Below are positions 1-62,018 of a DNA stretch of 62,018 bases, in pieces (position 1 is the first letter of the stretch; each line of letters begins with the position of its first letter). This DNA is from Anaerolineae bacterium. Lineage in GTDB: Bacteria > Chloroflexota > Anaerolineae > Aggregatilineales > Phototrophicaceae. The stretch lies in contig JALHNB010000043.1 of NCBI GenBank assembly GCA_022843745.1, forward strand, positions 1-62,018, in the 5' to 3' direction. Both the position numbers and the translations under genes were made by a program. The notes under the pieces are model-generated. The model searched no databases. It was not told the DNA's origin and saw nothing but the letters and a program-made list of their open reading frames with translations.

Positions 1-600
1 CCCCCAGGTTGCTGTAGGCATTCCCCAGGTTGCCCAACTGATTGCCTTCCCCGCGCCTGTCCCCAATTTGACGTTGGATCACCAGCGCTTGCTCATAATG
101 CTCAATCGCTTTCCCGTACTCCCCCAGGGCGCTGTAGGCATTCCCCAGGTTGCCCAGACTGCCGCCTTCCCCGCGCCTGTCCCCAATTTGACGTTGGATC
201 ACCAGCGCTTGCTCATAATGCTCAATCGCTTTCCCGTACTCCCCCAAGTTACGGTAGGCATTCCCCAGGTTGCCCAACTGATTGCCTTCCCCGCGCCGAT
301 CCCCGATCTGGCGGGCGATGGTGAGCGCTTGCTCATAATACTCTATCGCTTTCCCGTACTCCCCCAAGTTACGGTAGGCATTCCCCAGGTTGCCCAACTG
401 ATTGCCTTCCCCGCGCCGATCCCCGTTTTGGCGCGAAATGACGAGTGCCTTTTGATGATGCTCAATCGCTTTCCCGTACTCTCCCAGGTCGCTGTAGGCA
501 TTCCCCAGGTTGCCCAGGTCAGCCCCTTCGCCTTGCCTGTCACCGATTTGGCGGGCGATAGTGAGCGCTTGCTGGTGATACTCAGTGGATTTGCTAAACT
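1..600 (-). repeat. 120-bp tandem repeats encoding TPR units
   Basis: Five units of 120 bp lie in tandem, about 61-180, 181-300, 301-420, 421-540 and a more diverged one to 600, with a partial unit at 1-60. Units 61-180 and 181-300 are identical over their first 65 or so bases, and the 241-300 and 361-420 segments are also nearly identical. Each encodes 40 residues of a TPR. The DNA-level identity points to recent duplication or gene conversion, and such arrays are prone to copy-number change and assembly error. Confidence 0.9.
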
Positions 601-2497
601 CCCCTAGGCCAGCATAGACCAGCCCGAGACCTGAAAGATGGAGACGTTCACCCTTTCGATAAGCGATTTGACGACTGATTTCGAGCGCCCGCGTATAGGA
701 AGCGATGGCATTTGGATAGTCGTTCAAGCTTAAGTACGCGCTCCCAAGATTACCCAAGTACATATCCTGAGCCTGGCGATCACCAGACTGTTCTGTCACT
801 GTTACTGCGAGTTGGAGCAATTGAATCGCTTGAGAAAAGTATCCCTGTAAATCAAGGATTTCACTTCCACTGGCGTATAAATTATTCGCAAGTTCCTCGA
901 TGGGAGCGCCCATACCATTTCCCGCAGCCCAAACCGCCACGCCCATCAGATTATCCAAATCAGGGCGCAGGGCAGCGAAATTTTCGAGTGTCGCTTCTGC
1001 ATAGCGCCGGATGTAGGCCATGCAAGCGTCCAACGCGCGGCGCTGCATTTGCTCGTCGGCAAGACTGTGAGCGTAGCTATAGGCCAGGTCATGGATGGCG
1101 TAGTAAGCGATAGTGTCATTGGTTTGTGGGATGCGCTCGACGAGGCCGTGCTGTTCGAGCGTGGTGAGATGTGTTTCAACCTGCGACTCGGCATAAAGGC
1201 TTACCATCTCCGCCGTCATTCGCGGGGCGAAAAACGCGCCGAAGGCCAGAAACACGTTGCGCGGCTCGTCGTCCAGCGCTTCAAGGCTGACCTCAATCAG
1301 CTTGGCGATACTCTCGCGTCCGACCTGGCTAAATTCCAGCGGCATTTTCAGCGTGTCCGGCTGCGCCTGAATGCGTGAGAGTAGTTCGGCGGGTGTAAGC
1401 TTGCTGGCTTTGAGGTTTTTGCCCGCGATTTCGATGGCGAAGGCATGATAGCCGAGTAATTTACAAAGCGCTACGGCTCGCGAATCATTGTTCAGGTCGC
1501 GTCCGGCGTGATAACTCAGCAGTAGCAGCGCATCCGCCTGCCCAAGTTCTTCGACTTCGCGAAGCTGCCCCTCAATCGGATAGCGGTGGCGGGCGGTCAT
1601 TAATACAGGCAGGTTGCGCGGGGTAGCTTGCAGGAGCGTGTGGAGCGCCGCGCCGTTCCAGCAGTCATCCAGAACCAGCAGCGTCACGCCTGATTCGCGC
1701 AAAATTTGGCGCATCGCTTTAATTTTGTTCTCACCATTCTCGCGTGCAATAGACTGCGATAACCCGAAAGGTCGCGCCAGCGCCTCAAACAGCGACTCGG
1801 CAGGGCTGCTGCCCGCTTTCAGCCAAAGGACATTCTTTTGCCCCCACTGACCAACGGCCTCCGCTGCCAGCGCCGTCTTGCCCATGCCGCCGAAACCTTG
1901 CAGCAGCACCCGTTCGCCATTTTTCAGCAGGCTCAAAATCTCGGCCAGCAGCGCATCGCGGCCAAAGAGCTTACGCGGGCGTTCATGCAGATCATCGGGG
2001 TCATCGATCAACAGCGCGTCCGCCGAGCCGGGGCGATCCGGGTTCACCCCGCCCCACTCGAACAGCGCTTGAGTCAATTTGACGCGGAAATCGTTCACAT
2101 CGGTAAACTGTGCGCGAATCAGCTTGTCAATCTTCTTTTTGAACGCGGTCAGTTGGTCAAAATTTTTGGGGTCATTGTGTTCGGGAGGCCAGGGATGCTT
2201 GGGATCAATCACAAAACACAGACGATCCAGTTTGCGTTCCCCGGCGTAATCGAACTCGATCTCAGTTACGCTGAGGGTATTTGGAGGCTCAATATAGCCG
2301 TACCGATGAGCGAAAATGCCGACGTAGAGATCGGCTTCATCCACTTTACGCTTGCTGCCTTCGGTTGCGCCCGTCGGCATCGCGGTAAAATATTCCATCG
2401 CAATCGGGTGATAGCCGAGGCGCAGACAGATTTCAATCGCTGCCTTACGATACTCGGCGAGGTCATTGCTGGTGCTGCTGATAAAAACGGTTCGCAT
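1..2497 (-). CDS. STAND protein: DUF4062, NB-ARC, TPR (3' end outside window)
   Basis: The frame is open from the ATG at 2497 to the window edge, so about 832 codons are visible and the C-terminus is missing. The N-terminus (MRTVFISSTSNDLAEYR) matches the DUF4062 family, often seen at the front of STAND NTPases. A P-loop GFGGMGKTALA follows, with its Lys near residue 207. A helical region leads into TPR repeats (about residue 540 on), the last of them near-perfect 40-residue units of the type EYGKAIEHYEQALVI. STAND proteins are nucleotide-switch ATPases in which the repeats sense and the N-terminal domain acts. DUF4062 as effector is an inference. AGGA lies about 9 nt before the ATG. It is a single gene with no visible partner; the META gene downstream of its start points the same way but has its own terminator. 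Confidence 0.88.
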   Translation of the reverse strand, partial: MRTVFISSTSNDLAEYRKAAIEICLRLGYHPIAMEYFTAMPTGATEGSKRKVDEADLYVGIFAHRYGYIEPPNTLSVTEIEFDYAGERKLDRLCFVIDPKHPWPPEHNDPKNFDQLTAFKKKIDKLIRAQFTDVNDFRVKLTQALFEWGGVNPDRPGSADALLIDDPDDLHERPRKLFGRDALLAEILSLLKNGERVLLQGFGGMGKTALAAEAVGQWGQKNVLWLKAGSSPAESLFEALARPFGLSQSIARENGENKIKAMRQILRESGVTLLVLDDCWNGAALHTLLQATPRNLPVLMTARHRYPIEGQLREVEELGQADALLLLSYHAGRDLNNDSRAVALCKLLGYHAFAIEIAGKNLKASKLTPAELLSRIQAQPDTLKMPLEFSQVGRESIAKLIEVSLEALDDEPRNVFLAFGAFFAPRMTAEMVSLYAESQVETHLTTLEQHGLVERIPQTNDTIAYYAIHDLAYSYAHSLADEQMQRRALDACMAYIRRYAEATLENFAALRPDLDNLMGVAVWAAGNGMGAPIEELANNLYASGSEILDLQGYFSQAIQLLQLAVTVTEQSGDRQAQDMYLGNLGSAYLSLNDYPNAIASYTRALEISRQIAYRKGERLHLSGLGLVYAGLGEFSKSTEYHQQALTIARQIGDRQGEGADLGNLGNAYSDLGEYGKAIEHHQKALVISRQNGDRRGEGNQLGNLGNAYRNLGEYGKAIEYYEQALTIARQIGDRRGEGNQLGNLGNAYRNLGEYGKAIEHYEQALVIQRQIGDRRGEGGSLGNLGNAYSALGEYGKAIEHYEQALVIQRQIGDRRGEGNQLGNLGNAYSNLG

Positions 2498-2584
2498 GGC
2501 GCGTGTCCTAAGCTCTCTATCCAATCAATATTACACGCGCTTCAATTTCTGCGAAACAATTTTTGAAAACGTATATTTCCAATC

Positions 2585-2613
2585 AAAAAGGGCGACTTCG
2601 GTGAGCCGCCCCC
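2585..2613 (-). terminator. Rho-independent terminator of the first META gene
   Basis: Read on the minus strand, a GC-rich hairpin with arms around GGGCG and CGCCC is followed directly by CTTTTT. It lies 17 nt beyond the stop at 2630, in the right orientation for the META gene. The stem is imperfect. Confidence 0.6.
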
Positions 2614-2629
2614 GGAATGTCGTCAACGA

Positions 2630-3715
2630 TCAGCCACTTGCGTCTGTCTGCGCAATAGATATGAACGTCAGCGTTTGCTCGTCGCCATACCAGATCGTCA
2701 GACGGCCTCGTGCCAGTTCGAAGCGCGTCGCCGTTTGCAGCGCTTGTAAAAATGCGGCTTCCTGCTGAGTGATCGTGTCGTCCGCGCAGGCCATCATCGT
2801 GCTGACCAACGGGCTAAATGTCAGCGAGTCGCCATCCAGCGTGTAAGTGCCGCTGTAGCCATTGCAGCCACCCGTGCCGGATACCGCGTTGCCCTCGCCA
2901 AATTCCAGCGTGACCGCGCTTTCCGCGACGACAGGTGTCCCATCAATCGCTTCCAACAACCACTGTGTCCCCGTCAGCGAGACGACAAAGTGTAATTCCT
3001 GTTCGTCGCCATACCAGACCGTCAAGCCGTCATCGGTGAGTTCATAGCGTGTCGCTGTTTGCAGCGCTTCAAAAAATGCCGTTTCCTGCGCCCCTGCTGC
3101 CTCGTCTGCGCAGGCCATTTTGGTGCTGATGACCTCGCCGAACGTCAACGCGCTGCCATTGACCATATGGCTGCCGCTGTAACTATTACAGCCGCCCGAA
3201 CCCATCACCCCCCTATCGCTGCCCAAAGTCATGGTGACGACGCTCCCATCGGCAACAGGTGTCTCGCCAATGGATTCCAACTGCCATTGTAGGCCGATGA
3301 GTTCCTTGCCTTTGACAAATCGAAGTTCCTGGTTATCGCCGTACCAGATCGTCAGGCCTTCGTCGGTCAGTTCGTAGCGCGTGGCGGTGTTGAGCGCTTC
3401 AAAAAAGGCCGTTTCCTGCGCCCCGACTGCTTCATCTGCGCACATCATCAGCGTACTGGCGATCCCGCTGAACGTCAGCGCGTCACCCTCGACAGCATAA
3501 CTGCCGCCGTAACTGTTACAGCCGCCCGAACCGATGACCTGGGCAGCATCAATAAATTCGAGCGTGGCGCTTGCTCCCTCGGCAGCAGGCGTACCGGCGT
3601 AAGATTCCAGTTCCCATCGTGTGCCTGCCAGCCCATTCTCCGACTGCGCGAATGCCGCCGGGGCAAGTGCTAAAATCAATAGAAACCCTGTTATCAAGCG
3701 TAATAGATTTTTCAT
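2630..3715 (-). CDS. Secreted protein with three META (HslJ-like) domains
   Basis: The 361-aa product starts with a signal peptide ending near AFAQ (residues 1-24). Three tandem META-type domains of about 105 residues follow, each with a GT-W-L start, a GSGGCN(S/G)Y motif, a STxMxCAD motif and a final YGDxQxLxF strand. META domains occur in HslJ and in secreted or lipid-anchored envelope proteins linked to stress or inhibitor resistance; the exact role is unknown. The Cys in GGCN and the Cys in MxCA are present in every repeat and could pair outside the cell. AGGAGG lies 4 nt before the ATG. A paralogue of the same three-domain design lies at 9731-10813. Confidence 0.9.
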   Translation of the reverse strand: MKNLLRLITGFLLILALAPAAFAQSENGLAGTRWELESYAGTPAAEGASATLEFIDAAQVIGSGGCNSYGGSYAVEGDALTFSGIASTLMMCADEAVGAQETAFFEALNTATRYELTDEGLTIWYGDNQELRFVKGKELIGLQWQLESIGETPVADGSVVTMTLGSDRGVMGSGGCNSYSGSHMVNGSALTFGEVISTKMACADEAAGAQETAFFEALQTATRYELTDDGLTVWYGDEQELHFVVSLTGTQWLLEAIDGTPVVAESAVTLEFGEGNAVSGTGGCNGYSGTYTLDGDSLTFSPLVSTMMACADDTITQQEAAFLQALQTATRFELARGRLTIWYGDEQTLTFISIAQTDASG

Positions 3716-3916
3716 AGAACCTCCTGTTTACTACACATCTCAGCTTACAGTCTCCTGTTTTCAACACACGTCAGTCTACTGGCTCAGTGTTAGATAAACA
3801 TAGACGTATCATTCACGCGAAACATTCCTCTACAGCTCAGGACTAGAACATATTTGCAATTTTCAGGCACTTTTGTTAAATTTGAACCATCAAAAATAGA
3901 CGAGAATCCAATCGCC

Positions 3917-4285
3917 ATGCAGATTTTTAACGGCATCAACGTGGTATCAATTTCCGTCACTGATCTGGATAAAGCGCGTGATTTTTACGGCAATACGCTG
4001 GGATTTGGTGCGCCTGTTTACGATCTGCCGGAGATGGGCTGGGTCGAGTTCAAAAGCGGCGCGGATTACGGCAACATTTCGGTGACATTGGCAGCGGAGG
4101 GTTGGCAGCCGAGTACAGGCACAACGCTCGTCCTCAACGTCGAGGATTGCCCCAAAGCCTGCGAGGAACTCCGCAGCCGGGGTGTCCGCTGCGATGATCC
4201 TGTCGTCGTTCCCGGCTTCGTGATCGTCTGCGATTTTTACGACCCGTTCGGCAATCGCCTGCAAATGGTCAGCAACGCGCCCTAG
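3917..4285 (+). CDS. VOC-family (glyoxalase/dioxygenase fold) protein
   Basis: This 122-aa protein has the pattern of a single vicinal-oxygen-chelate unit: it begins INVVSISVTDLDKARDFYGN and ends with FYDPFGNRLQMV. The fold normally binds a divalent metal and works as a dimer on small molecules such as glyoxal adducts, catechols or antibiotics. The substrate cannot be read here. The start at 3917 matches the usual family N-terminus; an upstream ATG at 3854 would add 21 residues of unlikely sequence. The gene converges on the TIR gene with only 2 nt between the stops. Confidence 0.82.
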   Translation: MQIFNGINVVSISVTDLDKARDFYGNTLGFGAPVYDLPEMGWVEFKSGADYGNISVTLAAEGWQPSTGTTLVLNVEDCPKACEELRSRGVRCDDPVVVPGFVIVCDFYDPFGNRLQMVSNAP

Positions 4286-4287
4286 AA

Positions 4288-7200
4288 CTACTCCACTGTA
4301 TCAAATGACCTGAGCCAGGCGTTTAGCGCATCGGCATAGCCATTCATCGTATTCACGTCGCCGACGATCTGGATCAGATACGGGTGGTTTTCCACGATCA
4401 GCGCGACAAGCCAACTCCGGCCCCTGCCGGATATTTCAAGTTGGATAATGCGCAGCGCCGAATCATCCTCGCCGAGCGTCACCGTCTGGTCGTCAACCAA
4501 TTCGACACCTTCAGTTTCTAAAGACGTATTCGCGATAGTGATAAGCATGTCCACTAACGTGCTGGCATCTTCGAAACGCGACAGCGCTATCGCAACGCCC
4601 TGGCCCAGGCTCACGACTTGCGCACCCCAGATCGTCTCGCTGGTCACGTCAAACGCGTCATAAAATGCTTGTGCATCCTTGATAAATTGATCGACAGTAT
4701 CCGATACATCTGCACCTTCCCACGTCGCGGGGTCGTTGACATCAGGAATCGTGACCGTTTGCCAAATGGCAGGCACTTCGAAGCGCAAATTATCGAGCGT
4801 GATTACGACACTTGGCGTGGGTATCACGTCAAACCGCGCCGAGTCGATCACCCTGTCAATCGCAGCGGCCTCATTTTCCATCGTTTCGCTGTCGCCGGAA
4901 AACATCAGCCAATATTCCGTTCCCGGCGTGTCAAAGACCACAAAGCGAAATTCAAACAAGATCGGTGATCCAGTCGAGTCAATTGGATTTGGAGATTCGT
5001 AAAAATAGCGCTGCTCATAGCGCGTCACGTCACCAAGCGCAGTTTGAGTCAGCGGCGCTTGTGCGGGGTTATCGGACGCGGTGTAGGCGGCCATCACCCC
5101 CGATAACACGCTCGCCTCGTCAGCGTACAAAAATGTGCGCGGATACGCCCACAAACCAAACCGCAAACTATGGGCACCCTGTGCGGCATCTGGCACATAA
5201 CGCGCATCATGCAGGAGTACCGTCCCCAGGTCAATCTGCTGCGAGAAGACTTCGATCAGATCTATTGGGGTGACAGCGAGGGCTTCGGTGCTGCCGAAAA
5301 GTATCGCGCTCAATAAATTCAGCCCTTGCTGGCCCAGCGGCGAACTCACCCGTTCAAGGCCCAGGATAAAGTCGTGCGTCCGCCGCAAAGCGTTCGTAGA
5401 ATCGGGCGACTCGGCAGGATACCAGTAGGCAGGCACATCCAGCGTGATCTGATTTTCGGCGCTGACGATGCGCGTAACATCACTTGGCGGCGTGGTCGCG
5501 TAAACAAAACGATTGCCCAAAAACGTAACCGCGAACAGCCCCGAAACCAGCACCACCAGCGCATGAAAACGCCACTGGTCGAGATCGCGCCGAAAACTCA
5601 ACTTAAGGCGAGGTTGGCGGGCAGGCAGCCAGCTTCGCAGCAGGACGGCGTATACGAACAAATAGAAAGCCGTGTTGACAACCAGAATCCCCCCCAGCGC
5701 GATCCTCATATCGAGGCCTGCCAGAGCCGGTTCGAGCAGGACACTCACCAGCAGGTTGAACACCGGAAGCGCGACACTGATAACGAACAGTTGAGTGACC
5801 GAAATTTCGCGCCGCGTCGCGCGAATCATCAGCCACAGCGTGACCAGGGCATTCACCACCAGATTAATCACCATCGCAGAACGCGCCATCTCCCCAGCAA
5901 GCAGATTCTGAATTGTCGCGCCGACCACGAGATACATGCCGATGTACAAAAAACCGATGGCTGAAGCCGCCCGCCCCGGCAAAATTGATTTTTCGAACGC
6001 CTGCGGTGTCTGGTGAGTGCTGAAGCTGGTGCTGATCTTGTCGCTGCCAATGTTGAGAATGTCGAGGGCCATCGCGGTTAAACGTGGGCGCTGCTGGCGG
6101 CGATAATCGACAAACTGGAAGCGAGCTAACGGTTTAAACCGCGCCCAATCATCGAGCGCACTGGCCGCCACGCAGATAATTTTTTCACTCGATTCGGCAT
6201 AATGTTGCAGCATGTCGTCCGGCGTGTAGTTGCTCAACACCAGAATCGTGAAATCTGCGCTATCAGCCTCACCCCCTACCCTCTCCGCAAACAGCGAAGG
6301 TGAATTCGACTCATCATTTGCTCCCCTGGCTCCTTGTGGGAGAGGGGTTGGGGGTGAGGGGTTTACAATGCTGACCGCTGATAGCTGGTCGCTGTTTTCA
6401 TGCCCTGCCCGCTGCATCTCGTGGTGAATCTGGTCGACGATTCGCTTGTCTTCCGGCGCAGCCACGACATGATACGTCTTGCCGGAAAGCGTCGGGCGTT
6501 GAATTAATCCGCGCCTGGGGAGCGACATGCGCGAACGGTGGCGATCCGTCCCCTGCCCCAGCGGCGACCAGCGCTCCACATCCGGCGAGAAATTGACCAG
6601 CACCGCCCCTAACGCAAATATTGGTGTCAGCCACAGCGAAATAAACGGCGAGGCGATGAGCGTCACAACCAAAAGCGCACGCGGTTCGCGAAACGAGCGA
6701 CGCCGCAAAAATGCCAGTGTGCGATCTCCGAGCCAGGCTGTGATCGCCAGCCCGCCAAGCATCATCGGCCAGTAAATGCTGAATCCGACCACGCTGATCC
6801 ACAGCATCGTGCCTGTCAGCACCACCAGCGCGAAGGCCACGAACGCCACCCCCAGCGGCATAACTGTCGGGATGCGCCAGCGATTCGGTGTCGGGAGAAC
6901 GTCGAAAACGCGCTCCTCCTTTTTGATGATCTCTGCCAGCCGCGTGATATTCTGCTGGAAATTGCGCCGCAAATCGAGAATCGCGACGGCCTCATTTTTG
7001 AGTTTATCGAGTGGAATCGGCGCGTTGTTGGTTTTCTCTGATGCCGGAATCGGATCGAACGTGACGGCCTCAAATAAAATGACGTAAACGGGCTTGTTTT
7101 TTTCGAGCGCGTCCAGCCATTCCAGCGCCACCCAGGGCGAATTGAACGAGGCACGTGAGGCCAGCACGATCATGCCGTCGCAGTCCGTCAGGCCGCGTTG

Positions 7201-7353
7201 AATCTCATCCGCCCACACCGACCCCGGCTCAAGCTGCTGCAGGTCGAACCAGACGTTGACACCTGCTTTTTGCAGTGCGACGACAGCAGACTCAGCGAAA
7301 TAGAGTTCCTGGCGTGAGTAGCTGAAAAAATAGAGTGGGTTGGCGGCGGACAT
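4288..7353 (-). CDS. Multi-pass membrane TIR-domain protein
   Basis: The TIR domain covers residues 1-130 (PLYFFSYSRQELYFAES) and keeps the Glu of WVALEWL at position 78, the place of the catalytic Glu in NAD-cleaving TIRs. Two membrane segments lie at about 165-250. A weaker TIR-like segment follows (YHVVAAPEDKRIVDQI to FQFVDYRRQQRP), then five more membrane segments. The C-terminal third looks extracytoplasmic and holds two similar domains starting ITLDVPAYWYP and FEVPAIW, reminiscent of PsbP-like folds. The start at 7353 has AGGAG 6 nt upstream; an in-frame ATG at 7368 lacks this. A dispersed repeat is translated in frame inside the second TIR-like segment. The likely role is a membrane sensor with a cytosolic TIR output; this is inferred. 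Confidence 0.85.
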   Translation of the reverse strand: MSAANPLYFFSYSRQELYFAESAVVALQKAGVNVWFDLQQLEPGSVWADEIQRGLTDCDGMIVLASRASFNSPWVALEWLDALEKNKPVYVILFEAVTFDPIPASEKTNNAPIPLDKLKNEAVAILDLRRNFQQNITRLAEIIKKEERVFDVLPTPNRWRIPTVMPLGVAFVAFALVVLTGTMLWISVVGFSIYWPMMLGGLAITAWLGDRTLAFLRRRSFREPRALLVVTLIASPFISLWLTPIFALGAVLVNFSPDVERWSPLGQGTDRHRSRMSLPRRGLIQRPTLSGKTYHVVAAPEDKRIVDQIHHEMQRAGHENSDQLSAVSIVNPSPPTPLPQGARGANDESNSPSLFAERVGGEADSADFTILVLSNYTPDDMLQHYAESSEKIICVAASALDDWARFKPLARFQFVDYRRQQRPRLTAMALDILNIGSDKISTSFSTHQTPQAFEKSILPGRAASAIGFLYIGMYLVVGATIQNLLAGEMARSAMVINLVVNALVTLWLMIRATRREISVTQLFVISVALPVFNLLVSVLLEPALAGLDMRIALGGILVVNTAFYLFVYAVLLRSWLPARQPRLKLSFRRDLDQWRFHALVVLVSGLFAVTFLGNRFVYATTPPSDVTRIVSAENQITLDVPAYWYPAESPDSTNALRRTHDFILGLERVSSPLGQQGLNLLSAILFGSTEALAVTPIDLIEVFSQQIDLGTVLLHDARYVPDAAQGAHSLRFGLWAYPRTFLYADEASVLSGVMAAYTASDNPAQAPLTQTALGDVTRYEQRYFYESPNPIDSTGSPILFEFRFVVFDTPGTEYWLMFSGDSETMENEAAAIDRVIDSARFDVIPTPSVVITLDNLRFEVPAIWQTVTIPDVNDPATWEGADVSDTVDQFIKDAQAFYDAFDVTSETIWGAQVVSLGQGVAIALSRFEDASTLVDMLITIANTSLETEGVELVDDQTVTLGEDDSALRIIQLEISGRGRSWLVALIVENHPYLIQIVGDVNTMNGYADALNAWLRSFDTVE
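6268..6363. repeat. Pyrimidine-rich palindromic repeat inserted in the TIR gene
   Basis: The ends are inverted copies (CCTCACCCCCTACCCTCTCC against GAGAGGGGTTGGGGGTGAGG), about 96 bp overall. In the gene it encodes a stretch containing PSPPTPLPQGARG and FAERVGGEA, a translation well known from intragenic copies of this kind of palindrome. A related copy is intergenic at 18787-18899. Confidence 0.8.
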
Positions 7354-7604
7354 ACGTTTCTCCTGCACACGAATGGGTTTTCATTATGGCGCAGGAGCGA
7401 TGGTGGCGCAAAAGCAAGGGCGTAGAAACGATCCGACCATCCCTCTATTGCACAACGTGCCAGCCCGTTTCATATTCAAATCAGCGCAATATGCAGCCTC
7501 GCGCAAATCTGACTCTTCGCCAACCATTCATAAGTCCAAAAGGCTATATTTTGACGTAATATATGCCAGATCACTTTTTACGAGCGCATTTAGGAGGTTG
7601 AGCC

Positions 7605-8549
7605 ATGCGCATTTATCCGATTTTTTTGGTCGTTTGTCTGGCAATCTTTTCCGGCGCGGCACTGGCGCAGGACGAAGCATTTGAGATCACCGGGGCGGAA
7701 GTGGCGGCGCAACCGGACGGCGTGGCCTGGGATGCTGCACCTGACCCTGACGGCAGCACATTTTATTTCACCACCAATCGCGGCGTTTTCAGCGTTCCAG
7801 CCGGGGGTGGCGACGTTGAAACGATTTCCGAGAGCATGGTCGCGCCGTTGGGTATTGCCGTCAGCACTGATGGTCTGACCATCTATGTGACCGATCCCTG
7901 GTCAGCCGGGCCAGCGGGTAACGGGATTTTCGCGATCCCGGCTGAGGGCGGCGATCCGGTCATCGTCGAAGGCACTTATGGCACATCCCCACGCGGCCTG
8001 ACTGTCATCAACGAAAATGGCGCGGATTACCTCTATTTTACGGGCATCAATCCGGCGGATGGTCAGCCAGCGATCTTCAAAAATCTCGCCAGCGGCGGGA
8101 TGGAGGCGATCAACATCAGCAGCGGTGCGCCTCTAGTCGATCCAAGCGGCATCACGGTCACACAGGACAGCGTGATCTATGTGCTGGATCGCCTCGCGGC
8201 AGGCAACGGACTCGGCAGCGTATTTCGAATCAACGGCACGGAATTCGAGGCTATCGCGACGGAAATTCGCACGGGCGCACAGCTTGCGGGGATCGCGCTG
8301 ACTCAGAACGAGGGGGCGCTGCTGGTGTCACAGCTTGATCCTGTAGCAGGCACAGCGCAGGTCTTGCTGGTCAATCTGGAAAATATGGAGACGAATATTG
8401 TCGATGTGGTCATCAATGTGAACACGTCCGCTGGTGGTTTACACCGCGCCCATAACGCCGATATTTTCGCCTGGGCGGATTCCGGCGGCACAATTGGCAG
8501 AGGCCAGATTTATCGCGTCACGGGCAGCGCCCAGCCATCGGGATTCTAA
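7605..8549 (+). CDS. Secreted beta-propeller (SMP-30/NHL-like) protein
   Basis: The 314-aa product has a signal peptide (MRIYPIFLVVCLAIFSGAALAQ) and then repeated blades of the type GIAVSTDGLTIYVTD, GLTVINENGADYLYFT and GITVTQDSVIYVLD, which suggests a six-bladed propeller of the SMP-30/NHL class. Such proteins bind ligands or hydrolyse lactones; no catalytic residues could be picked with confidence. AGGAGG at 7592-7597 lies 7 nt before the ATG, a strong ribosome binding site. It stands alone, divergent from the TIR gene, and is followed by a perfect 9-bp hairpin. Confidence 0.8.
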   Translation: MRIYPIFLVVCLAIFSGAALAQDEAFEITGAEVAAQPDGVAWDAAPDPDGSTFYFTTNRGVFSVPAGGGDVETISESMVAPLGIAVSTDGLTIYVTDPWSAGPAGNGIFAIPAEGGDPVIVEGTYGTSPRGLTVINENGADYLYFTGINPADGQPAIFKNLASGGMEAINISSGAPLVDPSGITVTQDSVIYVLDRLAAGNGLGSVFRINGTEFEAIATEIRTGAQLAGIALTQNEGALLVSQLDPVAGTAQVLLVNLENMETNIVDVVINVNTSAGGLHRAHNADIFAWADSGGTIGRGQIYRVTGSAQPSGF

Positions 8550-8580
8550 GCAAGCCAGATAACGCCTTCACGTTGATTTG

Positions 8581-8603
8581 TAGGGGCGAGGCGTGCCTCG
8601 CCC
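8581..8603. repeat. GTAGGGGCG-family hairpin
   Basis: The sequence contains perfect 9-bp arms GGGCGAGGC and GCCTCGCCC around a GT loop, between converging genes. It belongs to the dispersed GTAGGGGCG hairpin family of this window and could act as a bidirectional transcription end. Confidence 0.75.
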
Positions 8604-8686
8604 AAAAATAGTTCGCAATCACCAATTTATTCGCAAAACTTCCCCATGAATCTGATGTGGTTTACGGGGTTCGAACGCGCGGATTT

Positions 8687-9487
8687 TCAAATCCCCGCTA
8701 GAAATTCCAGCGCAGCCCGGTTAAATCCCGCCGGGTCTTCCATATTCGCCATATGCCCCACATTGGGCAGCACAACCTTTCGCGCACCAGCGATTTGCTG
8801 CGCCATTGCTTCAGCCATATTATGAAAATCTGGCAGATCGCGCTCGCCCAGTACAATCAGCGCTGGCGTATTAATTTCGGCTAGGCGCTGCGCGGCAGGC
8901 GGCTTGAGCGGAATATTCGGATTTTCGTTGACAAAATGCCAGCCGGAATAATCCGTGACCATCTGCGTCAGGAGCGCGGCGGCTTCGGATTGGTCGTAAA
9001 CCGCGCCAAAAAGCGGATGCGCAAGCCACGCTTCTTTCGCCGCGTCGATACCGTTTTCACGTGCAGCATCCCACACCCGCTTGGTCTGCATATTCCATTC
9101 CTCTGTCCAATGGAAGCCAGCGATAAGGCCGTTGACGGTGATGAGCGAATGGATCGAGTCGGGGTAACTGAGCGCAAAATCGGTCACGACCATGCCGCCA
9201 AGTGACAGGCCGACCACATCCGCGCGGGCGATGTCCAGATGCGTCAGCAGCGCCTTCAGGTCGGCATGATGCGCATAGGGATCGCTGGACACCTCCGATT
9301 TACCGAAGCCGCGCAGATCGTAGCGCAGCACTTCGTAATGTTGGGCGAAAACTTCAAATTGAAAATCCCATAAGCGCCTGTCGAGCGCAAAACCATGAAC
9401 CAGCACCAGCGGGCGACCCTTCCCCGCTATCTCATAATAGAGTCGCGCTCCGTTTACACTGGCGTAACCAGAAAGCATATTCGTCAT
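8687..9487 (-). CDS. Alpha/beta-fold hydrolase
   Basis: This 266-aa protein has the standard single-domain alpha/beta hydrolase layout: an oxyanion HG near LVLVHGFAL, the nucleophile elbow GLSLGG, an acid in GERD, and the catalytic His in NVGHMAN. The sequence resembles 3-oxoadipate enol-lactonase and related esterases, but the substrate is not certain. The start at 9487 is chosen because GGGAGG lies 6 nt upstream; a longer frame from 9541 would add 18 residues without support. It is a single gene, divergent from the second META gene. Confidence 0.88.
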   Translation of the reverse strand: MTNMLSGYASVNGARLYYEIAGKGRPLVLVHGFALDRRLWDFQFEVFAQHYEVLRYDLRGFGKSEVSSDPYAHHADLKALLTHLDIARADVVGLSLGGMVVTDFALSYPDSIHSLITVNGLIAGFHWTEEWNMQTKRVWDAARENGIDAAKEAWLAHPLFGAVYDQSEAAALLTQMVTDYSGWHFVNENPNIPLKPPAAQRLAEINTPALIVLGERDLPDFHNMAEAMAQQIAGARKVVLPNVGHMANMEDPAGFNRAALEFLAGI

Positions 9488-9635
9488 ACACCACCTCCCA
9501 GCTTCAGAATATGCCAATTTTCGCGCCCGCACAAATGACACCTGTCTCGAAAGCTTCTATTCTGACTAATCTCTCCTTAACGCGAATCGTAAGTTTCTCA
9601 TATACCTGTCTAACGTGCGTCCGTTACCATGAAGG

Positions 9636-9697
9636 GGAACAAAATGCCTGTTTTGAACGTCTTATAGGTATGTATGGAAACAAAATGCCCGTTTGAA
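9636..9697 (+). promoter_or_regulatory. Direct repeat upstream of the second META gene
   Basis: Two copies of an imperfect 22-bp repeat (GGAACAAAATGCCTGTTTTG and GGAAACAAAATGCCCGTTTG, each followed by AA) sit at 9636-9657 and 9676-9697, exactly 40 bp apart, or about four helical turns. The spacing suits side-by-side binding of a regulator. No promoter consensus is clear. Confidence 0.4.
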
Positions 9698-9730
9698 AAA
9701 GAGGCATGTATTTGAATATCAGGAGGAACT

Positions 9731-10813
9731 ATGCGTCAATTACTATTCCGGTTGTTAACGGTTGGTCTGTTAATGGCCGTTTTCGTCCCGTCCGCATTCG
9801 CGCAGTCGGAAAATCCGCTGGCGGGGACATACTGGCAGGCCGCCGATTCGGGCGTAACGCTCGGCTTTGCGTCCGATGATCTGGTGACAGGTTCGGGCGG
9901 CTGCAACACCTTTAGCGGCACCTATACCCTCGATGGTGACACGATTTCGTTCAGTGAGATTGTCAGTACGCTCATGCTCTGCGAAGGAACGGGTGACCAG
10001 GAAACGGCGTTTTTTAACGCGCTGGAATCCGCCACCCGCTATGAAGTGACCGACTATCAACTAACGATCTGGCACAGCGATGACCAGCAGTTGACGTTCA
10101 TTCCCGACCCAGCAGGTGCGCTTGTCGGCACACAGTGGCAGCTACTTTCCTATGCGGAAACGCCTGTGATCGCCAACAGCATGGTCACGCTGGAATTCCG
10201 CGCCGATAATCAGGTTGTCGGTTCTGGCGGCTGCAACGACTACGGCGGCGGCTACCTGATCGAAGACGATGGCGTGATTTCGTTCACCGACCTCATCAGT
10301 ACACTCATGGCGTGCGGCGATGACACCATCACGCTGCAAGAGCAGGAATATCTGAATGCTTTGCAGACCGCGACGGGTTTTGAACTCGCCGATAATCAAC
10401 TGACGATCACCTACGGCGACGGCGAGCAGCTAAATTTTATCCTCATCGACAAGGATGTGCTGGCCGGAACACAATGGCAGCTTGCATCTTATGGCAACGC
10501 GGATGCTGAAACGCCGCTTGTGCCGGAGAGTGTGGTCACGCTGGAATTTGTCGATGACAGCCAGGTGAACGGGTCAGGCGGTTGCAACAGTTTTAGCAGC
10601 ACCTATCAGGTAAGCGGCGATACGATTTCGTTCACGCCTGTCATCAGCACCCGTATGGCCTGCACCAACGAGGCGATTGGTACGCTGGAATCGACATTTT
10701 TTAACGCGCTGGGAACCGCCACGCGCTACGAAGTGACCGACGAGAATCTGCTGATCTGGTACGACAACGACCAGTGGCATCTCACCTTTACGCCCATGCC
10801 CGAAACGGCGTAA
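9731..10813 (+). CDS. Secreted protein with three META (HslJ-like) domains
   Basis: This is a 360-aa paralogue of the gene at 2630-3715, with a signal peptide (MRQLLFRLLTVGLLMAVFVP, ending AFAQ) and three META-type repeats carrying GSGGCNTF, GSGGCNDY and GSGGCNSF plus a matching Cys (MLC or MAC). The first repeat is shorter at its start and the two genes have diverged clearly, so the copy is old. AGGAGG is 4 nt before the ATG, as in the paralogue. The role is probably envelope stress or protection, inferred from the family. Confidence 0.9.
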   Translation: MRQLLFRLLTVGLLMAVFVPSAFAQSENPLAGTYWQAADSGVTLGFASDDLVTGSGGCNTFSGTYTLDGDTISFSEIVSTLMLCEGTGDQETAFFNALESATRYEVTDYQLTIWHSDDQQLTFIPDPAGALVGTQWQLLSYAETPVIANSMVTLEFRADNQVVGSGGCNDYGGGYLIEDDGVISFTDLISTLMACGDDTITLQEQEYLNALQTATGFELADNQLTITYGDGEQLNFILIDKDVLAGTQWQLASYGNADAETPLVPESVVTLEFVDDSQVNGSGGCNSFSSTYQVSGDTISFTPVISTRMACTNEAIGTLESTFFNALGTATRYEVTDENLLIWYDNDQWHLTFTPMPETA

Positions 10814-10830
10814 CCCAATATCGTGATTTG

Positions 10831-10898
10831 GTAGGGGCGCAGCGTGGCTACGCCCCTGCAAATGCAGGCGGATCGTAGGGGCGCACAGCCGTGCGCCC
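10831..10898. repeat. Two GTAGGGGCG-family hairpins
   Basis: Two hairpins of the family lie 3' of the META gene. The first (10831-10858) pairs GGGGCG with CGCCCC, and the second (10875-10898) pairs GGGCGCAC with GTGCGCCC. They may end transcription of the META gene, though no T-run follows. Confidence 0.7.
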
Positions 10899-11098
10899 AA
10901 TCCTCAAAAATTAGATTGGTGAGGAAATTGGTGACAACAGCCGTCCGACATTTTGGGCGGATTTGTTATGAATTAGCTGCAATTTCGACAGCCTGAATAG
11001 TCGCAACTTAAAAACAACACTAAAATAACAGATATATATCGGATTACAGCCAATCGCGTTCGCGCCGATATGGTTGTATCCCCAATTAGGAGCATCTG

Positions 11099-12211
11099 AT
11101 GCGGAAAATAATTTTCTTGCTCGTCCTCAGTCTGTTATTAATTGTCCCGGCATTTGCGCAAGAGGACGTTTTAGTTTACGGCACGAATATGCTGGGCACA
11201 CTATCGGCAGAATCATCGCAGGCCGAATTCACCTTCGGCGGGACGGCGGGCGATCTCGTCACGATTGAGGTGATCGGCGTTACCGCAGGCCTGGACCCGG
11301 CGGTCAGCCTGAATTCACCAGCCCTGCAAAATCTTGCCAGTAACGACAATGACCCCTTGCAGGCAGGCACAACGGACGCGCGTATTTCGCTGCGCCTGCC
11401 GGAGAACGGCGTCTTTCGCATTCTGGTGAACAGCGTAACGGGTACATCCGGCGATTTTTTGCTGCGCCTGAATGGGCAAACCCCGCCGCCCGCCACTGAG
11501 TTGACCGATGCTCCACAGGATGCCAGCATCACGCCGGATATTCCACAGTTCTTCAGCTTCGGCGCGAGTTCGACGGAAATTATCACGTTAAATGTCACAA
11601 CTGCGACGGCGGATTTCGGCTTCCGTACCATCGTCAGGGATGCCAACGGCAGTCTGGTCGCGCTGGTCAGCGGAAGTGATGCTGTCGGCATATCGCTGCC
11701 CTTCGCGCCCGGTGATGGATTATATACAGCAGAAATCACCGCGCTTGATGCAAACGCGCCGGGACAAGTCTCGATCTCCGTCGGTGGCCCGGTGGTATCC
11801 GCCCAGGCAGAATCGACTGAGCCTGTCGCCGAGAAAACTGAAGAAGCGCTGGAACCGTGTGGCATTACGCCCAATGGTGGGCAGGTCAATGTCCGCAGCG
11901 GCCCCTCTACCGCTTTCGACATTATCGCCGAGCTACAGCCCAGCCAGGTACTCGAAGCCACTGGCACAGCGAATTACTGGTATCAGGTAGTCGTACCGAA
12001 TGTCGGGACGGGTTGGGTGTCCGATACGGTGGTCTTTGCAACGGGCGAGTGCCGCAGCATCCCAGAGGTCGAACCGCCACTGCCACCGCCAACAGCAACA
12101 CTCGAAGGCACACCCGCGCCTGTTCAGGCAACGCCAACCGCTACCGCGACACCTGCCGCGACAGAGCAGCCCGCCACAACGCCGACTGTGACCGCGACAC
12201 CAGCCAGCTAA
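11099..12211 (+). CDS. Secreted protein with bacterial SH3 domain and Thr/Pro tail
   Basis: The 370-aa product has a signal peptide (MRKIIFLLVLSLLLIVPAFA). Two beta-rich regions resembling pre-peptidase (PPC) domains follow (residues about 25-125 and 135-230), then a bacterial SH3 domain at about 255-312 (GQVNVRSGPSTAFDIIAEL through GTGWVSDTVV), and a low-complexity tail rich in Thr, Ala and Pro. Bacterial SH3 domains commonly bind cell-wall or extracellular ligands; the tail looks like an extended surface spacer. AGGAG lies 6 nt before the ATG. No enzyme domain is visible. Confidence 0.82.
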   Translation: MRKIIFLLVLSLLLIVPAFAQEDVLVYGTNMLGTLSAESSQAEFTFGGTAGDLVTIEVIGVTAGLDPAVSLNSPALQNLASNDNDPLQAGTTDARISLRLPENGVFRILVNSVTGTSGDFLLRLNGQTPPPATELTDAPQDASITPDIPQFFSFGASSTEIITLNVTTATADFGFRTIVRDANGSLVALVSGSDAVGISLPFAPGDGLYTAEITALDANAPGQVSISVGGPVVSAQAESTEPVAEKTEEALEPCGITPNGGQVNVRSGPSTAFDIIAELQPSQVLEATGTANYWYQVVVPNVGTGWVSDTVVFATGECRSIPEVEPPLPPPTATLEGTPAPVQATPTATATPAATEQPATTPTVTATPAS

Positions 12212-12647
12212 CGGCTATTGGTGTTTTGATGTCGCCAGGGGCTAGAAGCGCCCTGGCTAGGTTCTCAAAGCCTGCTCGAAGCAGGCTGAAAATGCACACA
12301 CATGGAGTTACAGCCCTCTTTGAGAGGGCTTTGAAGTCTAGCCGTAGGGCTTCCAGCCTACGGCGGACAGGGGCAATTGACTGCCAGAGGGCGAGAGATA
12401 ACGCCCTAAATCCCATTAACTTTGGTCTATATGGGGCGCACACGACTTGCGCCCTCTTTCGTGGATTGAAGACACGCCCGGCTTGCGCCCTGTCTTACCC
12501 CTCCCCCATCAACAAATTTTCGCTCGGTTTATCTTGGTCTATCTTGGTCTATCCCCATACCACGTCATGCCACCACCCCCGCACCAATCTCATTCCGCCG
12601 TATAATGGTCACAAAGTCCCAAAGATAATAAGAAAGCGATTTTGAAC
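12212..12647. other. 436-bp gene-free stretch
   Basis: It holds one copy of the four-hairpin element (12231-12366), a tandem TATCTTGGTC repeat near 12530-12550, and a TATAAT hexamer at 12601-12606 that could be the -10 box of the next gene, though no good -35 was found. No coding frame is convincing. Confidence 0.7.
12231..12366 (-). repeat. Four-hairpin repeat element, copy A
   Basis: In order it has GCCAGGG/CCCTGGC, AGCCTGCT/AGCAGGCT, AGCCCTCT/AGAGGGCT and GCCGTAGG/CCTACGGC stems. It is the reverse complement of the copy at 61659-61790, with the same stem order and matching loops and spacers. Confidence 0.85.
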
Positions 12648-13472
12648 ATGCCTTTTACTGCTGAAGAACGTTTTCGTTTCGATCTCACCGGCTTTTTAGT
12701 GCGCCCCGCGATCCTCTCACCCGATGAAGTCGCGGCACTGGTCGACCAGGTGGATCGCATCCACCACAATCCCGAATCGCTTTCGCCGGAGCAGCGCAAT
12801 GTCCCCGGCGGCCCCTCCAGCGTCGTGATCGACCATCCCAAAGTGCTTGAGGTGCTGCATGAGGTCATTGGGCCGGACATCCGTCTGGAAGGTGCGTTCA
12901 GCGTGTGGCGCGAAAAAGGCGTGGCTCATGCGCAGGGTTTTCACCAGGGCGGCTCAAAACCCATCGATCCGATTTTTGGCTATCGTGTCCATAACGGTGA
13001 AATTTACGCGGGCATGGTGCGCGTGGTCATCGAGCTAACCGATGTGAAAAAAGAGGACGGCGCGACCAGTTTCATCATCGGCAGCCATAAAGCGAATTTC
13101 CCCCTGCCCCCGGAGCATGAATCGCTCGACCCTGAAAAACGCAGCGAATTTTTCACCAGCTACGAATGTCCCGCAGGCAGCGCTATTTTCTTCAGCGAGA
13201 ATCTCATTCACGCAGGTCCGCCCTGGCGACGTGACAAGCCGCGTATCGCCATTCTGTACGCCTATTCACATTACGCCACCAACTGGCATCGCATGAAAAT
13301 CGCGCCGGAGATTATCAACGGCCTCCCGCGTGAAAAGCAGGCCTATTTCCGCGAGGTGTGGGCGCTCGATTTCGGTCAGCGTCCATTCGTCCACAACAGC
13401 GTCGAAAATTTCATCAAAAGCACCGATCCCGTCACGCCATCGCGCTTCCCTGAACACCAGAACGGCGGCTGA
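12648..13472 (+). CDS. Phytanoyl-CoA dioxygenase (PhyH) family protein
   Basis: The 274-aa protein fits the Fe(II)/2-oxoglutarate oxygenase PhyH family: it starts FDLTGFLVRPAILSPDEV, and the C-terminal half contains ATSFIIGSHKAN and SAIFFSENLIHAGPPW, whose His and a following Arg (RDKPRI) fit the metal and 2-oxoglutarate ligands. These enzymes hydroxylate lipids or small metabolites. The first metal His-x-Asp pair is not obvious and may be HAQGF or nearby, so activity is not certain. I chose ATG 12648; an upstream in-frame TTG at 12642 is less likely. A second family member lies at 40905-41774. Confidence 0.82.
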   Translation: MPFTAEERFRFDLTGFLVRPAILSPDEVAALVDQVDRIHHNPESLSPEQRNVPGGPSSVVIDHPKVLEVLHEVIGPDIRLEGAFSVWREKGVAHAQGFHQGGSKPIDPIFGYRVHNGEIYAGMVRVVIELTDVKKEDGATSFIIGSHKANFPLPPEHESLDPEKRSEFFTSYECPAGSAIFFSENLIHAGPPWRRDKPRIAILYAYSHYATNWHRMKIAPEIINGLPREKQAYFREVWALDFGQRPFVHNSVENFIKSTDPVTPSRFPEHQNGG

Positions 13473-13498
13473 TTCGATCCGCCAACGCAACTGTTTCG

Positions 13499-13521
13499 TA
13501 GGGGCGACACATGCGTCGCCC
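13499..13521. repeat. GTAGGGGCG-family hairpin
   Basis: GGGCGAC pairs with GTCGCCC, followed by TGTTTTGTG, 26 nt after the PhyH stop. It could serve as that gene's terminator. Confidence 0.65.
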
Positions 13522-13633
13522 TGTTTTGTGTCTGCATCTCGTTTTATATCCGCACCTTGCTTGATGCCTGCCCCTGTTGTATTTCCCCACATTGATATAA
13601 GAATCGACCAAACCCACACACATTCCCTAAAAG

Positions 13634-13660
13634 TGTCACACTTTTTCGACGCTATCCGTC
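13634..13660 (+). promoter_or_regulatory. ECF41-type promoter
   Basis: TGTCACA at 13634-13640 and CGTC at 13657-13660 are separated by 16 bp. From memory, this is the promoter signature described for ECF41 sigma factors. It lies 64 bp before the AhpD-like gene, with the ECF41-type sigma gene next downstream, the classic arrangement for this group. Confidence 0.75.
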
Positions 13661-13724
13661 TATATAGATAGAAACAAGAAACACCAGACGTCGTTTATAG
13701 ATTGCCTAAAGTGAGATAACACCG

Positions 13725-14213
13725 ATGCAAGCACGAATCAACTACGATCAGGTTGAGCCAGACGCGAACAAAACGATGTTCGCGCTGGGAAGATACATCA
13801 TGACCAGCGGGATTGAGCAGTCCTTGCTTGATCTGGTCTTGCTGCGGGCTTCACAGATAAACCGCTGCGCCTTCTGCATCGACATGCACTATAAAGATGC
13901 TATCGCCAGCGGTGAAACCGAACAGCGCCTTTATGGGCTGGATGCGTGGCGCGAATCGCCCTATTATACGGAACGCGAACGCGCAGCCCTGGCCTGGACG
14001 GAATCCGTGACCGTCCTCACCGATGACTTTGTGCCGGACGAGGTTTATGAAGTGGCGCGGGAGCAGTTTTCCGAGGTCGAACTTGTCAAGCTGACAATGG
14101 CGGTCATCGCGATCAACGGCTGGAATCGACTCAATGTCAGTTTCCGCACCGTTCCCGGCGGCTATCAATCGCCGCGCAAGCCGGAACTTGCCCACGCAGC
14201 CGCAAACGGTTAG
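13725..14213 (+). CDS. AhpD-like carboxymuconolactone decarboxylase family protein
   Basis: The 162-aa protein carries the AhpD core motif RCAFCIDMHYKDA, with the CxxC pair and a His three residues later, typical of the alkylhydroperoxidase-like branch. These proteins use the Cys pair for thiol-based peroxide reduction or act on quinone-type substrates. It is the usual partner (a COE gene) of ECF41 sigma factors, and the matching promoter and sigma gene flank it. Expression is therefore expected to depend on that sigma factor. The trigger is unknown. Confidence 0.9.
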   Translation: MQARINYDQVEPDANKTMFALGRYIMTSGIEQSLLDLVLLRASQINRCAFCIDMHYKDAIASGETEQRLYGLDAWRESPYYTERERAALAWTESVTVLTDDFVPDEVYEVAREQFSEVELVKLTMAVIAINGWNRLNVSFRTVPGGYQSPRKPELAHAAANG

Positions 14214-14248
14214 CTGGTCTAGCAAGAAATTCGGCTCGTGCTTTCCCG

Positions 14249-14272
14249 TAGGGGCGACTCATGTGTCGCCCC
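14249..14272. repeat. GTAGGGGCG-family hairpin
   Basis: GTAGGGGCGAC pairs with GTCGCCCC through a CTCATGT loop. It lies between the AhpD-like gene and the sigma gene and may weaken read-through from one to the other. Confidence 0.65.
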
Positions 14273-14338
14273 AAAGCCAGATATTTTCGATAGGCCGTTT
14301 AAAAGCCAACGATTATCGACTGAAATGAGAGACAACCC

Positions 14339-15253
14339 ATGCCATCAATCGACGAAGTTGACGAACATCGTTCCGCCCTGTTTGGCCTTGCCTACCGGAT
14401 GCTCGGCAGCGTGATGGATGCCGAAGACATCGTGCAGGAAGCCTTTATTCGCTGGCAGAACACGCCGGAGTCGGATATTCGTTCCCCCAGGGCTTACCTG
14501 ATGACGATCACGACGCGGCTGTGTCTCGATCAACTCCGTCTGGCGCATGTGCGGCGCGAGGAATATGTCGGCGCATGGCTGCCGGAACCGCTGCTGCAAT
14601 CGCCCGAAAGTGATCCGGCGCGGCTGGTCGAGATGGATGAGTCGATCTCGACGGCTTTTTTGGTGCTGCTGGAAAGCCTGTCGCCGCTGGATCGCGCGGT
14701 ATTTTTGCTGCATGAGGTCTTTAACTACACCTTTGCCGACATCGCAGCGATTGTCAATCGAACCCCGGCGGACTGCCGCCAGATCGGACACCGCGCCCGC
14801 CAGCGATTAACCCAGGGTCGCCCACGCTTTGAGATCGAAACTGAAACCGTTGAGGAAGTTGTTCAGGAATTTTTACGCGCCTGCATGGGCGATGATATGG
14901 CCGGGCTGCTGGCGCTGCTGGCTCCCGATGTCACCGTGATGAACGACAGCGGCGGCAAGGTCAGTGCCGTTCGTAACACCATCGTGGGCGTGGATCATGT
15001 GTCTCGCTTAATGCTGGGCATTTTCCGGCGGTGGTGGCCGCATTTGGTCTTTCATGTCGCGACCATCAACGGGCAGGCCGCGCTCATTACGTGTGCCAAC
15101 GCGCAGCCCGTAGCCGCCATCACCTTTGACGTGCGCGAGGGCAAAATTCACCACATTTATCAGGTGCTTAACCCGGACAAGCTCAAAGGTCTGAGCTGCG
15201 GTTCAGATTTTCGTGACAAATCAGCCAAAGATGAGGGGACAATTGGCGAATAA
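14339..15253 (+). CDS. ECF41-type RNA polymerase sigma factor (SigJ-like)
   Basis: The 304-aa protein has sigma region 2 (FGLAYRMLGSVMDAEDIVQE, residues about 13-75), region 4 (LSPLDRAVFLLHEVFNYTFA, about 110-165) and a SnoaL-like C-terminal extension of about 120 residues. The extension contains NDSGGKVSA, close to the DGGGK motif of ECF41 sigmas. In that family the extension controls activity in place of a separate anti-sigma factor, and none is seen here. It follows the AhpD-like gene in the same direction with 125 nt between them. Confidence 0.92.
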   Translation: MPSIDEVDEHRSALFGLAYRMLGSVMDAEDIVQEAFIRWQNTPESDIRSPRAYLMTITTRLCLDQLRLAHVRREEYVGAWLPEPLLQSPESDPARLVEMDESISTAFLVLLESLSPLDRAVFLLHEVFNYTFADIAAIVNRTPADCRQIGHRARQRLTQGRPRFEIETETVEEVVQEFLRACMGDDMAGLLALLAPDVTVMNDSGGKVSAVRNTIVGVDHVSRLMLGIFRRWWPHLVFHVATINGQAALITCANAQPVAAITFDVREGKIHHIYQVLNPDKLKGLSCGSDFRDKSAKDEGTIGE

Positions 15254-15324
15254 CGCGCCCCTATCATTTAAACATGAGGGTATGAAGTTGTTCGACGTTT
15301 GTCATCAAGTGGATACAAGCTGCG

Positions 15325-16485
15325 CTACGGTGATCGTCGCGGCAGGGAAATGGTGAACGTCGTGCCTGTGCCTTCCACACTCTGGCATTGAATCTGACCA
15401 CCATGTCGTTCCACGCTGTTTTTGACAATTGCCAGCCCCAGACCCGTGCCGCTGATTTCACGCACATTCCGCGCGCGGTGAAAAGGCTCGAACAAGCGCT
15501 TCTGGTCGCCCTTTGGAATGCCCATACCGTGATCGCTGACTTTGAGCGTGATATGGTCGGCATCAACCTGAACGTGGAAATCAATCTGAGTTTGCGGGGC
15601 AGAATACTTCATCGCGTTCGAAATCAGATTCACCACCATATGATAAATCAGCTTCTCGTCCACGATCACACTGGCATCGCCAACATATTGAAAATCAAAT
15701 TGATGCGATCCTCCACTCGCTCTACCCTCTGCCTGCATCTCCCCAAGCAGTCTGCGGCAGAACATTGCCAGATTGAGCGATTGAGGATTGAACTCGACCC
15801 TGCCAGCATTACCCTTCGAGAAGGTTACAATATCTTCCAGGAGATCGCGCATATTTCTCGCCTGTCTTCTGGCTCTTTGCACATATTCCAGGCGCTTTTC
15901 CGGCGTGAGGCGGTCATCGAGGGTTTCCAGAAGTTCCAGCGATAAGGTGATTCCGGTGAGCGGATTGCGTAGGTCATGGGAGACCATCGAGGCGAAGTTT
16001 TCCCGCAGCGCCGCAATCTCGCGTTCGTTTTCCAGCTCAACGCGCAAGATTTCCGCTTTGACGGCTTCTTCCTGCGCCTGCTTCAATTCGGTGACATCGG
16101 TCTGGATACCGACAAAGCGTGTCAGTTTACCGTCGGGCGCATGTACGGGCGTGAGGCTGATCTGATTCCAGAACATGCTGCCATCTTTACGATAATTGCG
16201 CAGCGAGACGACGCATCCCACACCATCACGGAGCGCCTGACGCATGGCATGGACACCGGGCTGGTCGTAGTCGTCACCCTGAAGAAAACGACAGCTTCGC
16301 CCTAAAACCTCCTCCGATGTATATCCGGTGAGGCGTTCAAAAGTGGCGTTCACATACACCAATGGGAAATCAGATCGGGTCGCGTCAGCAATACTAAAAC
16401 CAACACCGGCTGCTTCCATCGCTGACTGATAAATCCCCAGAACATCGTCAGGTGATCGGTTCAGGGCAATGGCATCAGGTTTCAT
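15325..16485 (-). CDS. LOV-domain sensor histidine kinase
   Basis: The 386-aa soluble protein has an N-terminal PAS domain of the LOV type (about 15-135): GRSCRFLQG holds the photoactive Cys65, and Asn97, Asn107 and Gln128 occupy the FMN-contact positions of the family. A short helix (VTELKQAQEEA) leads to a HisKA domain with His170 (SHDLRNPLTG) and an HATPase domain (NLISNAMKYS, DHGMGIP, GTGLGLAIV). In LOV kinases blue light forms a flavin-Cys bond that alters autophosphorylation. The family consensus GxNCRFLQ has Ser in place of Asn here. No response regulator is adjacent. AGGAG lies 4 nt before the ATG. Confidence 0.9.
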   Translation of the reverse strand: MKPDAIALNRSPDDVLGIYQSAMEAAGVGFSIADATRSDFPLVYVNATFERLTGYTSEEVLGRSCRFLQGDDYDQPGVHAMRQALRDGVGCVVSLRNYRKDGSMFWNQISLTPVHAPDGKLTRFVGIQTDVTELKQAQEEAVKAEILRVELENEREIAALRENFASMVSHDLRNPLTGITLSLELLETLDDRLTPEKRLEYVQRARRQARNMRDLLEDIVTFSKGNAGRVEFNPQSLNLAMFCRRLLGEMQAEGRASGGSHQFDFQYVGDASVIVDEKLIYHMVVNLISNAMKYSAPQTQIDFHVQVDADHITLKVSDHGMGIPKGDQKRLFEPFHRARNVREISGTGLGLAIVKNSVERHGGQIQCQSVEGTGTTFTISLPRRSP

Positions 16486-16731
16486 AAAGCTCCTATCACT
16501 TCTACGTTAACTTGTTAAATCCATCTTAAGGGCAGTCTATAGCACACAACCATAAGAATAGACTTAAATATTGTGAAGTTTAGCAGTGTTTATAAACGAT
16601 TAAGGATGATAATGCAAACGTCCAATGAGCAGTGGCAGGGCGATACTGCGCGACTCCCGCTTGGTGGATAACTGCCAAGCAAACATGATTTCATCAATCA
16701 ATTGCCCAGGTGCAGCCTGTCACGCAGCCCC

Positions 16732-17865
16732 CTACTCCCCTTTTCGCAGATCAGCTAACAATCGCTGAAAAGCGACCATAAACGAGTCGTGATCTTTCCA
16801 TTGGCTGAAGTCAGCGATAAAGTATTCGCGGATTTCTTCGGCTAAATCCAAACCATCGCTGGCGACCAACTCCCAATTTTGGAGCGCTTCATAATCGACC
16901 AGCGTAATTGGAAACAGAACGCGGCGATTTTCAGACTTCTCACGTTTGAGCGCCCGCTGAATCTCAACGCGCACCCACTTGCTGTTCATACTGGCTTCCG
17001 ACAGGACAATAATAAGCTTGTCGTGCAGGCGGATCGCTTCGTCAATCTGCGTGTAGACCTTCTCGCCGCCCTTCATATCTTCCGGCGCGTACCAGACACG
17101 CAGTTTTGCGGCCTTCATCTGCTGCGCAAGGCGGTCACAGAACGCGGCATCCTGGCTACTGTGGCTGATGAAGCACGAATAATATTCAATCGCCTGCCCA
17201 ACAAGTGACTTGGCGAAAACGATTAAGCTTTCAGGCACACCGCAACCTTCGAGAAATTCGCGTGGGATATTGCCGCCGGAATTATAAAGGGTGTCGATGC
17301 CAATACTGCTAGGGCCACCATGTCGGATCGTTTCTAACCCGCGTGCGGTAGACAAATCAATATTAATAAATTGGGCTGAAGCGCATAATGCGCCTGCAAA
17401 TTCTGTTTCTGTAGCAATAGTTTTGTAAAAAATTGTTCCTGGCAAATTAGCAGCAGCTAATTTGGCGTTGGTTAGGTCAGCCATAGTCAAGTTGACACTA
17501 TTCAGATTCGCACCACTAAAATCGGCACCTCGCGCGAACACGCCCCGCAGGTTGGCACTGGTCAGGTCAGCCAAGTTCAGTTCAGCACCGTTCAGGTTAG
17601 TGCTGTTTAAGTCAGCATTTCGTAGGTCGCTGTGGCTTAATATAGCTCCATTTAGATGAGCATGGCTCAGGTTAGCACCAGCTAAGTTAGCGGCATATAA
17701 ATTAGCGTTACCGAGGTCAGCAAGGTCAAAATCAAAAAGAACCAAATTGGCATCGTGTAAATCGGCATTGAACAAGTCAGGTATTATGTCGTGGTTTTGA
17801 CTACGCCATTTATTCCATTTATCGACACCTTTGCGCAAGATTGCGAGGTGTTCTTCGTTCGCCAT
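16732..17865 (-). CDS. Pentapeptide-repeat protein with C-terminal TIR domain
   Basis: The 376-aa product has a short helical head, then a pentapeptide-repeat region at about 32-175 (units such as ANLVLFDFDL, ANLAGANLSH, ADLTSANLRG) that should form a right-handed quadrilateral beta-helix. A C-terminal TIR domain spans about 228-365 (YYSCFISHSSQDAAFCDRL, WYAPEDMKGGEK) with Glu301 in WVRVEIQRAL as candidate catalytic residue. Soluble, no membrane segment. The helix may act as a scaffold or a DNA-mimic-like sensor for the TIR; this is inference. Start 17865 has AGGGA 7 nt upstream; frames from 17871 and 17901 also exist. Confidence 0.88.
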   Translation of the reverse strand: MANEEHLAILRKGVDKWNKWRSQNHDIIPDLFNADLHDANLVLFDFDLADLGNANLYAANLAGANLSHAHLNGAILSHSDLRNADLNSTNLNGAELNLADLTSANLRGVFARGADFSGANLNSVNLTMADLTNAKLAAANLPGTIFYKTIATETEFAGALCASAQFINIDLSTARGLETIRHGGPSSIGIDTLYNSGGNIPREFLEGCGVPESLIVFAKSLVGQAIEYYSCFISHSSQDAAFCDRLAQQMKAAKLRVWYAPEDMKGGEKVYTQIDEAIRLHDKLIIVLSEASMNSKWVRVEIQRALKREKSENRRVLFPITLVDYEALQNWELVASDGLDLAEEIREYFIADFSQWKDHDSFMVAFQRLLADLRKGE

Positions 17866-18090
17866 ATGCATCCCTGATTTTGTGAGGCTTTCATATTTCA
17901 ATCATACAAGGAGATGGGCGAACACGGTAGCAGTTCCGCCAAGCATTAAAATGCCTAGCTACCAAAAATCAAGCGCACTGAAGGCGTTCAAAACAGCGTT
18001 ACAACGTATTTGAAGGTTTGAATTAACGTAGCTGGTGGTTTTAACCTTCAGCGGCAAACCCACTAACATTATCGCCGCAGAACACAAAAA

Positions 18091-18112
18091 GGGCGCACGC
18101 CATGCGCCCCTA
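18091..18112. repeat. GTAGGGGCG-family hairpin (reverse orientation)
   Basis: GGGCGCA pairs with TGCGCCC, followed by CTAC, in the spacer 3' of the histone-like gene. It may end that minus-strand transcript. Confidence 0.6.
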
Positions 18113-18187
18113 CAATATCTCGTGTTCTCTGTGATCTTTGTGTCTCTGTGGTTCCAATTCCGAGACACAGAGATAAATCGCTGCCGA

Positions 18188-18619
18188 CTACTTCAGCCGC
18201 TTGCTGATCGCATCCGTCACATCCTGCACGGCATCCTTGACGGACTCGATGATCCCCTCTATCGGCGACGCATCATCTGCTTTTTTCTTGCTGCTTTTTG
18301 TGCTGCTCTTGGTACTGCTTTTCGTGCTGGCAGGCTTGCTCGCCGTAGTGCTTTTGGTGCTGGTGGCGGTCTTCGGCTTGGTCGCCTTTTTAGCAGGTGT
18401 TTTGGTAGCCGTCTTGGGCGTATCGCTGGATTTATCGTCGTCGTCGGTTTTTTTGGCAGCAGGCTTCTTGGTCGCCGGCTTTTTCGTCGCCGTGTCCGAT
18501 TTGGATGCAGCGGGCTTGCTGGCAGGCTTCTTCGTCGTCACCTTCGTCTTGGCGGGTGCGGGTTTGCTCTTTGCCTTGTCGTCGTCTTTGTCGGCGGTTG
18601 GTTTCTTTGCGGTAGCCAT
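18188..18619 (-). CDS. Histone H1-like Lys/Ala-rich protein
   Basis: The 143-aa protein is almost entirely low complexity: repeated AKKPxxK, TKSSTKSST and KKPATKKPA runs of Lys, Ala, Thr, Ser and Pro, like bacterial histone H1-like proteins (Hc1/AlgP class) that bind DNA non-specifically. Only the last 30 residues look ordered (IEGIIESVKDAVQDVTDAIS) and form an amphipathic helix. Start 18619 is supported by GGGGAG 7 nt upstream. A nucleoid role is likely but not proven; such tails also occur in envelope proteins. Confidence 0.8.
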   Translation of the reverse strand: MATAKKPTADKDDDKAKSKPAPAKTKVTTKKPASKPAASKSDTATKKPATKKPAAKKTDDDDKSSDTPKTATKTPAKKATKPKTATSTKSTTASKPASTKSSTKSSTKSSKKKADDASPIEGIIESVKDAVQDVTDAISKRLK

Positions 18620-18786
18620 TTCAGTTCTCCCCAATCGTAAAGTTTGCGATAAGTAAAATTGTGTCCCTAAGCATATGCCAGGATTTTGCTGCGCATATGA
18701 GCCACTCATACTATTATCAACTACAAAACAGCGCCCAAAAAGCGATTATAGGTGTGTAGGGACGCGAGATATTGCATCCCATAACA

Positions 18787-18899
18787 TTATTTTACCCCTC
18801 ACCCCCAGCCCCTCTCCCACAAGGGGCGAGGGGAGCAAAATCACTTCTTCAAGTCCCTCTCCCCTGAGTGGGAGAGGGATTTAGGGTGAGGGGTTGTAT
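18787..18899. repeat. Pyrimidine-rich palindromic repeat, intergenic copy
   Basis: Terminal inverted segments CCCCTCACCCCCAGCCCCTC and GGGAGAGGGATTTAGGGTGA flank two inner, also inverted, pieces. It is the same family as the copy within the TIR gene. It ends 3 nt from the stop of the C11 peptidase gene. Confidence 0.8.
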
Positions 18900-18901
18900 C
18901 C

Positions 18902-21900
18902 CTAAGTCGCTTCCGGCACCGTCACTTCAAAGCCGTCGAGCATTACCGTGAACACGTTGGCGAAGGTCTCCTCGAATTCAGCGGTGGGTGCTTCAAACAA
19001 CAGCAGATACGGGATGCCGTCCTCCGCCACCGTCACGTACATGCGTCCGGTGATCGTGCCGCCGTCCAGCGTATACTGCGCGTATTCCCAGGTGTGATTC
19101 TGGCTGTAGTAGGTGTCCTTGCCCACCAGCGCGTAACCGGGTTTGCCCTCGATCTCCTGCGCGAGAATCGTGTCAAGCGTCGCTGCGGCGCTCTCACTGG
19201 GTTCGGTCAGCACGGTGACTCCGGCCAGTGTTGCGCCTTCGGTTGCATTATCGGGTCGGTATATCCAGAACAGGCCATCCGATTCTGCACCGGGCATCCA
19301 GTTGTTTGGCACGGCATAGCGGTCATTATCGGTGTAGCGATCCGTCGTCCATGTGCCAGTATCCTGATCTTTCACCGCCTGCGCGTCAAAAAACGTCAGG
19401 GTGCTGCCCAGCAGTTGATACAGTTCGTCGGTACGCGCCGCGTCAATCGTCTCCGCCGAGAACACCAACCCCAGCGAGAGGCTGTCGATATACACGGCGA
19501 ACGCGCGTGAAGCGAATGTCCCGGTATCGTTTGTGTAGGTAAAGCTGAATTCGAGCGCTTCCTCGCCGCCAACCGTCGTGGGCGTAAATCCACCGTCAAC
19601 CGTCAGCGCGAATTTGTCGAGAATGCTCTGGGCGATGGCTTGCAGGTCAGGCGTCGCCATATCGTAGACCGGGTAGACGAAAAGGTACTCATTCGCGTCA
19701 ATATTGCTGGTCTGCAAAAAGTCGCCGTCCGGGAAATAGGTCACGTTGAACCACTCGGCAGGATGCTGGAAAGTGAAGCCCCAGTCATCATCGACATAGC
19801 CGCGCAGCGCCGCATCCACATTGTCATTATTGACCGTGATCGGCACGGAGTTAAAGCCTGTCGCCCCACCCAGCGCCGCCACACGGAAACCGAGATTGTA
19901 TTGACCGGATGGCGCGGGCATATCCTTCCAGCTAATGCCGCTTTCCGTCCACTGGAAGACCGTCCCCGGCTCACTTTGCACCTGTCCATCCGACGTGATG
20001 ACCGAGCGATAGGCCTGGAACTCGCCGCCTGCTGCGGGTTGCAGCGGAGCCAGCGCGTCCAACCCGGCGATCACGCGCGAGGTGTTGCCGTCATCGTCAA
20101 AAATTACGGTCACTTCCTGCCATTCTTCCGAGCCAGGATAGTGATAGCGTCCGGCAATCGAGGACACGCCTTCCGAACTTTCGACCAGTTCAAAGCTGCT
20201 GGTCGTGCCGTCCGTCACCTGCGCCAGCGAGACTTCCCACGTGAAATCGCTGTCATCCACGCCGGGAACCCACAGGTTCACCGAGTCGGAAACGCCGTCT
20301 TCGACAATCGTCGTCACGATGCGCGATTTATCCAGACGCACCAGCGTACCGTCCGCCTGCACCTGATCGACGGTGAAATCGCCATACGAAATATTGCGCC
20401 CGGTCACTTCCATCGAAATGATCGTCGGGAACGCGATGCTGGTTTCCGGCGGGAAAATATTCGTGATCGTCACATTCGGCAAAATCGCCGGGTCGGAAAG
20501 CGACACAATCGCGGCTTCTCCAGCAGTCGGCAGCGCACGGATTCGCGCCGGGCTGACATTGCGATAGTAGTTGATAAGCAAGTTCGTCCAGCCTGTCAGC
20601 GGATTCTGGTCGATATACGCGCCGTTCGAATCCTCCTGACTGGCCGGGAAGTAGATATTAAAATATGAGGTTGAGCGACTCAGTTGATCGCCGGAAACGC
20701 CATACAAACGCGCCCTACCAATCGCATCCAGAACGTCCTGCGCCGCGTCCGAGAGCTTGGCATCTGTGGAAAGCGAGATCACATTTTTCATGAAATCGCC
20801 CAGGTCGATGTCCGTCGGCGGGCCATACTGGTCTTCCGGCATGAAGAACGAATAGGCATAGGTGTTCGTTCGCGCACGCCCCAGCATCACCGCAAAGGCG
20901 CGTGGCTGGTCATTAACGATGGTCGCGAAATTATTCAATGCCTCGGCTACAGGCTGGAACTGGCGCAGATCGGTGACGGCTGCGCCCAATGTCTGATAAT
21001 CCGATGGCTCAAACAGCGTCTGCATATCGACCATGTATTTATCGACGATCATTTTGCCGAGGTCGGACATCGAAATGTCCGGCTTGCTGTTGAGCGTCCG
21101 TGTAAACAGCGTCATGTCGAAGCCGGGTGTCATCTGGACTTCCGGCGAACTGATGACGAAATCGAAGTAGGGAGCCATCGCGGCGTAATATTCGATGCTG
21201 CTCATCAGGCAGGCATCATTGACCAGCAGGTCAAACTTTTCGACTCCACTGGCTTCCAGCGCCGTTCGGAAGGCCATCTGAAGCTCATTCATATCCAGAA
21301 TTTCGCCGGGGCCGGAGGTGTCGTCGGTGACGATGCCGCCCCACCCGCTGCCATGATCGTTGAGCGCAACCGCATAGCGTTTCGCGGGGTAATTTGCCAT
21401 GCCCCAGATCAGGAAATCCGCCAGATTATTGCCATAGCTGCTGTCGATCTCGCCCAGGCTGGCAATCGGTTGGCTGTCAATTGTCGGCGGGTAAATCCGC
21501 ATTTCGTCGCCGCTGATGTCCGCGCCAACTTCGAAAATTCGCGCGTCCGTCCAGTTGACGCTGGGGTCGCCATACTCATCCGAACCATCCAGCAGCATAA
21601 TCACGCGCACTTTATCGGTGCTGCCACCGCCCAGCTCGAACTCGTTCAAATCGGCCATCGCGCTGTCGTGCAGGTTATTATCGCCGCCATAGTAGGCCAG
21701 CACCGTCCACTCGGCCTCTGGTTGGGCATCGAGTGTCGGGTAGCCGCGCGAGGTCAGATCGGCAACCGTCGTCGTGACCGTCGTATTGGTGTTGCTCACA
21801 ATTGACGTGTTCGCGGCAACGACATTGACCGACAGCAGATAGCTACCCGTCGTCTTGCCTTCTTCAAAGTCATAGCGTGTAATGGCGATGATGTATTCGC

Positions 21901-22912
21901 CCGCCGCTGCGTTGGGATACTCGATAAAGGGATTGGTATCGCCTTCCTGACGATCATCATTTTCCGCGACCACTTCGCCGTTATAGAACAGACCGAGATA
22001 AGCGTCCAGGTCGCCGCTGGTGGCCTGCGCGTCAATCGTGATCGTGCTGCCCGCCGTCGCCACCGTGATCGGAATCTCGACGTAAGGAGTCGTGTTATCA
22101 ATGCTGCCTGTAAATGTCTGGCCTGCTGGCTCCGTGTTAGTCACAGGCGTGGTCGATCCGCTGCCTGCGCGATCCAGCAAAAGCGTGAACGGCCCGGCAT
22201 CGTAGCCAAAAACGCCGATCAGATATTCGCCGCTGGCTGGGAGTGTGTATTCGATAAACGAGCTTAGATCGCTCTCGCTTACGTCATCGTGTTCAGCGAG
22301 TGTCGTACCGTTAATGTCAGCCAGCACCAGATAGGTATCGGTATTCACATCGCTGGTGGCATAGAGCGAAACCACATCGCCAGCCGTCCCACTGAAGGTG
22401 TACAGCACGGCATTGTCAATATCAATCGTCGTGCCGCTGACGCTGTCACCGTATTGCAGCACGCCTTCGCCGGACGCTTGTGTTTGGTTGGATGTCTGGT
22501 TTTGCGTCTGCACAGGCGCAGCAGATTGGTTGAGCAGAATCAGCGTAAATGTGCCGGTAGTATAGCCCGCCACGCCGATATAATAAGTGCTGTCGATGGG
22601 CAGCGTCGCCTCGATCAGCGCGTTAAAATTACTTTCTGTCTGGTCGTCATTTTCGGCGATGATATTGCCGTCAAAATCGACCAGCCGCAGGATCGTATCG
22701 ACATTGTTGCCGATGGCCTGAATCTGGACGACTTCGCCCGCCCGCCCTTCAAAGCTGAAGACGACCCCCTCGTCGGTATTGACCACTTCCCCGACCAGCG
22801 CGTCGCCGTAGTTGATAGGCGTGACCGTCACGTCCTGCGCACTCACGGACAACACGCCGAATAATAAAATTAGCACCGTCAATAAGATCAAACTTTTGCG
22901 TTTTCGCATCAT
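18902..22912 (-). CDS. Secreted clostripain-family (C11) cysteine peptidase, multidomain
   Basis: The 1336-aa protein has a signal peptide (residues 1-25, ending SVSAQ). Three pre-peptidase (PPC) domains follow at about 27-130, 150-250 and 270-370, each with a VLxLxDxxG-type strand and a GxFTL end. The clostripain domain lies at about 395-770, with the His-Cys dyad at His520 (ALNDHGSGWGG) and Cys568 (VNDACLMSS). The C-terminal part holds beta domains and two PsbP-like units (WGFTFQHPAEWFN and RYAVPNNWMPG). C11 peptidases cut after basic residues and usually self-activate. It is secreted and single, and ends next to a palindromic repeat. AGGA precedes the ATG pair at 22912/22909. Confidence 0.9.
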   Translation of the reverse strand: MMRKRKSLILLTVLILLFGVLSVSAQDVTVTPINYGDALVGEVVNTDEGVVFSFEGRAGEVVQIQAIGNNVDTILRLVDFDGNIIAENDDQTESNFNALIEATLPIDSTYYIGVAGYTTGTFTLILLNQSAAPVQTQNQTSNQTQASGEGVLQYGDSVSGTTIDIDNAVLYTFSGTAGDVVSLYATSDVNTDTYLVLADINGTTLAEHDDVSESDLSSFIEYTLPASGEYLIGVFGYDAGPFTLLLDRAGSGSTTPVTNTEPAGQTFTGSIDNTTPYVEIPITVATAGSTITIDAQATSGDLDAYLGLFYNGEVVAENDDRQEGDTNPFIEYPNAAAGEYIIAITRYDFEEGKTTGSYLLSVNVVAANTSIVSNTNTTVTTTVADLTSRGYPTLDAQPEAEWTVLAYYGGDNNLHDSAMADLNEFELGGGSTDKVRVIMLLDGSDEYGDPSVNWTDARIFEVGADISGDEMRIYPPTIDSQPIASLGEIDSSYGNNLADFLIWGMANYPAKRYAVALNDHGSGWGGIVTDDTSGPGEILDMNELQMAFRTALEASGVEKFDLLVNDACLMSSIEYYAAMAPYFDFVISSPEVQMTPGFDMTLFTRTLNSKPDISMSDLGKMIVDKYMVDMQTLFEPSDYQTLGAAVTDLRQFQPVAEALNNFATIVNDQPRAFAVMLGRARTNTYAYSFFMPEDQYGPPTDIDLGDFMKNVISLSTDAKLSDAAQDVLDAIGRARLYGVSGDQLSRSTSYFNIYFPASQEDSNGAYIDQNPLTGWTNLLINYYRNVSPARIRALPTAGEAAIVSLSDPAILPNVTITNIFPPETSIAFPTIISMEVTGRNISYGDFTVDQVQADGTLVRLDKSRIVTTIVEDGVSDSVNLWVPGVDDSDFTWEVSLAQVTDGTTSSFELVESSEGVSSIAGRYHYPGSEEWQEVTVIFDDDGNTSRVIAGLDALAPLQPAAGGEFQAYRSVITSDGQVQSEPGTVFQWTESGISWKDMPAPSGQYNLGFRVAALGGATGFNSVPITVNNDNVDAALRGYVDDDWGFTFQHPAEWFNVTYFPDGDFLQTSNIDANEYLFVYPVYDMATPDLQAIAQSILDKFALTVDGGFTPTTVGGEEALEFSFTYTNDTGTFASRAFAVYIDSLSLGLVFSAETIDAARTDELYQLLGSTLTFFDAQAVKDQDTGTWTTDRYTDNDRYAVPNNWMPGAESDGLFWIYRPDNATEGATLAGVTVLTEPSESAAATLDTILAQEIEGKPGYALVGKDTYYSQNHTWEYAQYTLDGGTITGRMYVTVAEDGIPYLLLFEAPTAEFEETFANVFTVMLDGFEVTVPEAT

Positions 22913-23095
22913 CCATATCCTGTAGAAAAATGTCTGTTTTTACTATACACCTGAATGCGCAGCAGGCATAAGTAAAGGAGTGATAAAGATTCTGTGGCGC
23001 GGCGTTTGATTCTGTAGTGGGGATTTATCGAGAGGAATTTTCGCGGCTATCTTAACAACGTCAACGATCATTTCAAATCATGAATACACCTCATT

Positions 23096-25438
23096 CTAAC
23101 GCCTTCGCTGCGTCGCACGCCATTTTTCTACAGCCTGATGCGCCTCTGGAGTCCTGAGGTCGTCTAGCGCACGAGCCGCACTCAGACAGACATCCCAGTT
23201 TGTATCGTTCAACGCCGCAGCCAGAGCTTCGACAGCGCGAGCATCATCAATTAACCCGACAGCATCAATAGCGCGACGGCGAATATCCGCGTTAGGATCA
23301 GACATCATGTCCATCAGTGATTCAAGAGCGAGGGCGGACTTTATCTGCCCCAGGATTTCGATAGCCTGTTGGCGTAGAGATAGGTTAGGACTGTTCAATA
23401 CTCCCACTACTGTACCGACAGCAGCCTTGCCAAAATTCCGCACCAGACGTGCCGCGATTTGCCGAACATATACATCAGAATCACCCAGTGCATTAACCAC
23501 GGCTTGGATAGCGCGATTATCATCAAATTGACCCAACGCGCTGACACTCTGGCGGCGAACATCGCCATTACTATCGGATAATGCAGCCACCAGAAGATCA
23601 ATTGCCCGAATATCGCCAATCCTGCCCAAGGCGTTGGCAGCATGTGATCGAGCATACGGGCTTGCATCACTCATAGCGTTCATCAACGGTTCGACGGTGG
23701 GTTGACCGATCATCACCAGTGCATCAGCGACTCGGCTGCGAACCTGCTGGTCGGGGTCGCGCAGCAGTTCCATAAGAGGTACTACTACGCGGGCATCCCC
23801 TACACGCCCCAGCGCGTCGGCAGCATGGCGGCGACTAGCTTTGTACGGTGAATTCAAAGCCTTCACAAGCAAATGATGCGCCAGGGTATCTCGCAGCAAC
23901 AAGTGAATAAAGCGGTAGGTGTCATCTTCATTCCGCGCCAGCAGATTAAGACGCACCATCATTTCGCTGAAATTTCCGTTAAAATCGTCAGGAACGGCGC
24001 GTTTAAAATCCGCACTCATCAGTACATTTTCGCGCGGTGTGTATAATTTACCCTGATTATCGCGATAAAAATCGCCTGTCGCATTTTCCATCGCCAACCT
24101 CGCCAGAATCGCCTTCACTTCCCCCAGCGTGAAGGGCAGGTCAGCGCCCACCTTTGTACGCTCATGTTGATAGCGCTGGTCAATATAGCGCATAAAAATT
24201 TTTTCACGCAGCTCATGGGCATTGTTCAACTCGATAAGCTGCTGACGCTCACTTTCTGGCAAATCCTGATACGCAAAAGCAAACAAGCTCATCAGCAGCG
24301 GTGTGCGTGTCACTTGGCGGAGTTCTTCGTCGCTTTCCAGCAGCGCCAGTAATTCCGGCTGCGCTCTCAAATAATCACGCATCTGGTTATCATCCAGAGA
24401 TCGCAGCGTGATCGCGCCATTAAGTGTAGCTTTGTGGCTGATTTCGCTGTATTCCTGTGTGCGGCTGGTGAGCAGAATATAATTGTTCCTGGGTAGCATT
24501 TGCAAAAATTGAAGACGTGGGTCTGTTTGCTCATCCCCCTGCCCTAATTCGTCCAACCCATCCAACAGCAGCAGCACCCGCCCTGCTTCCATTTCACGCC
24601 GAACTTCATGCACATTCAGACCATGCGCTTCAGCGATCCATTCATCCAGTGGTCTCCCATCCCACATTGGCACGAGGTTAAACAACGGCAGGGGCAGCGT
24701 TGGGTCATCCAACCGTGCAGCATAAGCGTCACGCGCGTAGGCCATGAGCGTAACTGTTTTACCAGCACCTGGTTCTCCTAACAGCAAAGCCCGCTGCCCA
24801 TACACCTCAAACCCCTCGCGAAAAGTCGCAAATTTTCGTCTCTCTTGTCTTTCCTCACTGAGTTCGACACCCGACAGTGCCAGTTCAAACACGCTGCGTT
24901 TATGTTCCGGCGGCCTGACCATACTCGGCGCGTCTCCTACCTTTAGATCAATCGGTGCGATAATACGCTGGCGCAGCCCTTCAGCGATAAACTTCAGAGC
25001 AGATGTCAGATACGACCTAAAAGGGTCTTGTGGCGCGTCGATCTGTCGATTTTCATACACATCGCCGTCAATGATCGCCATTAGGCGTTCGAAAGCAGCT
25101 TGTGGGTCGGCAAAGTACTTGACCCATTCATTATTGATAATGGAAATATGCGGTGTGACATCAGCCTGGCAAAGATACGGAATCACCGGCTTTTTCAGTG
25201 CCAGGGCGTATTGAATCTCCCGCCGGACGAAACTGTTTTTGCGCTTGGTATCCGGCGTGATGCACACAACAATATGCGATGAATTCTCGATAGCTTCCTC
25301 AATGTCACCCGTGAAATCCTGATCGGGGTGGAGGTCGCGCACGTCACGCCAGGTCAATTTTTGATGCGCTTGTAACCGCTTTTCGAGGTCAGTCACAAAC
25401 GAAATGCCGTCATTGCGTGAATAACTGAGAAAAATCAT
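23096..25438 (-). CDS. TIR-NACHT-HEAT repeat STAND protein
   Basis: The 780-aa protein has a TIR domain at 1-130 (MIFLSYSRNDGISFV; candidate catalytic Glu74 in VRREIQYAL), a NACHT ATPase with P-loop LLGEPGAGKT near 219-228 and Walker B VLLLLDGLDELG near 285-295, and a C-terminal array of HEAT/PBS-lyase-like repeats from about 530 (units such as ADALGRVGDARVVVPLMELL). In known STAND immune proteins the repeats sense a target, the NTPase oligomerises and the TIR then consumes NAD. That role is expected here but unproven. The gene starts 6 nt after the stop of the NDP-kinase-like gene and has no clear ribosome binding site of its own, so translation is likely coupled. Confidence 0.92.
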   Translation of the reverse strand: MIFLSYSRNDGISFVTDLEKRLQAHQKLTWRDVRDLHPDQDFTGDIEEAIENSSHIVVCITPDTKRKNSFVRREIQYALALKKPVIPYLCQADVTPHISIINNEWVKYFADPQAAFERLMAIIDGDVYENRQIDAPQDPFRSYLTSALKFIAEGLRQRIIAPIDLKVGDAPSMVRPPEHKRSVFELALSGVELSEERQERRKFATFREGFEVYGQRALLLGEPGAGKTVTLMAYARDAYAARLDDPTLPLPLFNLVPMWDGRPLDEWIAEAHGLNVHEVRREMEAGRVLLLLDGLDELGQGDEQTDPRLQFLQMLPRNNYILLTSRTQEYSEISHKATLNGAITLRSLDDNQMRDYLRAQPELLALLESDEELRQVTRTPLLMSLFAFAYQDLPESERQQLIELNNAHELREKIFMRYIDQRYQHERTKVGADLPFTLGEVKAILARLAMENATGDFYRDNQGKLYTPRENVLMSADFKRAVPDDFNGNFSEMMVRLNLLARNEDDTYRFIHLLLRDTLAHHLLVKALNSPYKASRRHAADALGRVGDARVVVPLMELLRDPDQQVRSRVADALVMIGQPTVEPLMNAMSDASPYARSHAANALGRIGDIRAIDLLVAALSDSNGDVRRQSVSALGQFDDNRAIQAVVNALGDSDVYVRQIAARLVRNFGKAAVGTVVGVLNSPNLSLRQQAIEILGQIKSALALESLMDMMSDPNADIRRRAIDAVGLIDDARAVEALAAALNDTNWDVCLSAARALDDLRTPEAHQAVEKWRATQRRR

Positions 25439-25444
25439 AGGCGT

Positions 25445-26317
25445 TTATTTCACCGATAGTACATTCCACTGGTCACGTGTGATTGTGCCACACTGAATAA
25501 TAAAATGCTCCCATTTCGTAACAGGCATTTTCTTCATCACCTCCGTGATCGCGACCACATCCCCGCGCAAAAAAGCGTCGATCATTGGCGCGACTTTGGG
25601 CGAACGCTGCGCTGCTTCCCGCAAAATCTGCGTGAGGATTTGATTCGTCTCTTTCGCGTTTCCCGACGGCGGCAGTTGAATAACGATTGTTTCACGCTCC
25701 CCTGCCAGCAGCCGATTCACGACATCGCACACCACCGCAATGCCGGAATGCGCGACATAACTCGTCGGCGCGGGGATCGGCTCGAACAGCGGCAATGGTG
25801 TCCCTTCGAAATCGAGCGACAAATGAATCGACTTTAATTCGCGCTCCGCCTCCGCCAGATCGTCGCTGACGTGCAGCAGATTGCACACGCCGTTATCACA
25901 CCAGAAGCGCCCACGAATCGACTCCGGCGATGCTTGCGCGGGCTGGGTGCGGCCTTTCAGGTTGAGTAGAGTCGGGATCACGGCGTTTTCTCCCTGCCAG
26001 ATCGTCAGCAGGCACGGGCCGGACAGGAATAATTTCATGACCAGATGCCCATATTTCAGGTCTGCAACCGGGATTTGCTCAAATTTTCGCTCGTATTCTT
26101 CCGGGTCTTGCTCGATGACTGGCTCGTTATCGGAGTTGTAAAAGCGCGAGATGGTGTTCACATCATGATTAATCCACTGGCGATAAACAGCCTGAAAGCC
26201 TGTGGCATCGTGAATGGCATGGTCGAGGTTGCCCCAAAGTCGACTCTGCGTGCAGTCCGGCGAATAAACCGTAAATCCAGCCTGCCCTTTTTCAAACAGT
26301 TCCTGTAAAACCGCCAT
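25445..26317 (-). CDS. NDP-kinase-like domain protein, operon partner of TIR-NACHT-HEAT
   Basis: The 290-aa protein has residues 13-166 that follow nucleoside diphosphate kinase. It matches the family at SGPCLLTIWQGENAV (family SGPVVAMVWEG), SPESIRG (PGTIRG) and NLLHVSDD (NxxHGSDS). By hand alignment it keeps Thr94, Arg105, Asn115, the phospho-His118, Ser120, Asp121 and Glu129 of human NDPK-A (here Thr124, Arg135, Asn146, His149, Ser151, Asp152, Glu160). It has lost Lys12 (YSPDC in place of IKPDG) and Arg88, and has one extra residue before the His. About 115 C-terminal residues are unassigned. Ordinary NDPK is about 140-150 aa. It is the first gene of a two-gene operon, so a nucleotide-handling or sensing role for the TIR-NACHT protein is inferred. 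Confidence 0.78.
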   Translation of the reverse strand: MAVLQELFEKGQAGFTVYSPDCTQSRLWGNLDHAIHDATGFQAVYRQWINHDVNTISRFYNSDNEPVIEQDPEEYERKFEQIPVADLKYGHLVMKLFLSGPCLLTIWQGENAVIPTLLNLKGRTQPAQASPESIRGRFWCDNGVCNLLHVSDDLAEAERELKSIHLSLDFEGTPLPLFEPIPAPTSYVAHSGIAVVCDVVNRLLAGERETIVIQLPPSGNAKETNQILTQILREAAQRSPKVAPMIDAFLRGDVVAITEVMKKMPVTKWEHFIIQCGTITRDQWNVLSVK

Positions 26318-26527
26318 TGTTTCGAATCCTCACTGCTCTTTAGCTCCCCTCTCCAACCCATTGGACGCGAAGCGGGCTGGGGGGTGAGGTTAATTTGAAA
26401 CCATCATATGACGCTCCACCATTTTGGGCAAAAAATGAGCAGGTTTTGAACTGTTCAGGGTGTGCCTATCGGGGTTTAATAGTATCAGTGAGCGCGAGTT
26501 CACTAATCATCCAATCCTCTGAAGCGG

Positions 26528-26555
26528 GGATGCCAGGCGGCATCCTTGCTTTTTT
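26528..26555 (+). terminator. Intrinsic terminator without a visible plus-strand gene
   Basis: GGATGCC-AGGC-GGCATCC forms a perfect 7-bp hairpin followed by TTGCTTTTTT on the plus strand. The flanking genes are on the minus strand, so it either ends a small plus-strand RNA starting in 26318-26527 or is chance. No strong promoter was found. Confidence 0.45.
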
Positions 26556-26597
26556 GTTCCCAGGCGGTTGGCCTGTACGCTCAACCGAATACTCCGA

Positions 26598-27707
26598 TCA
26601 CGCCGGGATGGTCACATAAACGCTCGTTCCTTGTCCAACTTCACTCTCAAGCTGCACCGTCCCACCGTGCAGCGTGGCCGCTTGCTGGACAATCGCCAGC
26701 CCAAGCCCTGTCCCGCGCAGCTTGCCGACATTCGAAGCCCGCTGGAAGGCCTGGAACAGGCGGGACTGGTCTGCTTGAGGAATGCCAATTCCCTGATCCT
26801 GAATGGTCAGCGTAAACTGCTGGTTCGCGGCTTCCAGCAAGACCCGCACTTCACCGCCGCCTGGGGAATATTTGACCGCGTTCGAAATGAGATTGGCCGC
26901 GATCTGTTGCAGCAATCGTGGATCCGCCATCACAGAATCGTGAAAATGGCTTTCATACACAATCTGGTGTGTGTCACCATCCATGGCTTGAAAATCCTCG
27001 ACAATAGACCGAAAAAATGCCGCCGGTTGCAGACTCTCCGGCTTAAAGTCAAAGCTGTTGGTTTCCAACTGGGAGGTGATGAGCATATCGTCCAGCATTT
27101 GCAGCAGGCGTCGAACCGAGCCGTCAATCCGGTTGAAATGCTCCTGGCGGCGATTTTCGTCCAGGCGATCAGAGTAATCGCGCAGGATATTACTGGACGC
27201 GAGAATGCCCGCCAGCGGGTTACGGAAATCGTGCGAGAACATGGCGACCAGCCGCATTTTGAGCATCCGCTGTTCATGCTCCTGCGTCAATGCTTCCTGC
27301 AATTGGTTGACTTCCTGCTGGCGTTTTTGCTCTATCGTGGCTTTTTTATTCAGACGGGTCTGGATTGCCTGTAGAAGTTCCAGGCGGCTAAACGGTTTGG
27401 TGATGTAATCGTCCGCGCCCAAGTCCATGCCCAGGCGAACGTCTTCATAGACCGCCCTGGCCGTCATAAAGATAAAGGGGATGCTGTCAGTTGCCGAGTG
27501 AGCGCGTAGTTCTATGAGGACCGCATGTCCGTCCAGGCGCGGCATGGTAATGTCACACACGATCAAATCCGGCAGAAATGCTCTGGCCTTTTCAAGCCCT
27601 TCTACCCCATCCGCCGCCTGAATGACCACATAGCCCTCCAAGGTCAGCCATTCCGCCACTTCGCCACGCAAAATCATCTCATCTTCAATGATTAGTATTT
27701 TCGTCAT
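26598..27707 (-). CDS. Response regulator-histidine kinase hybrid
   Basis: The 369-aa soluble protein has an N-terminal receiver domain (about 1-120; acidic EDE at 8-10, phospho-acceptor Asp52, Lys104 in TKPF), a coiled linker (about 120-150), HisKA with His159 (FSHDFRNPLAG) and an HATPase domain (NLISNAVKYSPGG, DQGIGIP, GTGLGLAIV). This receiver-first layout lets another kinase tune this kinase. Its ATG lies 2 nt after the stop of the giant kinase gene, with AAGGAG inside that gene's end, so the two are translated together and the receiver is the likely target of the giant kinase. No DNA-binding output domain is present. Confidence 0.93.
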   Translation of the reverse strand: MTKILIIEDEMILRGEVAEWLTLEGYVVIQAADGVEGLEKARAFLPDLIVCDITMPRLDGHAVLIELRAHSATDSIPFIFMTARAVYEDVRLGMDLGADDYITKPFSRLELLQAIQTRLNKKATIEQKRQQEVNQLQEALTQEHEQRMLKMRLVAMFSHDFRNPLAGILASSNILRDYSDRLDENRRQEHFNRIDGSVRRLLQMLDDMLITSQLETNSFDFKPESLQPAAFFRSIVEDFQAMDGDTHQIVYESHFHDSVMADPRLLQQIAANLISNAVKYSPGGGEVRVLLEAANQQFTLTIQDQGIGIPQADQSRLFQAFQRASNVGKLRGTGLGLAIVQQAATLHGGTVQLESEVGQGTSVYVTIPA

Positions 27708-27709
27708 TT

Positions 27710-30700
27710 TTATGCTCCTTCCTTGCTGCTCAATGGGATCATAACGGTAAAGGTTGTTCCCATCCCGATCTCACTTTCAACCGTAATTGTCCCCCCATGC
27801 AGTTCAATCGCATCCTTTGCAATCACCAGCCCCAGCCCTGTGCCGGAGATCGTGCCAACATTTCCAGCACGGTGGAATGGCTCGAACAAGTGCTTCAGGT
27901 CCGCTTCGGGAATGCCGATACCCTGATCCTGAACCTGGAAAATCAGATTATCTTCTGAATATGCCAGATCAATATTGATCGTCTTGTCCGGCAGCGAATA
28001 CTTAAGCGCGTTCGAAACCAGGTTGTTGATAATCTGGCGCATTAATTTTTTATCCAGCCACACTTCATGCAGCCGGTCATCACAGTGATAATTCAGGCGA
28101 TGATCCATGTCCGGGCGGCTCTCAAATTCATCGAGAACGCTGCGGCAGAGTGAGTCGAGATTCATCTTGACCGGATTAAACTCAACCCGACGCGCCTGCA
28201 TTCGCGCCAGCATCAGCACATCTTCCATGATGTCGTTCAGATGCCCGATCTGATCCTGAATTCTGAGCAACCGCTGCTCAATCTGCTCATCCGGCAGGCG
28301 GTGACGATAGGCTCTCAGTGTTTCCGTCAAGGCAAGGATCGTCGCCAACGGTGTGCGAAACTCGTGCGACGCCATCGACACAAACCGCGTTTTGAGTTCA
28401 TTTAGCTCTTTCTCTTTCTCGAGCGACTGTAACAGCGTTTCCTCTGCCTGCTTCTGCGCGGTAATATCTGTCGTCACCGCAAAGCTGCCGATCAGTTTTC
28501 CGTTTTTGTCGAGCAGCGGCGAGCCGGATATGAGCATATGAACAGGGCTGCCGCTCTTATGCCTTAAAAGAAGCTCGTAGGATGAGCTTTCGGCACGCCG
28601 TCTTCGCTCAATTTGCGACTCTAAAGCAGGCAAATTCGTGGTATCGACATAATCAACGGCGTTGGTCCCTATGACTTCATCGCGGGAATAACCCAAAATC
28701 TCAAGGAAACGGTCATTTATGTACGTGATCCTCTCGTCCAGGTCATAAATCGCCAGACCGCCGCGCATGGTTTCAATCAGCGAACGATACTTTTCTTCGC
28801 TCTCTTTCAGGGCAGCCTCAGACCGTTTGCGTTCAGTAATTTCAGTAGCAATACCTAATACGTGCTTCGAATTTCCATCTGCACTGATAATCGGAACCTT
28901 CGTTGTCTGGAACCACAGCGTCTCATTCCGGTAATTCGTGATGGACTCTTCGATGAAAAGCGGCTCGCCAGACGTAATCACCTGCCGATCAGCTTCCAGA
29001 AAGCTGTCACTCTCCCGCACAGAGGGGTTAAAATCATGATCTGTCTTGCCAATCAGCTCATCTACCGTCGTATCGTACATCCTGGCTACCATTGAATTCG
29101 CCAGAACAAAGCGCGATTCATAATCCTTGACGAAAATCATGCTCGGACTCACGTCAATAACGCTGCGGAGAAATGTGCGCTGTCCTTCCAGTTCAGCGGC
29201 AGCGCGCTTGCGCTCGGTGATGTCCACAATGAAACTCATCACCATCATGCCGTCCGTTGTGTCGATATAACTCAGCTCAATTTCAACCGGGAACTCGCTG
29301 GCATCCTTGCGCTTGGCGAAAAGCTCCAGGCCGATACCCATCTGGCGCACACGCGGTTGTTCCATGTAGGCGATGCGGTTTTGGATATGTCTGTCGCGCA
29401 GGTAATCGGGCATCAGAACCTCGATCATCTTTCCTTCCAGTTCTGTGCGCGTATATCCGAACAGGATTTCCGCCTGAAGATTGACCAGCGAGATTCGTCC
29501 GAGCTGGTCGGTGATAATGGTCGCTACCGGCGCGGCATCCAGCAGCAGCCGGAATTTCGCTTCGCTCTCGCGCAGACTTTCCTCGGCACGTTTGCGATCA
29601 GAAATATCGCGTGATGAGGTGATCAGTCCTTCGATTTCGCCTGTTTCGGAATAAATCGGACTCCCGATCGTCTCCATCCAGATATAGTGTCCTTCTTTAT
29701 GGTGAAATCGGACAATCATATTGATGCTCTGATCCGCCGACGACGTAATGGATTGTATAGCGGATGCCAGATCGTCCGGGTGAATATCCGCAAAAGATGA
29801 TTTCCCAACAAGCTCCTCTGGATCATAACCCAGCACATTCCGGCTGGATGGCGAAACATAGAGGTATTCGCCAGCCGAATTCGAGCGCACGACCACATCG
29901 GTAATGTTCTCCGCCAGCAGGCGATAGCGTCCTTCACTTTCCCGCAAAGCGATCTGGGACTGTTTCTGCACCAACAAGGTACTCAGTGTGAGGGCATAAA
30001 GCGAGAGAATATCGAGTAAGGGCTTGGAAGCGGGGCTATGACGAACCGCGTTATCGGCGGCAATCCACCCCAGATTTTCCGAACCCTTCCATAACGCAGC
30101 AACCGCATTCCATCCCCGGCCAATCGGCTTCAAATCCGCAAACAGTTCCGCCTGCTCCTCATAACTGAAGCGCTCGTCCTGCGCCATCGCCCGACTCAAA
30201 AGTCCTGTCGGTGTACTCGGGTCGAATCTGAGGTGGTGCTCTGCTACCAGTTTCCCCTGCGCGTCTGTGCCATATGTGCCCAGGGCTAAATTCTGGTCGC
30301 TATCGTAGATCAAGAGGCCAAAACGCTCGAACCCAAACCGCTCAAGGCCCATCTCAACCGAGCGCCTATAGAACGTGTCCAGGTCGTCGATCTGGGTCAA
30401 TTCAATGCTGATTTCATTGAGTACCTTCAGATATACCTGAAATTCCCGTTCCTCCTGCATTTTTGTGTTGAGCGCTTCTTCGGCACGTTTGCGCTCAGTA
30501 ATGTCGTAAACAATAGAGAGGAGACAGGATTGGTCATTCAGAATCACTGTTGTAATAGAAGTCAGTGTCGTGCAGAGTTCACCTGTTTTCTTGCGAAATC
30601 TGAGTTCCAACCCGCTCACGGATCCATTTTCGCGGATAGATCGTACCGCTTCCACACGTTGATCGGGGGCATCCCAAACATTCAATTCACTTGCTGTGCG

Positions 30701-33700
30701 CCCAATTATCTCGTCACGGGAATAGCCCAACAGATTCAACAGACTGTCATTGACATCAAGGTAGCGTCCTTCAGCCGCAGTGGTGAGGCCAATGGCAACC
30801 GGGCTGAACCGAAAGACCGAAGCAAAGCGTTCTTCAGACTGGCGCAAAATTTCTTCAGTCCTCTTACGCTCGGTGATGTCGCGGAAAACGCCAATAAATT
30901 CCATGACGTTTCCTGTTGGGTCGCGGACAATGCTGTTTGTTGCTTCAACCCAAACGTAATGACCAGCCTTGTGGCGCACACGCTGCGTGATTGAAAAAGA
31001 TGGCTGCGATGACTTTATCGCTTCCAGAGTGATTGCGTTCGTTTTTTGCACATCTTCCGGATGCACAATATCCAGCCCATTGGGGCCAACCAGTTCTTCC
31101 GGCGTGTAGCTCAGCAGTACGTAACACGACGGCGAAACGAAGGTTCGCGTGCCATCCGGCTTCATTCTGACGATGACATCGGTGACGTTCTCTGCCAGCA
31201 AACGGTAGCGGGCTTCGCTTTCCCGCAGCGACATCTGTGACTGTTTCTGCGCCAACAGCGTGGCAACAGACAGGGCATAAAGCCCGATGATGTCCAGCAG
31301 GGCTTTCGAGGCAGGTTTGTGGCTCAGTAAATTATCGGCGATGAACCAGCCCAGACTCTGTGTTCCATTCCACAAAACGGCAGCAACATTCCAGCCAGAC
31401 CCGGTGGCCTGGAGGTCGGTATAGAGTGTTGTCTCTTCCTCGAAATAGAAGCGCTCTGCTCTCTCGAATGCATGCTGCATAGGCCCGTTTGCATCTGGAA
31501 CAAACCGAACGCCGCGCTCGTCCGAAAGATTTCCCTGCGCGTCTGTGCCATAGGTTCCCAGCGCAGCACCGTCCTTTTCGTCGTAAAGGAACAGCCCCAA
31601 CCGCTCAAACCCAAGCCGCTCAAGCCCCAACTCAACCGTGCGTTTATAGAAAATATTCAGGTCATCAATCTGGGTCAGTTCAATCGTAATTTCATGCAGC
31701 GCCTTCAGGTATTCCTGGAACTCGCGCTCGTCCTCCATGCGCGCGTTGAGTGCTTCCTCGGCATGGATACGAGCGCTGATGTCGCGGATTACCAGGATGA
31801 TTTCCACGAGCTTTCCGGTGGACGGGTCCAGCACAATGTTGCCCGTTGATTCCGTCCACACGATATGACCATCTTTGTGAATGATGCGCGCTGTGAATGT
31901 AAATGTTGATTTCGATGCACTCATCGCCTGCAATGTGCTTGACCGAACGGAGTCAAGATCATCGGGATAAAGAATGTCTCTAGCGAGACTGCCCACCAAT
32001 TCTTCCGGCGTATAGCCTGTCTGGGCAAAGCAGGACGGCGTAATGAAGGTTCGAATGCCGTTTATATCCAATTTCTCGATCACATCGGTGATATTCTCGG
32101 CCAGAAGACGGTAGCGCAGCTCGCTTTCGCGCAGGGCATTTTCGGCTTGCTTGCGCCCCGTAATATCGTGGTTCACCGCCAGAAAGCCAATATGCTTATC
32201 ATTCTCATCTCTGAGCGCCACGACTGAGCCGAGAATATGGATAGGCGTGCCATCTTTATGGTGTTGGATCGATTCACTTTCGGCAGAACCATATTCTGTT
32301 AGTTGGCGAAGCGCCTGCGCCCTGGCATCCTCGGACACAAACTCGATGTGCAGCAGTTCGTTGCTAATTTGCCCTATCGCTTCTTCCGCGCTCCAGCCGT
32401 AAATCCGTTCCGCTGCTTTGTTCCAGCTCTGGATGTGAAGCTCAAGATCCGTCGAGATCACCGCATCGCTGACGCTCTCCTGAATGCTGGCATAATAACG
32501 CAGTTTCTGTTCCTGCATTTTCCGTTCGGTAATGTCATGGTTGACGGCAACCATGCCAAATGGCTGCCCTTTGTTGTCTTTGAATAACACCACTGAACTT
32601 AGAATATAGATCGCTGTGCCATCTTTATGATGCTGGATAACCTCGTCTGTCCAGTAACCGTGATCGAGAAATGACTGCCGGACACGTTCAGCGGAGTCGT
32701 TCGACAAAAATTGGCTTCGCAGAATTGTGACAGGTTTGCCGACGATTTCTTCGGCCTTCCAGCCATATATCTTTTCGGCTGCCGGATTCCAACTCTGAAC
32801 GATATAGTCGAGGTCAGTCGCAATCACAGCATCGGTCACGTTTTGCTGGAGGCTGGCATGGAAACGAAGCTGGCGTTCGCGCTCTTTACGTTCGGTGATA
32901 TCGGCAATAAAACTCATCACCAGCAGGCCAGACTGGGTTTTGATTTGGCTTATTTCGATTTCGACCGGAATCAGGGTGCCATCTTTATGATGGCCAAATA
33001 GCTCCAACCCTTCCGGCATACGGCGCACGCGTGGCGCGGCCATATAGTCATCCCAATCGTGAACGTGTTGTTGCCGGACGTTCTCAGGCACAAGCATTTC
33101 GACAGGCTGCCCCACCAGTTCATCGCGGTGATAGCCAAACAAGGCTTCCGCCTGGATGTTGACCAGCGTGATAATCCCGGCCTGGTCGGTAATAATCGTT
33201 GACATCGGTGCGGCATCGAGCAGTGACCGGAATTTTGCTTCGCTCTCGCCGAGTTCCGCCGTGCGTTCCACGATGCGCTCTTCGAGCGTCGCGTAGGCTT
33301 CCAGCAGCGCTTCCTCCGCCAGTTTCCGTTCGGTGATATTGATGTGCGCGACCACCACCCGGCGCGGGGGTGGCTCGTCAAAAGGCGTGACCCGCAGGCC
33401 AAACCAGCGCTTTTCCGATGGGCTGGGACAGGGGTATTCCAGAAAAAAATGATCCTGCCGACCCGAAATCACGGCACGAATCCCGGCGGCAGTCTGAGGA
33501 GCTTCTGGAGAATCAACGGCGCTGTCACAGACCGTCAGGTAATTGAGGTTTTCATAATAGCTCGGCGCGTCATTCTCATCGGCAAAACGTTCCCATCCGG
33601 CGTTGACGCTGATAATTACTCCATTGCCATCGAGAACGGCGGCACTGGCGGGGAAAGCATCGAAGGTGGTTTGCAGAAACTGGCGCATTTCCTGGTCGGC

Positions 33701-36292
33701 ACGTCGGTGCCTTTCCTGTTCGGCTTCCCGTTCCCGCTGGTCCGTGACATCACGCCCGACCCCCTGGTATTCAATCACATTGCCGTTGTCGTCCAACAGT
33801 GCGCGATCCGTCCACTGAATCCAGCGTACTGCCCCACCGACCATCATCGATTGATGTTCTGAGATTGCAACCGGATTTGTGGCATTTAACGAACGGACAT
33901 GCTGCCTCGCCCCTTCACGTTGCTCGACAGGAATTCGCTCCAGTAAACTTAAATTTGACATCTCGTGTGGAAAGATACCCAGTCTTTCCTGGTAGGCGCG
34001 GTTCATAAACGTCAGTTTAAAATCCGTGTCGTAGCGGCAGATCAGTTCGGTCTGGTCTTCAACCACGCTGCGATAGCGTATTTCGGTTTTCCTGAGATTT
34101 TCAACCTGTGTCTTTAATGATTCTGAGAGATACAGTTGATGGATGGCAAGCGCGAGTTGGCTGCCAACCTGGTCCGCAATCTCCCGATACTCAGCCGTGA
34201 AAAAATTAGGGGTATTCGCCAGCAATCCAAGTGCTCCAATGGGCGTATTCTGCTCCATAAGCACAATCTCAAGGCTGGATACCAGCCCTTCCTGCGCAAG
34301 CAGTTTAGCTTGTGGATTCGGGTCTTGCAGTAGACGAATATCATCAATGACACGCATATGGCGCGGATCGAGTCCGTCCATCCCAGTAGCCATAACAGGT
34401 ACGCGGACACCCTGACCTAATACCGTCTCGCCATCCATGTTATTGGCGAAAATAATGCCTTCGTTCGTCGCACGATCCAGAACGGCGACAGTTGCCCGCT
34501 GACATGGAATCAGTCCCCGGAGGTGTCTGAGCGTTGTTTCCACCAATTCATGAATGGACTGTCCCTGGATCAATCCCAGGTCAATCTCGTGCAGCAGTTC
34601 CATGCGCTGTGCATAGCGCTTTAACCGCTGTTCTGCCTGCCTGCGAAAGGTGATGTCACGAATATTACACTGGATAACTTCCTGATCATCGACCCAGTAA
34701 ACATTGCTGACAAATTCGACATTAACCAGTCGCCCATCGCTGGTTGCAAGCGGCAAATCCTCATAACGCACATATTTCTTTTCCAGCAGCTCCGTAAACG
34801 CAGACTGCGATGCCGCGATGTCGCTGAAAGCCCCAATCTCCCACAGTTTCTTGCCCGTAAAAGCTTCTGCTGCATAGCCCAACAATTCAACCAGATACGG
34901 GTTAATATCCACGATCCGGCCTGTACTGGCATCGAGAATCAGGATGCCATCTTTGGCTGATTCAAAGAGGCGGCGGTATTTGATCTCGGAGGCACTTTGC
35001 AATTCTTCTGATCGCTTACGTTCGGTAATATCCAGCGAGAGGATAAAAATACCATCATCTACGGGCTGAATGTTTTGCTCAAACCACGTTCTCGTGCCAT
35101 CCGGAAAGACATACTCATTCTGGATATACTCAATCCTGCGTTCCTGCATACACCGCTGGAGCGCAGCGCCAATCGCTGTGTTTTCGATACCTGGGTAGCA
35201 TTCCATCACCGTGTGGCCGAGAAGTTCGTCCTTTGTGAGGCGGTTATATCGGACAGCCGTGTCGTTGACATACTGAAAGCGCCAGTCGAATCCAATAATC
35301 TCGCAGCTTTCCAGCATATTGTCGAGAATGTGATGATAGCGTTTTTCATGGATCAGTACGGCTGTTTCGGCCTTCTGGCGTTCAATGTCCGTTTGATTGA
35401 GCGAGCGTGCGCTCCACCATACCAGCAGCGTAAATGTGAAGACATTCGACAGGGCAAATAACGCCAGACCAAAGTGGGTATCATAAAGTCCTAGCTCTTG
35501 TCCTCTGAGCCTCACCCAACCGAACAACAGCGGAAGCAGGATTACAGCCGGCAAGAGGCGGCGCATCAGTTTACCGCCGCTTTGTTCAGAGTTAATAAAT
35601 GCAGTTAATCCCTGTTCAGGGCGAGCTGTCAGAATGCCAATCCCGAGAATAAAAAAAAGCAGCCCGGTATGGATTGCCATCGGTGCCCACGAGAAAAAGC
35701 CGCGCAGTACATCGACTTCGTAAAGGTATCCCGCCAGCGTCAGCAGCGCTATCGACATGACGATCAACGTGATCAGATGAATGGTGACATAACGCCGTGA
35801 ATGACTCAGCAGCCAGAAAGCCAGTCCCAGAAGCATGAAACTCACGGTTGTGGCGTGCGACATCCGACCTGGATACAGGAATCCACTGATAACACCCGTG
35901 TCCCTGAAAAACAACTGGTCGATCCCGAAATCCCAGCCGAAAATGTATTCAAGCAGCGTGAGTGAACCAATCAGAAAGATCGCCAGCGCACACACCTGCG
36001 CCAGCCGACGCTGCGTTTGAGAGGCTTGCTCGTCCTGGAGCAGCCATAACGCAGCACCCGCCATTATAAAACACAGCGCGGAGTTGGCTTTCATGGTTGC
36101 CAGATTGGGGAAAACGCTTTTCAGTACGGGGATATCCAGCATCCAGCCCATGAGGACAAGGCAACCCGCGAGGAAAACAAGGGCGGCGATGATTTGTGAT
36201 ATGCGCTTGTTAAAGAGCATACGCTCACGGTCGTGAGGGCTTCGCTCCGCCGTTTCCCCTGCGGAGCGCCGATTATACTTATCTCCTGACAT
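27710..36292 (-). CDS. Giant sensor histidine kinase, 14 PAS and 3 GAF domains
   Basis: The 2860-aa protein starts with about eight membrane segments (residues 35-310, a MASE-like block). I count 14 PAS domains and 3 GAF domains (near 560-710, 1530-1690 and 1955-2110), then HisKA with His2643 (ASHEFRTPLATI) and an HATPase domain. The block PAS-GAF-PAS, with GAF start LHEITIELTQIDDL against LNEISIELTQIDDL, occurs twice, so the gene grew by internal duplication. PAS5 and PAS12 are also close. It likely integrates many small-molecule or redox signals. Start 36292 (MSGDKYNRR) is preferred to a TTG at 36310. It is followed by the hybrid kinase with 2 nt between stop and start. Confidence 0.93.
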   Translation of the reverse strand: MSGDKYNRRSAGETAERSPHDRERMLFNKRISQIIAALVFLAGCLVLMGWMLDIPVLKSVFPNLATMKANSALCFIMAGAALWLLQDEQASQTQRRLAQVCALAIFLIGSLTLLEYIFGWDFGIDQLFFRDTGVISGFLYPGRMSHATTVSFMLLGLAFWLLSHSRRYVTIHLITLIVMSIALLTLAGYLYEVDVLRGFFSWAPMAIHTGLLFFILGIGILTARPEQGLTAFINSEQSGGKLMRRLLPAVILLPLLFGWVRLRGQELGLYDTHFGLALFALSNVFTFTLLVWWSARSLNQTDIERQKAETAVLIHEKRYHHILDNMLESCEIIGFDWRFQYVNDTAVRYNRLTKDELLGHTVMECYPGIENTAIGAALQRCMQERRIEYIQNEYVFPDGTRTWFEQNIQPVDDGIFILSLDITERKRSEELQSASEIKYRRLFESAKDGILILDASTGRIVDINPYLVELLGYAAEAFTGKKLWEIGAFSDIAASQSAFTELLEKKYVRYEDLPLATSDGRLVNVEFVSNVYWVDDQEVIQCNIRDITFRRQAEQRLKRYAQRMELLHEIDLGLIQGQSIHELVETTLRHLRGLIPCQRATVAVLDRATNEGIIFANNMDGETVLGQGVRVPVMATGMDGLDPRHMRVIDDIRLLQDPNPQAKLLAQEGLVSSLEIVLMEQNTPIGALGLLANTPNFFTAEYREIADQVGSQLALAIHQLYLSESLKTQVENLRKTEIRYRSVVEDQTELICRYDTDFKLTFMNRAYQERLGIFPHEMSNLSLLERIPVEQREGARQHVRSLNATNPVAISEHQSMMVGGAVRWIQWTDRALLDDNGNVIEYQGVGRDVTDQREREAEQERHRRADQEMRQFLQTTFDAFPASAAVLDGNGVIISVNAGWERFADENDAPSYYENLNYLTVCDSAVDSPEAPQTAAGIRAVISGRQDHFFLEYPCPSPSEKRWFGLRVTPFDEPPPRRVVVAHINITERKLAEEALLEAYATLEERIVERTAELGESEAKFRSLLDAAPMSTIITDQAGIITLVNIQAEALFGYHRDELVGQPVEMLVPENVRQQHVHDWDDYMAAPRVRRMPEGLELFGHHKDGTLIPVEIEISQIKTQSGLLVMSFIADITERKERERQLRFHASLQQNVTDAVIATDLDYIVQSWNPAAEKIYGWKAEEIVGKPVTILRSQFLSNDSAERVRQSFLDHGYWTDEVIQHHKDGTAIYILSSVVLFKDNKGQPFGMVAVNHDITERKMQEQKLRYYASIQESVSDAVISTDLELHIQSWNKAAERIYGWSAEEAIGQISNELLHIEFVSEDARAQALRQLTEYGSAESESIQHHKDGTPIHILGSVVALRDENDKHIGFLAVNHDITGRKQAENALRESELRYRLLAENITDVIEKLDINGIRTFITPSCFAQTGYTPEELVGSLARDILYPDDLDSVRSSTLQAMSASKSTFTFTARIIHKDGHIVWTESTGNIVLDPSTGKLVEIILVIRDISARIHAEEALNARMEDEREFQEYLKALHEITIELTQIDDLNIFYKRTVELGLERLGFERLGLFLYDEKDGAALGTYGTDAQGNLSDERGVRFVPDANGPMQHAFERAERFYFEEETTLYTDLQATGSGWNVAAVLWNGTQSLGWFIADNLLSHKPASKALLDIIGLYALSVATLLAQKQSQMSLRESEARYRLLAENVTDVIVRMKPDGTRTFVSPSCYVLLSYTPEELVGPNGLDIVHPEDVQKTNAITLEAIKSSQPSFSITQRVRHKAGHYVWVEATNSIVRDPTGNVMEFIGVFRDITERKRTEEILRQSEERFASVFRFSPVAIGLTTAAEGRYLDVNDSLLNLLGYSRDEIIGRTASELNVWDAPDQRVEAVRSIRENGSVSGLELRFRKKTGELCTTLTSITTVILNDQSCLLSIVYDITERKRAEEALNTKMQEEREFQVYLKVLNEISIELTQIDDLDTFYRRSVEMGLERFGFERFGLLIYDSDQNLALGTYGTDAQGKLVAEHHLRFDPSTPTGLLSRAMAQDERFSYEEQAELFADLKPIGRGWNAVAALWKGSENLGWIAADNAVRHSPASKPLLDILSLYALTLSTLLVQKQSQIALRESEGRYRLLAENITDVVVRSNSAGEYLYVSPSSRNVLGYDPEELVGKSSFADIHPDDLASAIQSITSSADQSINMIVRFHHKEGHYIWMETIGSPIYSETGEIEGLITSSRDISDRKRAEESLRESEAKFRLLLDAAPVATIITDQLGRISLVNLQAEILFGYTRTELEGKMIEVLMPDYLRDRHIQNRIAYMEQPRVRQMGIGLELFAKRKDASEFPVEIELSYIDTTDGMMVMSFIVDITERKRAAAELEGQRTFLRSVIDVSPSMIFVKDYESRFVLANSMVARMYDTTVDELIGKTDHDFNPSVRESDSFLEADRQVITSGEPLFIEESITNYRNETLWFQTTKVPIISADGNSKHVLGIATEITERKRSEAALKESEEKYRSLIETMRGGLAIYDLDERITYINDRFLEILGYSRDEVIGTNAVDYVDTTNLPALESQIERRRRAESSSYELLLRHKSGSPVHMLISGSPLLDKNGKLIGSFAVTTDITAQKQAEETLLQSLEKEKELNELKTRFVSMASHEFRTPLATILALTETLRAYRHRLPDEQIEQRLLRIQDQIGHLNDIMEDVLMLARMQARRVEFNPVKMNLDSLCRSVLDEFESRPDMDHRLNYHCDDRLHEVWLDKKLMRQIINNLVSNALKYSLPDKTINIDLAYSEDNLIFQVQDQGIGIPEADLKHLFEPFHRAGNVGTISGTGLGLVIAKDAIELHGGTITVESEIGMGTTFTVMIPLSSKEGA

Positions 36293-36907
36293 TTTCTCAT
36301 ATCCTTGCAAATTCGGTTGTAGCAGGCATGAGTGAAGGCAGCGATGTAGTTACATTATATGTCCGAGTTGGCTTTACGAACAATTAATTAATAACAAATA
36401 AATATATATATTACTCAATCAATAATTAAGCTTATATCGTATGGTTTTCATATTTTGATTTCTAGAAACGGCATTCAGGAATAACTCGGTGCAATAGGTT
36501 TACAACACCTCTATGCTTGTAGCAGCATTGACTTTTCCTTGAAACGCTTCGCTTCTATAGTCGCTGTGACTTTTTTCAGCGCTCTTCTTGCGGTATTAAT
36601 ATTCCAAATCTGTAACGTATATGCACGCCATAGTACATATACGTTACAGAGATATTATTTCAATTGATTATAGCACACATCAGAACACATTGATCTCTCG
36701 TACACAGTCTTATCCATTGTAACTCCTTAAGTATGGGGAGAATCTTATCCTCCTCGCTTCGATGGTAGAGAGGCACTTGAAGACCGTACGATTCCCCTCT
36801 CCATGAGCTTGCGAACTGGGGCGATGCTGGGGGAGGGGTTTTCAATAATACCCTTTTCAACGCGCTCTAAAATCCGTTAATTGACCGGGCGACTCAGGAT
36901 AATGCCC
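36293..36907. other. 615-bp AT-rich gene-free stretch
   Basis: It separates the MFS gene from the giant kinase gene, both on the minus strand, and should hold the kinase promoter. It contains AT-rich sequence near 36385-36440, a strong inverted repeat at 36610-36649 and a degenerate pyrimidine-rich palindrome at about 36795-36845. No convincing coding frame was seen. Confidence 0.65.
36610..36649. promoter_or_regulatory. Perfect 14-bp inverted repeat
   Basis: CTGTAACGTATATG and CATATACGTTACAG are perfect inverted copies around a 12-nt loop. No T-run follows on either strand, so a plain intrinsic terminator is unlikely. A regulator-binding site or an RNA structure in a long 5' leader of the kinase mRNA is possible. 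Confidence 0.5.
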
Positions 36908-38221
36908 CTATTCCGCTGCCATCGCCGCCGCTGGTGCGACAGCCGCCTTTTTGGGATCTTGCAGATAGCGCAGGGTCACAAACAATGCGCTGAAAATCAT
37001 GACAATGGATACCATAAACAGCACTTCGTAGCCGACATTCTGTACAATCGTCCCGGCGATAAAGGGCGCAGTGAAAGCGATCACCGCCGCCACTGTGTTA
37101 AAAAGTCCGGCATAAATCGGGCGTTGATCCGGCGCGGCATAGCTGATCACCCAATTCTGATAACCAAACGACAGATTCGAGAGCGCCAGGCCGGACATTA
37201 AAAACCCGAAATACAGCGGCAGCGGGCCAACCACGCTGGCAATCAGGGCACATATGGGCAGCAGCGATGCACCCGCCAGCGCTACGCGGATATAGAGCAA
37301 ATTGCTCCGTGCGCCCAGCCACATATAAATAAACGCGCCGCAGATCGTGCCAACCGTTTGCATCGCTATCAGGATCGGTACGGCTTCTGTGCTGGATAGA
37401 CCCAACTGCACCGTCGCAAAGCCCACGTAAAACGGCGCGGCCATCGCGAACAGCGTCGTCAGCATCCGCGTGATGATAATGGCGCGAAAAGGGACATCGT
37501 TGCGCAGCACCTTCCCCAACGCAGGCAAAAATTCGCCCATCGTCGCGATTTTTTCGACAGCTTTGCTCCCCGGCAGTTCGATCAGAAATATCGGCGGGAT
37601 AATCGAGATCGCGAATAACACACCTGCCCCGGCGAACAGCAGCGCGTAATTATTCGGAAATGGTAGATTCGGGTCGCTCAAAACGATGCCAATTAGGGGT
37701 GTCACGCCAAGCATAATGATGCCCGCGATCCCCGACATCAGGCCGAACATACGCGCTCGCCATCGGCTGTCGAGGCTTGTCCCGGCGATGTCCGCCCAGG
37801 GTACGCCCACCACGCCGTCACCGATGGCCGCGATGCCATAGCAGAACAGGAACACGGCCAGAATTGCCCCCGGCCTCTCCGCGCCCAACAGCACCATCAA
37901 CCCGGCAAATGTCAGAATAATCAGCCGTACCGGAATATTCGGCCCGGCAAACAGCCATTTCTTGCGCTCAAACCGCACCACATACCGCGCGATAAATAAC
38001 TGCGGCAGTGTCCATCCGACTTCAAACAGGCTGCCCGATAGACCGATCAGAATTTCTGAGTCTGTCAGGCGGCGTACAAAATCGGGGATCACGGTGGTCG
38101 AGCCGATCAAACCGAGCGCGACCATAAATAAAATACCATCCAGCACGAGCAGAAAAAAATTACGACGGTAGACCCGTTCGTGGTGCGCGTTCGCTTCAAC
38201 CATAAATATTTTCGCTTTCAT
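36908..38221 (-). CDS. MFS transporter
   Basis: The 437-aa protein has about 12 hydrophobic segments in two halves, starting RNFFLLVLDGILFMVALGLI, and a loop VVRFERKKW after the second segment where MFS proteins carry their basic signature. Major facilitator proteins move small solutes with proton or ion gradients; the substrate is unknown. The last 15 residues are Ala-rich. I placed the start at ATG 38221; ATG 38203 (MVEANAHHERVY) is equally possible because neither has a good ribosome binding site. It is a single gene with the P450 gene upstream in the same direction, 175 nt away. Confidence 0.85.
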   Translation of the reverse strand: MKAKIFMVEANAHHERVYRRNFFLLVLDGILFMVALGLIGSTTVIPDFVRRLTDSEILIGLSGSLFEVGWTLPQLFIARYVVRFERKKWLFAGPNIPVRLIILTFAGLMVLLGAERPGAILAVFLFCYGIAAIGDGVVGVPWADIAGTSLDSRWRARMFGLMSGIAGIIMLGVTPLIGIVLSDPNLPFPNNYALLFAGAGVLFAISIIPPIFLIELPGSKAVEKIATMGEFLPALGKVLRNDVPFRAIIITRMLTTLFAMAAPFYVGFATVQLGLSSTEAVPILIAMQTVGTICGAFIYMWLGARSNLLYIRVALAGASLLPICALIASVVGPLPLYFGFLMSGLALSNLSFGYQNWVISYAAPDQRPIYAGLFNTVAAVIAFTAPFIAGTIVQNVGYEVLFMVSIVMIFSALFVTLRYLQDPKKAAVAPAAAMAAE

Positions 38222-38396
38222 CAATTTGCGGCTAATTCTGCGCAATCCCGCGCGTCTCGGCTAGTGCCAGATAGCACAGGCGGGAATTTACGCGCTTCTA
38301 ACAGTTATTCGCATGGCGCGGCTGTATCGTCGCGGCTGTTTCCATATCGCGGGTATGAGATAGTACGGCGGTTTTTTGTGCGTGATTACAGCTTAT

Positions 38397-39734
38397 TCAT
38401 CGCGGCGTGACCTGCACTCGCACGGGCTTGTCGAATCCCAGAATAATCGGAGTCCCTTTCTTGATCTGCGGCTCGTCCAACAGCGTGATCTGAAAGCGCT
38501 GCATGAACAGATTGAGCAGAAGTTGGGCCTCCATCATGGCAAAACCGTTGCCGATGCAGATGCGTTGACCCGTCGCAAACGGCAGATATGCGCCTTTGGG
38601 CAGGCGTTTTTCGGCATCATTTTCCCAGCGTTCCGGCTTAAAAACGCGCGGTTCGGGGAAAATATCAGGGTTGTGATGATTGGCGTAAATGATAATCGTA
38701 AACGAGGCATTTTTCGGATAGGTATGCCCGTTGATGTGGATTTCTTCATGCGTTTGCCGCTGGATAAACCAGACAGGCGGGCGCATTCGCAGCGTCTCTT
38801 GCAGCACCATTTTGCTATACGGCAGCCGCGCCAGGTCGTCAATAGAGGGCGATTTTCCAGCCAGACTTTCCAATTCGGCGCACAATTTTTCTGCCGCCTG
38901 GGGATTCTGCGCCAGAAAAGCCAGCGACCATGAAAGCAACCACGCCGTGGTTTCATGCCCTGCCACATAGAGCGTCAGCAGTTCGTTGCGCAGTTGCTCG
39001 GCATCCATCATTTCGCCGGTTTCGGCATCCTTGCTGTACATCAGCGCACTGAGCAAATCCTGCGGGCTGTTGGCTTCACCCAATGTGCGCCGTTCGGTAA
39101 TCAGGCTCTGCAAAACCTCATTGAACGTTTTCGCGCCGCGTCGTTTTTGGCGCAGCGCCGGGATGGGAAACCAATCCGGCATCAGCGCCAGAATGGGCGA
39201 CGAGGCTTGCGCGGCGAAACCAGCGCCAACATCCTCAATCGCTTGGCGTATTTCCCCCATCGCACCCGTGACATCACTCGAAAAAAGGGTGTCCACCACA
39301 ATCCGCAGCGTGATATTGTGCATTTCATGGGCAAGATCAAGCGTGCTGTTCGCGTTCCAATGAGCAATGTGATCTTCGGCAATCGCGACCATACGTTCGC
39401 CATAGGCTTTGATGTGCATGTGATGAAAAACAGGCTGCATCAGTTTGCGTTGCCGTTTCCAGCGTGCGCCGTTACTGAACAGGATACCGTTGCCGAACGT
39501 CGAACGGGCAACCCGCGCCACAAGTTCCATTTTTTCGGCCTGGTCGCCATATTTAACCAGCAGTTCGTGGACATCTTCTGGTTTCAACAGAAAATATACA
39601 GGCGGCAAAAACGGAATTGGAAGCCAAAGATAGGCAACACCATCGTCAGCGTAGTCGCCAATGGTCAGCGCACCGTCTGCCCCGTTTTCGCGCATCGCCC
39701 GGATAAATTTGCGATAGTTGATTTTGCCCATCAT
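38397..39734 (-). CDS. Cytochrome P450
   Basis: The 445-aa protein carries the P450 signatures in order: I-helix AGHETTAWLLSWSLAF, K-helix ETLRMRP (ExxR), FKPERW, and the heme loop FATGQRICIGNGFAMMEA with the thiolate Cys. Bacterial P450s are soluble mono-oxygenases fed by ferredoxin or flavodoxin; neither is encoded next to it. The layout resembles CYP102/CYP4-like fatty-acid hydroxylase branches more than macrolide P450s, which is a weak guess. The double ATG at 39734/39731 has GGGG 4 nt before it. Possible co-transcription with the MFS gene downstream. Confidence 0.93.
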   Translation of the reverse strand: MMGKINYRKFIRAMRENGADGALTIGDYADDGVAYLWLPIPFLPPVYFLLKPEDVHELLVKYGDQAEKMELVARVARSTFGNGILFSNGARWKRQRKLMQPVFHHMHIKAYGERMVAIAEDHIAHWNANSTLDLAHEMHNITLRIVVDTLFSSDVTGAMGEIRQAIEDVGAGFAAQASSPILALMPDWFPIPALRQKRRGAKTFNEVLQSLITERRTLGEANSPQDLLSALMYSKDAETGEMMDAEQLRNELLTLYVAGHETTAWLLSWSLAFLAQNPQAAEKLCAELESLAGKSPSIDDLARLPYSKMVLQETLRMRPPVWFIQRQTHEEIHINGHTYPKNASFTIIIYANHHNPDIFPEPRVFKPERWENDAEKRLPKGAYLPFATGQRICIGNGFAMMEAQLLLNLFMQRFQITLLDEPQIKKGTPIILGFDKPVRVQVTPR

Positions 39735-39947
39735 CGCACCCCATTTATTATGTTGAATGATTATTGTAATCCAAAATGGTTAAAGGCGCTTTTCAGGCTG
39801 GTTTGAAGACCCATATACTCTGGTGCAACAAACTTATCCGCTTCTAACACGGCTCAGATAGTTATTCTCACATCGCTGATGTATCGTGTAGCAACTGATG
39901 AACATCATTTTAAGTCTTTGCCCGTTTTAATCCGAAAGAGGTTTACC

Positions 39948-40352
39948 ATGAGTGCAGAAATTCCCGCCTCCACCCTTGACCTGTTCGAGAAACCGATCCT
40001 GTGCGCCCTCAGCACCGTGAACCCGGACGGTCAGCCGCACTCCGTCCCCGTTTGGGTCGATTTCGACGGCACCTATGTGCGTGTCAATTCGCCCGCGAAC
40101 ACCCGAAAGGCTCGTAATATGAGCTTCGGCAGCAAAGTGACCGTGCTTATAATTGATCCCGCTAACGCCTTCCACTGGGTCGAAGTCATGGGGCATATTG
40201 TCGAAATCAAGGATGAGGACAACGGCGCACGTGAGCATATCAACAGCCTGTCGAAGAAATATACCGGGAATCCCGTTTATCAGGATCGCGGTGACGGGCC
40301 ACCCAACCGCCTGATGTATCTTATCCAGCCGGATAAGGTGCATGGTCGTTAG
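39948..40352 (+). CDS. PPOX-class (F420/FMN-dependent) oxidoreductase
   Basis: The 134-aa protein fits the split-barrel flavin-binding PPOX family: KPILCALSTVNPDGQPHSVP, VWVDFDG and RKARNM are typical of the Rv1155-like F420-dependent branch, where Lys/Arg and Ser residues hold the cofactor phosphate. The reaction would be reduction of a small substrate with F420H2 or FMN. Start 39948 is favoured by AGAGG 6 nt upstream; an upstream ATG at 39879 would add 23 residues not matching the family. It lies alone, facing away from the P450 gene. Confidence 0.85.
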   Translation: MSAEIPASTLDLFEKPILCALSTVNPDGQPHSVPVWVDFDGTYVRVNSPANTRKARNMSFGSKVTVLIIDPANAFHWVEVMGHIVEIKDEDNGAREHINSLSKKYTGNPVYQDRGDGPPNRLMYLIQPDKVHGR

Positions 40353-40457
40353 GTTGTGATGTTCCCGGATTCTTCTACGCGGGTCAGTCGGCGAAAGGCG
40401 CAGCCCGAACCATTTGTGAAATTTTCCCGATATTCGTTAAATTTTTGGGGGGATTCA

Positions 40458-40486
40458 TTACAAACGTCCCATATTGGTGCTATGAT
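40458..40486 (+). promoter_or_regulatory. Sigma-70-like promoter
   Basis: TTACAA at 40458-40463 and TATGAT at 40481-40486 are 17 bp apart, 35 bp before the start of the next gene. The -35 box is a moderate match. Confidence 0.5.
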
Positions 40487-40521
40487 GGAAATAGTTTACA
40501 GACCACGAAAGACGATCAACT

Positions 40522-40908
40522 ATGCCCATTGAAATCTCCTGGGATAACGACCCTCACAACCTTATCATCATGCATTTTGTGGATACTTATACTTGGCTGG
40601 AACTGGACACCGTCATCGATCAGACATACGCCATGCTTAACAGCGTCCCACATCAGGTGGACATCATTGCCGTACTGGATCCCAAGCTGAAGGCGCCAGT
40701 GGGTGGCAATATGATTGCCCGCTTCCGCAAGATGCTCAATTACATGCCCAATAACCTCGGCGTCTACATCAACGTGGGGCGCGGAAACGCGTTTTCCCGC
40801 GCCATTGCCAATACCGTGCTGAAGATTTATCCGCTCAAATTCGATGTTCGATCTGCCGGATCTGTCGAAGAAGCCCGCGAGATGCTGGCCGAACGCCGAC
40901 CAATCTAG
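40522..40908 (+). CDS. Conserved-looking small protein, possibly STAS-like fold
   Basis: The 128-aa protein is not recognised with certainty. It is soluble, with alternating strands and helices (LIIMHFVDTYTWLELDTVID, VDIIAVLDPKLKAP, NLGVYINVG, FDVRSAGSVEEAREML) that resemble a SpoIIAA/STAS-type fold, in which case it would be a regulator-binding domain. A good promoter lies upstream. Its stop shares four bases (CTAG) with the stop of the convergent PhyH gene. Confidence 0.65.
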   Translation: MPIEISWDNDPHNLIIMHFVDTYTWLELDTVIDQTYAMLNSVPHQVDIIAVLDPKLKAPVGGNMIARFRKMLNYMPNNLGVYINVGRGNAFSRAIANTVLKIYPLKFDVRSAGSVEEAREMLAERRPI

Positions 40909-41774
40909 GGCGCACGTTCGAACATCGGCTTTGCCAGCATCGTCTGAATCTCATAAATCGACCCCTGCTTTTCGCCATTTGGCAGCGGAATGCGCACCGG
41001 CACAGCTTCCAGTCGCGGGATAATTGTCGGCTCACCGCGCACCATGTCGGCATTAAATTTGTCGAGATCGCTCACGCCCGCCAGCGGAAAAGCATCCGCC
41101 GCGCAATACTGGTACAGCAGCAGTCGGCGCGTTTTCGTCGAGCGATTAGGCGCGGAAGCGTGCAGCATCCGCGCATGATGAATCGTGATCCCGCCCGCTT
41201 TCACTTGCAGCGAGACCACATTTTCCGGGTCTGGCTCAAAATCCGGGTCTGTCACCGCGCCGACAAAAATGCCATTCTGATGATGGTCGTACATCGGCCC
41301 CTTGTGCGACCCTGGAATGACCATCAGGCAGCCATTTTCGAGCGTCATGTCGTCCATGCACACGCCCACCGCCAGCAGATCATCATTCGTTTGCGGGTAA
41401 AACGCCCAATCCTGATGCCACTCCACCGGGCTGCCGAACGACGCCGATTTCATATTCAGCTTCGTGCCGTTCTGCCGCAGATTTGGCCCGATAAGCTGCG
41501 CGACCAGATCGGTGATACGCGGGTCACGCATCGCCGCGTCGTAAACCGGATGCTGCTTGACGGGATTTTTCAGGCGGCGCAAGCGTGGATTTTCCGGCGT
41601 ATGTCCCGGTTCGAGGTCGAAAACATCGGTGTGCGCCGTCACCTCGCGCGACTTTTCGATAAATTCGTCCGTCACGCGCTGCAAATCGGCAATCGTCTCC
41701 GGGGACAGCACATTCTCAACCGCCAGATAGCCATTTTTGTGATAAAAATCAATCTGTTCCTGCGTAAGCATCAT
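40905..41774 (-). CDS. Phytanoyl-CoA dioxygenase (PhyH) family protein
   Basis: The 289-aa PhyH protein starts LTQEQIDFYHKNGYLAVENV and has the Fe(II) ligand pair in VEWHQDWAFYPQ (His-x-Asp), GCLMVIPGSHKGPMYDHH, and the distal ligand His in GGITIHHARMLHASAPN, followed by the 2-oxoglutarate Arg in NRSTKTRR. All ligands appear present, so activity is likely. The substrate is unknown. AGGAG lies 4 nt before ATG 41774 and 7 nt before ATG 41771. It is divergent in sequence from the family member at 12648-13472 and sits downstream of the VapBC-like pair on the same strand. Confidence 0.9.
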   Translation of the reverse strand: MMLTQEQIDFYHKNGYLAVENVLSPETIADLQRVTDEFIEKSREVTAHTDVFDLEPGHTPENPRLRRLKNPVKQHPVYDAAMRDPRITDLVAQLIGPNLRQNGTKLNMKSASFGSPVEWHQDWAFYPQTNDDLLAVGVCMDDMTLENGCLMVIPGSHKGPMYDHHQNGIFVGAVTDPDFEPDPENVVSLQVKAGGITIHHARMLHASAPNRSTKTRRLLLYQYCAADAFPLAGVSDLDKFNADMVRGEPTIIPRLEAVPVRIPLPNGEKQGSIYEIQTMLAKPMFERAP

Positions 41775-41805
41775 TTTTCTCCTAAAATTTTGTCTATAAA
41801 CATAT

Positions 41806-42189
41806 TCAAGCGTAAGGCTGAACCGCCAGTTTTCCAACCATTGGTGTCATATCTTTTAAATTGTGCGTGTACAACGGCACTTGCAGCCGATGAGCAACCG
41901 AGGCGATCAGACAGTCATCCATGCCAACGTGATGACTGAACTGCAAACGTTCCAACTCCTGCATCGCCCGCTGCTGGTCGGAAGAAGTGAGATAAAGCAG
42001 CTCAAATTTATCCAGAATACGCCGCGCCTCTGCGTGATTCGCTTTATTACTCGCCCCTTCCATGACTTCCATCCATGTTGTAGAAACGACTGAAAGCTGG
42101 ATGGGTTGCGAATCGACCCATTTACGGGCTGCCCCGTAGTTGCGAAAGTAGTGCAGAATCACGGTTGTGTCAACGATACCAGCACTCAC
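41806..42189 (-). CDS. PIN-domain toxin (VapC-like)
   Basis: The 127-aa protein has the PIN layout: IVDTTVILHYF with the first acid (Asp7), WMEVMEGASNK with the second, GMDDCLIASVAHRL with the third pair, and YTHNLKDMTPM at the end. PIN toxins are Mg-dependent ribonucleases, usually held by a small antitoxin from the preceding gene. The start is GTG at 42189, with the preceding antitoxin stop TGA overlapping it as GTGA. Confidence 0.9.
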   Translation of the reverse strand: MSAGIVDTTVILHYFRNYGAARKWVDSQPIQLSVVSTTWMEVMEGASNKANHAEARRILDKFELLYLTSSDQQRAMQELERLQFSHHVGMDDCLIASVAHRLQVPLYTHNLKDMTPMVGKLAVQPYA

Positions 42190-42506
42190 TCGTCTTTGTC
42201 CTCACTGTTGTCCTCACCCCAATCACCGAGGCGACGGCGGCGACGTTTGGCACGTTGTGCTTTAACCCATTCCACCGGGTCTTCGATTTCTGGGTCAACA
42301 AACTCTATCGGCCCGATCTCGTCCATCAGTTGTTTGAGTGACTTGCCCCAGTGTTCTTCGGGCTGTTTCTCAGCAGAGTCTTCCATATCGCGCTCGACAG
42401 ATGACGCAACCTGTTCGATCAGTTGAAGGCGCTCTTTTGGAGCTAATTTAAGCGCCAGTGCCAGCGCTTCTTCCAATGGTGTGGTCGTATTCATCGCATT
42501 ATCCAT
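42186..42506 (-). CDS. Antitoxin of the VapBC-like pair
   Basis: The 106-aa protein has an N-terminal helix pair (LEEALALALKLAPKERLQLI) like addiction-module component proteins, then an acidic and basic tail containing HWGKSLKQLMDEIGPIEFVD, EIEDPVEWVKAQR and RLGDWGED. The tail motif recurs in the protein at 56791-57066 and in a fragment at 55160-55222, defining a local family. It is expected to bind and neutralise the PIN toxin and to autoregulate the operon. Start at 42506 (MDNAM) or 42494 (MNTTTP) is not decided by a ribosome binding site. Confidence 0.82.
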   Translation of the reverse strand: MDNAMNTTTPLEEALALALKLAPKERLQLIEQVASSVERDMEDSAEKQPEEHWGKSLKQLMDEIGPIEFVDPEIEDPVEWVKAQRAKRRRRRLGDWGEDNSEDKDE

Positions 42507-42701
42507 CTACCAGATTGTCTGGCTATTCTTCCAACACCTTCTCACAATTATACCTTAAACCCACCGCCCATTGATGATTTTATCTCGCAAAATTCTCGGT
42601 TATGCCCGCACAAAACGCCTGCCGAATCTGCCGATGGCATCTACGGCGATAATCTTATAGGATGTGTAGTGAAAGGCTATATTAATCGAGAGGAATCGCC
42701 C

Positions 42702-43163
42702 ATGACCACCACATTCGAAATCGCCACCGCCGCCGACGCAGAGATCATGGTCAAAGTGCAGATCGCCGCGTTCCACAACGACTCAAAACTTTACCCCGGC
42801 CTCCCCCTCGACGGCCCACCGGGTTACGACTCCGTTGAGGCGTTCCTGCAAAAAATCGGCGAATGCCACTACTACAAAATTCTCGTGGACGGGCAGATCG
42901 TCGGCGGGATGACCGTGTATGATGAGGGCGACGGGCATATGCACCTCGACCTCATCTACATCGATCCCGAACACCACAATCACGGCATCGGCACGGAGGC
43001 CATCCACTTCATCGAGAAAGCCCACCCCGCCAGCAAATGGACGCTGCATACGCCGCTGTATGCCATTCGTAACCAGCATTTTTACGAGAAATTCGGCTAT
43101 GTCAAAATGGGCGAAGAAACCTACCCCGACATCGTTCTGATCTCTTACGAGAAGCAAATCTAA
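42702..43163 (+). CDS. GNAT-family acetyltransferase
   Basis: The 153-aa protein matches the GNAT fold: MTTTFEIATAADAEIMVKVQ, then DLIYIDPEHHNHGIGTEAIH, where the pyrophosphate loop HNHGIGTEA stands for the R/Q-x-x-G-x-A motif, and NQHFYEKFGYVKMGEE at the end. It transfers an acetyl group from acetyl-CoA to an unknown amine. Start 42702 has AGAGGA 7 nt upstream. It converges on the SGNH hydrolase gene with 3 nt between stops. Confidence 0.88.
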   Translation: MTTTFEIATAADAEIMVKVQIAAFHNDSKLYPGLPLDGPPGYDSVEAFLQKIGECHYYKILVDGQIVGGMTVYDEGDGHMHLDLIYIDPEHHNHGIGTEAIHFIEKAHPASKWTLHTPLYAIRNQHFYEKFGYVKMGEETYPDIVLISYEKQI

Positions 43164-43166
43164 AAA

Positions 43167-44180
43167 TCACATCACCTGCGTCAGGCTCGTGAGGATGACC
43201 TTCGCGTACTGCTGTGCGCCCTGCGGGTTTGGGTGCGCGACGGAGGCACGTGGCGCGGCAAATTCCCGCAGCGGAGACAGCCGATCCGCGTGGCGTTCGC
43301 AGGCTTTGCGGCGACCTTCCGCGATTTCCGGCGGGTCTTGCGGCGAAAAATCGGGATTGATTCCGAAGACCAGCGCTTCCGATGCGCCGATTGCATTTTC
43401 ATCCTCGAACAGCGGATCGACAAACACAATACCCCCAATGACTTCCGGCATCGCGCCTGTCAGATCGACAATCGCCTCGCGGATACACTGATGTGAATAA
43501 TCGCGGAAATGGGCGGCGCGTTCGATGAACGAATCCGTAAACACCGAACTGAACAGATTCACCACCCGTTCCTCGATCATCTTCGGCACGAGTGGCAGGT
43601 TGAAGCCGATCATTTTAAGATAGTTCTGGATCATATTTTCTTCGGATTTTTCGCTAAAAAATTTATAGAATCCCGCCACCATGATGATCGCATTCGGGAA
43701 ACAGTGGCAGACCTTTTCGAGCAGCAGCTTCATTTTGCGGTAAAAAGCGTCCTCAATTTCCTTATCGAGGTTCAGGTTCGCCAGGTTAATCACGCGCGTC
43801 GTGTCCACGTCATTGATGCCGCCGTTCAGCAGCACCAACCGCACACTTTCGTCGCGCTCTTTTCCGCCCAACGCCGTTTCGATCTGCTCAAAAATGGTCG
43901 GCTCACCGACAGGCACTTCGTTGGCGAACGGTCCGTCCAGCGGGGGTAAATTGCTTGGTGTATCCGGCTCACCGATCACCGCGCCGGAATGCGCCAGAAA
44001 AATGCACTCTACATCAAATCCCTGTCTGACGAGTTCCGCCATCACCAGCGTGTGAATTTTCTGATGCTCAAATAAGCCCTGCCCCCACATGATACTATCG
44101 CCCACTGCAATCATTTTGAAGCTGGCATCCACAGTTTCACCCTCAAGTGCATTGAAAAGTCCGCCGATTATAACGCTCAC
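43167..44180 (-). CDS. SGNH/GDSL-family hydrolase
   Basis: The 337-aa protein has block I AVGDSIMWGQGL with the Ser nucleophile, a block III NGGINDVD with Gly-x-Asn-Asp, and VAHPNPQGAQQYA with the catalytic His near the C-terminus. GDSL hydrolases act as esterases or acylhydrolases. The sequence is long for a bare SGNH domain, with extra segments around 110-230. No signal peptide, so it is probably cytoplasmic. The start is uncertain: GTG at 44180 keeps plausible N-terminal sequence, while ATG 44114 begins just at the GDS block. Confidence 0.82.
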   Translation of the reverse strand: MSVIIGGLFNALEGETVDASFKMIAVGDSIMWGQGLFEHQKIHTLVMAELVRQGFDVECIFLAHSGAVIGEPDTPSNLPPLDGPFANEVPVGEPTIFEQIETALGGKERDESVRLVLLNGGINDVDTTRVINLANLNLDKEIEDAFYRKMKLLLEKVCHCFPNAIIMVAGFYKFFSEKSEENMIQNYLKMIGFNLPLVPKMIEERVVNLFSSVFTDSFIERAAHFRDYSHQCIREAIVDLTGAMPEVIGGIVFVDPLFEDENAIGASEALVFGINPDFSPQDPPEIAEGRRKACERHADRLSPLREFAAPRASVAHPNPQGAQQYAKVILTSLTQVM

Positions 44181-44369
44181 GCCGCCGATTACCCCAAATC
44201 GCCCCCTCCCCTCACGATATTCTCACACCCCATACCGCCCTGCGTTCCTGCCTTCCCGTCATTACTCATTACTCGCCCCTCATCACTCCCCACAATACCA
44301 ATCCGACCACACACCAACATTTGCTGCAATCTCGGGTAAAATACCTGTCTTTTTCAGAAAGTTTCACCT

Positions 44370-45236
44370 ATGAAGCGAAGCGTCATCGGGTTTGCGTTTG
44401 CCATGTCTCTGGCAGGTACAATCGGTGTCGTCGTCACGCAGACCGGCCTCGATTCGCTGACGGCGGTTTTCTTTCGCTGCCTGATCGCGTCCATCTGCCT
44501 CGGCACATACGGCGTCTACAAGGGCTATTTCAGCCGCGAGATTTTCCGATCCGGCGAACTGCGCTATATCCTTCTGGGCGGCATCGCCCTCATCGCCAAC
44601 TGGATTCTGATTTTTCAGGGATTCCGCCTCGCCTCGCTCACCATCGCCGTCGCGACATTCTATGTCGAGCCATTTTTCCTGATCGCATTGGGCGTAATCC
44701 TGCTGAAGGAAAAATTCAACCGCACGACACTGGTCTGGACGGCAGTGGCTTTCGTCGGCCTTCTGCTGATTATCACGACCAATCAACAGGAAGCCACCGA
44801 AGGCAGCAATCTCCTGCTTGGTGTCGGCATGTCACTCGCGGCGGGGATGTGTTACGCGCTGGCGACCATTTTAGGCAAGAAAATCGTCAAAACGCCTGCC
44901 GTCGTCATGACGTTTATGCAGATGCTGCTCGGCACAATCGTGTTATTGCCACTGGCGCATGTCGGGGAAAACGTATCCTGGGGCTATGTGCTGCCGCTGG
45001 GCGCGGTGCATACGGCCTTTCTCTACGTTCTGATCTACCAGTCGATCCGTGACGTTCCGACTGGCCTGATCGCGCCGATCTCATTTTTCGATCCTGTCGT
45101 GACGATTTTGAGCGACGTGCTGATCTATTCGACCCTTCTCAGCGGCCTCCAGATCGTTGGTATCGTCGCCATTCTGGTCTCCGCCTTCTTCGCCAGCCAA
45201 CCACCCAAGCCGCAATTGGTGGCCGAAAGCACGTGA
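44370..45236 (+). CDS. EamA/DMT-family transporter
   Basis: The 288-aa protein has ten hydrophobic segments in two EamA halves; the first half contains LTAVFFRCLIASICL and the second LLGVGMSLAAGMCYALATIL and APISFFDPVVTILSDVLIYS. Drug/metabolite transporter family members export metabolites such as amino acids or nucleosides; the substrate is unknown. The C-terminus is cytoplasmic and short. It is separated from the SGNH gene by a divergent spacer of 189 nt. Confidence 0.9.
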   Translation: MKRSVIGFAFAMSLAGTIGVVVTQTGLDSLTAVFFRCLIASICLGTYGVYKGYFSREIFRSGELRYILLGGIALIANWILIFQGFRLASLTIAVATFYVEPFFLIALGVILLKEKFNRTTLVWTAVAFVGLLLIITTNQQEATEGSNLLLGVGMSLAAGMCYALATILGKKIVKTPAVVMTFMQMLLGTIVLLPLAHVGENVSWGYVLPLGAVHTAFLYVLIYQSIRDVPTGLIAPISFFDPVVTILSDVLIYSTLLSGLQIVGIVAILVSAFFASQPPKPQLVAEST

Positions 45237-45323
45237 GTTAAACAACATGGTCGGTAACGATTTTCGTAGAGACATGATAATTGCCCTGTCCCGCAAATAA
45301 ATCGGTCATCGCGAACCGTTTTC

Positions 45324-45346
45324 GTAGGGGCGCAAGGCTTGCGCCC
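45324..45346. repeat. GTAGGGGCG-family hairpin
   Basis: GGGCGCAAG pairs with CTTGCGCCC across a short loop, between the convergent EamA and LysR genes. Confidence 0.65.
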
Positions 45347-45364
45347 GAATTTGCGGATAGACAC

Positions 45365-46228
45365 TTAAATCCCAACCTCCGCCCCATCCTCCAGCCAGAT
45401 ACACGCCGCCAGCGCGATCATCGCTTCCGTCCGCTGATTCGGGCTGTGGATCAAATCCAGATCAATGTCCGGCAGTTCAGGGAATCCGTCGCGAACGCCG
45501 AGAATTCTGAGGGTTTTTGGCACACTGGAACGTGGCATCGCGGCGATGGCTAACCCGCTGTGAGCAACAGACAGCAGCGCCGCCAGATGAGGGCTGCTGA
45601 ACGCAATCCGCGTCTGCCGCCCCGCCTGCAAAAGCGCGTTGATGGCATACTGCCGCGCGAAACACTCCTCCTGAAACACCGCCAGCGGAACCGGGTTTTT
45701 GAGATGGGTCGCGTGTCGCGGTGATGTCGCCCACACCAGTCGTTCGCGCTTCACAAATTGGCCTGCTGGCCTGCCGGGGATGCGCGAGATCAAAGCCAGA
45801 TCAACCTCGCCCATATCGACCATTTCGATCAGGCGAGGCGTGGTTTCGCACTGCACCTCCACCACAATCTGCGGCTGATTTTCGGCGAACTGCTCCAGAA
45901 TTTGCGGCAAAATGCCCGCGGCGTAGTCGTCCGGGATGCCAAAACGCACCTCGCCAGTCGGTTTCGTATCGGATAACACGCCCCAGGCCTCGTCTTGCAG
46001 CGCCAGAATGCGATGAGCATAACTCAGCAGTTCCACGCCTTTTGGTGTCAGGCTGACCGCCGGACGTTCGCGCACGAATACCGGATGCCCGATCATTTCC
46101 TCCAGGCGGTTAATCTGCATACTCACCGCCGATTGTGTCCGGTGGACTCGTTTCGCCGCGCGTTGAAAGCTGCCTGTCTCGGCTATCGTCACGAACGTTC
46201 GCAAAAGCTCAGGGTCAATCTGCCACAT
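45365..46228 (-). CDS. LysR-family transcriptional regulator
   Basis: The 287-aa protein begins IDPELLRTFVTIAETGSFQR, with a winged HTH in the first 60 residues (AKRVHRTQSAVSMQINRLEE) and an effector-binding domain from about 90. LysR proteins bind a coinducer and activate an adjacent, usually divergent, gene; the LysE-type exporter at 46567 is divergent. The start at 46228 has GAAGGT 7 nt upstream; a TTG at 46243 would extend it by five residues. The target promoter should lie in 46229-46566. Confidence 0.92.
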   Translation of the reverse strand: MWQIDPELLRTFVTIAETGSFQRAAKRVHRTQSAVSMQINRLEEMIGHPVFVRERPAVSLTPKGVELLSYAHRILALQDEAWGVLSDTKPTGEVRFGIPDDYAAGILPQILEQFAENQPQIVVEVQCETTPRLIEMVDMGEVDLALISRIPGRPAGQFVKRERLVWATSPRHATHLKNPVPLAVFQEECFARQYAINALLQAGRQTRIAFSSPHLAALLSVAHSGLAIAAMPRSSVPKTLRILGVRDGFPELPDIDLDLIHSPNQRTEAMIALAACIWLEDGAEVGI

Positions 46229-46566
46229 CGCTAGTACCTTCAATTTTTTTGAACTTACCTATCAATTATATCAATTTGATTGTTGCACGCGCCAGTTCTA
46301 GAATGCGGCGCTATCGAAAAGTCGTTAGTCAATAGCTCTTAGCTTGTAGTCGTTAGTTGCATTGTCGCAAAGTTTACGCTCCGCCGCCGTAGGCTGGAAG
46401 CCATACGGCTAATGAAGAAAGCCCGCTGAAGCGGACTGGTGGAACTATCAGGAGTGTAACTAGTCGCCTTTAGGCGGCTTTTTACCATTAGCCATCGGGC
46501 TTTTAGCCCCTGGCGTGAAATAGCTTGCAGCACACTATCGACCACCACCAACAAAGGTACATTCCC
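46229..46566. other. 338-bp divergent spacer of lysR/lysE-like genes
   Basis: The region between the divergent regulator and exporter genes holds the second four-hairpin element (46387-46515) on the exporter side. The 160 bp next to the regulator start carry AT-rich sequence (TATCAATTATATCAATTTGA near 46259) that may contain the promoters and the LysR site. No T-N11-A box could be chosen with confidence. Confidence 0.6.
46387..46515 (+). repeat. Four-hairpin repeat element, copy B
   Basis: It is built from GCCGTAGG, a GCCCGCT/AGCGGAC-like stem, a GTCGCC/GGCGGC-like stem and GCCCCTGGC, in the same order and orientation as the copy at 61659-61790. It is the most diverged of the three. Confidence 0.75.
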
Positions 46567-47169
46567 ATGTGGCTACTCATTCTCGCGCTCATCCCGTTCG
46601 CCTTTTCCATGACCATCAGCCCTGGGCCGAGCAACATTCTCGTGCTGATGACCTCGACGAATTTCGGCTATCGTCGCACCATCCCCGTGATTCTCGGCCT
46701 GTCGCTCGGACTGGCAGGCCTGATCTTCGCCGTCGGGCTGGGCTTGAGCCAGGTGTTTACGGCCTACCCTGCCCTGCACACGATTCTGAAATACGTGAGC
46801 ATCGCTTATCTGCTGTATCTGGCGTGGCGCATCGCCCGTTCGAGCCAATTTAATGCCGACTCCGAGCAGAAAAAAGCCATGACTTTTTTTGAATGTCTGC
46901 TTTTGCAGCTTGTGAATCCCAAAGCCTGGATCGTCTCAATCAGCACTGTTGCCGCCTATTCCAGCGACGAGCATAATCTGCTGTTTCAGACCGTGACGAT
47001 GTTTGCAGTTTTTGTGGTTGCCGCCGTCATCTCGCTTTCGACGTGGGCGGTCTTCGGCACGGTGATCGCGCGACTGCTCCAATCACCCAAATCCATCCGA
47101 ATTTTCAATGTGACACTGGCGGCTGTTCTCGTGCTGTCGCTCATCCCGCTGCTGAATTTCAATACATGA
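46567..47169 (+). CDS. LysE-family amino acid exporter
   Basis: The 200-aa membrane protein has six hydrophobic segments, MWLLILALIPFAFSMTISPG with the SPGPSN loop typical of LysE/RhtB translocators, and a middle segment with LVNPKAWIVSISTV. The family exports amino acids such as lysine, arginine, threonine or homoserine. Start 46567 gives the standard N-terminus; an upstream frame from 46525 adds 14 residues. Likely controlled by the divergent LysR gene. Confidence 0.9.
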   Translation: MWLLILALIPFAFSMTISPGPSNILVLMTSTNFGYRRTIPVILGLSLGLAGLIFAVGLGLSQVFTAYPALHTILKYVSIAYLLYLAWRIARSSQFNADSEQKKAMTFFECLLLQLVNPKAWIVSISTVAAYSSDEHNLLFQTVTMFAVFVVAAVISLSTWAVFGTVIARLLQSPKSIRIFNVTLAAVLVLSLIPLLNFNT

Positions 47170-47256
47170 TCTTTTCAGCGCTCACGGTTATGACAAATCC
47201 CTGAATATTCGTTTATGATGGGTAGATAGGCCGCTAGCAGCGAAGGGATAGTAACT

Positions 47257-47538
47257 ATGCTCACTGAAGACAAAATAAACGAGATACCCGAATGGTTTGA
47301 TGCCAAGCCTTTGAGTGAGTTTATTGCCGTCCTCGCGAACGAACTCAGAATGGATCTTGAAACTATTAGGGCGGCGGCAGAAGTTATGAAATTGGAACAA
47401 GCGTTAAAAACCAAAGCATATAATGGTGAAGAACTTGACCTTGTGCAGCTTGTGACCAATTCTGTTGAACACGCCCATGAGTTACTCTCCCAGGTCATCA
47501 GGCAGGCCAAAATTCGCGAAGGCCGTGCAACTGAATAG
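47257..47538 (+). CDS. Small protein resembling a lone histidine-kinase dimerisation helix
   Basis: The 93-aa protein has no enzymatic domain. The stretch FIAVLANELRMDLETI reads like the HisKA phospho-acceptor region (F-x-x-x-x-SHELR-x-P-L), but the His is replaced by Asn (ANELR). A second helix, LVQLVTNSVEHAHELLSQVI, completes a likely helical hairpin. It could be an inert dimerisation partner or unrelated. AAGGGA lies about 7 nt before the ATG. It is an isolated gene. Confidence 0.6.
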   Translation: MLTEDKINEIPEWFDAKPLSEFIAVLANELRMDLETIRAAAEVMKLEQALKTKAYNGEELDLVQLVTNSVEHAHELLSQVIRQAKIREGRATE

Positions 47539-47645
47539 CGACACCGCGATTCCGCACGCATCACTCTCCCCTCCTGGCCCCGCATTGACTCCCCGCCCCC
47601 ACATGACTTACACTACTTGTAACAAAATTCACAGGATACCCGCAC

Positions 47646-48428
47646 ATGGTCGAGGCGCTCGATAACCTGATTCAACCGCTGTACACGATGCCGCTGGAAA
47701 GCGCTGCCCTGTGGGTGTTGGCGGAAAACACGCTCATTTTTATTGCCGCGCTGGTCATCGGTCATTTTGCCGTCAAAATCTTCAAAGCTCATGCCATCAC
47801 CGACCTACCACCGCCGCCGATCACCGCCATCGAGATCATCCTGGCGATTTCCTGCGTCCTGTTCAATTCGCTCATCACCTGGGTCGGCGTGGTGTTGTGG
47901 CGTGTGGGTATCATCCAACTGCGACCCGCAGACAGCATCATCGGCGTATTCGTCGATTGTGTGGTGCTGTTTTTGGCGATGGATTTCGCCATGTACGTGT
48001 TCCACCGCGTCGCCCATCACCCCCTGCTCTACCCGATCATCCACGACACGCATCACCGTTTCGACAACCCGCGCCCGTTGACGCTGTTCGTCCTCAATCC
48101 CTTCGAGACGTTGGGTTTTGGCGCACTCTGGCTGGTCGTGATCTCGGTTTATCACGCCACGTTCGTTGGCATGATCGTCTATCTCACGCTGAATGTCGCT
48201 TTCGGCCTGATCGGACATCTCGGTGTCGAGCCGTTCCCGCGCCGCTGGCTGGAACTACCCGTCATCCGGTACATCTCCACCAGCACGTTTCACGCCGAGC
48301 ATCATCAGGATCGCCACCACAACTACGGCTTCTACACCGTCATCTGGGATCGGCTGTTCGGCACGCTCTCGCCGGATTACATCGACGAATTCCAATCCGC
48401 CGCCCACCGTAACGTCATTCGCCCCTAG
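47646..48428 (+). CDS. Sterol desaturase/fatty acid hydroxylase family protein
   Basis: The 260-aa membrane protein has four or five hydrophobic segments and the three histidine boxes HRVAHH, HDTHHRF and HAEHHQDRHH of the di-iron membrane oxygenases. These insert oxygen into or desaturate a lipid tail. The substrate, sterol, carotenoid or fatty acid, cannot be read. GGATA precedes the ATG weakly. It converges on the hydroxyacid dehydrogenase gene with an 18-nt gap. Confidence 0.92.
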   Translation: MVEALDNLIQPLYTMPLESAALWVLAENTLIFIAALVIGHFAVKIFKAHAITDLPPPPITAIEIILAISCVLFNSLITWVGVVLWRVGIIQLRPADSIIGVFVDCVVLFLAMDFAMYVFHRVAHHPLLYPIIHDTHHRFDNPRPLTLFVLNPFETLGFGALWLVVISVYHATFVGMIVYLTLNVAFGLIGHLGVEPFPRRWLELPVIRYISTSTFHAEHHQDRHHNYGFYTVIWDRLFGTLSPDYIDEFQSAAHRNVIRP

Positions 48429-48446
48429 CGAAAACGGGTCAAACGC

Positions 48447-49463
48447 TTACCCCCTCAACTGGATATATTCAGGCTGGGCTTGCTGCATCATCGTCGGGAC
48501 GCGATCACTGCAAATCGCTTCAATATCATCGGCGACAAAGCGCCCGACATTGAGCAGTGCTTCCACGTTTGCCCCGGCGCGATGGGACGACAGCACCGCA
48601 TGGTCGGCTTTGCGAATCGGGTGATCTTTGGGCAGCGGCTCCTGCGGGAAAACATCGATTCCGGCGATAAAACACCCCGCCAGCAGCATCTCCGTCAGCG
48701 CATCGAAATCGACCACGTGCGAACGACTAAGCAGGATGAAAACGGAGTCAGGCCGGATGAGCGATAATTTTTCGCGATCCAGCAGAGCGCGGTTGGAGGC
48801 GCTGGGAACTGCCAGCACAAAGATGACTTTCGATGTGGATAGCAAGGTGTCCAGGTCAACGGGGGTGACGTTATGCCCGCGCAGATAGGTGTCTGTCAGC
48901 CAGGGGTCGAACACCTGGATCGGGCAGCCGAACGGCTCGATTAACGGCTTGAGCGCCTTCGCAAGCCCGCCGAACCCGATGAACCCGACCTGCTTGCCAT
49001 AAAGCGTAAACGGCGTACCCAGTTCGGTTTCAAAAGCCGTGTGGCTCCAGTTGGGTTCGTCCAGGCGGAAAGCACGGTCGGTATAGCTAATCTGCCGGGC
49101 GCAGTCCAGCGCTAACGCCAGCCCCAGCTCGGCGACGGCTGGCCCGAACGCCGGCGCGCAACTGAGTACACGGATGCTGCGCGAAAAACAGGCGGCGTAG
49201 TCCAAACTTTGGGGTGACGGGAAACCACCGCCGACTTCCAGAATTGCGCGTAGGCCTGGAAAACGATTCACATCGCCGTGTCGCCAACTCCCGCAGATGA
49301 TGGCGACAATTTCATCGCGCACTTTATCAAGTTCCGCTTCCGGCATGGGATCATCATGTCCCCATATCACGTCGGCGGCGTTGTATACGCGCTGGAGGTC
49401 TTCACCCGTGAAAATCGTTTCGAGCTGCCGGAATGAAGGGTCGAGTATAATTTTGGGTTTCAT
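48447..49463 (-). CDS. D-isomer-specific 2-hydroxyacid dehydrogenase
   Basis: The 338-aa protein has the NAD-binding GFIGFGGLAKALKPLIEPFG motif in a Rossmann fold at about 155-285. The catalytic set is likely Arg in LLSRSHVVD, Glu in DVFPQEPLP and His in LSSHRAG. The family reduces 2-keto acids to D-2-hydroxy acids (phosphoglycerate, lactate, glycerate and others). The glycine pattern GxGGxA is a mild variant of GxGxxG. No ribosome binding site is clear at ATG 49463. Confidence 0.88.
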   Translation of the reverse strand: MKPKIILDPSFRQLETIFTGEDLQRVYNAADVIWGHDDPMPEAELDKVRDEIVAIICGSWRHGDVNRFPGLRAILEVGGGFPSPQSLDYAACFSRSIRVLSCAPAFGPAVAELGLALALDCARQISYTDRAFRLDEPNWSHTAFETELGTPFTLYGKQVGFIGFGGLAKALKPLIEPFGCPIQVFDPWLTDTYLRGHNVTPVDLDTLLSTSKVIFVLAVPSASNRALLDREKLSLIRPDSVFILLSRSHVVDFDALTEMLLAGCFIAGIDVFPQEPLPKDHPIRKADHAVLSSHRAGANVEALLNVGRFVADDIEAICSDRVPTMMQQAQPEYIQLRG

Positions 49464-49652
49464 AAAGGTTTGCTACTTTTGTAAAATTATCGGGTCATAA
49501 ATAGGCCAAGTCCGGCGAAGTATACCCTTTCCAGTCGGTCTGCCCAAAGGTGAAATGGCTCACATTGCATATTCATTTCAACTTTCTCACAAGACATTTT
49601 GGAAAAAGTTGTGCCTCATCCCTCAAAGGTTCTAATGATAGATATGCTGCCA

Positions 49653-52600
49653 TTATCCCTGTGGAGCATTAACGTAAAAACTCTGGGTAGCACTCCAAGC
49701 TTTTGGCACACCATCCTGAATAGCCCGGATGCGCCAATGATACGCCCCGTGCCGCAAGTCAATAACTTCTACAAAAAGCGTACCCGCTTGTGTGGTGGCC
49801 GAAAATACAGGTGCGTTGTTAAATCGGAAGTCTGATGATACCTCAATCTCGTATTGGTCTGCCCAGCTCATTCCTCCCCAAGTCAGGGTAACAGGATTGT
49901 TTGAAAAGTAATGAAGATTAGGGGCGACATGAACAGGAGATTCGACGCTGATTGTGAAAATCTCACTCCATCCTGACGCAATACCATCGCTGTTAAGGGC
50001 GCGAACACGCCAATAATATGTCCCTATTAAGAGGGGTCTAAGAGGCTTATAAGTCGGTTGTGTAACGCGAATAGCTAAAGAATCAGCCGGGTTGCTTGGG
50101 TCAAGTTGTATCTCATAGGCTTTTGCGCCAGCGGGTACGGTCCACTTAAATGTGGGCTGAAGATTTGCAATAGTCGTGCTATGTACAGGACTCAGTAGTA
50201 CAGGTGCTTCAGTAGGCAATCCCAGTAAATTAGCCGTGAGTGTGAAACTGCTGGCATCCTCATCACTACTGGCAACCATGATATAGTAAGTCGTATTGGG
50301 TTCAACAATAACATCAAGCTGAAGGCTGTCTGAAGCAGTTTGCATTGCACCCACAGCCAGAGGATTTGCACCGCTTTCACAAGATATTTCGTTAAAATTT
50401 CCTGGCGAACCTGCCCAAACGGAAAGAACAGAAAGCCAGTTATTGCCTTCAATTTGCGTGCGCAGCGTGCGCTGAGTGCTGCTGGAGATACGATACCAGA
50501 GAGAACGATTCACATTTGCACCACAGCTTGGTGTTGGCTCACTTGCGACATGCGTAGCAAGTTCAAGAGAGCTTGTTTGTGGTGCTGCCACTACTGGCGC
50601 ATCAATTGGGTTGTCGTTACCAGGGCATCCAGCGGAAGGGGCTGTGAGAAAAGGCATATAGTCAACAAACTCGCCGACTGCAGCACCTGAGCCAGTACCG
50701 AAGCCTGACGGCCCATCGGATACACCCCACCAGTTATTCGTCGCATTTGCATCAGGACGGTCAGGATTGTTTCCTCCCTGGTATATGCCTTGCCCGGAAG
50801 TACCTACAATACAATTATTGTTGATCTGCGTCGGGGATAGGAAATAATTATAAATGAGGTTGTGATTGAGAAAAATATTTCCCCCAAGCGCACCCGATTC
50901 TTCGGTAACACGATTATCAAAAAGCGTGCTATCGGCAACGTGGAGCTGCACGTACCCATAACTGTGAATTGCCCCACCCTGGCGCGCCGTATTCCCACGA
51001 AATTCGCTATCCGTGATATAGCTGTTGTTACTATAAATCGCGCCGCCGGAAACCGAGGCCAGATTATCGTCAAATTGCGAGTTTTCAACGATCAGGCTTC
51101 CACTTTGATTGGCGGACTGCATGTGGGCCTCAATTGCGCCTCCCACTTGGGACATGTTATTTTTAAAGATGCTGTCACGAACGATGGTCCCTGTTCCATT
51201 CGCGTTAATTGCGCCACCGCCATTATCCGATTCATTATTTTCAAATTCGCTGGTTTCGATCACACCCGCGCTCATGGCGATGGCACCGCCGTCCTGTACC
51301 GCGCTGTTTCCCTGAAAATGACTGGAAGATACTGTCAAAACAGGGCATCTAATTGCACCTCCCGCCGTCGTTGTAGTAACTGTCGCTGAATTACTGATAA
51401 ACCATGACCCTGTGATATTTACATTTTGCGAACCCTGACAGCCAACGGCACCACCTATCGCGGCAGTATTCGACTCAAATTGAGAGTCAGCGATATTTAA
51501 ATCCCCAACCGTAAATATTGCCCCTCCATTCCCATGTGCGCGATTGTCGGTAAGGTAGCTATTGTTCCTGACCGCCAAAGTACCTAAATTCAGGATACCG
51601 CCGCCAGATCGCGTGTTGAGATCAGCGGGATTGAAATTTGGGATAGAGCCGCCGCTGATGGTCAAATTATCAAGCGTCAGCGCACCATTCTGTGCAACTG
51701 CCAGAATACGAAATTCGGGTGCGGCACTATCTCTGGTAATCGTCGCACCATTGCCAACAATAGCGATGGGTGCGGTGATTACAGGCAGTCCAGTTGGGCC
51801 ATAGGTGCTGTTGTCAATGGCTGTGAGGGTATAGCTGCCTGGTGCAAGGGAAATTTCATCAGCCAAAGAATCGGCATTAGCAGCATTGAGCGCGATAATT
51901 AGTTCTTCGACTTCACCCGCTAATACACTATATCCACTTGCTTCACCGTCATTAACTCCTTTAGGTTGGCAAGGGTTATTCGGATCATTCGAGACCCATG
52001 AAATGCCCGGAAGCGTTCTAATTGAGATCGATTGATCTTGTGCTTGTTCTCGTACTTCAAAATGAAGATGGGCACCTGTAGAATTTCCGCTATTGCCTGA
52101 CTCCGCAACATGTTCTCCTCGAGTTATACTACCGCTGGTCTTAATGAAAGAATCAAGATGAGCATACCAGCTTTCATAACCGTCTCCATGATCTATTTTC
52201 ATGAGATTTCCAAAGCCTTCGTTCCATGCGATGGACGCATCGGCAATCTGCCCTGAATGAGCCGCTAAAATATCAGTTCCCACAACAGGCATCCGAAAGT
52301 CGATGGCTTCTCCTGATTCATTTATATGCGTATCGGAACAGCCAGGGCCAGCGGTTATTGTAAAAGTACCTATAAATGGCAATCTGAGACTTGATAGGTT
52401 CGCTGCTTGAATATTTGCACTGGCATGTAATGTCGATTGCCTCTCCAGAATAGGTTGTGTTTTATTAAATACCTTTATAATTTGAAAAGACTGACGTATT
52501 TCTTTGACTTTATTTAAATCAGTCACATCGTAGACCGTTACGGCAAAGTAATATATTTTCCCATCGAAATCCCAGTAAGTAATTTCTCCAAATAAGTCCC

Positions 52601-53018
52601 CACCGGCATATCTTTCAACAATAATTTCTCTTTCGCTACTTTCTAAAGCAGTTTGTCCTACTAACCCTTGCATGTTAATCGGTTTTTCGAGCCACCTAGA
52701 TAGGCTCACATTACTGGGTTTGTCAGTAGGCAATACTCCTGCAATGACATCAATTGGAAGAGACGTAAGAGGCTGCGTCGAAGTAGGATCATAATTGCGA
52801 ATCTGGGTGTAAGAACCTAGTGCGCCTGAAGCTGGTTGTATGTGCCAGTTTTGGGGTAATTCTAACCGGAAACCATACATGGAATCTGTATAAATTGTGG
52901 GCTTCAATTGAGGCATTGGGCTTGACAGAACAGCAGTAGTATTCGTAAAGGCAAATCCAAAAAATACCACAACTATGACAGCCATAATCAGTAAAGCTTT
53001 TTGCTTCCTGAATGTCAT
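49653..53018 (-). CDS. Secreted M23 peptidase with beta-helix and Fn3-like regions
   Basis: The 1121-aa protein has an N-terminal signal or anchor (about 1-30). A PsbP-like unit (MYGFRLELPQNWHI) is followed by an M23/LytM domain near 235-345: a ligand pattern THINESGEAIDFRM and HLHFEVREQ, giving His, Asp and the HxH of the metal site. Next comes a parallel beta-helix-like region (about 400-760) with repeated GGAI and SQFESNTA units, like polymorphic-membrane or parallel-helix repeats, then a PPC-like domain and two Fn3-like domains (EAPVLLSPV, VHVAPNLHYF). M23 domains cut peptidoglycan cross-bridges. Start 53018 has AAGGA 8 nt upstream. Its low-GC codon use looks different from its neighbours. 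Confidence 0.85.
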   Translation of the reverse strand: MTFRKQKALLIMAVIVVVFFGFAFTNTTAVLSSPMPQLKPTIYTDSMYGFRLELPQNWHIQPASGALGSYTQIRNYDPTSTQPLTSLPIDVIAGVLPTDKPSNVSLSRWLEKPINMQGLVGQTALESSEREIIVERYAGGDLFGEITYWDFDGKIYYFAVTVYDVTDLNKVKEIRQSFQIIKVFNKTQPILERQSTLHASANIQAANLSSLRLPFIGTFTITAGPGCSDTHINESGEAIDFRMPVVGTDILAAHSGQIADASIAWNEGFGNLMKIDHGDGYESWYAHLDSFIKTSGSITRGEHVAESGNSGNSTGAHLHFEVREQAQDQSISIRTLPGISWVSNDPNNPCQPKGVNDGEASGYSVLAGEVEELIIALNAANADSLADEISLAPGSYTLTAIDNSTYGPTGLPVITAPIAIVGNGATITRDSAAPEFRILAVAQNGALTLDNLTISGGSIPNFNPADLNTRSGGGILNLGTLAVRNNSYLTDNRAHGNGGAIFTVGDLNIADSQFESNTAAIGGAVGCQGSQNVNITGSWFISNSATVTTTTAGGAIRCPVLTVSSSHFQGNSAVQDGGAIAMSAGVIETSEFENNESDNGGGAINANGTGTIVRDSIFKNNMSQVGGAIEAHMQSANQSGSLIVENSQFDDNLASVSGGAIYSNNSYITDSEFRGNTARQGGAIHSYGYVQLHVADSTLFDNRVTEESGALGGNIFLNHNLIYNYFLSPTQINNNCIVGTSGQGIYQGGNNPDRPDANATNNWWGVSDGPSGFGTGSGAAVGEFVDYMPFLTAPSAGCPGNDNPIDAPVVAAPQTSSLELATHVASEPTPSCGANVNRSLWYRISSSTQRTLRTQIEGNNWLSVLSVWAGSPGNFNEISCESGANPLAVGAMQTASDSLQLDVIVEPNTTYYIMVASSDEDASSFTLTANLLGLPTEAPVLLSPVHSTTIANLQPTFKWTVPAGAKAYEIQLDPSNPADSLAIRVTQPTYKPLRPLLIGTYYWRVRALNSDGIASGWSEIFTISVESPVHVAPNLHYFSNNPVTLTWGGMSWADQYEIEVSSDFRFNNAPVFSATTQAGTLFVEVIDLRHGAYHWRIRAIQDGVPKAWSATQSFYVNAPQG

Positions 53019-53218
53019 ATTCCAATCCTTTCGCCCGAAGCCAATCGCAGCCAAAACACCTTACCTAATTGTCAAGTATTCTACACTGATGAAAATAACA
53101 GGCAAATAACATTCAAATATGGGACAGGCAAATTTATGGTAACTTGCCCAATCCCCCCATCCCCGGTATCGTTATCCCCCATAATGACAAGACCGACCCC
53201 AACACCAAAGGCTCTCAT

Positions 53219-54562
53219 ATGGCAACTTCACAACTCGACAACGCGACACTGCAAGAACAGGACAAACATCAGCTTCACCCGCTGCAACATCCCAAAACCC
53301 ACGCCGACCCGCTGGTCATCGAGCGCGGCGAAGGCGTTTACCTCTACACCGCCGATGGCCGCAAAATTCTCGACGGCATGGCGGGGCTGTGGAACGTGGA
53401 TGTCGGCTATGGGCGCGAAGAACTGGCGCAGGCCGCTTACGACCAGATGAAGCGCATGGCCTACACCTCCAACTTCGCGGGCATGACCAACATCCCGGCG
53501 ACCCAGTTGGCGAACAAGCTCTCCGGCTATGCCTACCCCAAACTCAAGACGACCTTTTTCACGTCCGGCGGCTCGGAATCCAACGACAGCGCCTTCAAAA
53601 TCGCGCGGTATTACTGGAAGCGCCTCGGCAAGCCGGATAAGTATAAAGTTATCGCGCGGCAATTTGGCTATCACGGCATCACCCTGGCTGCGACCTTCGC
53701 GACGGGCATCGAGCGCTATCACAAGATGTTCGGCCCGCCCGTGCCGGGATTTTCGCACATCGTCGCGCCCTACTCCTATCGCTTCGCAGGCGAGTTGAAA
53801 AGCGGCGAAACCATCGGCCTCGCTGCTGCCCGCGCCCTCGAAGAAGCGATCCAGCGCGAAGGGCCGGATACCGTCGCGGCGTTTATTGCCGAGCCAGTGC
53901 AGGGAGTCGGCGGTGTCATCATCCCGCCCGACGATTATTTCCCGCGCATCCGCGAAATCTGCGATCAGTACGGCGTGTTGTTCATCGCCGATGAAGTCAT
54001 CACCGGCTTTGGGCGCACCGGGGAGCTTTTTGGCCTCAACCGCTATGGTGTCCAGCCGGATATTCTGTCATTTGCGAAGGCAATCACCAGCGGCTACCAA
54101 CCCCTCGGCGGCAACCAGATCACCGACGAAATTTATGACGCGATTCTGTCCGCGCCGGATACCGATACCTGGATGCACGGCTACACCTATTCCGGCCACG
54201 CGACGGCCTGCGCGGTGGCGCTGCGCAATCTGGAATTGATCGAAAATGAAAAGCTGGTCGAGCGCAGCAAACAGTTGGGCGAACGCCTGCTGGCAGGGCT
54301 GAGTTCGCTGAAGGAATTTTCCGTCGTCGGGGACGTGCGCGGCCTCGGCCTGATCTGCGGTGTCGAACTTGTGACGGATAAAGAGTCGAAAACGGCGGAT
54401 GTGGCGCTGGCGGCGAAAATCATGCGCTCGTGCCTGGATCGCGGCCTGCGCACGCGCAATATCGGCAGCACGCTGGCCTTCTCACCCCCGCTGACCATCA
54501 CCGAGGACGAAGTGGACGAAATTGTGCGCATTCTGGGGAGCGCTTTGGACTCGGCGGGGTGA
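53219..54562 (+). CDS. Class III aminotransferase (omega-transaminase type)
   Basis: The 447-aa PLP enzyme has GVYLYTADGRKILDGMAGLW near the start, FFTSGGSESNDSAFKIARYY around the phosphate loop, EPVQGVGGVI, LFIADEVITGFGRTG with the Asp that holds the pyridine N, and SFAKAITSGYQPLGG with the Schiff-base Lys. This class moves an amino group from amines or omega-amino acids to pyruvate or 2-oxoglutarate. Start 53219 has AAAGG about 7 nt upstream; a TTG frame from 53144 adds 25 unlikely residues. It is a single gene. Confidence 0.92.
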   Translation: MATSQLDNATLQEQDKHQLHPLQHPKTHADPLVIERGEGVYLYTADGRKILDGMAGLWNVDVGYGREELAQAAYDQMKRMAYTSNFAGMTNIPATQLANKLSGYAYPKLKTTFFTSGGSESNDSAFKIARYYWKRLGKPDKYKVIARQFGYHGITLAATFATGIERYHKMFGPPVPGFSHIVAPYSYRFAGELKSGETIGLAAARALEEAIQREGPDTVAAFIAEPVQGVGGVIIPPDDYFPRIREICDQYGVLFIADEVITGFGRTGELFGLNRYGVQPDILSFAKAITSGYQPLGGNQITDEIYDAILSAPDTDTWMHGYTYSGHATACAVALRNLELIENEKLVERSKQLGERLLAGLSSLKEFSVVGDVRGLGLICGVELVTDKESKTADVALAAKIMRSCLDRGLRTRNIGSTLAFSPPLTITEDEVDEIVRILGSALDSAG

Positions 54563-54577
54563 AAATTAGGCTTTTTG

Positions 54578-54602
54578 GGGGTGAGCGATTCGTTCGCCCC
54601 TG
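54578..54602. repeat. GTAGGGGCG-like hairpin
   Basis: GGGGGTGAGCGA pairs loosely with TCGCCCC after a TTCGT loop, 15 nt past the aminotransferase stop. It may end that transcript. Confidence 0.45.
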
Positions 54603-54632
54603 CTAAACATATAAACATTTTGAGGATTCAAC

Positions 54633-54887
54633 TTGTCACCAACGCTTATACAGGACAAAGGCTACCGCGTTGTGATGTATCTGAACGATCATCTGCCTGC
54701 TCATGTTCATGTGAAAAAAGATCGAAACGAGGTGCGAGTTCAGATTGATCCCGTCCAAATTATGGACAATTGGGGATATAATCAGCGTGAAATCAAAGCT
54801 ATCCTTGAATTAATAACGACCCATCAGGAGCAACTTTTGGCAGCGTGGAATACGTTTTATCCGCCTGAAACAAAAGATAAGGAGTAA
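54633..54887 (+). CDS. DUF4160 family small protein
   Basis: The 84-aa protein starts at TTG with GAGGA 6 nt upstream. YRVVMYLNDHLPAHVHVK and the His-x-His pattern are typical of DUF4160, a small family often encoded with DUF2442 and suspected to be part of a toxin-antitoxin-like module. Its stop lies 2 nt before the DUF2442 start, so the pair is translationally coupled. Function unknown. Confidence 0.82.
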   Translation: MSPTLIQDKGYRVVMYLNDHLPAHVHVKKDRNEVRVQIDPVQIMDNWGYNQREIKAILELITTHQEQLLAAWNTFYPPETKDKE

Positions 54888-54889
54888 AT

Positions 54890-55144
54890 ATGTCAGACTA
54901 CGCCAACAGCCATCCGATTTCGGTACGCATCGTTGACCAGAAAGTCACCGTGACACTCGCTGATGGTCGCGAAATCAGCAATCCGCTTGATTGGTTTCCC
55001 TGGCTGGAAGCAGCAACGCCCGAACAACAGGCCAATTTCGAGTTATGGCCGTTTAGCGTTGATTGGCCGGATTTGGATAACGGTCTGGATGTTGAAGGAA
55101 TGCTTCGCGGTATCCGTCCCCGCGCATATGATCCTGTCCTTTAA
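54890..55144 (+). CDS. DUF2442 family small protein
   Basis: The 84-aa protein has V-DQKVTVTLADGREISNPL, a typical DUF2442 beta-ribbon, followed by PWLEAATPEQQANFEL. It is the coupled second gene of the DUF4160/DUF2442 pair, with GGAG inside the end of the first gene. If this is a toxin-antitoxin pair, which of the two is toxic cannot be told from sequence. Confidence 0.85.
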   Translation: MSDYANSHPISVRIVDQKVTVTLADGREISNPLDWFPWLEAATPEQQANFELWPFSVDWPDLDNGLDVEGMLRGIRPRAYDPVL

Positions 55145-55159
55145 CTCGTCGTGCAACCC

Positions 55160-55222
55160 TCATTCATCCTTACCCCAATCGCCCAGCCGATGCTCCCACT
55201 GATCTTGCCGAATTTGATTCAC
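55160..55222 (-). pseudogene. Remnant of the antitoxin family (last 19 codons)
   Basis: Read on the minus strand, this encodes NQIRQDQWEHRLGDWGKDE before a stop, almost the same as the end of the protein at 56791-57066. A stop codon (TGA) lies just upstream in frame, and nothing before it matches. At the DNA level the last 45 bases are nearly identical. It is a fragment of a former third copy. Confidence 0.8.
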
Positions 55223-55355
55223 TCAAGTTGGTAGCTTTTAGTCGCTAAAGACTTGATAAAGCAATTGCCGCGCCGCCAAATTGTAATATCGCAGCCCGAA
55301 TCCGCGTCAAAGAGATGTAACAATCACGATTCCACGATGCTATATAAGGGACATC

Positions 55356-56438
55356 ATGACAGACGAAACAAAAACGGCTGCACAGCGGCCATTTGAAATT
55401 GGGTTGTATTCATTCGCTGAGTTAGCGCCTGACCCGCAAACGGGACACAAGGCAACCCCGGCGGAGCGTATTCGCGATTTATTGGAAGAAATCGAACTAG
55501 CGGATCAGGTTGGGTTGGATGTGTATGGGCTGGGCGAACATCATCGCGAGGATTTTGTCTCCTCCGCGCCGGAAGTCATTCTGGGGGCGGCAGCAGCCCG
55601 CACCAAACGGATTCGCCTCACCAGCGCCGTCACGGTACTTAGTTCCGACGATCCAGTGCGCGTGTTTCAGCGCTTTGCCAGCCTCGATCTCGTTTCCAAT
55701 GGTCGCGCCGAAATCATGGCGGGTCGCGGCTCATTTATCGAGTCGTTTCCGCTGTTTGGCTACGACCTCAACGATTACGACGAATTATTCAGCGAGAAGC
55801 TGGATTTGCTGATAAAACTCCGCGAAGGTGAACGAATCACCTGGCGTGGCGATCATCGCGCACCGCTGGATAATCTGGGCGTTTATCCACGTCCGATCCA
55901 AGACCCGCTGCCGATCTGGGTCGGTGTCGGCGGCACACCGGAATCCGTCGTTCGCGCGGCCAGCCGGGGACTGCCGATGGCGCTGGCGATTATCGGTGGG
56001 ATGCCCGAACGCTTCGCACCCTTTGTCGATCTCTTTCGTCAGGCGGCTGCGCAGTACAATCACGACCCGCTGCCCGTCAGCATCAATTCACACGGGTTTA
56101 TCGCCGATACGCGCCAGGAGGCCATCGACGTATCCTTCCCGGCGGTGCAGGTCGTCATGAACAAAATAGGACGTGAGCGCGGCTGGCCTCCCATGCAGCG
56201 CCAGCAGTACGAAGCATCGGCGGAACTGCGCGGCTCAAATTTCGTCGGCAGCCCGGACGACATCATCGAGAAAATTCTGTTCCAGCACTCGATCTTCAAC
56301 CATCAGCGGATGCTGTTGCAGTTGAGCGTGGGGACGATGCCGCATGACAAGCTGATGTACGCGATTGAGTTATTCGGCACAAAAGTCGCGCCTGTCGTGC
56401 GTGCGGAAATCGCGAAGCGAGTCGCGCAGCCTGTTTAA
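55356..56438 (+). CDS. LLM-class flavin-dependent oxidoreductase
   Basis: The 360-aa protein fits the bacterial luciferase-like family: [16 protein letters not shown] at the start, [30 protein letters not shown] and [19 protein letters not shown] are typical of the branch with FMN or F420. These enzymes use reduced flavin to oxidise or reduce small substrates. There is no partner flavin reductase nearby. AAGGGA lies about 6 nt before the ATG. It is a single gene. Confidence 0.9.
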
Positions 56439-56790
56439 GCGTGCCTGAAGGTGTGTTGAAACGGCAAGTACATGACACTTTCAGGGAATGTGAAGGTGTT
56501 TTTGCGTAGGGGCGCAATAATGTAGTTTTACAAATTAATACGGAGTGCGGATTATGTAGGGGCGCACAGCCGTGCGGCCTTGCATCCAACAGGACACGAT
56601 ACATCGTGTCCCTACGAAAACGTTGGTCGTTATCCGTATTTAATAGTTAAAACGCATTATTGCGCCCCTACAGACCCACACATTTTCAGGCATTGGTTTA
56701 AAAGTGTCGTGTCACGAACTGAATTCGGGGAGGGCTTGGGTGCGCGGCGATACAGGGGATTAACGACGGTGGTATCTGCGATGGTCGTCG
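56439..56790. other. 352-bp spacer rich in GTAGGGGCG repeats
   Basis: The gap between the LLM gene and the orphan antitoxin gene holds GTAGGGGCG at about 56505 and 56556, a GGACACGAT/ATCGTGTCC hairpin near 56590-56608, and GCGCCCCTAC at about 56664. It looks like several broken or nested copies of the hairpin family. No coding frame is convincing. Confidence 0.65.
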
Positions 56791-57066
56791 TCATTCATCC
56801 TTACCCCAATCGCCCAGCCGATGCTCCCATTGTTCTTGTCGAATTTTCTTCAACCATTCAACCGGGTCTTCGATTTCTGCATGATCGAGTTCAATTGGGC
56901 CGAGTTCGTCCAGCAAACGCAGCAAATTTTTCCCCCAATGTTTTTCCGGCTCGGCTGGCTTCGGTTTTTCCGCACCATCCAGCGTATCAATAAGCAGCTT
57001 CGCCAGTTCTTTACGTTCGTTAGCGTTTAATGCTTTCGCCTGTTCGAGAATTTCCGCGACGGTCAT
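56791..57066 (-). CDS. Orphan antitoxin-like protein
   Basis: The 91-aa protein has MTVAEILEQAKALNANERKE, typical of addiction-module component proteins, then HWGKNLLRLLDELGPIELD, EIEDPVEWLKKIRQ and RLGDWGKDE. It is clearly related to the antitoxin at 42186-42506 in the tail and weakly in the head. Unlike that copy it has no PIN gene after it; the next 350 bp hold only repeats. GGAGG lies 8 nt before ATG 57066. It may be a trans-acting antitoxin or a leftover. Confidence 0.8.
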   Translation of the reverse strand: MTVAEILEQAKALNANERKELAKLLIDTLDGAEKPKPAEPEKHWGKNLLRLLDELGPIELDHAEIEDPVEWLKKIRQEQWEHRLGDWGKDE

Positions 57067-57165
57067 ATCTCTAACCTCCAACACGTTACGCCTATTATAA
57101 ATGAATTTCGCCTCATTCTGCCCGTTTTCATATCGCCCAATTAGAACAAGAGTCCGTCTCCCCTG

Positions 57166-57193
57166 TTCCACCACGCCCATTTTGCCCTATAAT
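57166..57193 (+). promoter_or_regulatory. Sigma-70-like promoter of the LuxR-STAND gene
   Basis: TTCCAC at 57166-57171 and a perfect TATAAT at 57188-57193 are 16 bp apart, 30 bp before the start at 57224. The -35 box is weak. Confidence 0.5.
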
Positions 57194-57223
57194 AGAGCAA
57201 GCGATAGAGAACAGAATCCCACC

Positions 57224-59824
57224 ATGTACGAATCAACACTCACACCAACGCCTTTTATCGGACGATCACAGGAAATTGACGAGATCAGCAGGTTGTTGGC
57301 TGACCCGGCCTGCCGACTCCTGACGCTGGTCGGCCCCGGCGGGATGGGCAAGACGCGGCTGGCGCTGGAAGTTACCGCGCGCCAATCCGACTCCTTTCCC
57401 GACGGCATCTTTTTTGTGCCGCTGTCGCCTCTCAACCGGGTCGCGGACATCCTGACCACCATCGCCGAGGCCACGCCCTTTCGATTTCAGCAGATTGACC
57501 GCGACCCGCGTGACCAATTTCTGGATTACCTGCACGAAAAACAGGCCAAGCGCATCCTGCTGATCCTGGATAGTTTTGAGCATCTCCTGGACGGCGTAGA
57601 TCTCGTTTCGGAAATCCTCGCCGCCACCACCAGCCTCAAAATTCTGGTCACGTCCCGCGAGGCGCTCAATCTTCAGGAAGAATGGGTACGCCAGATCGCA
57701 GGCATGACCGATCCTGACCAGGTGCAGCTCTTTCTGGATCGTGCGCGTCGGATTCGCGGCGATTTTAACCTTGCCGAAGACAGCCGCAGCGTTGTCGAAA
57801 TCTGCCGTCTCGTCGAAGGGATGCCGCTGGCGATTGAGTTAGCCGCTGGCTGGCTGAATTCGCTCCAACCCGCCGACATCGCCCATGAAATCCGCCGCAA
57901 TCTCGATATTCTCGCCACCCGTTCGCGCAATCTGCCGCAGCGTCACCGCAGTATTCGCTCGGTTTTCGATCATTCATGGCAGCTTTTATGTGACGATGAG
58001 CGCGAGGTATTCCAGAAATTATCGTACTTTCGCGGCGGCTTCACGCGGGAAGCGGCAGAAGTCGTCGCCGGAGCGTCATTGCATACGCTGGCGGGATTGG
58101 TCGATAAATCGCTCGTGCGGCTGAACACCCGCTACGATGTACACGAACTGCTGCGCCAGTACGCGCTCGAACAGATGAATCCTGACGAACACAGGGCCGT
58201 GCAGCAGGCCTATATCGAATATTATCTCGGCCTACTCTGTCGTCTGGAACGCGACATCAAATCAAGCCGTCAGGTCGCTGCCCTGGACATCATCGCTGCC
58301 GATTTTGAGAATGTGCGCACCGCGTGGCAGTTAGCCGTGCAGCATGGGCATTTCGCGGCGCTGAACGAAGCTGTCGAAAGCCTGCACTTTTTCGCCGATA
58401 TGCGCGGACGTTATCACGAAGTCGTCAGCCTGCTCCAGCCAGCGGTGGAGCGCTTCCCACCGAATCCCAGCCCTGAGCAGGCCTGCATGCTTGAGCGCAT
58501 CCGAATGCGGATGGCACGTAACATCCTCCTCGGCAATCTGCGCATTGAACCGGACATGCGCAGCCAGATCGACACCGCCCTGGCAGCCGCCCGCGCCCGT
58601 CACGATCAGGCCGAAGTCGCCTTCTGCCTGCTAATATCGGGAATTCTCGCGGTCTGGGAAGGCGATGACCGCGTTTATGCCAACGAAAAAGCGTCGGCGC
58701 TGTTTCAGGAAAGCTGCGATATTTACGACGCATTAGCCGACAAATTTTATCAGGCGGATGCGCTGGCCTGGCTCGGCTCGTGCATCTTCTACGAAGGTGA
58801 GGGCAATCCTGGCCCGGCGCTTCTCACCAGAAGCCTTGACCTCCGCCGCGAGATCGGGGATCGCAATGGCATCGCCTGGATTACCCTCAACCTGACAGCC
58901 GTCAAGCACGAACAGTTCGATTATGTCGAAGGTGAGCGTTACTCGCGGGAGGCGCTCGGCCTGATGCGCGAAATCGGCAGCCTCAAAGGAATTCTTCAGG
59001 CGATGGGCAAGCTGGCAGAAGGTGTCATGATGCGCGGCGACCTGGAAGAAGCCAGAGCGCTTGCCGAAGAAATGCGCGGTTTGGCTGACGAAGCTAACAA
59101 TCTGGACGGCAAAATGATCGCGGCGGGTCTGCTCTCGTTCCTCATCGGTGTTATGAACGAAGATTACACCCAGGCAACAGCGCTGGCGCACCAGAATTTC
59201 GCCATATCGTTGGAGCCGTTCTTCGGTGGTCACAAGGACGTGAGCGCCCGCTGGGGACAAGCGGTGGCGGACTGTGCGCTCGGTCATTTCGAAGCCGTTC
59301 GCCAGAGCTATCCGACGTTATTCTGGGATCAGTACGACGACCCCGGCCCGGCGACCTTCTGCCTCGCGATGGAAGCCGCCGCCCGCGCTTATGAGGGTGC
59401 GCCGGAAGCTGCCGCTGAATTTTTGGGGCTGGCCTTTCATCAGCCGCCCTGGGTCAGCGGATGGCTGCATCGCTGGCCGGTGTTAACCCGCCTCCGCGCG
59501 GATATTGAACGCCGTCTGGACGCGACAACTTTTCAGACGGCATGGGAGCGCGGCACGCATCTCAACCTGGAAACAACCATCCGGTCATTTTTGGGTGAGC
59601 CGAAAAACGCGCCCCAATCACCCAGCAGCGACGCACCACTAAGCGAACGAGAAATCGAAGTGCTGCGCCTCATCGCCGATGGCCTTTCCAACCGCGAGAT
59701 CGCCGAACGGCTGGTGCTGTCGCCGGGGACGATCAAAGTGCATACGCGCAATATCTACAGCAAGCTCAACGTCAACAGCCGCACCCAGGCGCTCGCCCAG
59801 GCCGCGAAATTTGATTTGCTTTAA
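57224..59824 (+). CDS. LuxR-type regulator with NB-ARC ATPase and TPR
   Basis: The 866-aa protein has an NB-ARC module (P-loop [12 protein letters not shown] near 30-42, Walker [13 protein letters not shown] near 108-120, [22 protein letters not shown]), a long helical TPR-like region (about 330-790) and a C-terminal LuxR HTH ([20 protein letters not shown]). This is the MalT/LAL-like STAND transcription activator layout: ligand binding to the repeats frees the ATPase to oligomerise on DNA. Start 57224 ([13 protein letters not shown]) is the conserved point; 57101 adds junk. No obvious target gene. It ends 100 nt from the convergent protease gene. Confidence 0.92.
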
Positions 59825-59850
59825 AATTTGGTGGTTATCTTTTCCGCCTT

Positions 59851-59880
59851 TAACCTTTGTTCTAGTCTGCACAAAGGTTA
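59851..59880. terminator. Bidirectional hairpin between convergent genes
   Basis: TAACCTTTGT and ACAAAGGTTA are perfect 10-bp arms around a 10-nt loop, in the 100-bp gap between the stops of the LuxR-STAND and protease genes. It has no strong T-run, so it may be a weak terminator. Confidence 0.55.
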
Positions 59881-59924
59881 GCTTTGCGTAGAGCATCTTC
59901 AAAACTTCTTCAGTAAACTCCGCT

Positions 59925-60848
59925 TCAGATTAACTCATCTTCCTCCCATACAACCGTGTCCGATGTTCCGCCGCTAGAATTATTTTTTGCTTTTTGAAGC
60001 GCTTGCTCCTCGACTTCTTTTCGTTTCATAACCAGATCAGGTCTATTTAAAAATTCTGCTAGTTTCCATGCAGGTATCACTTGTGCCATACCCGTATTGA
60101 GATTTCGATCTATATCAACATCGTCACCGCTAGTCTTTGGGTTGTACCACATGTAGCCCCAAATAATACCAAGTAATTTTCCAGGAAGTGCATAAATCCC
60201 CTGCGTACCAACAGCAGCATAAGTCAAAAATACAGGTGAACCACTTGTGCCGGGGATCGTTCTGCATTCAATCAAAAAACTCTCTTCCATGTGCGTATAT
60301 TTATTTCCAGCTATATCTTTTCGCTCACGGGGAATAGTTTCGAGGTTTAACATAGACACAGTGCCAAAACGCACAACAGGCAAGTTTTTCTGTACTCCAG
60401 AATGGGCAATAAATCGGCCCACCATCATTACATCACTTCCATAATCGATAAGCCCCAATGGATTTCTTTCACTTGCAACATCAGTCTTTGTGACAAATGC
60501 ACTGAGGCTTGGCATATGAAAACGCACATGACGCATTTTGGTATCTTCAATTGAACAAAGAGCTATATCATCGTCCCAATCATCAATCCAATTACTGTAT
60601 TTATTAGAAATAATCCATCTTTTACCATTTACTCTATTTAATCTAATAACCGTTGCTTTACTTTCTCGAATCACATGACTATTTGTAACCGCGTAAACAT
60701 GACTTCTTATTTCGTCACCTAGTTGTTCTTCAAAAGGTATGTGTACTAAAAACCCCGAACCACCAAAATTCTCCCCAATTGCAGCAGCTTCAGGTGACCG
60801 ATACAAATAGATGGGGCAATCCAGATAACTATTGTCAATGCGCGGCAT
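59925..60848 (-). CDS. Trypsin-like serine protease, cytoplasmic
   Basis: The 307-aa protein has the chymotrypsin-fold triad: His58 (VTNSHVIRE), Asp94 (DDDIALCSIED) and Ser202 (PGTSGSPVFL). There is no signal peptide or transmembrane segment, so it should act inside the cell. Soluble trypsin-like proteases occur as effectors next to STAND or other sensor genes; here the neighbour is a convergent LuxR-STAND gene, so linkage is only by position. The C-terminal 40 residues are charged and disordered. GGAG lies 7 nt before the ATG. It has lower GC than neighbouring genes, which may point to transfer. Confidence 0.85.
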   Translation of the reverse strand: MPRIDNSYLDCPIYLYRSPEAAAIGENFGGSGFLVHIPFEEQLGDEIRSHVYAVTNSHVIRESKATVIRLNRVNGKRWIISNKYSNWIDDWDDDIALCSIEDTKMRHVRFHMPSLSAFVTKTDVASERNPLGLIDYGSDVMMVGRFIAHSGVQKNLPVVRFGTVSMLNLETIPRERKDIAGNKYTHMEESFLIECRTIPGTSGSPVFLTYAAVGTQGIYALPGKLLGIIWGYMWYNPKTSGDDVDIDRNLNTGMAQVIPAWKLAEFLNRPDLVMKRKEVEEQALQKAKNNSSGGTSDTVVWEEDELI

Positions 60849-61040
60849 AAAGCAACTCCATAATCGAACTGGTAAGTTGTCGAATAACTATACATAACTC
60901 TACTCTTTAGAGTACCTTTTTTATATCTATTTCCACAGGATAATCGCCTAAACTTCTATTCATTATGCTGCAAATCCCTTTGACTGATCCACGATCAGGT
61001 TAGAATAGATAATGTTATTGTCTTACCGGATCAATCATCA

Positions 61041-61622
61041 ATGGCGCGATCAAAAGAATTCAGCAAAGACAAAGTGATCGAACAGGCGATGCGGCTCTTT
61101 TGGGAGAAGGGTTACGAAGCCACCTCGATCCGCGACCTACAAAAGATAACGGGCATCAGCAGCAGCAGCATGTACGAAGCCTTTGGCGACAAGCGTGGCC
61201 TGTATCTGGCGGCGCTGGAACGATTTTGCCAATATGAGCGCCAACGGATCGCGCAGATGGCGCAGGAGGCCGCCAGCCCGCAGATTTTCATCGAGCAGCT
61301 TTTTGTAACTCTCGAAGCGGTCAACACGCCCGCCACCTTTCTTCATGGCTCACTGGCGTTCAAGGCGATGGTCGAATTTGGCACGCTCGACTCGGACATC
61401 ACCGCCCTGCTCCTCACCCACTACTTCGGCATCAGCGAAATTATCGCCGAAACGCTGAAGCGTGGGCAAAGCGATGGGTCGATCACCACTCAGGCCGACC
61501 CGCTGCATCTGGCCTACACCATCCTCAGCACCCTGCAAGGCGTGGCGACCCTCAAGGAAGTCAAGCCGGATTTCGCATTTACGCCCTCTATCGCGCAGAT
61601 CATCCTCCAACTGCTCAAGTAA
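61041..61622 (+). CDS. TetR/AcrR-family transcriptional regulator
   Basis: The 193-aa protein has an N-terminal TetR HTH (MRLFWEKGYEATSIRDLQKI and GISSSSMYEAFGDKRGLYLA) and an effector-binding C-terminal half typical of the AcrR/YcdC branch. It represses a target until a small ligand binds. A perfect palindrome at 61912-61935, before the next gene, has the TGAAAC-N4-GTTTCA shape seen in TetR operators and is a reasonable candidate site. Confidence 0.92.
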   Translation: MARSKEFSKDKVIEQAMRLFWEKGYEATSIRDLQKITGISSSSMYEAFGDKRGLYLAALERFCQYERQRIAQMAQEAASPQIFIEQLFVTLEAVNTPATFLHGSLAFKAMVEFGTLDSDITALLLTHYFGISEIIAETLKRGQSDGSITTQADPLHLAYTILSTLQGVATLKEVKPDFAFTPSIAQIILQLLK

Positions 61623-61658
61623 CCTCAACGTTACTCAAAATTGATAAGGTATGTACAC

Positions 61659-61790
61659 CGTAGGCTGGAAGCCCTACGGCTAGGGTTCAAAGCCCTCTCA
61701 AAGAGGGCTGCATAACCTTTTTGCGTACATTTTCAGCCTGCTTTGAGCAGGCTTTCTTCAATTAGCCAGGTGGCTTCCAGCCCCTGGCGA
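61659..61790 (+). repeat. Four-hairpin repeat element, copy C
   Basis: Stems in order: CCGTAGG/CCTACGG, AGCCCTCT/AGAGGGCT, AGCCTGCT/AGCAGGCT and GCCAGG/CCTGGC. Spacers between the stems also match copy A in reverse complement. Confidence 0.85.
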
Positions 61791-61898
61791 CATTTTCTCA
61801 CTTGCATTTGATGCTCCCCATTTCCCATTCCCGACCTTCCCACACTGAATTGATAAATTTTTCACGAAATCCTAAAGCTTTCCCCGATCCGTTTGTGA

Positions 61899-61935
61899 TA
61901 CAATGAACAAAATTCTGAAACGAGTGTTTCAGAAT
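61899..61935 (+). promoter_or_regulatory. Promoter with overlapping palindromic operator
   Basis: A -10-like TACAAT (61899-61904) is followed by ATTCTGAAAC-GAGT-GTTTCAGAAT (61912-61935), a perfect 10-bp inverted repeat. This position near the transcription start fits a repressor site. The -35 box is not clear. Confidence 0.55.
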
Positions 61936-62018
61936 AGAGCAACCGTAAATATGGATATGGATAAAAAGGATTTCTCAATGGAAACGCCCCAATGATTTCC
62001 GGCGGACTGCCCATCATC

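Follow-up and report, generated by a model that had tools for sequence, protein, structure and literature searches.

An NDPK-like gene of a biosynthesis-linked subfamily lies immediately before a TIR-NACHT-HEAT gene in an Anaerolineae genome

The window analysed here, a stretch of 62,018 nucleotides from an Anaerolineae bacterium (assembly GCA_022843745.1, contig JALHNB010000043.1), carries two genes in tight tandem, of which the first encodes a protein resembling nucleoside-diphosphate kinase (NDPK) and the second a TIR-NACHT-HEAT protein of the STAND type (Table 1). The two open reading frames and the distance between them agreed with the first-pass annotation. The junction reads TAA ACG CCT ATG, with the stop codon of the NDPK-like gene in phase with the start codon of the STAND gene. 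The earlier statement that the STAND gene lacks a ribosome binding site of its own was overstated, as a GGTGA motif is found 11 nt before its ATG, within the 3' end of the NDPK-like gene. The pair is flanked by a histidine kinase gene beyond the NDPK-like gene and by a C11 peptidase gene on the other side. Seven promoter-like sites were counted across the region, compared with 3.8 +/- 1.9 in shuffled sequence, and the two genes are probably carried on one transcript.

Table 1. Features of the two-gene locus, with positions numbered along the window
Feature	Positions	Strand	Basis
NDPK-like gene, 290 aa	25445-26317	minus	ORF list; ATG start, TAA stop
NDPK-fold domain, residues 9-169	25811-26293	minus	AlphaFold2 model and VIA-align
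His149 codon, phospho-His position	25871-25873	minus	alignment
C-terminal helical domain, residues 190-290	25448-25750	minus	alignments, predicted helices
6-nt intergenic spacer	25439-25444	minus	sequence
TIR-NACHT-HEAT STAND gene, 780 aa	23096-25438	minus	ORF list; Pfam TIR_2, NACHT, HEAT_2
TIR domain, residues 2-119, putative catalytic Glu74	25082-25435	minus	TIR_2 E 9.3e-19
NACHT NTPase, residues 217-358, Walker A and Walker B	24365-24790	minus	NACHT E 9.7e-9
HEAT repeats, about residues 515-774	23117-23896	minus	HEAT_2 E 1.6e-46, four stretches, best 582-664
Promoter-like site, 85 nt before the NDPK-like gene	26403-26431	minus	weak consensus match only

The proposed homology of the first protein to NDPK was borne out by the Pfam profile PF00334, which matched it far above chance (E 3.1e-13; score 50 bits, cut-off 27), and its top match by sequence among solved structures reached E 3e-10. 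Structure prediction supported the NDPK fold as well: the AlphaFold2 model (mean pLDDT 76, pTM 0.74) could be superposed on NDPKs across roughly residues 9-170, with Z up to 14.8 at 2.5 A over 134 residues (VIA-align). Twelve active-site positions were tabulated in human NDPK numbering, in which we take H118 to correspond to His149 of the window protein. Seven of them are kept (Y52, T94, R105, N115, H118, S120 and E129), in agreement with the earlier count of seven key positions including the phospho-His, and the segment NxxHxSD with the active-site His is present as N146, H149, S151 and D152. The reported loss of Lys12 and Arg88, residues that serve phosphate binding in NDPK, also held: K12 is replaced by Ser and R88 by Leu, whereas both K and R are found in all 43 aligned housekeeping NDPKs. 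Thus, compared with NDPK proper (NME/Ndk), the window protein has the same fold and phospho-His, together with Y52, R105, N115, S120 and E129, and differs from it in the replacement of K12, H51 and R88 and an altered R/K58 position, in a Lys instead of I, M, V or L directly ahead of the phosphate-turn Gly, in a 1-residue insertion before N115, and in its C-terminal domain. On these sequence grounds, the catalytic core of the NDPK-like protein is retained.

In a phylogenetic tree, the window protein and 13 relatives split from the 43 housekeeping NDPKs with branch support of 100/99. K12 and H51 are lost in all 14 rows of this subfamily and R88 in 13 of them, and the new Lys before Gly occurs in 14/14 subfamily rows versus 0/43 housekeeping NDPKs. 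Y52, R105, N115, H118 and E129 are retained throughout the 14 rows, and the phospho-His position is a His in every subfamily (14/14) and housekeeping (43/43) row. Homologues along the full length, C-terminal region included, came from plasmids (25-32% identity in nine records covering 80% or more), several of which label them 'nucleoside-diphosphate kinase', and from 18 genome loci, where the best segment is 26-31% identical. The plasmid search matched 23 records, from 11 of which subfamily loci were taken; the 18 genome loci came from scanning an 84,980-species genome set with one degenerate pattern derived from a seven-row alignment, so that members whose CDN motif differs would escape. Six peptides of the window protein had no match in the same set, and no member was found when viral contigs were searched with the subfamily alignment.

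Full-length homology, a helical C-terminal domain and the signature Lys place the window protein within this subfamily, with which it aligns lengthwise, C-terminal domain included, at 27-32% identity. Like the amino-acid-kinase-linked NDPK-like proteins found in islands of rhizobia and other Alphaproteobacteria, it shows the loss of K12, H51 and R88. It differs from them in 19 extra residues at 73-91 and at 18 of 59 columns where the other 10 alignment rows do not vary, the remaining 41 being kept; the window protein has therefore diverged and need not share the chemistry of the subfamily. Judged from the aligned sequences, the loss of K12 and R88 and the extra C-terminal domain are marks of a distinct NDPK-like subfamily and not of a defence setting. 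This loss across the subfamily weakens the suggestion that the protein might be an inactive sensor of nucleotides with a part in defence, because the 13 other rows come from loci without TIR-NACHT. A limited literature search (titles and the starts of abstracts) found no description of such an NDPK-like subfamily or of NDPK in biosynthetic clusters.

The extra C-terminal region noticed at first is a helical domain according to the alignment and predicted structure (block pLDDT 74-95, except for the last block at 59), and it is common to the alphaproteobacterial subfamily. Past residue 166, the window protein keeps 7 of the 11 columns that are invariant across the other 10 alignment rows. When folded alone, this domain had no clear match in the PDB (best Z 4.2, none at Foldseek E 0.001), a result from which a new fold does not follow. 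Another genome of the same family contains a 36-aa stretch resembling the NDPK-like C-terminus, with an in-frame TAG, after a gene for the defence ATPase TrlF (E 9.1e-5 per genome; about 0.05 expected over roughly 500 genomes), which may reflect chance or a relic beside another defence gene. One further genome matched the C-terminal profile weakly (E 0.007), which was taken as noise.

The neighbourhoods of the subfamily genes are those of biosynthetic islands. A match to a Mesorhizobium amino-acid kinase was present in 28 of the 29 subfamily loci, just upstream in 27, and reached 54% identity at the Inquilinus locus (tblastn). The Mesorhizobium protein, the one neighbour kinase scanned, belongs to AA_kinase (E 6.8e-24), and its best NCBIfam model is MfnE of the methanofuran pathway (E 1.6e-29), although its score of 103 bits lies below the model's cut-off of 300. 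Genes for an aminotransferase, a GMC oxidoreductase and a methyltransferase also occur near the subfamily genes, as does PEP mutase in some loci, and a TIR-NACHT match was found in none of the 29. The window gene, in contrast, adjoins the STAND-TIR gene on one side and the histidine kinase gene on the other, with no MfnE-like kinase adjacent, and a search of its genome at E 0.001, run without a control, gave no match to the amino-acid kinase, so the role of the usual partner appears to be vacant there. Linkage to the amino-acid kinase is typical of the subfamily, not strictly defining.

The second gene of the pair is intact and unites TIR, NACHT and C-terminal repeats in one chain (Pfam). The TIR Glu is present in all 23 aligned rows, the window included; by comparison with TIR NADases, we take this residue (Glu74) to be catalytic. 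Walker A is likewise found in 23/23 rows and Walker B in 22, the remaining row stopping before it. The HEAT repeats are likely the sensor region. TIR domains on NACHT proteins have already been described (PMC10952713), and the STAND-TIR gene is a typical representative of an established class. With the bacterial NLR-related TIR-NACHT proteins it shares an N-terminal TIR, a central NACHT and C-terminal repeats, and it differs from them in its HEAT C-terminal region and in the NDPK-like gene tightly upstream. It is distinct from Thoeris, where a separate TIR protein, ThsB, accompanies the effector ThsA, as the TIR here is fused to NACHT-HEAT. Searched against plasmids at 1e-20, the protein had no match.

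A TIR-NACHT-HEAT paralogue with 49% identity is encoded in the same genome, with only a divergent gene upstream. The relatives examined, this paralogue among them, were 21 genes from 21 sampled loci, of which one holds two and another was omitted from the count since the match there begins away from residue 1. None of the 21 genes is preceded on its own strand by an ORF at 50 nt or less, the nearest being 54 nt away, where an ORF comprised at least 70 aa with the longest kept first, so that small upstream genes may be missed, and where the upstream sequence of two relatives was short (about 380 and 510 bases). The upstream ORFs compared in 20 relatives' regions, fetched from 49 match rows, had no match to the NDPK-like protein at E 1. 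The 6-nt in-phase spacing in the window is tighter than in any of the 21 relatives and is as expected of coupled genes.

The pair is so far a singleton and not a conserved system. Homologues rarely lying next to a STAND-TIR gene had been named beforehand as an outcome that would speak against the pairing, and the adjacency fails in the 29 subfamily loci; nor did it recur in the 20 upstream regions or the 21 relatives. Within the same phylum, no second full-length subfamily member was found among 101 and 400 genomes searched (of the 400, 229 matched, the best-scoring of them being listed; the 42 loci compared from the two sets are housekeeping NDPKs, and the rest were judged by their lower scores). 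The C-terminal profile gave no subfamily member among 396 genomes, and the full profile gave no second member among 154 genomes of the order, where the one further match at E 1e-12 proved to be a housekeeping NDPK. Possible fusions, seen as long open frames around NDPK matches in the phylum, were of the housekeeping type in all four cases fetched. Other phyla were covered via plasmids, phages, viral contigs and pattern scans only. The first-pass interpretation stands in part: the tight tandem, the NDPK-like gene and the intact STAND gene hold, but the idea that the two genes make up a defence system is not supported, as the pairing does not recur in the relatives examined. The remark that no NDPK partner of a STAND-TIR had been described agreed with our search of titles and abstract starts, and NDPK terms are absent from the main text of PMC7159879 and PMC8195603.

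Two things that the first-pass annotation had merged, an ordinary STAND-TIR gene and a gene of an NDPK-like subfamily, can now be separated. Given the domains and motifs, the subfamily membership and the finding that no examined relative has a partner gene directly upstream, we consider it fairly probable that the STAND protein cleaves NAD and acts on its own, and that the gene before it encodes an acquired phosphotransferase of metabolic origin, a functional link between them being possible. The HEAT repeats would serve to detect an invader or the effect it has, with oligomerisation through the NACHT NTPase and NAD cleavage by the TIR domain. The NDPK-like gene would be a stray member of its subfamily, probably acquired horizontally and joined locally to a STAND gene whose relatives appear to be on their own, and the two genes would have no obligate link. 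The NDPK-like protein most likely still transfers phosphate via His149. Given the substitution of Lys12 and Arg88 and the new Lys beside the phosphate-binding turn, the acceptor is most likely something else than an ordinary NDP. The tight spacing, the vacant kinase role, the sequence divergence and the stretch next to TrlF count against this explanation.

Some of these observations would also fit an accessory enzyme, one that tunes the STAND-TIR response by making or removing a nucleotide gating NACHT or TIR, or by phosphorylating the STAND protein or its product. The in-phase tandem is closer than in the 21 relatives, the catalytic core is kept, and the usual kinase partner was not found in this genome; a precedent is Clover, a dNTPase-NTase system in which an accessory nucleotide enzyme restrains the effector, according to a preprint (PMC12265719). 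However, the subfamily loci show no TIR-NACHT match, and 21 relatives lack an adjacent upstream ORF, so that the STAND protein needs no such partner in general; such a role seems unlikely. We hold it to be rather unlikely that the pair forms a defence operon specific to this lineage, with a His-phosphotransferase that was recruited from biosynthesis, has an altered acceptor specificity and makes, removes or senses a nucleotide that licenses the TIR-NACHT-HEAT protein. A link between the two genes, if true, would make the NDPK-like protein a novel type of STAND accessory.

The biosynthetic context of the subfamily, the failure to find another member among the genomes sampled from the class or the order, and the 18 altered columns would also suit a remnant of a metabolic module that serves an unrelated pathway or none and lies before the STAND gene by accident. 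The ORF is nevertheless intact over 290 codons with its catalytic core kept, which makes this quite improbable; the amino-acid kinase was the sole module gene sought in the window's genome. T4-like phages use host NDPK, and plant NLRs watch over integrated decoys. By analogy, the NDPK-like protein could be a bait for phage proteins directed at the host's nucleotide enzymes, whether to bind or to inhibit them, and be guarded by the STAND protein, whose C-terminal repeat region is fit for watching a protein and whose gene adjoins it as in an operon. A bait should resemble the host NDPK, yet this protein lies across the 100/99 branch, and its altered active site is common to relatives in biosynthetic islands; we regard this as very improbable.

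In rhizobial islands, the NDPK-like subfamily offers a concrete target for enzymology, and the window provides one natural case of a subfamily protein encoded before an immune gene. A likeness between residues 129-224 of the window protein and a 522-aa viral-contig ORF, presumably a terminase from its motifs, was dropped as chance, because its E-value is relative to six candidate stretches only and the rhizobial homologues lack the likeness. In a tblastn search of 50,697 phage records at E 1, six matched, all within residues 15-161; four of these are annotated as NDPK and two carry no annotation.

The 290-aa protein encoded by the first gene of the pair is an NDP kinase (NDPK) homologue, a relationship proposed by the first-pass annotation and borne out by a profile search (PF00334, E 3.1e-13) and by the predicted fold. 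Its best PDB match by sequence has an E value of 3e-10, and in a structure model built from an 11-row alignment (mean pLDDT 76, pTM 0.74), solved NDPKs matched about residues 9-170 with Z up to 14.8, with a Foldseek E value of 2e-5. The C-terminal domain is predicted to be helical (mean pLDDT 81) and found no clear match among PDB structures. A separate, ordinary NDPK is encoded by the same genome on contig C33.

A tblastn search of 72,556 plasmid records matched 23, nine of which (from Roseibium, Sinorhizobium, Rhizobium and Neorhizobium) covered at least 80% of the query in one place, with 25-32% identity and E values of 2e-22 to 1e-12, while a pattern-based scan covering 84,980 species gave 18 confirmed subfamily loci, alphaproteobacterial going by their titles. 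In the tree, a branch with support of 100/99 split 14 subfamily proteins from 43 housekeeping NDPKs; a program warning flagged three rows as long (Acinetobacter, Streptomyces and the window), and thus their positions inside the subfamily are unsure. In human numbering, Y52, R105, N115, H118 and E129 were kept in all 14 subfamily rows, S120 in 13 and T94 in 11, whereas K12 and H51 were lost in all 14 and R88 in 13 (Roseibium retains Arg). Moreover, a Lys preceding the Gly of the phosphate-binding turn occurred in 14/14 subfamily rows versus 0/43 housekeeping NDPKs. By these features the protein is assigned to a distinct NDPK-like subfamily. The losses of Lys12 and Arg88 and the extra C-terminal region, stressed at first, are indeed present but not peculiar to this protein: as both residues are lost in all or nearly all subfamily rows and the C-terminal region is alignable end to end among homologues, they are subfamily traits. 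The window protein itself is a divergent member: where its 10 companions in alignment A3 show 59 columns without variation, it retains 41 (7 of 11 in the part starting at residue 166), and it carries 19 residues of its own (73-91).

Neighbourhoods were compared at 29 subfamily loci: 11 plasmid records out of the 23, and the full set of 18 genome loci, with up to 8 kb per side (6 kb for Streptomyces; some shortened by contig ends). These loci are not independent, since eight of the genomic ones carry nearly identical Mesorhizobium kinases. A match to the amino-acid kinase of a Mesorhizobium locus (L086) was found in 28 of the 29, and in 27 it closely preceded the NDPK-like match in the same orientation, the gap between match ends being no more than 260 nt. 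In Acinetobacter it lay about 4.4 kb away on the opposite strand, and within 6 kb per side it was absent from the Streptomyces locus. The L086 kinase matched AA_kinase (E 6.8e-24) and its closest PDB entry was 7qrh; its nearest NCBIfam model was MfnE (E 1.6e-29), yet at 103 bits it falls under the cut-off of 300. Around kinases of this type were DegT and class-III aminotransferases, a GMC oxidoreductase, a methyltransferase and, in some loci, PEP mutase. We infer that these islands may serve small-molecule biosynthesis, the two kinases acting in turn on a single metabolite. A search of the window's own genome for the amino-acid kinase, run without a positive control, gave no match. In some rhizobial islands the gene after the NDPK-like gene (L098, 8493-9017; L084, 8723-9724; L053, 7806-9092) had no Pfam match and contains a PNDIDIHH segment that looks nucleotidyltransferase-like by eye; a similar segment occurs towards the C-terminus of the NDPK-like protein from Acinetobacter.

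Genes of the window referred to in the text
Feature	Positions	Strand	Remarks
TIR_2 protein, 1026 aa	4288-7368	minus	N-terminal TIR_2; no other Pfam match at 1e-6
Pentapeptide-repeat protein, 389 aa	16732-17901	minus	repeats, then C-terminal TIR domain
TIR-NACHT-HEAT STAND gene, 780 aa	23096-25438	minus	ORF; 6 nt after NDPK-like gene
NDPK-like gene, 290 aa	25445-26317	minus	ORF
Response-regulator/histidine-kinase gene	26598-27707		280 nt upstream of the pair
2866-aa protein	27710-36310	minus	by eye, resembles a multi-PAS histidine kinase of great length
NB-ARC protein, 907 aa	57101-59824	plus	C-terminal LuxR-type HTH

The NDPK-like stop is in phase with the STAND start (TAA ACG CCT ATG), so that a single stop codon parts two otherwise continuous frames. 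A GAGG motif lies 10 nt upstream of the NDPK-like ATG and a GGTGA motif 11 nt upstream of the STAND ATG. A promoter-like site with a weak consensus match lies 85 nt upstream of the NDPK-like gene, in a region with 7 such sites versus 3.8 +/- 1.9 in shuffles; a C11-peptidase gene lies downstream of the pair. By inference from this arrangement, a single transcript for the pair is likely.

The 780-aa protein, with TIR_2 (E 9e-19), NACHT (E 1e-8) and HEAT_2 (E 2e-46) matches, is by sequence an intact STAND protein, and the TIR glutamate (Glu74) and Walker A were kept in all 23 rows aligned (window and 22 relatives). Bacterial NACHT proteins bearing TIR effectors have already been described (PMC10952713). 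A search with residues 1-515 gave matches at 1e-20 in 24 of the 101 genomes covered, its own included. We examined 20 regions and a paralogue in the same genome (contig C91; 49% identity), upstream of which lies a divergent 298-aa gene. On contig C84 of this genome is a probably decayed STAND copy (L080, 4302-6360): its TIR is cut short and shares 61% identity with the window TIR over 67 residues, and a HEAT-repeat ORF without NACHT follows.

The pair had been put forward as a two-gene operon; the comparisons do not bear out a recurrent pairing. None of the 29 subfamily loci had a TIR-NACHT match. For 21 STAND genes the start could be placed, and none of them is preceded within 50 nt by an ORF on its own strand (ORFs of at least 70 aa, so that small genes may be missed), the nearest being at 54 nt versus 6 nt in the window; the upstream ORFs compared in the 20 regions gave no match to the NDPK-like protein at E 1. 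Searches with the NDPK-like protein gave matches in 33 relatives out of 101 and, across the phylum, in 229 genomes out of 400; these sets overlap with each other and with those of class and order. Leaving aside the window and a single short match to the C-terminus, the matches listed spanned about residues 90-162 and scored no more than 35 bits, compared with 667 for the window; the 42 loci that were checked are housekeeping NDPKs. In 396 genomes of the class, a profile of the C-terminal region hit the window and otherwise gave just one weak match, regarded as noise. In 154 genomes of the order, the full profile recovered at 1e-12 the window, a single housekeeping NDPK and nothing else. The pairing is thus a singleton so far. 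In another genome of the family (G015, contig C236), a 36-aa stretch (L154, 8297-8404), 44% identical to the NDPK-like C-terminus, contains an in-frame TAG and directly follows a TrlF-family ATPase gene; it may be a chance match.

As the STAND relatives examined had no adjacent upstream partner, an obligate NDPK partner for the STAND gene is unlikely. Given that the NDPK-like gene is intact and its product keeps the catalytic core of the subfamily, it was probably acquired from another source and probably encodes a working phosphotransferase that uses a different acceptor. The position next to the STAND gene suggests co-expression and leaves room for two further roles: a local regulatory influence on the STAND neighbour, which we consider improbable, and service as a bait, which seems remoter still. 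Nucleotide enzymes have a precedent as accessories of defence effectors in Clover (PMC12265719). The statement that no NDPK partner for STAND-TIR proteins has been described holds for the literature covered, and is weak in that most subscription papers lay outside it; the main texts of PMC7159879 and PMC8195603 contained no NDPK terms. The novelty rests on the NDPK-like subfamily, the STAND gene being ordinary.

Elsewhere in the window are two more TIR proteins and an NB-ARC protein (see table), and the 2866-aa gene is directly followed by the response-regulator/histidine-kinase gene.
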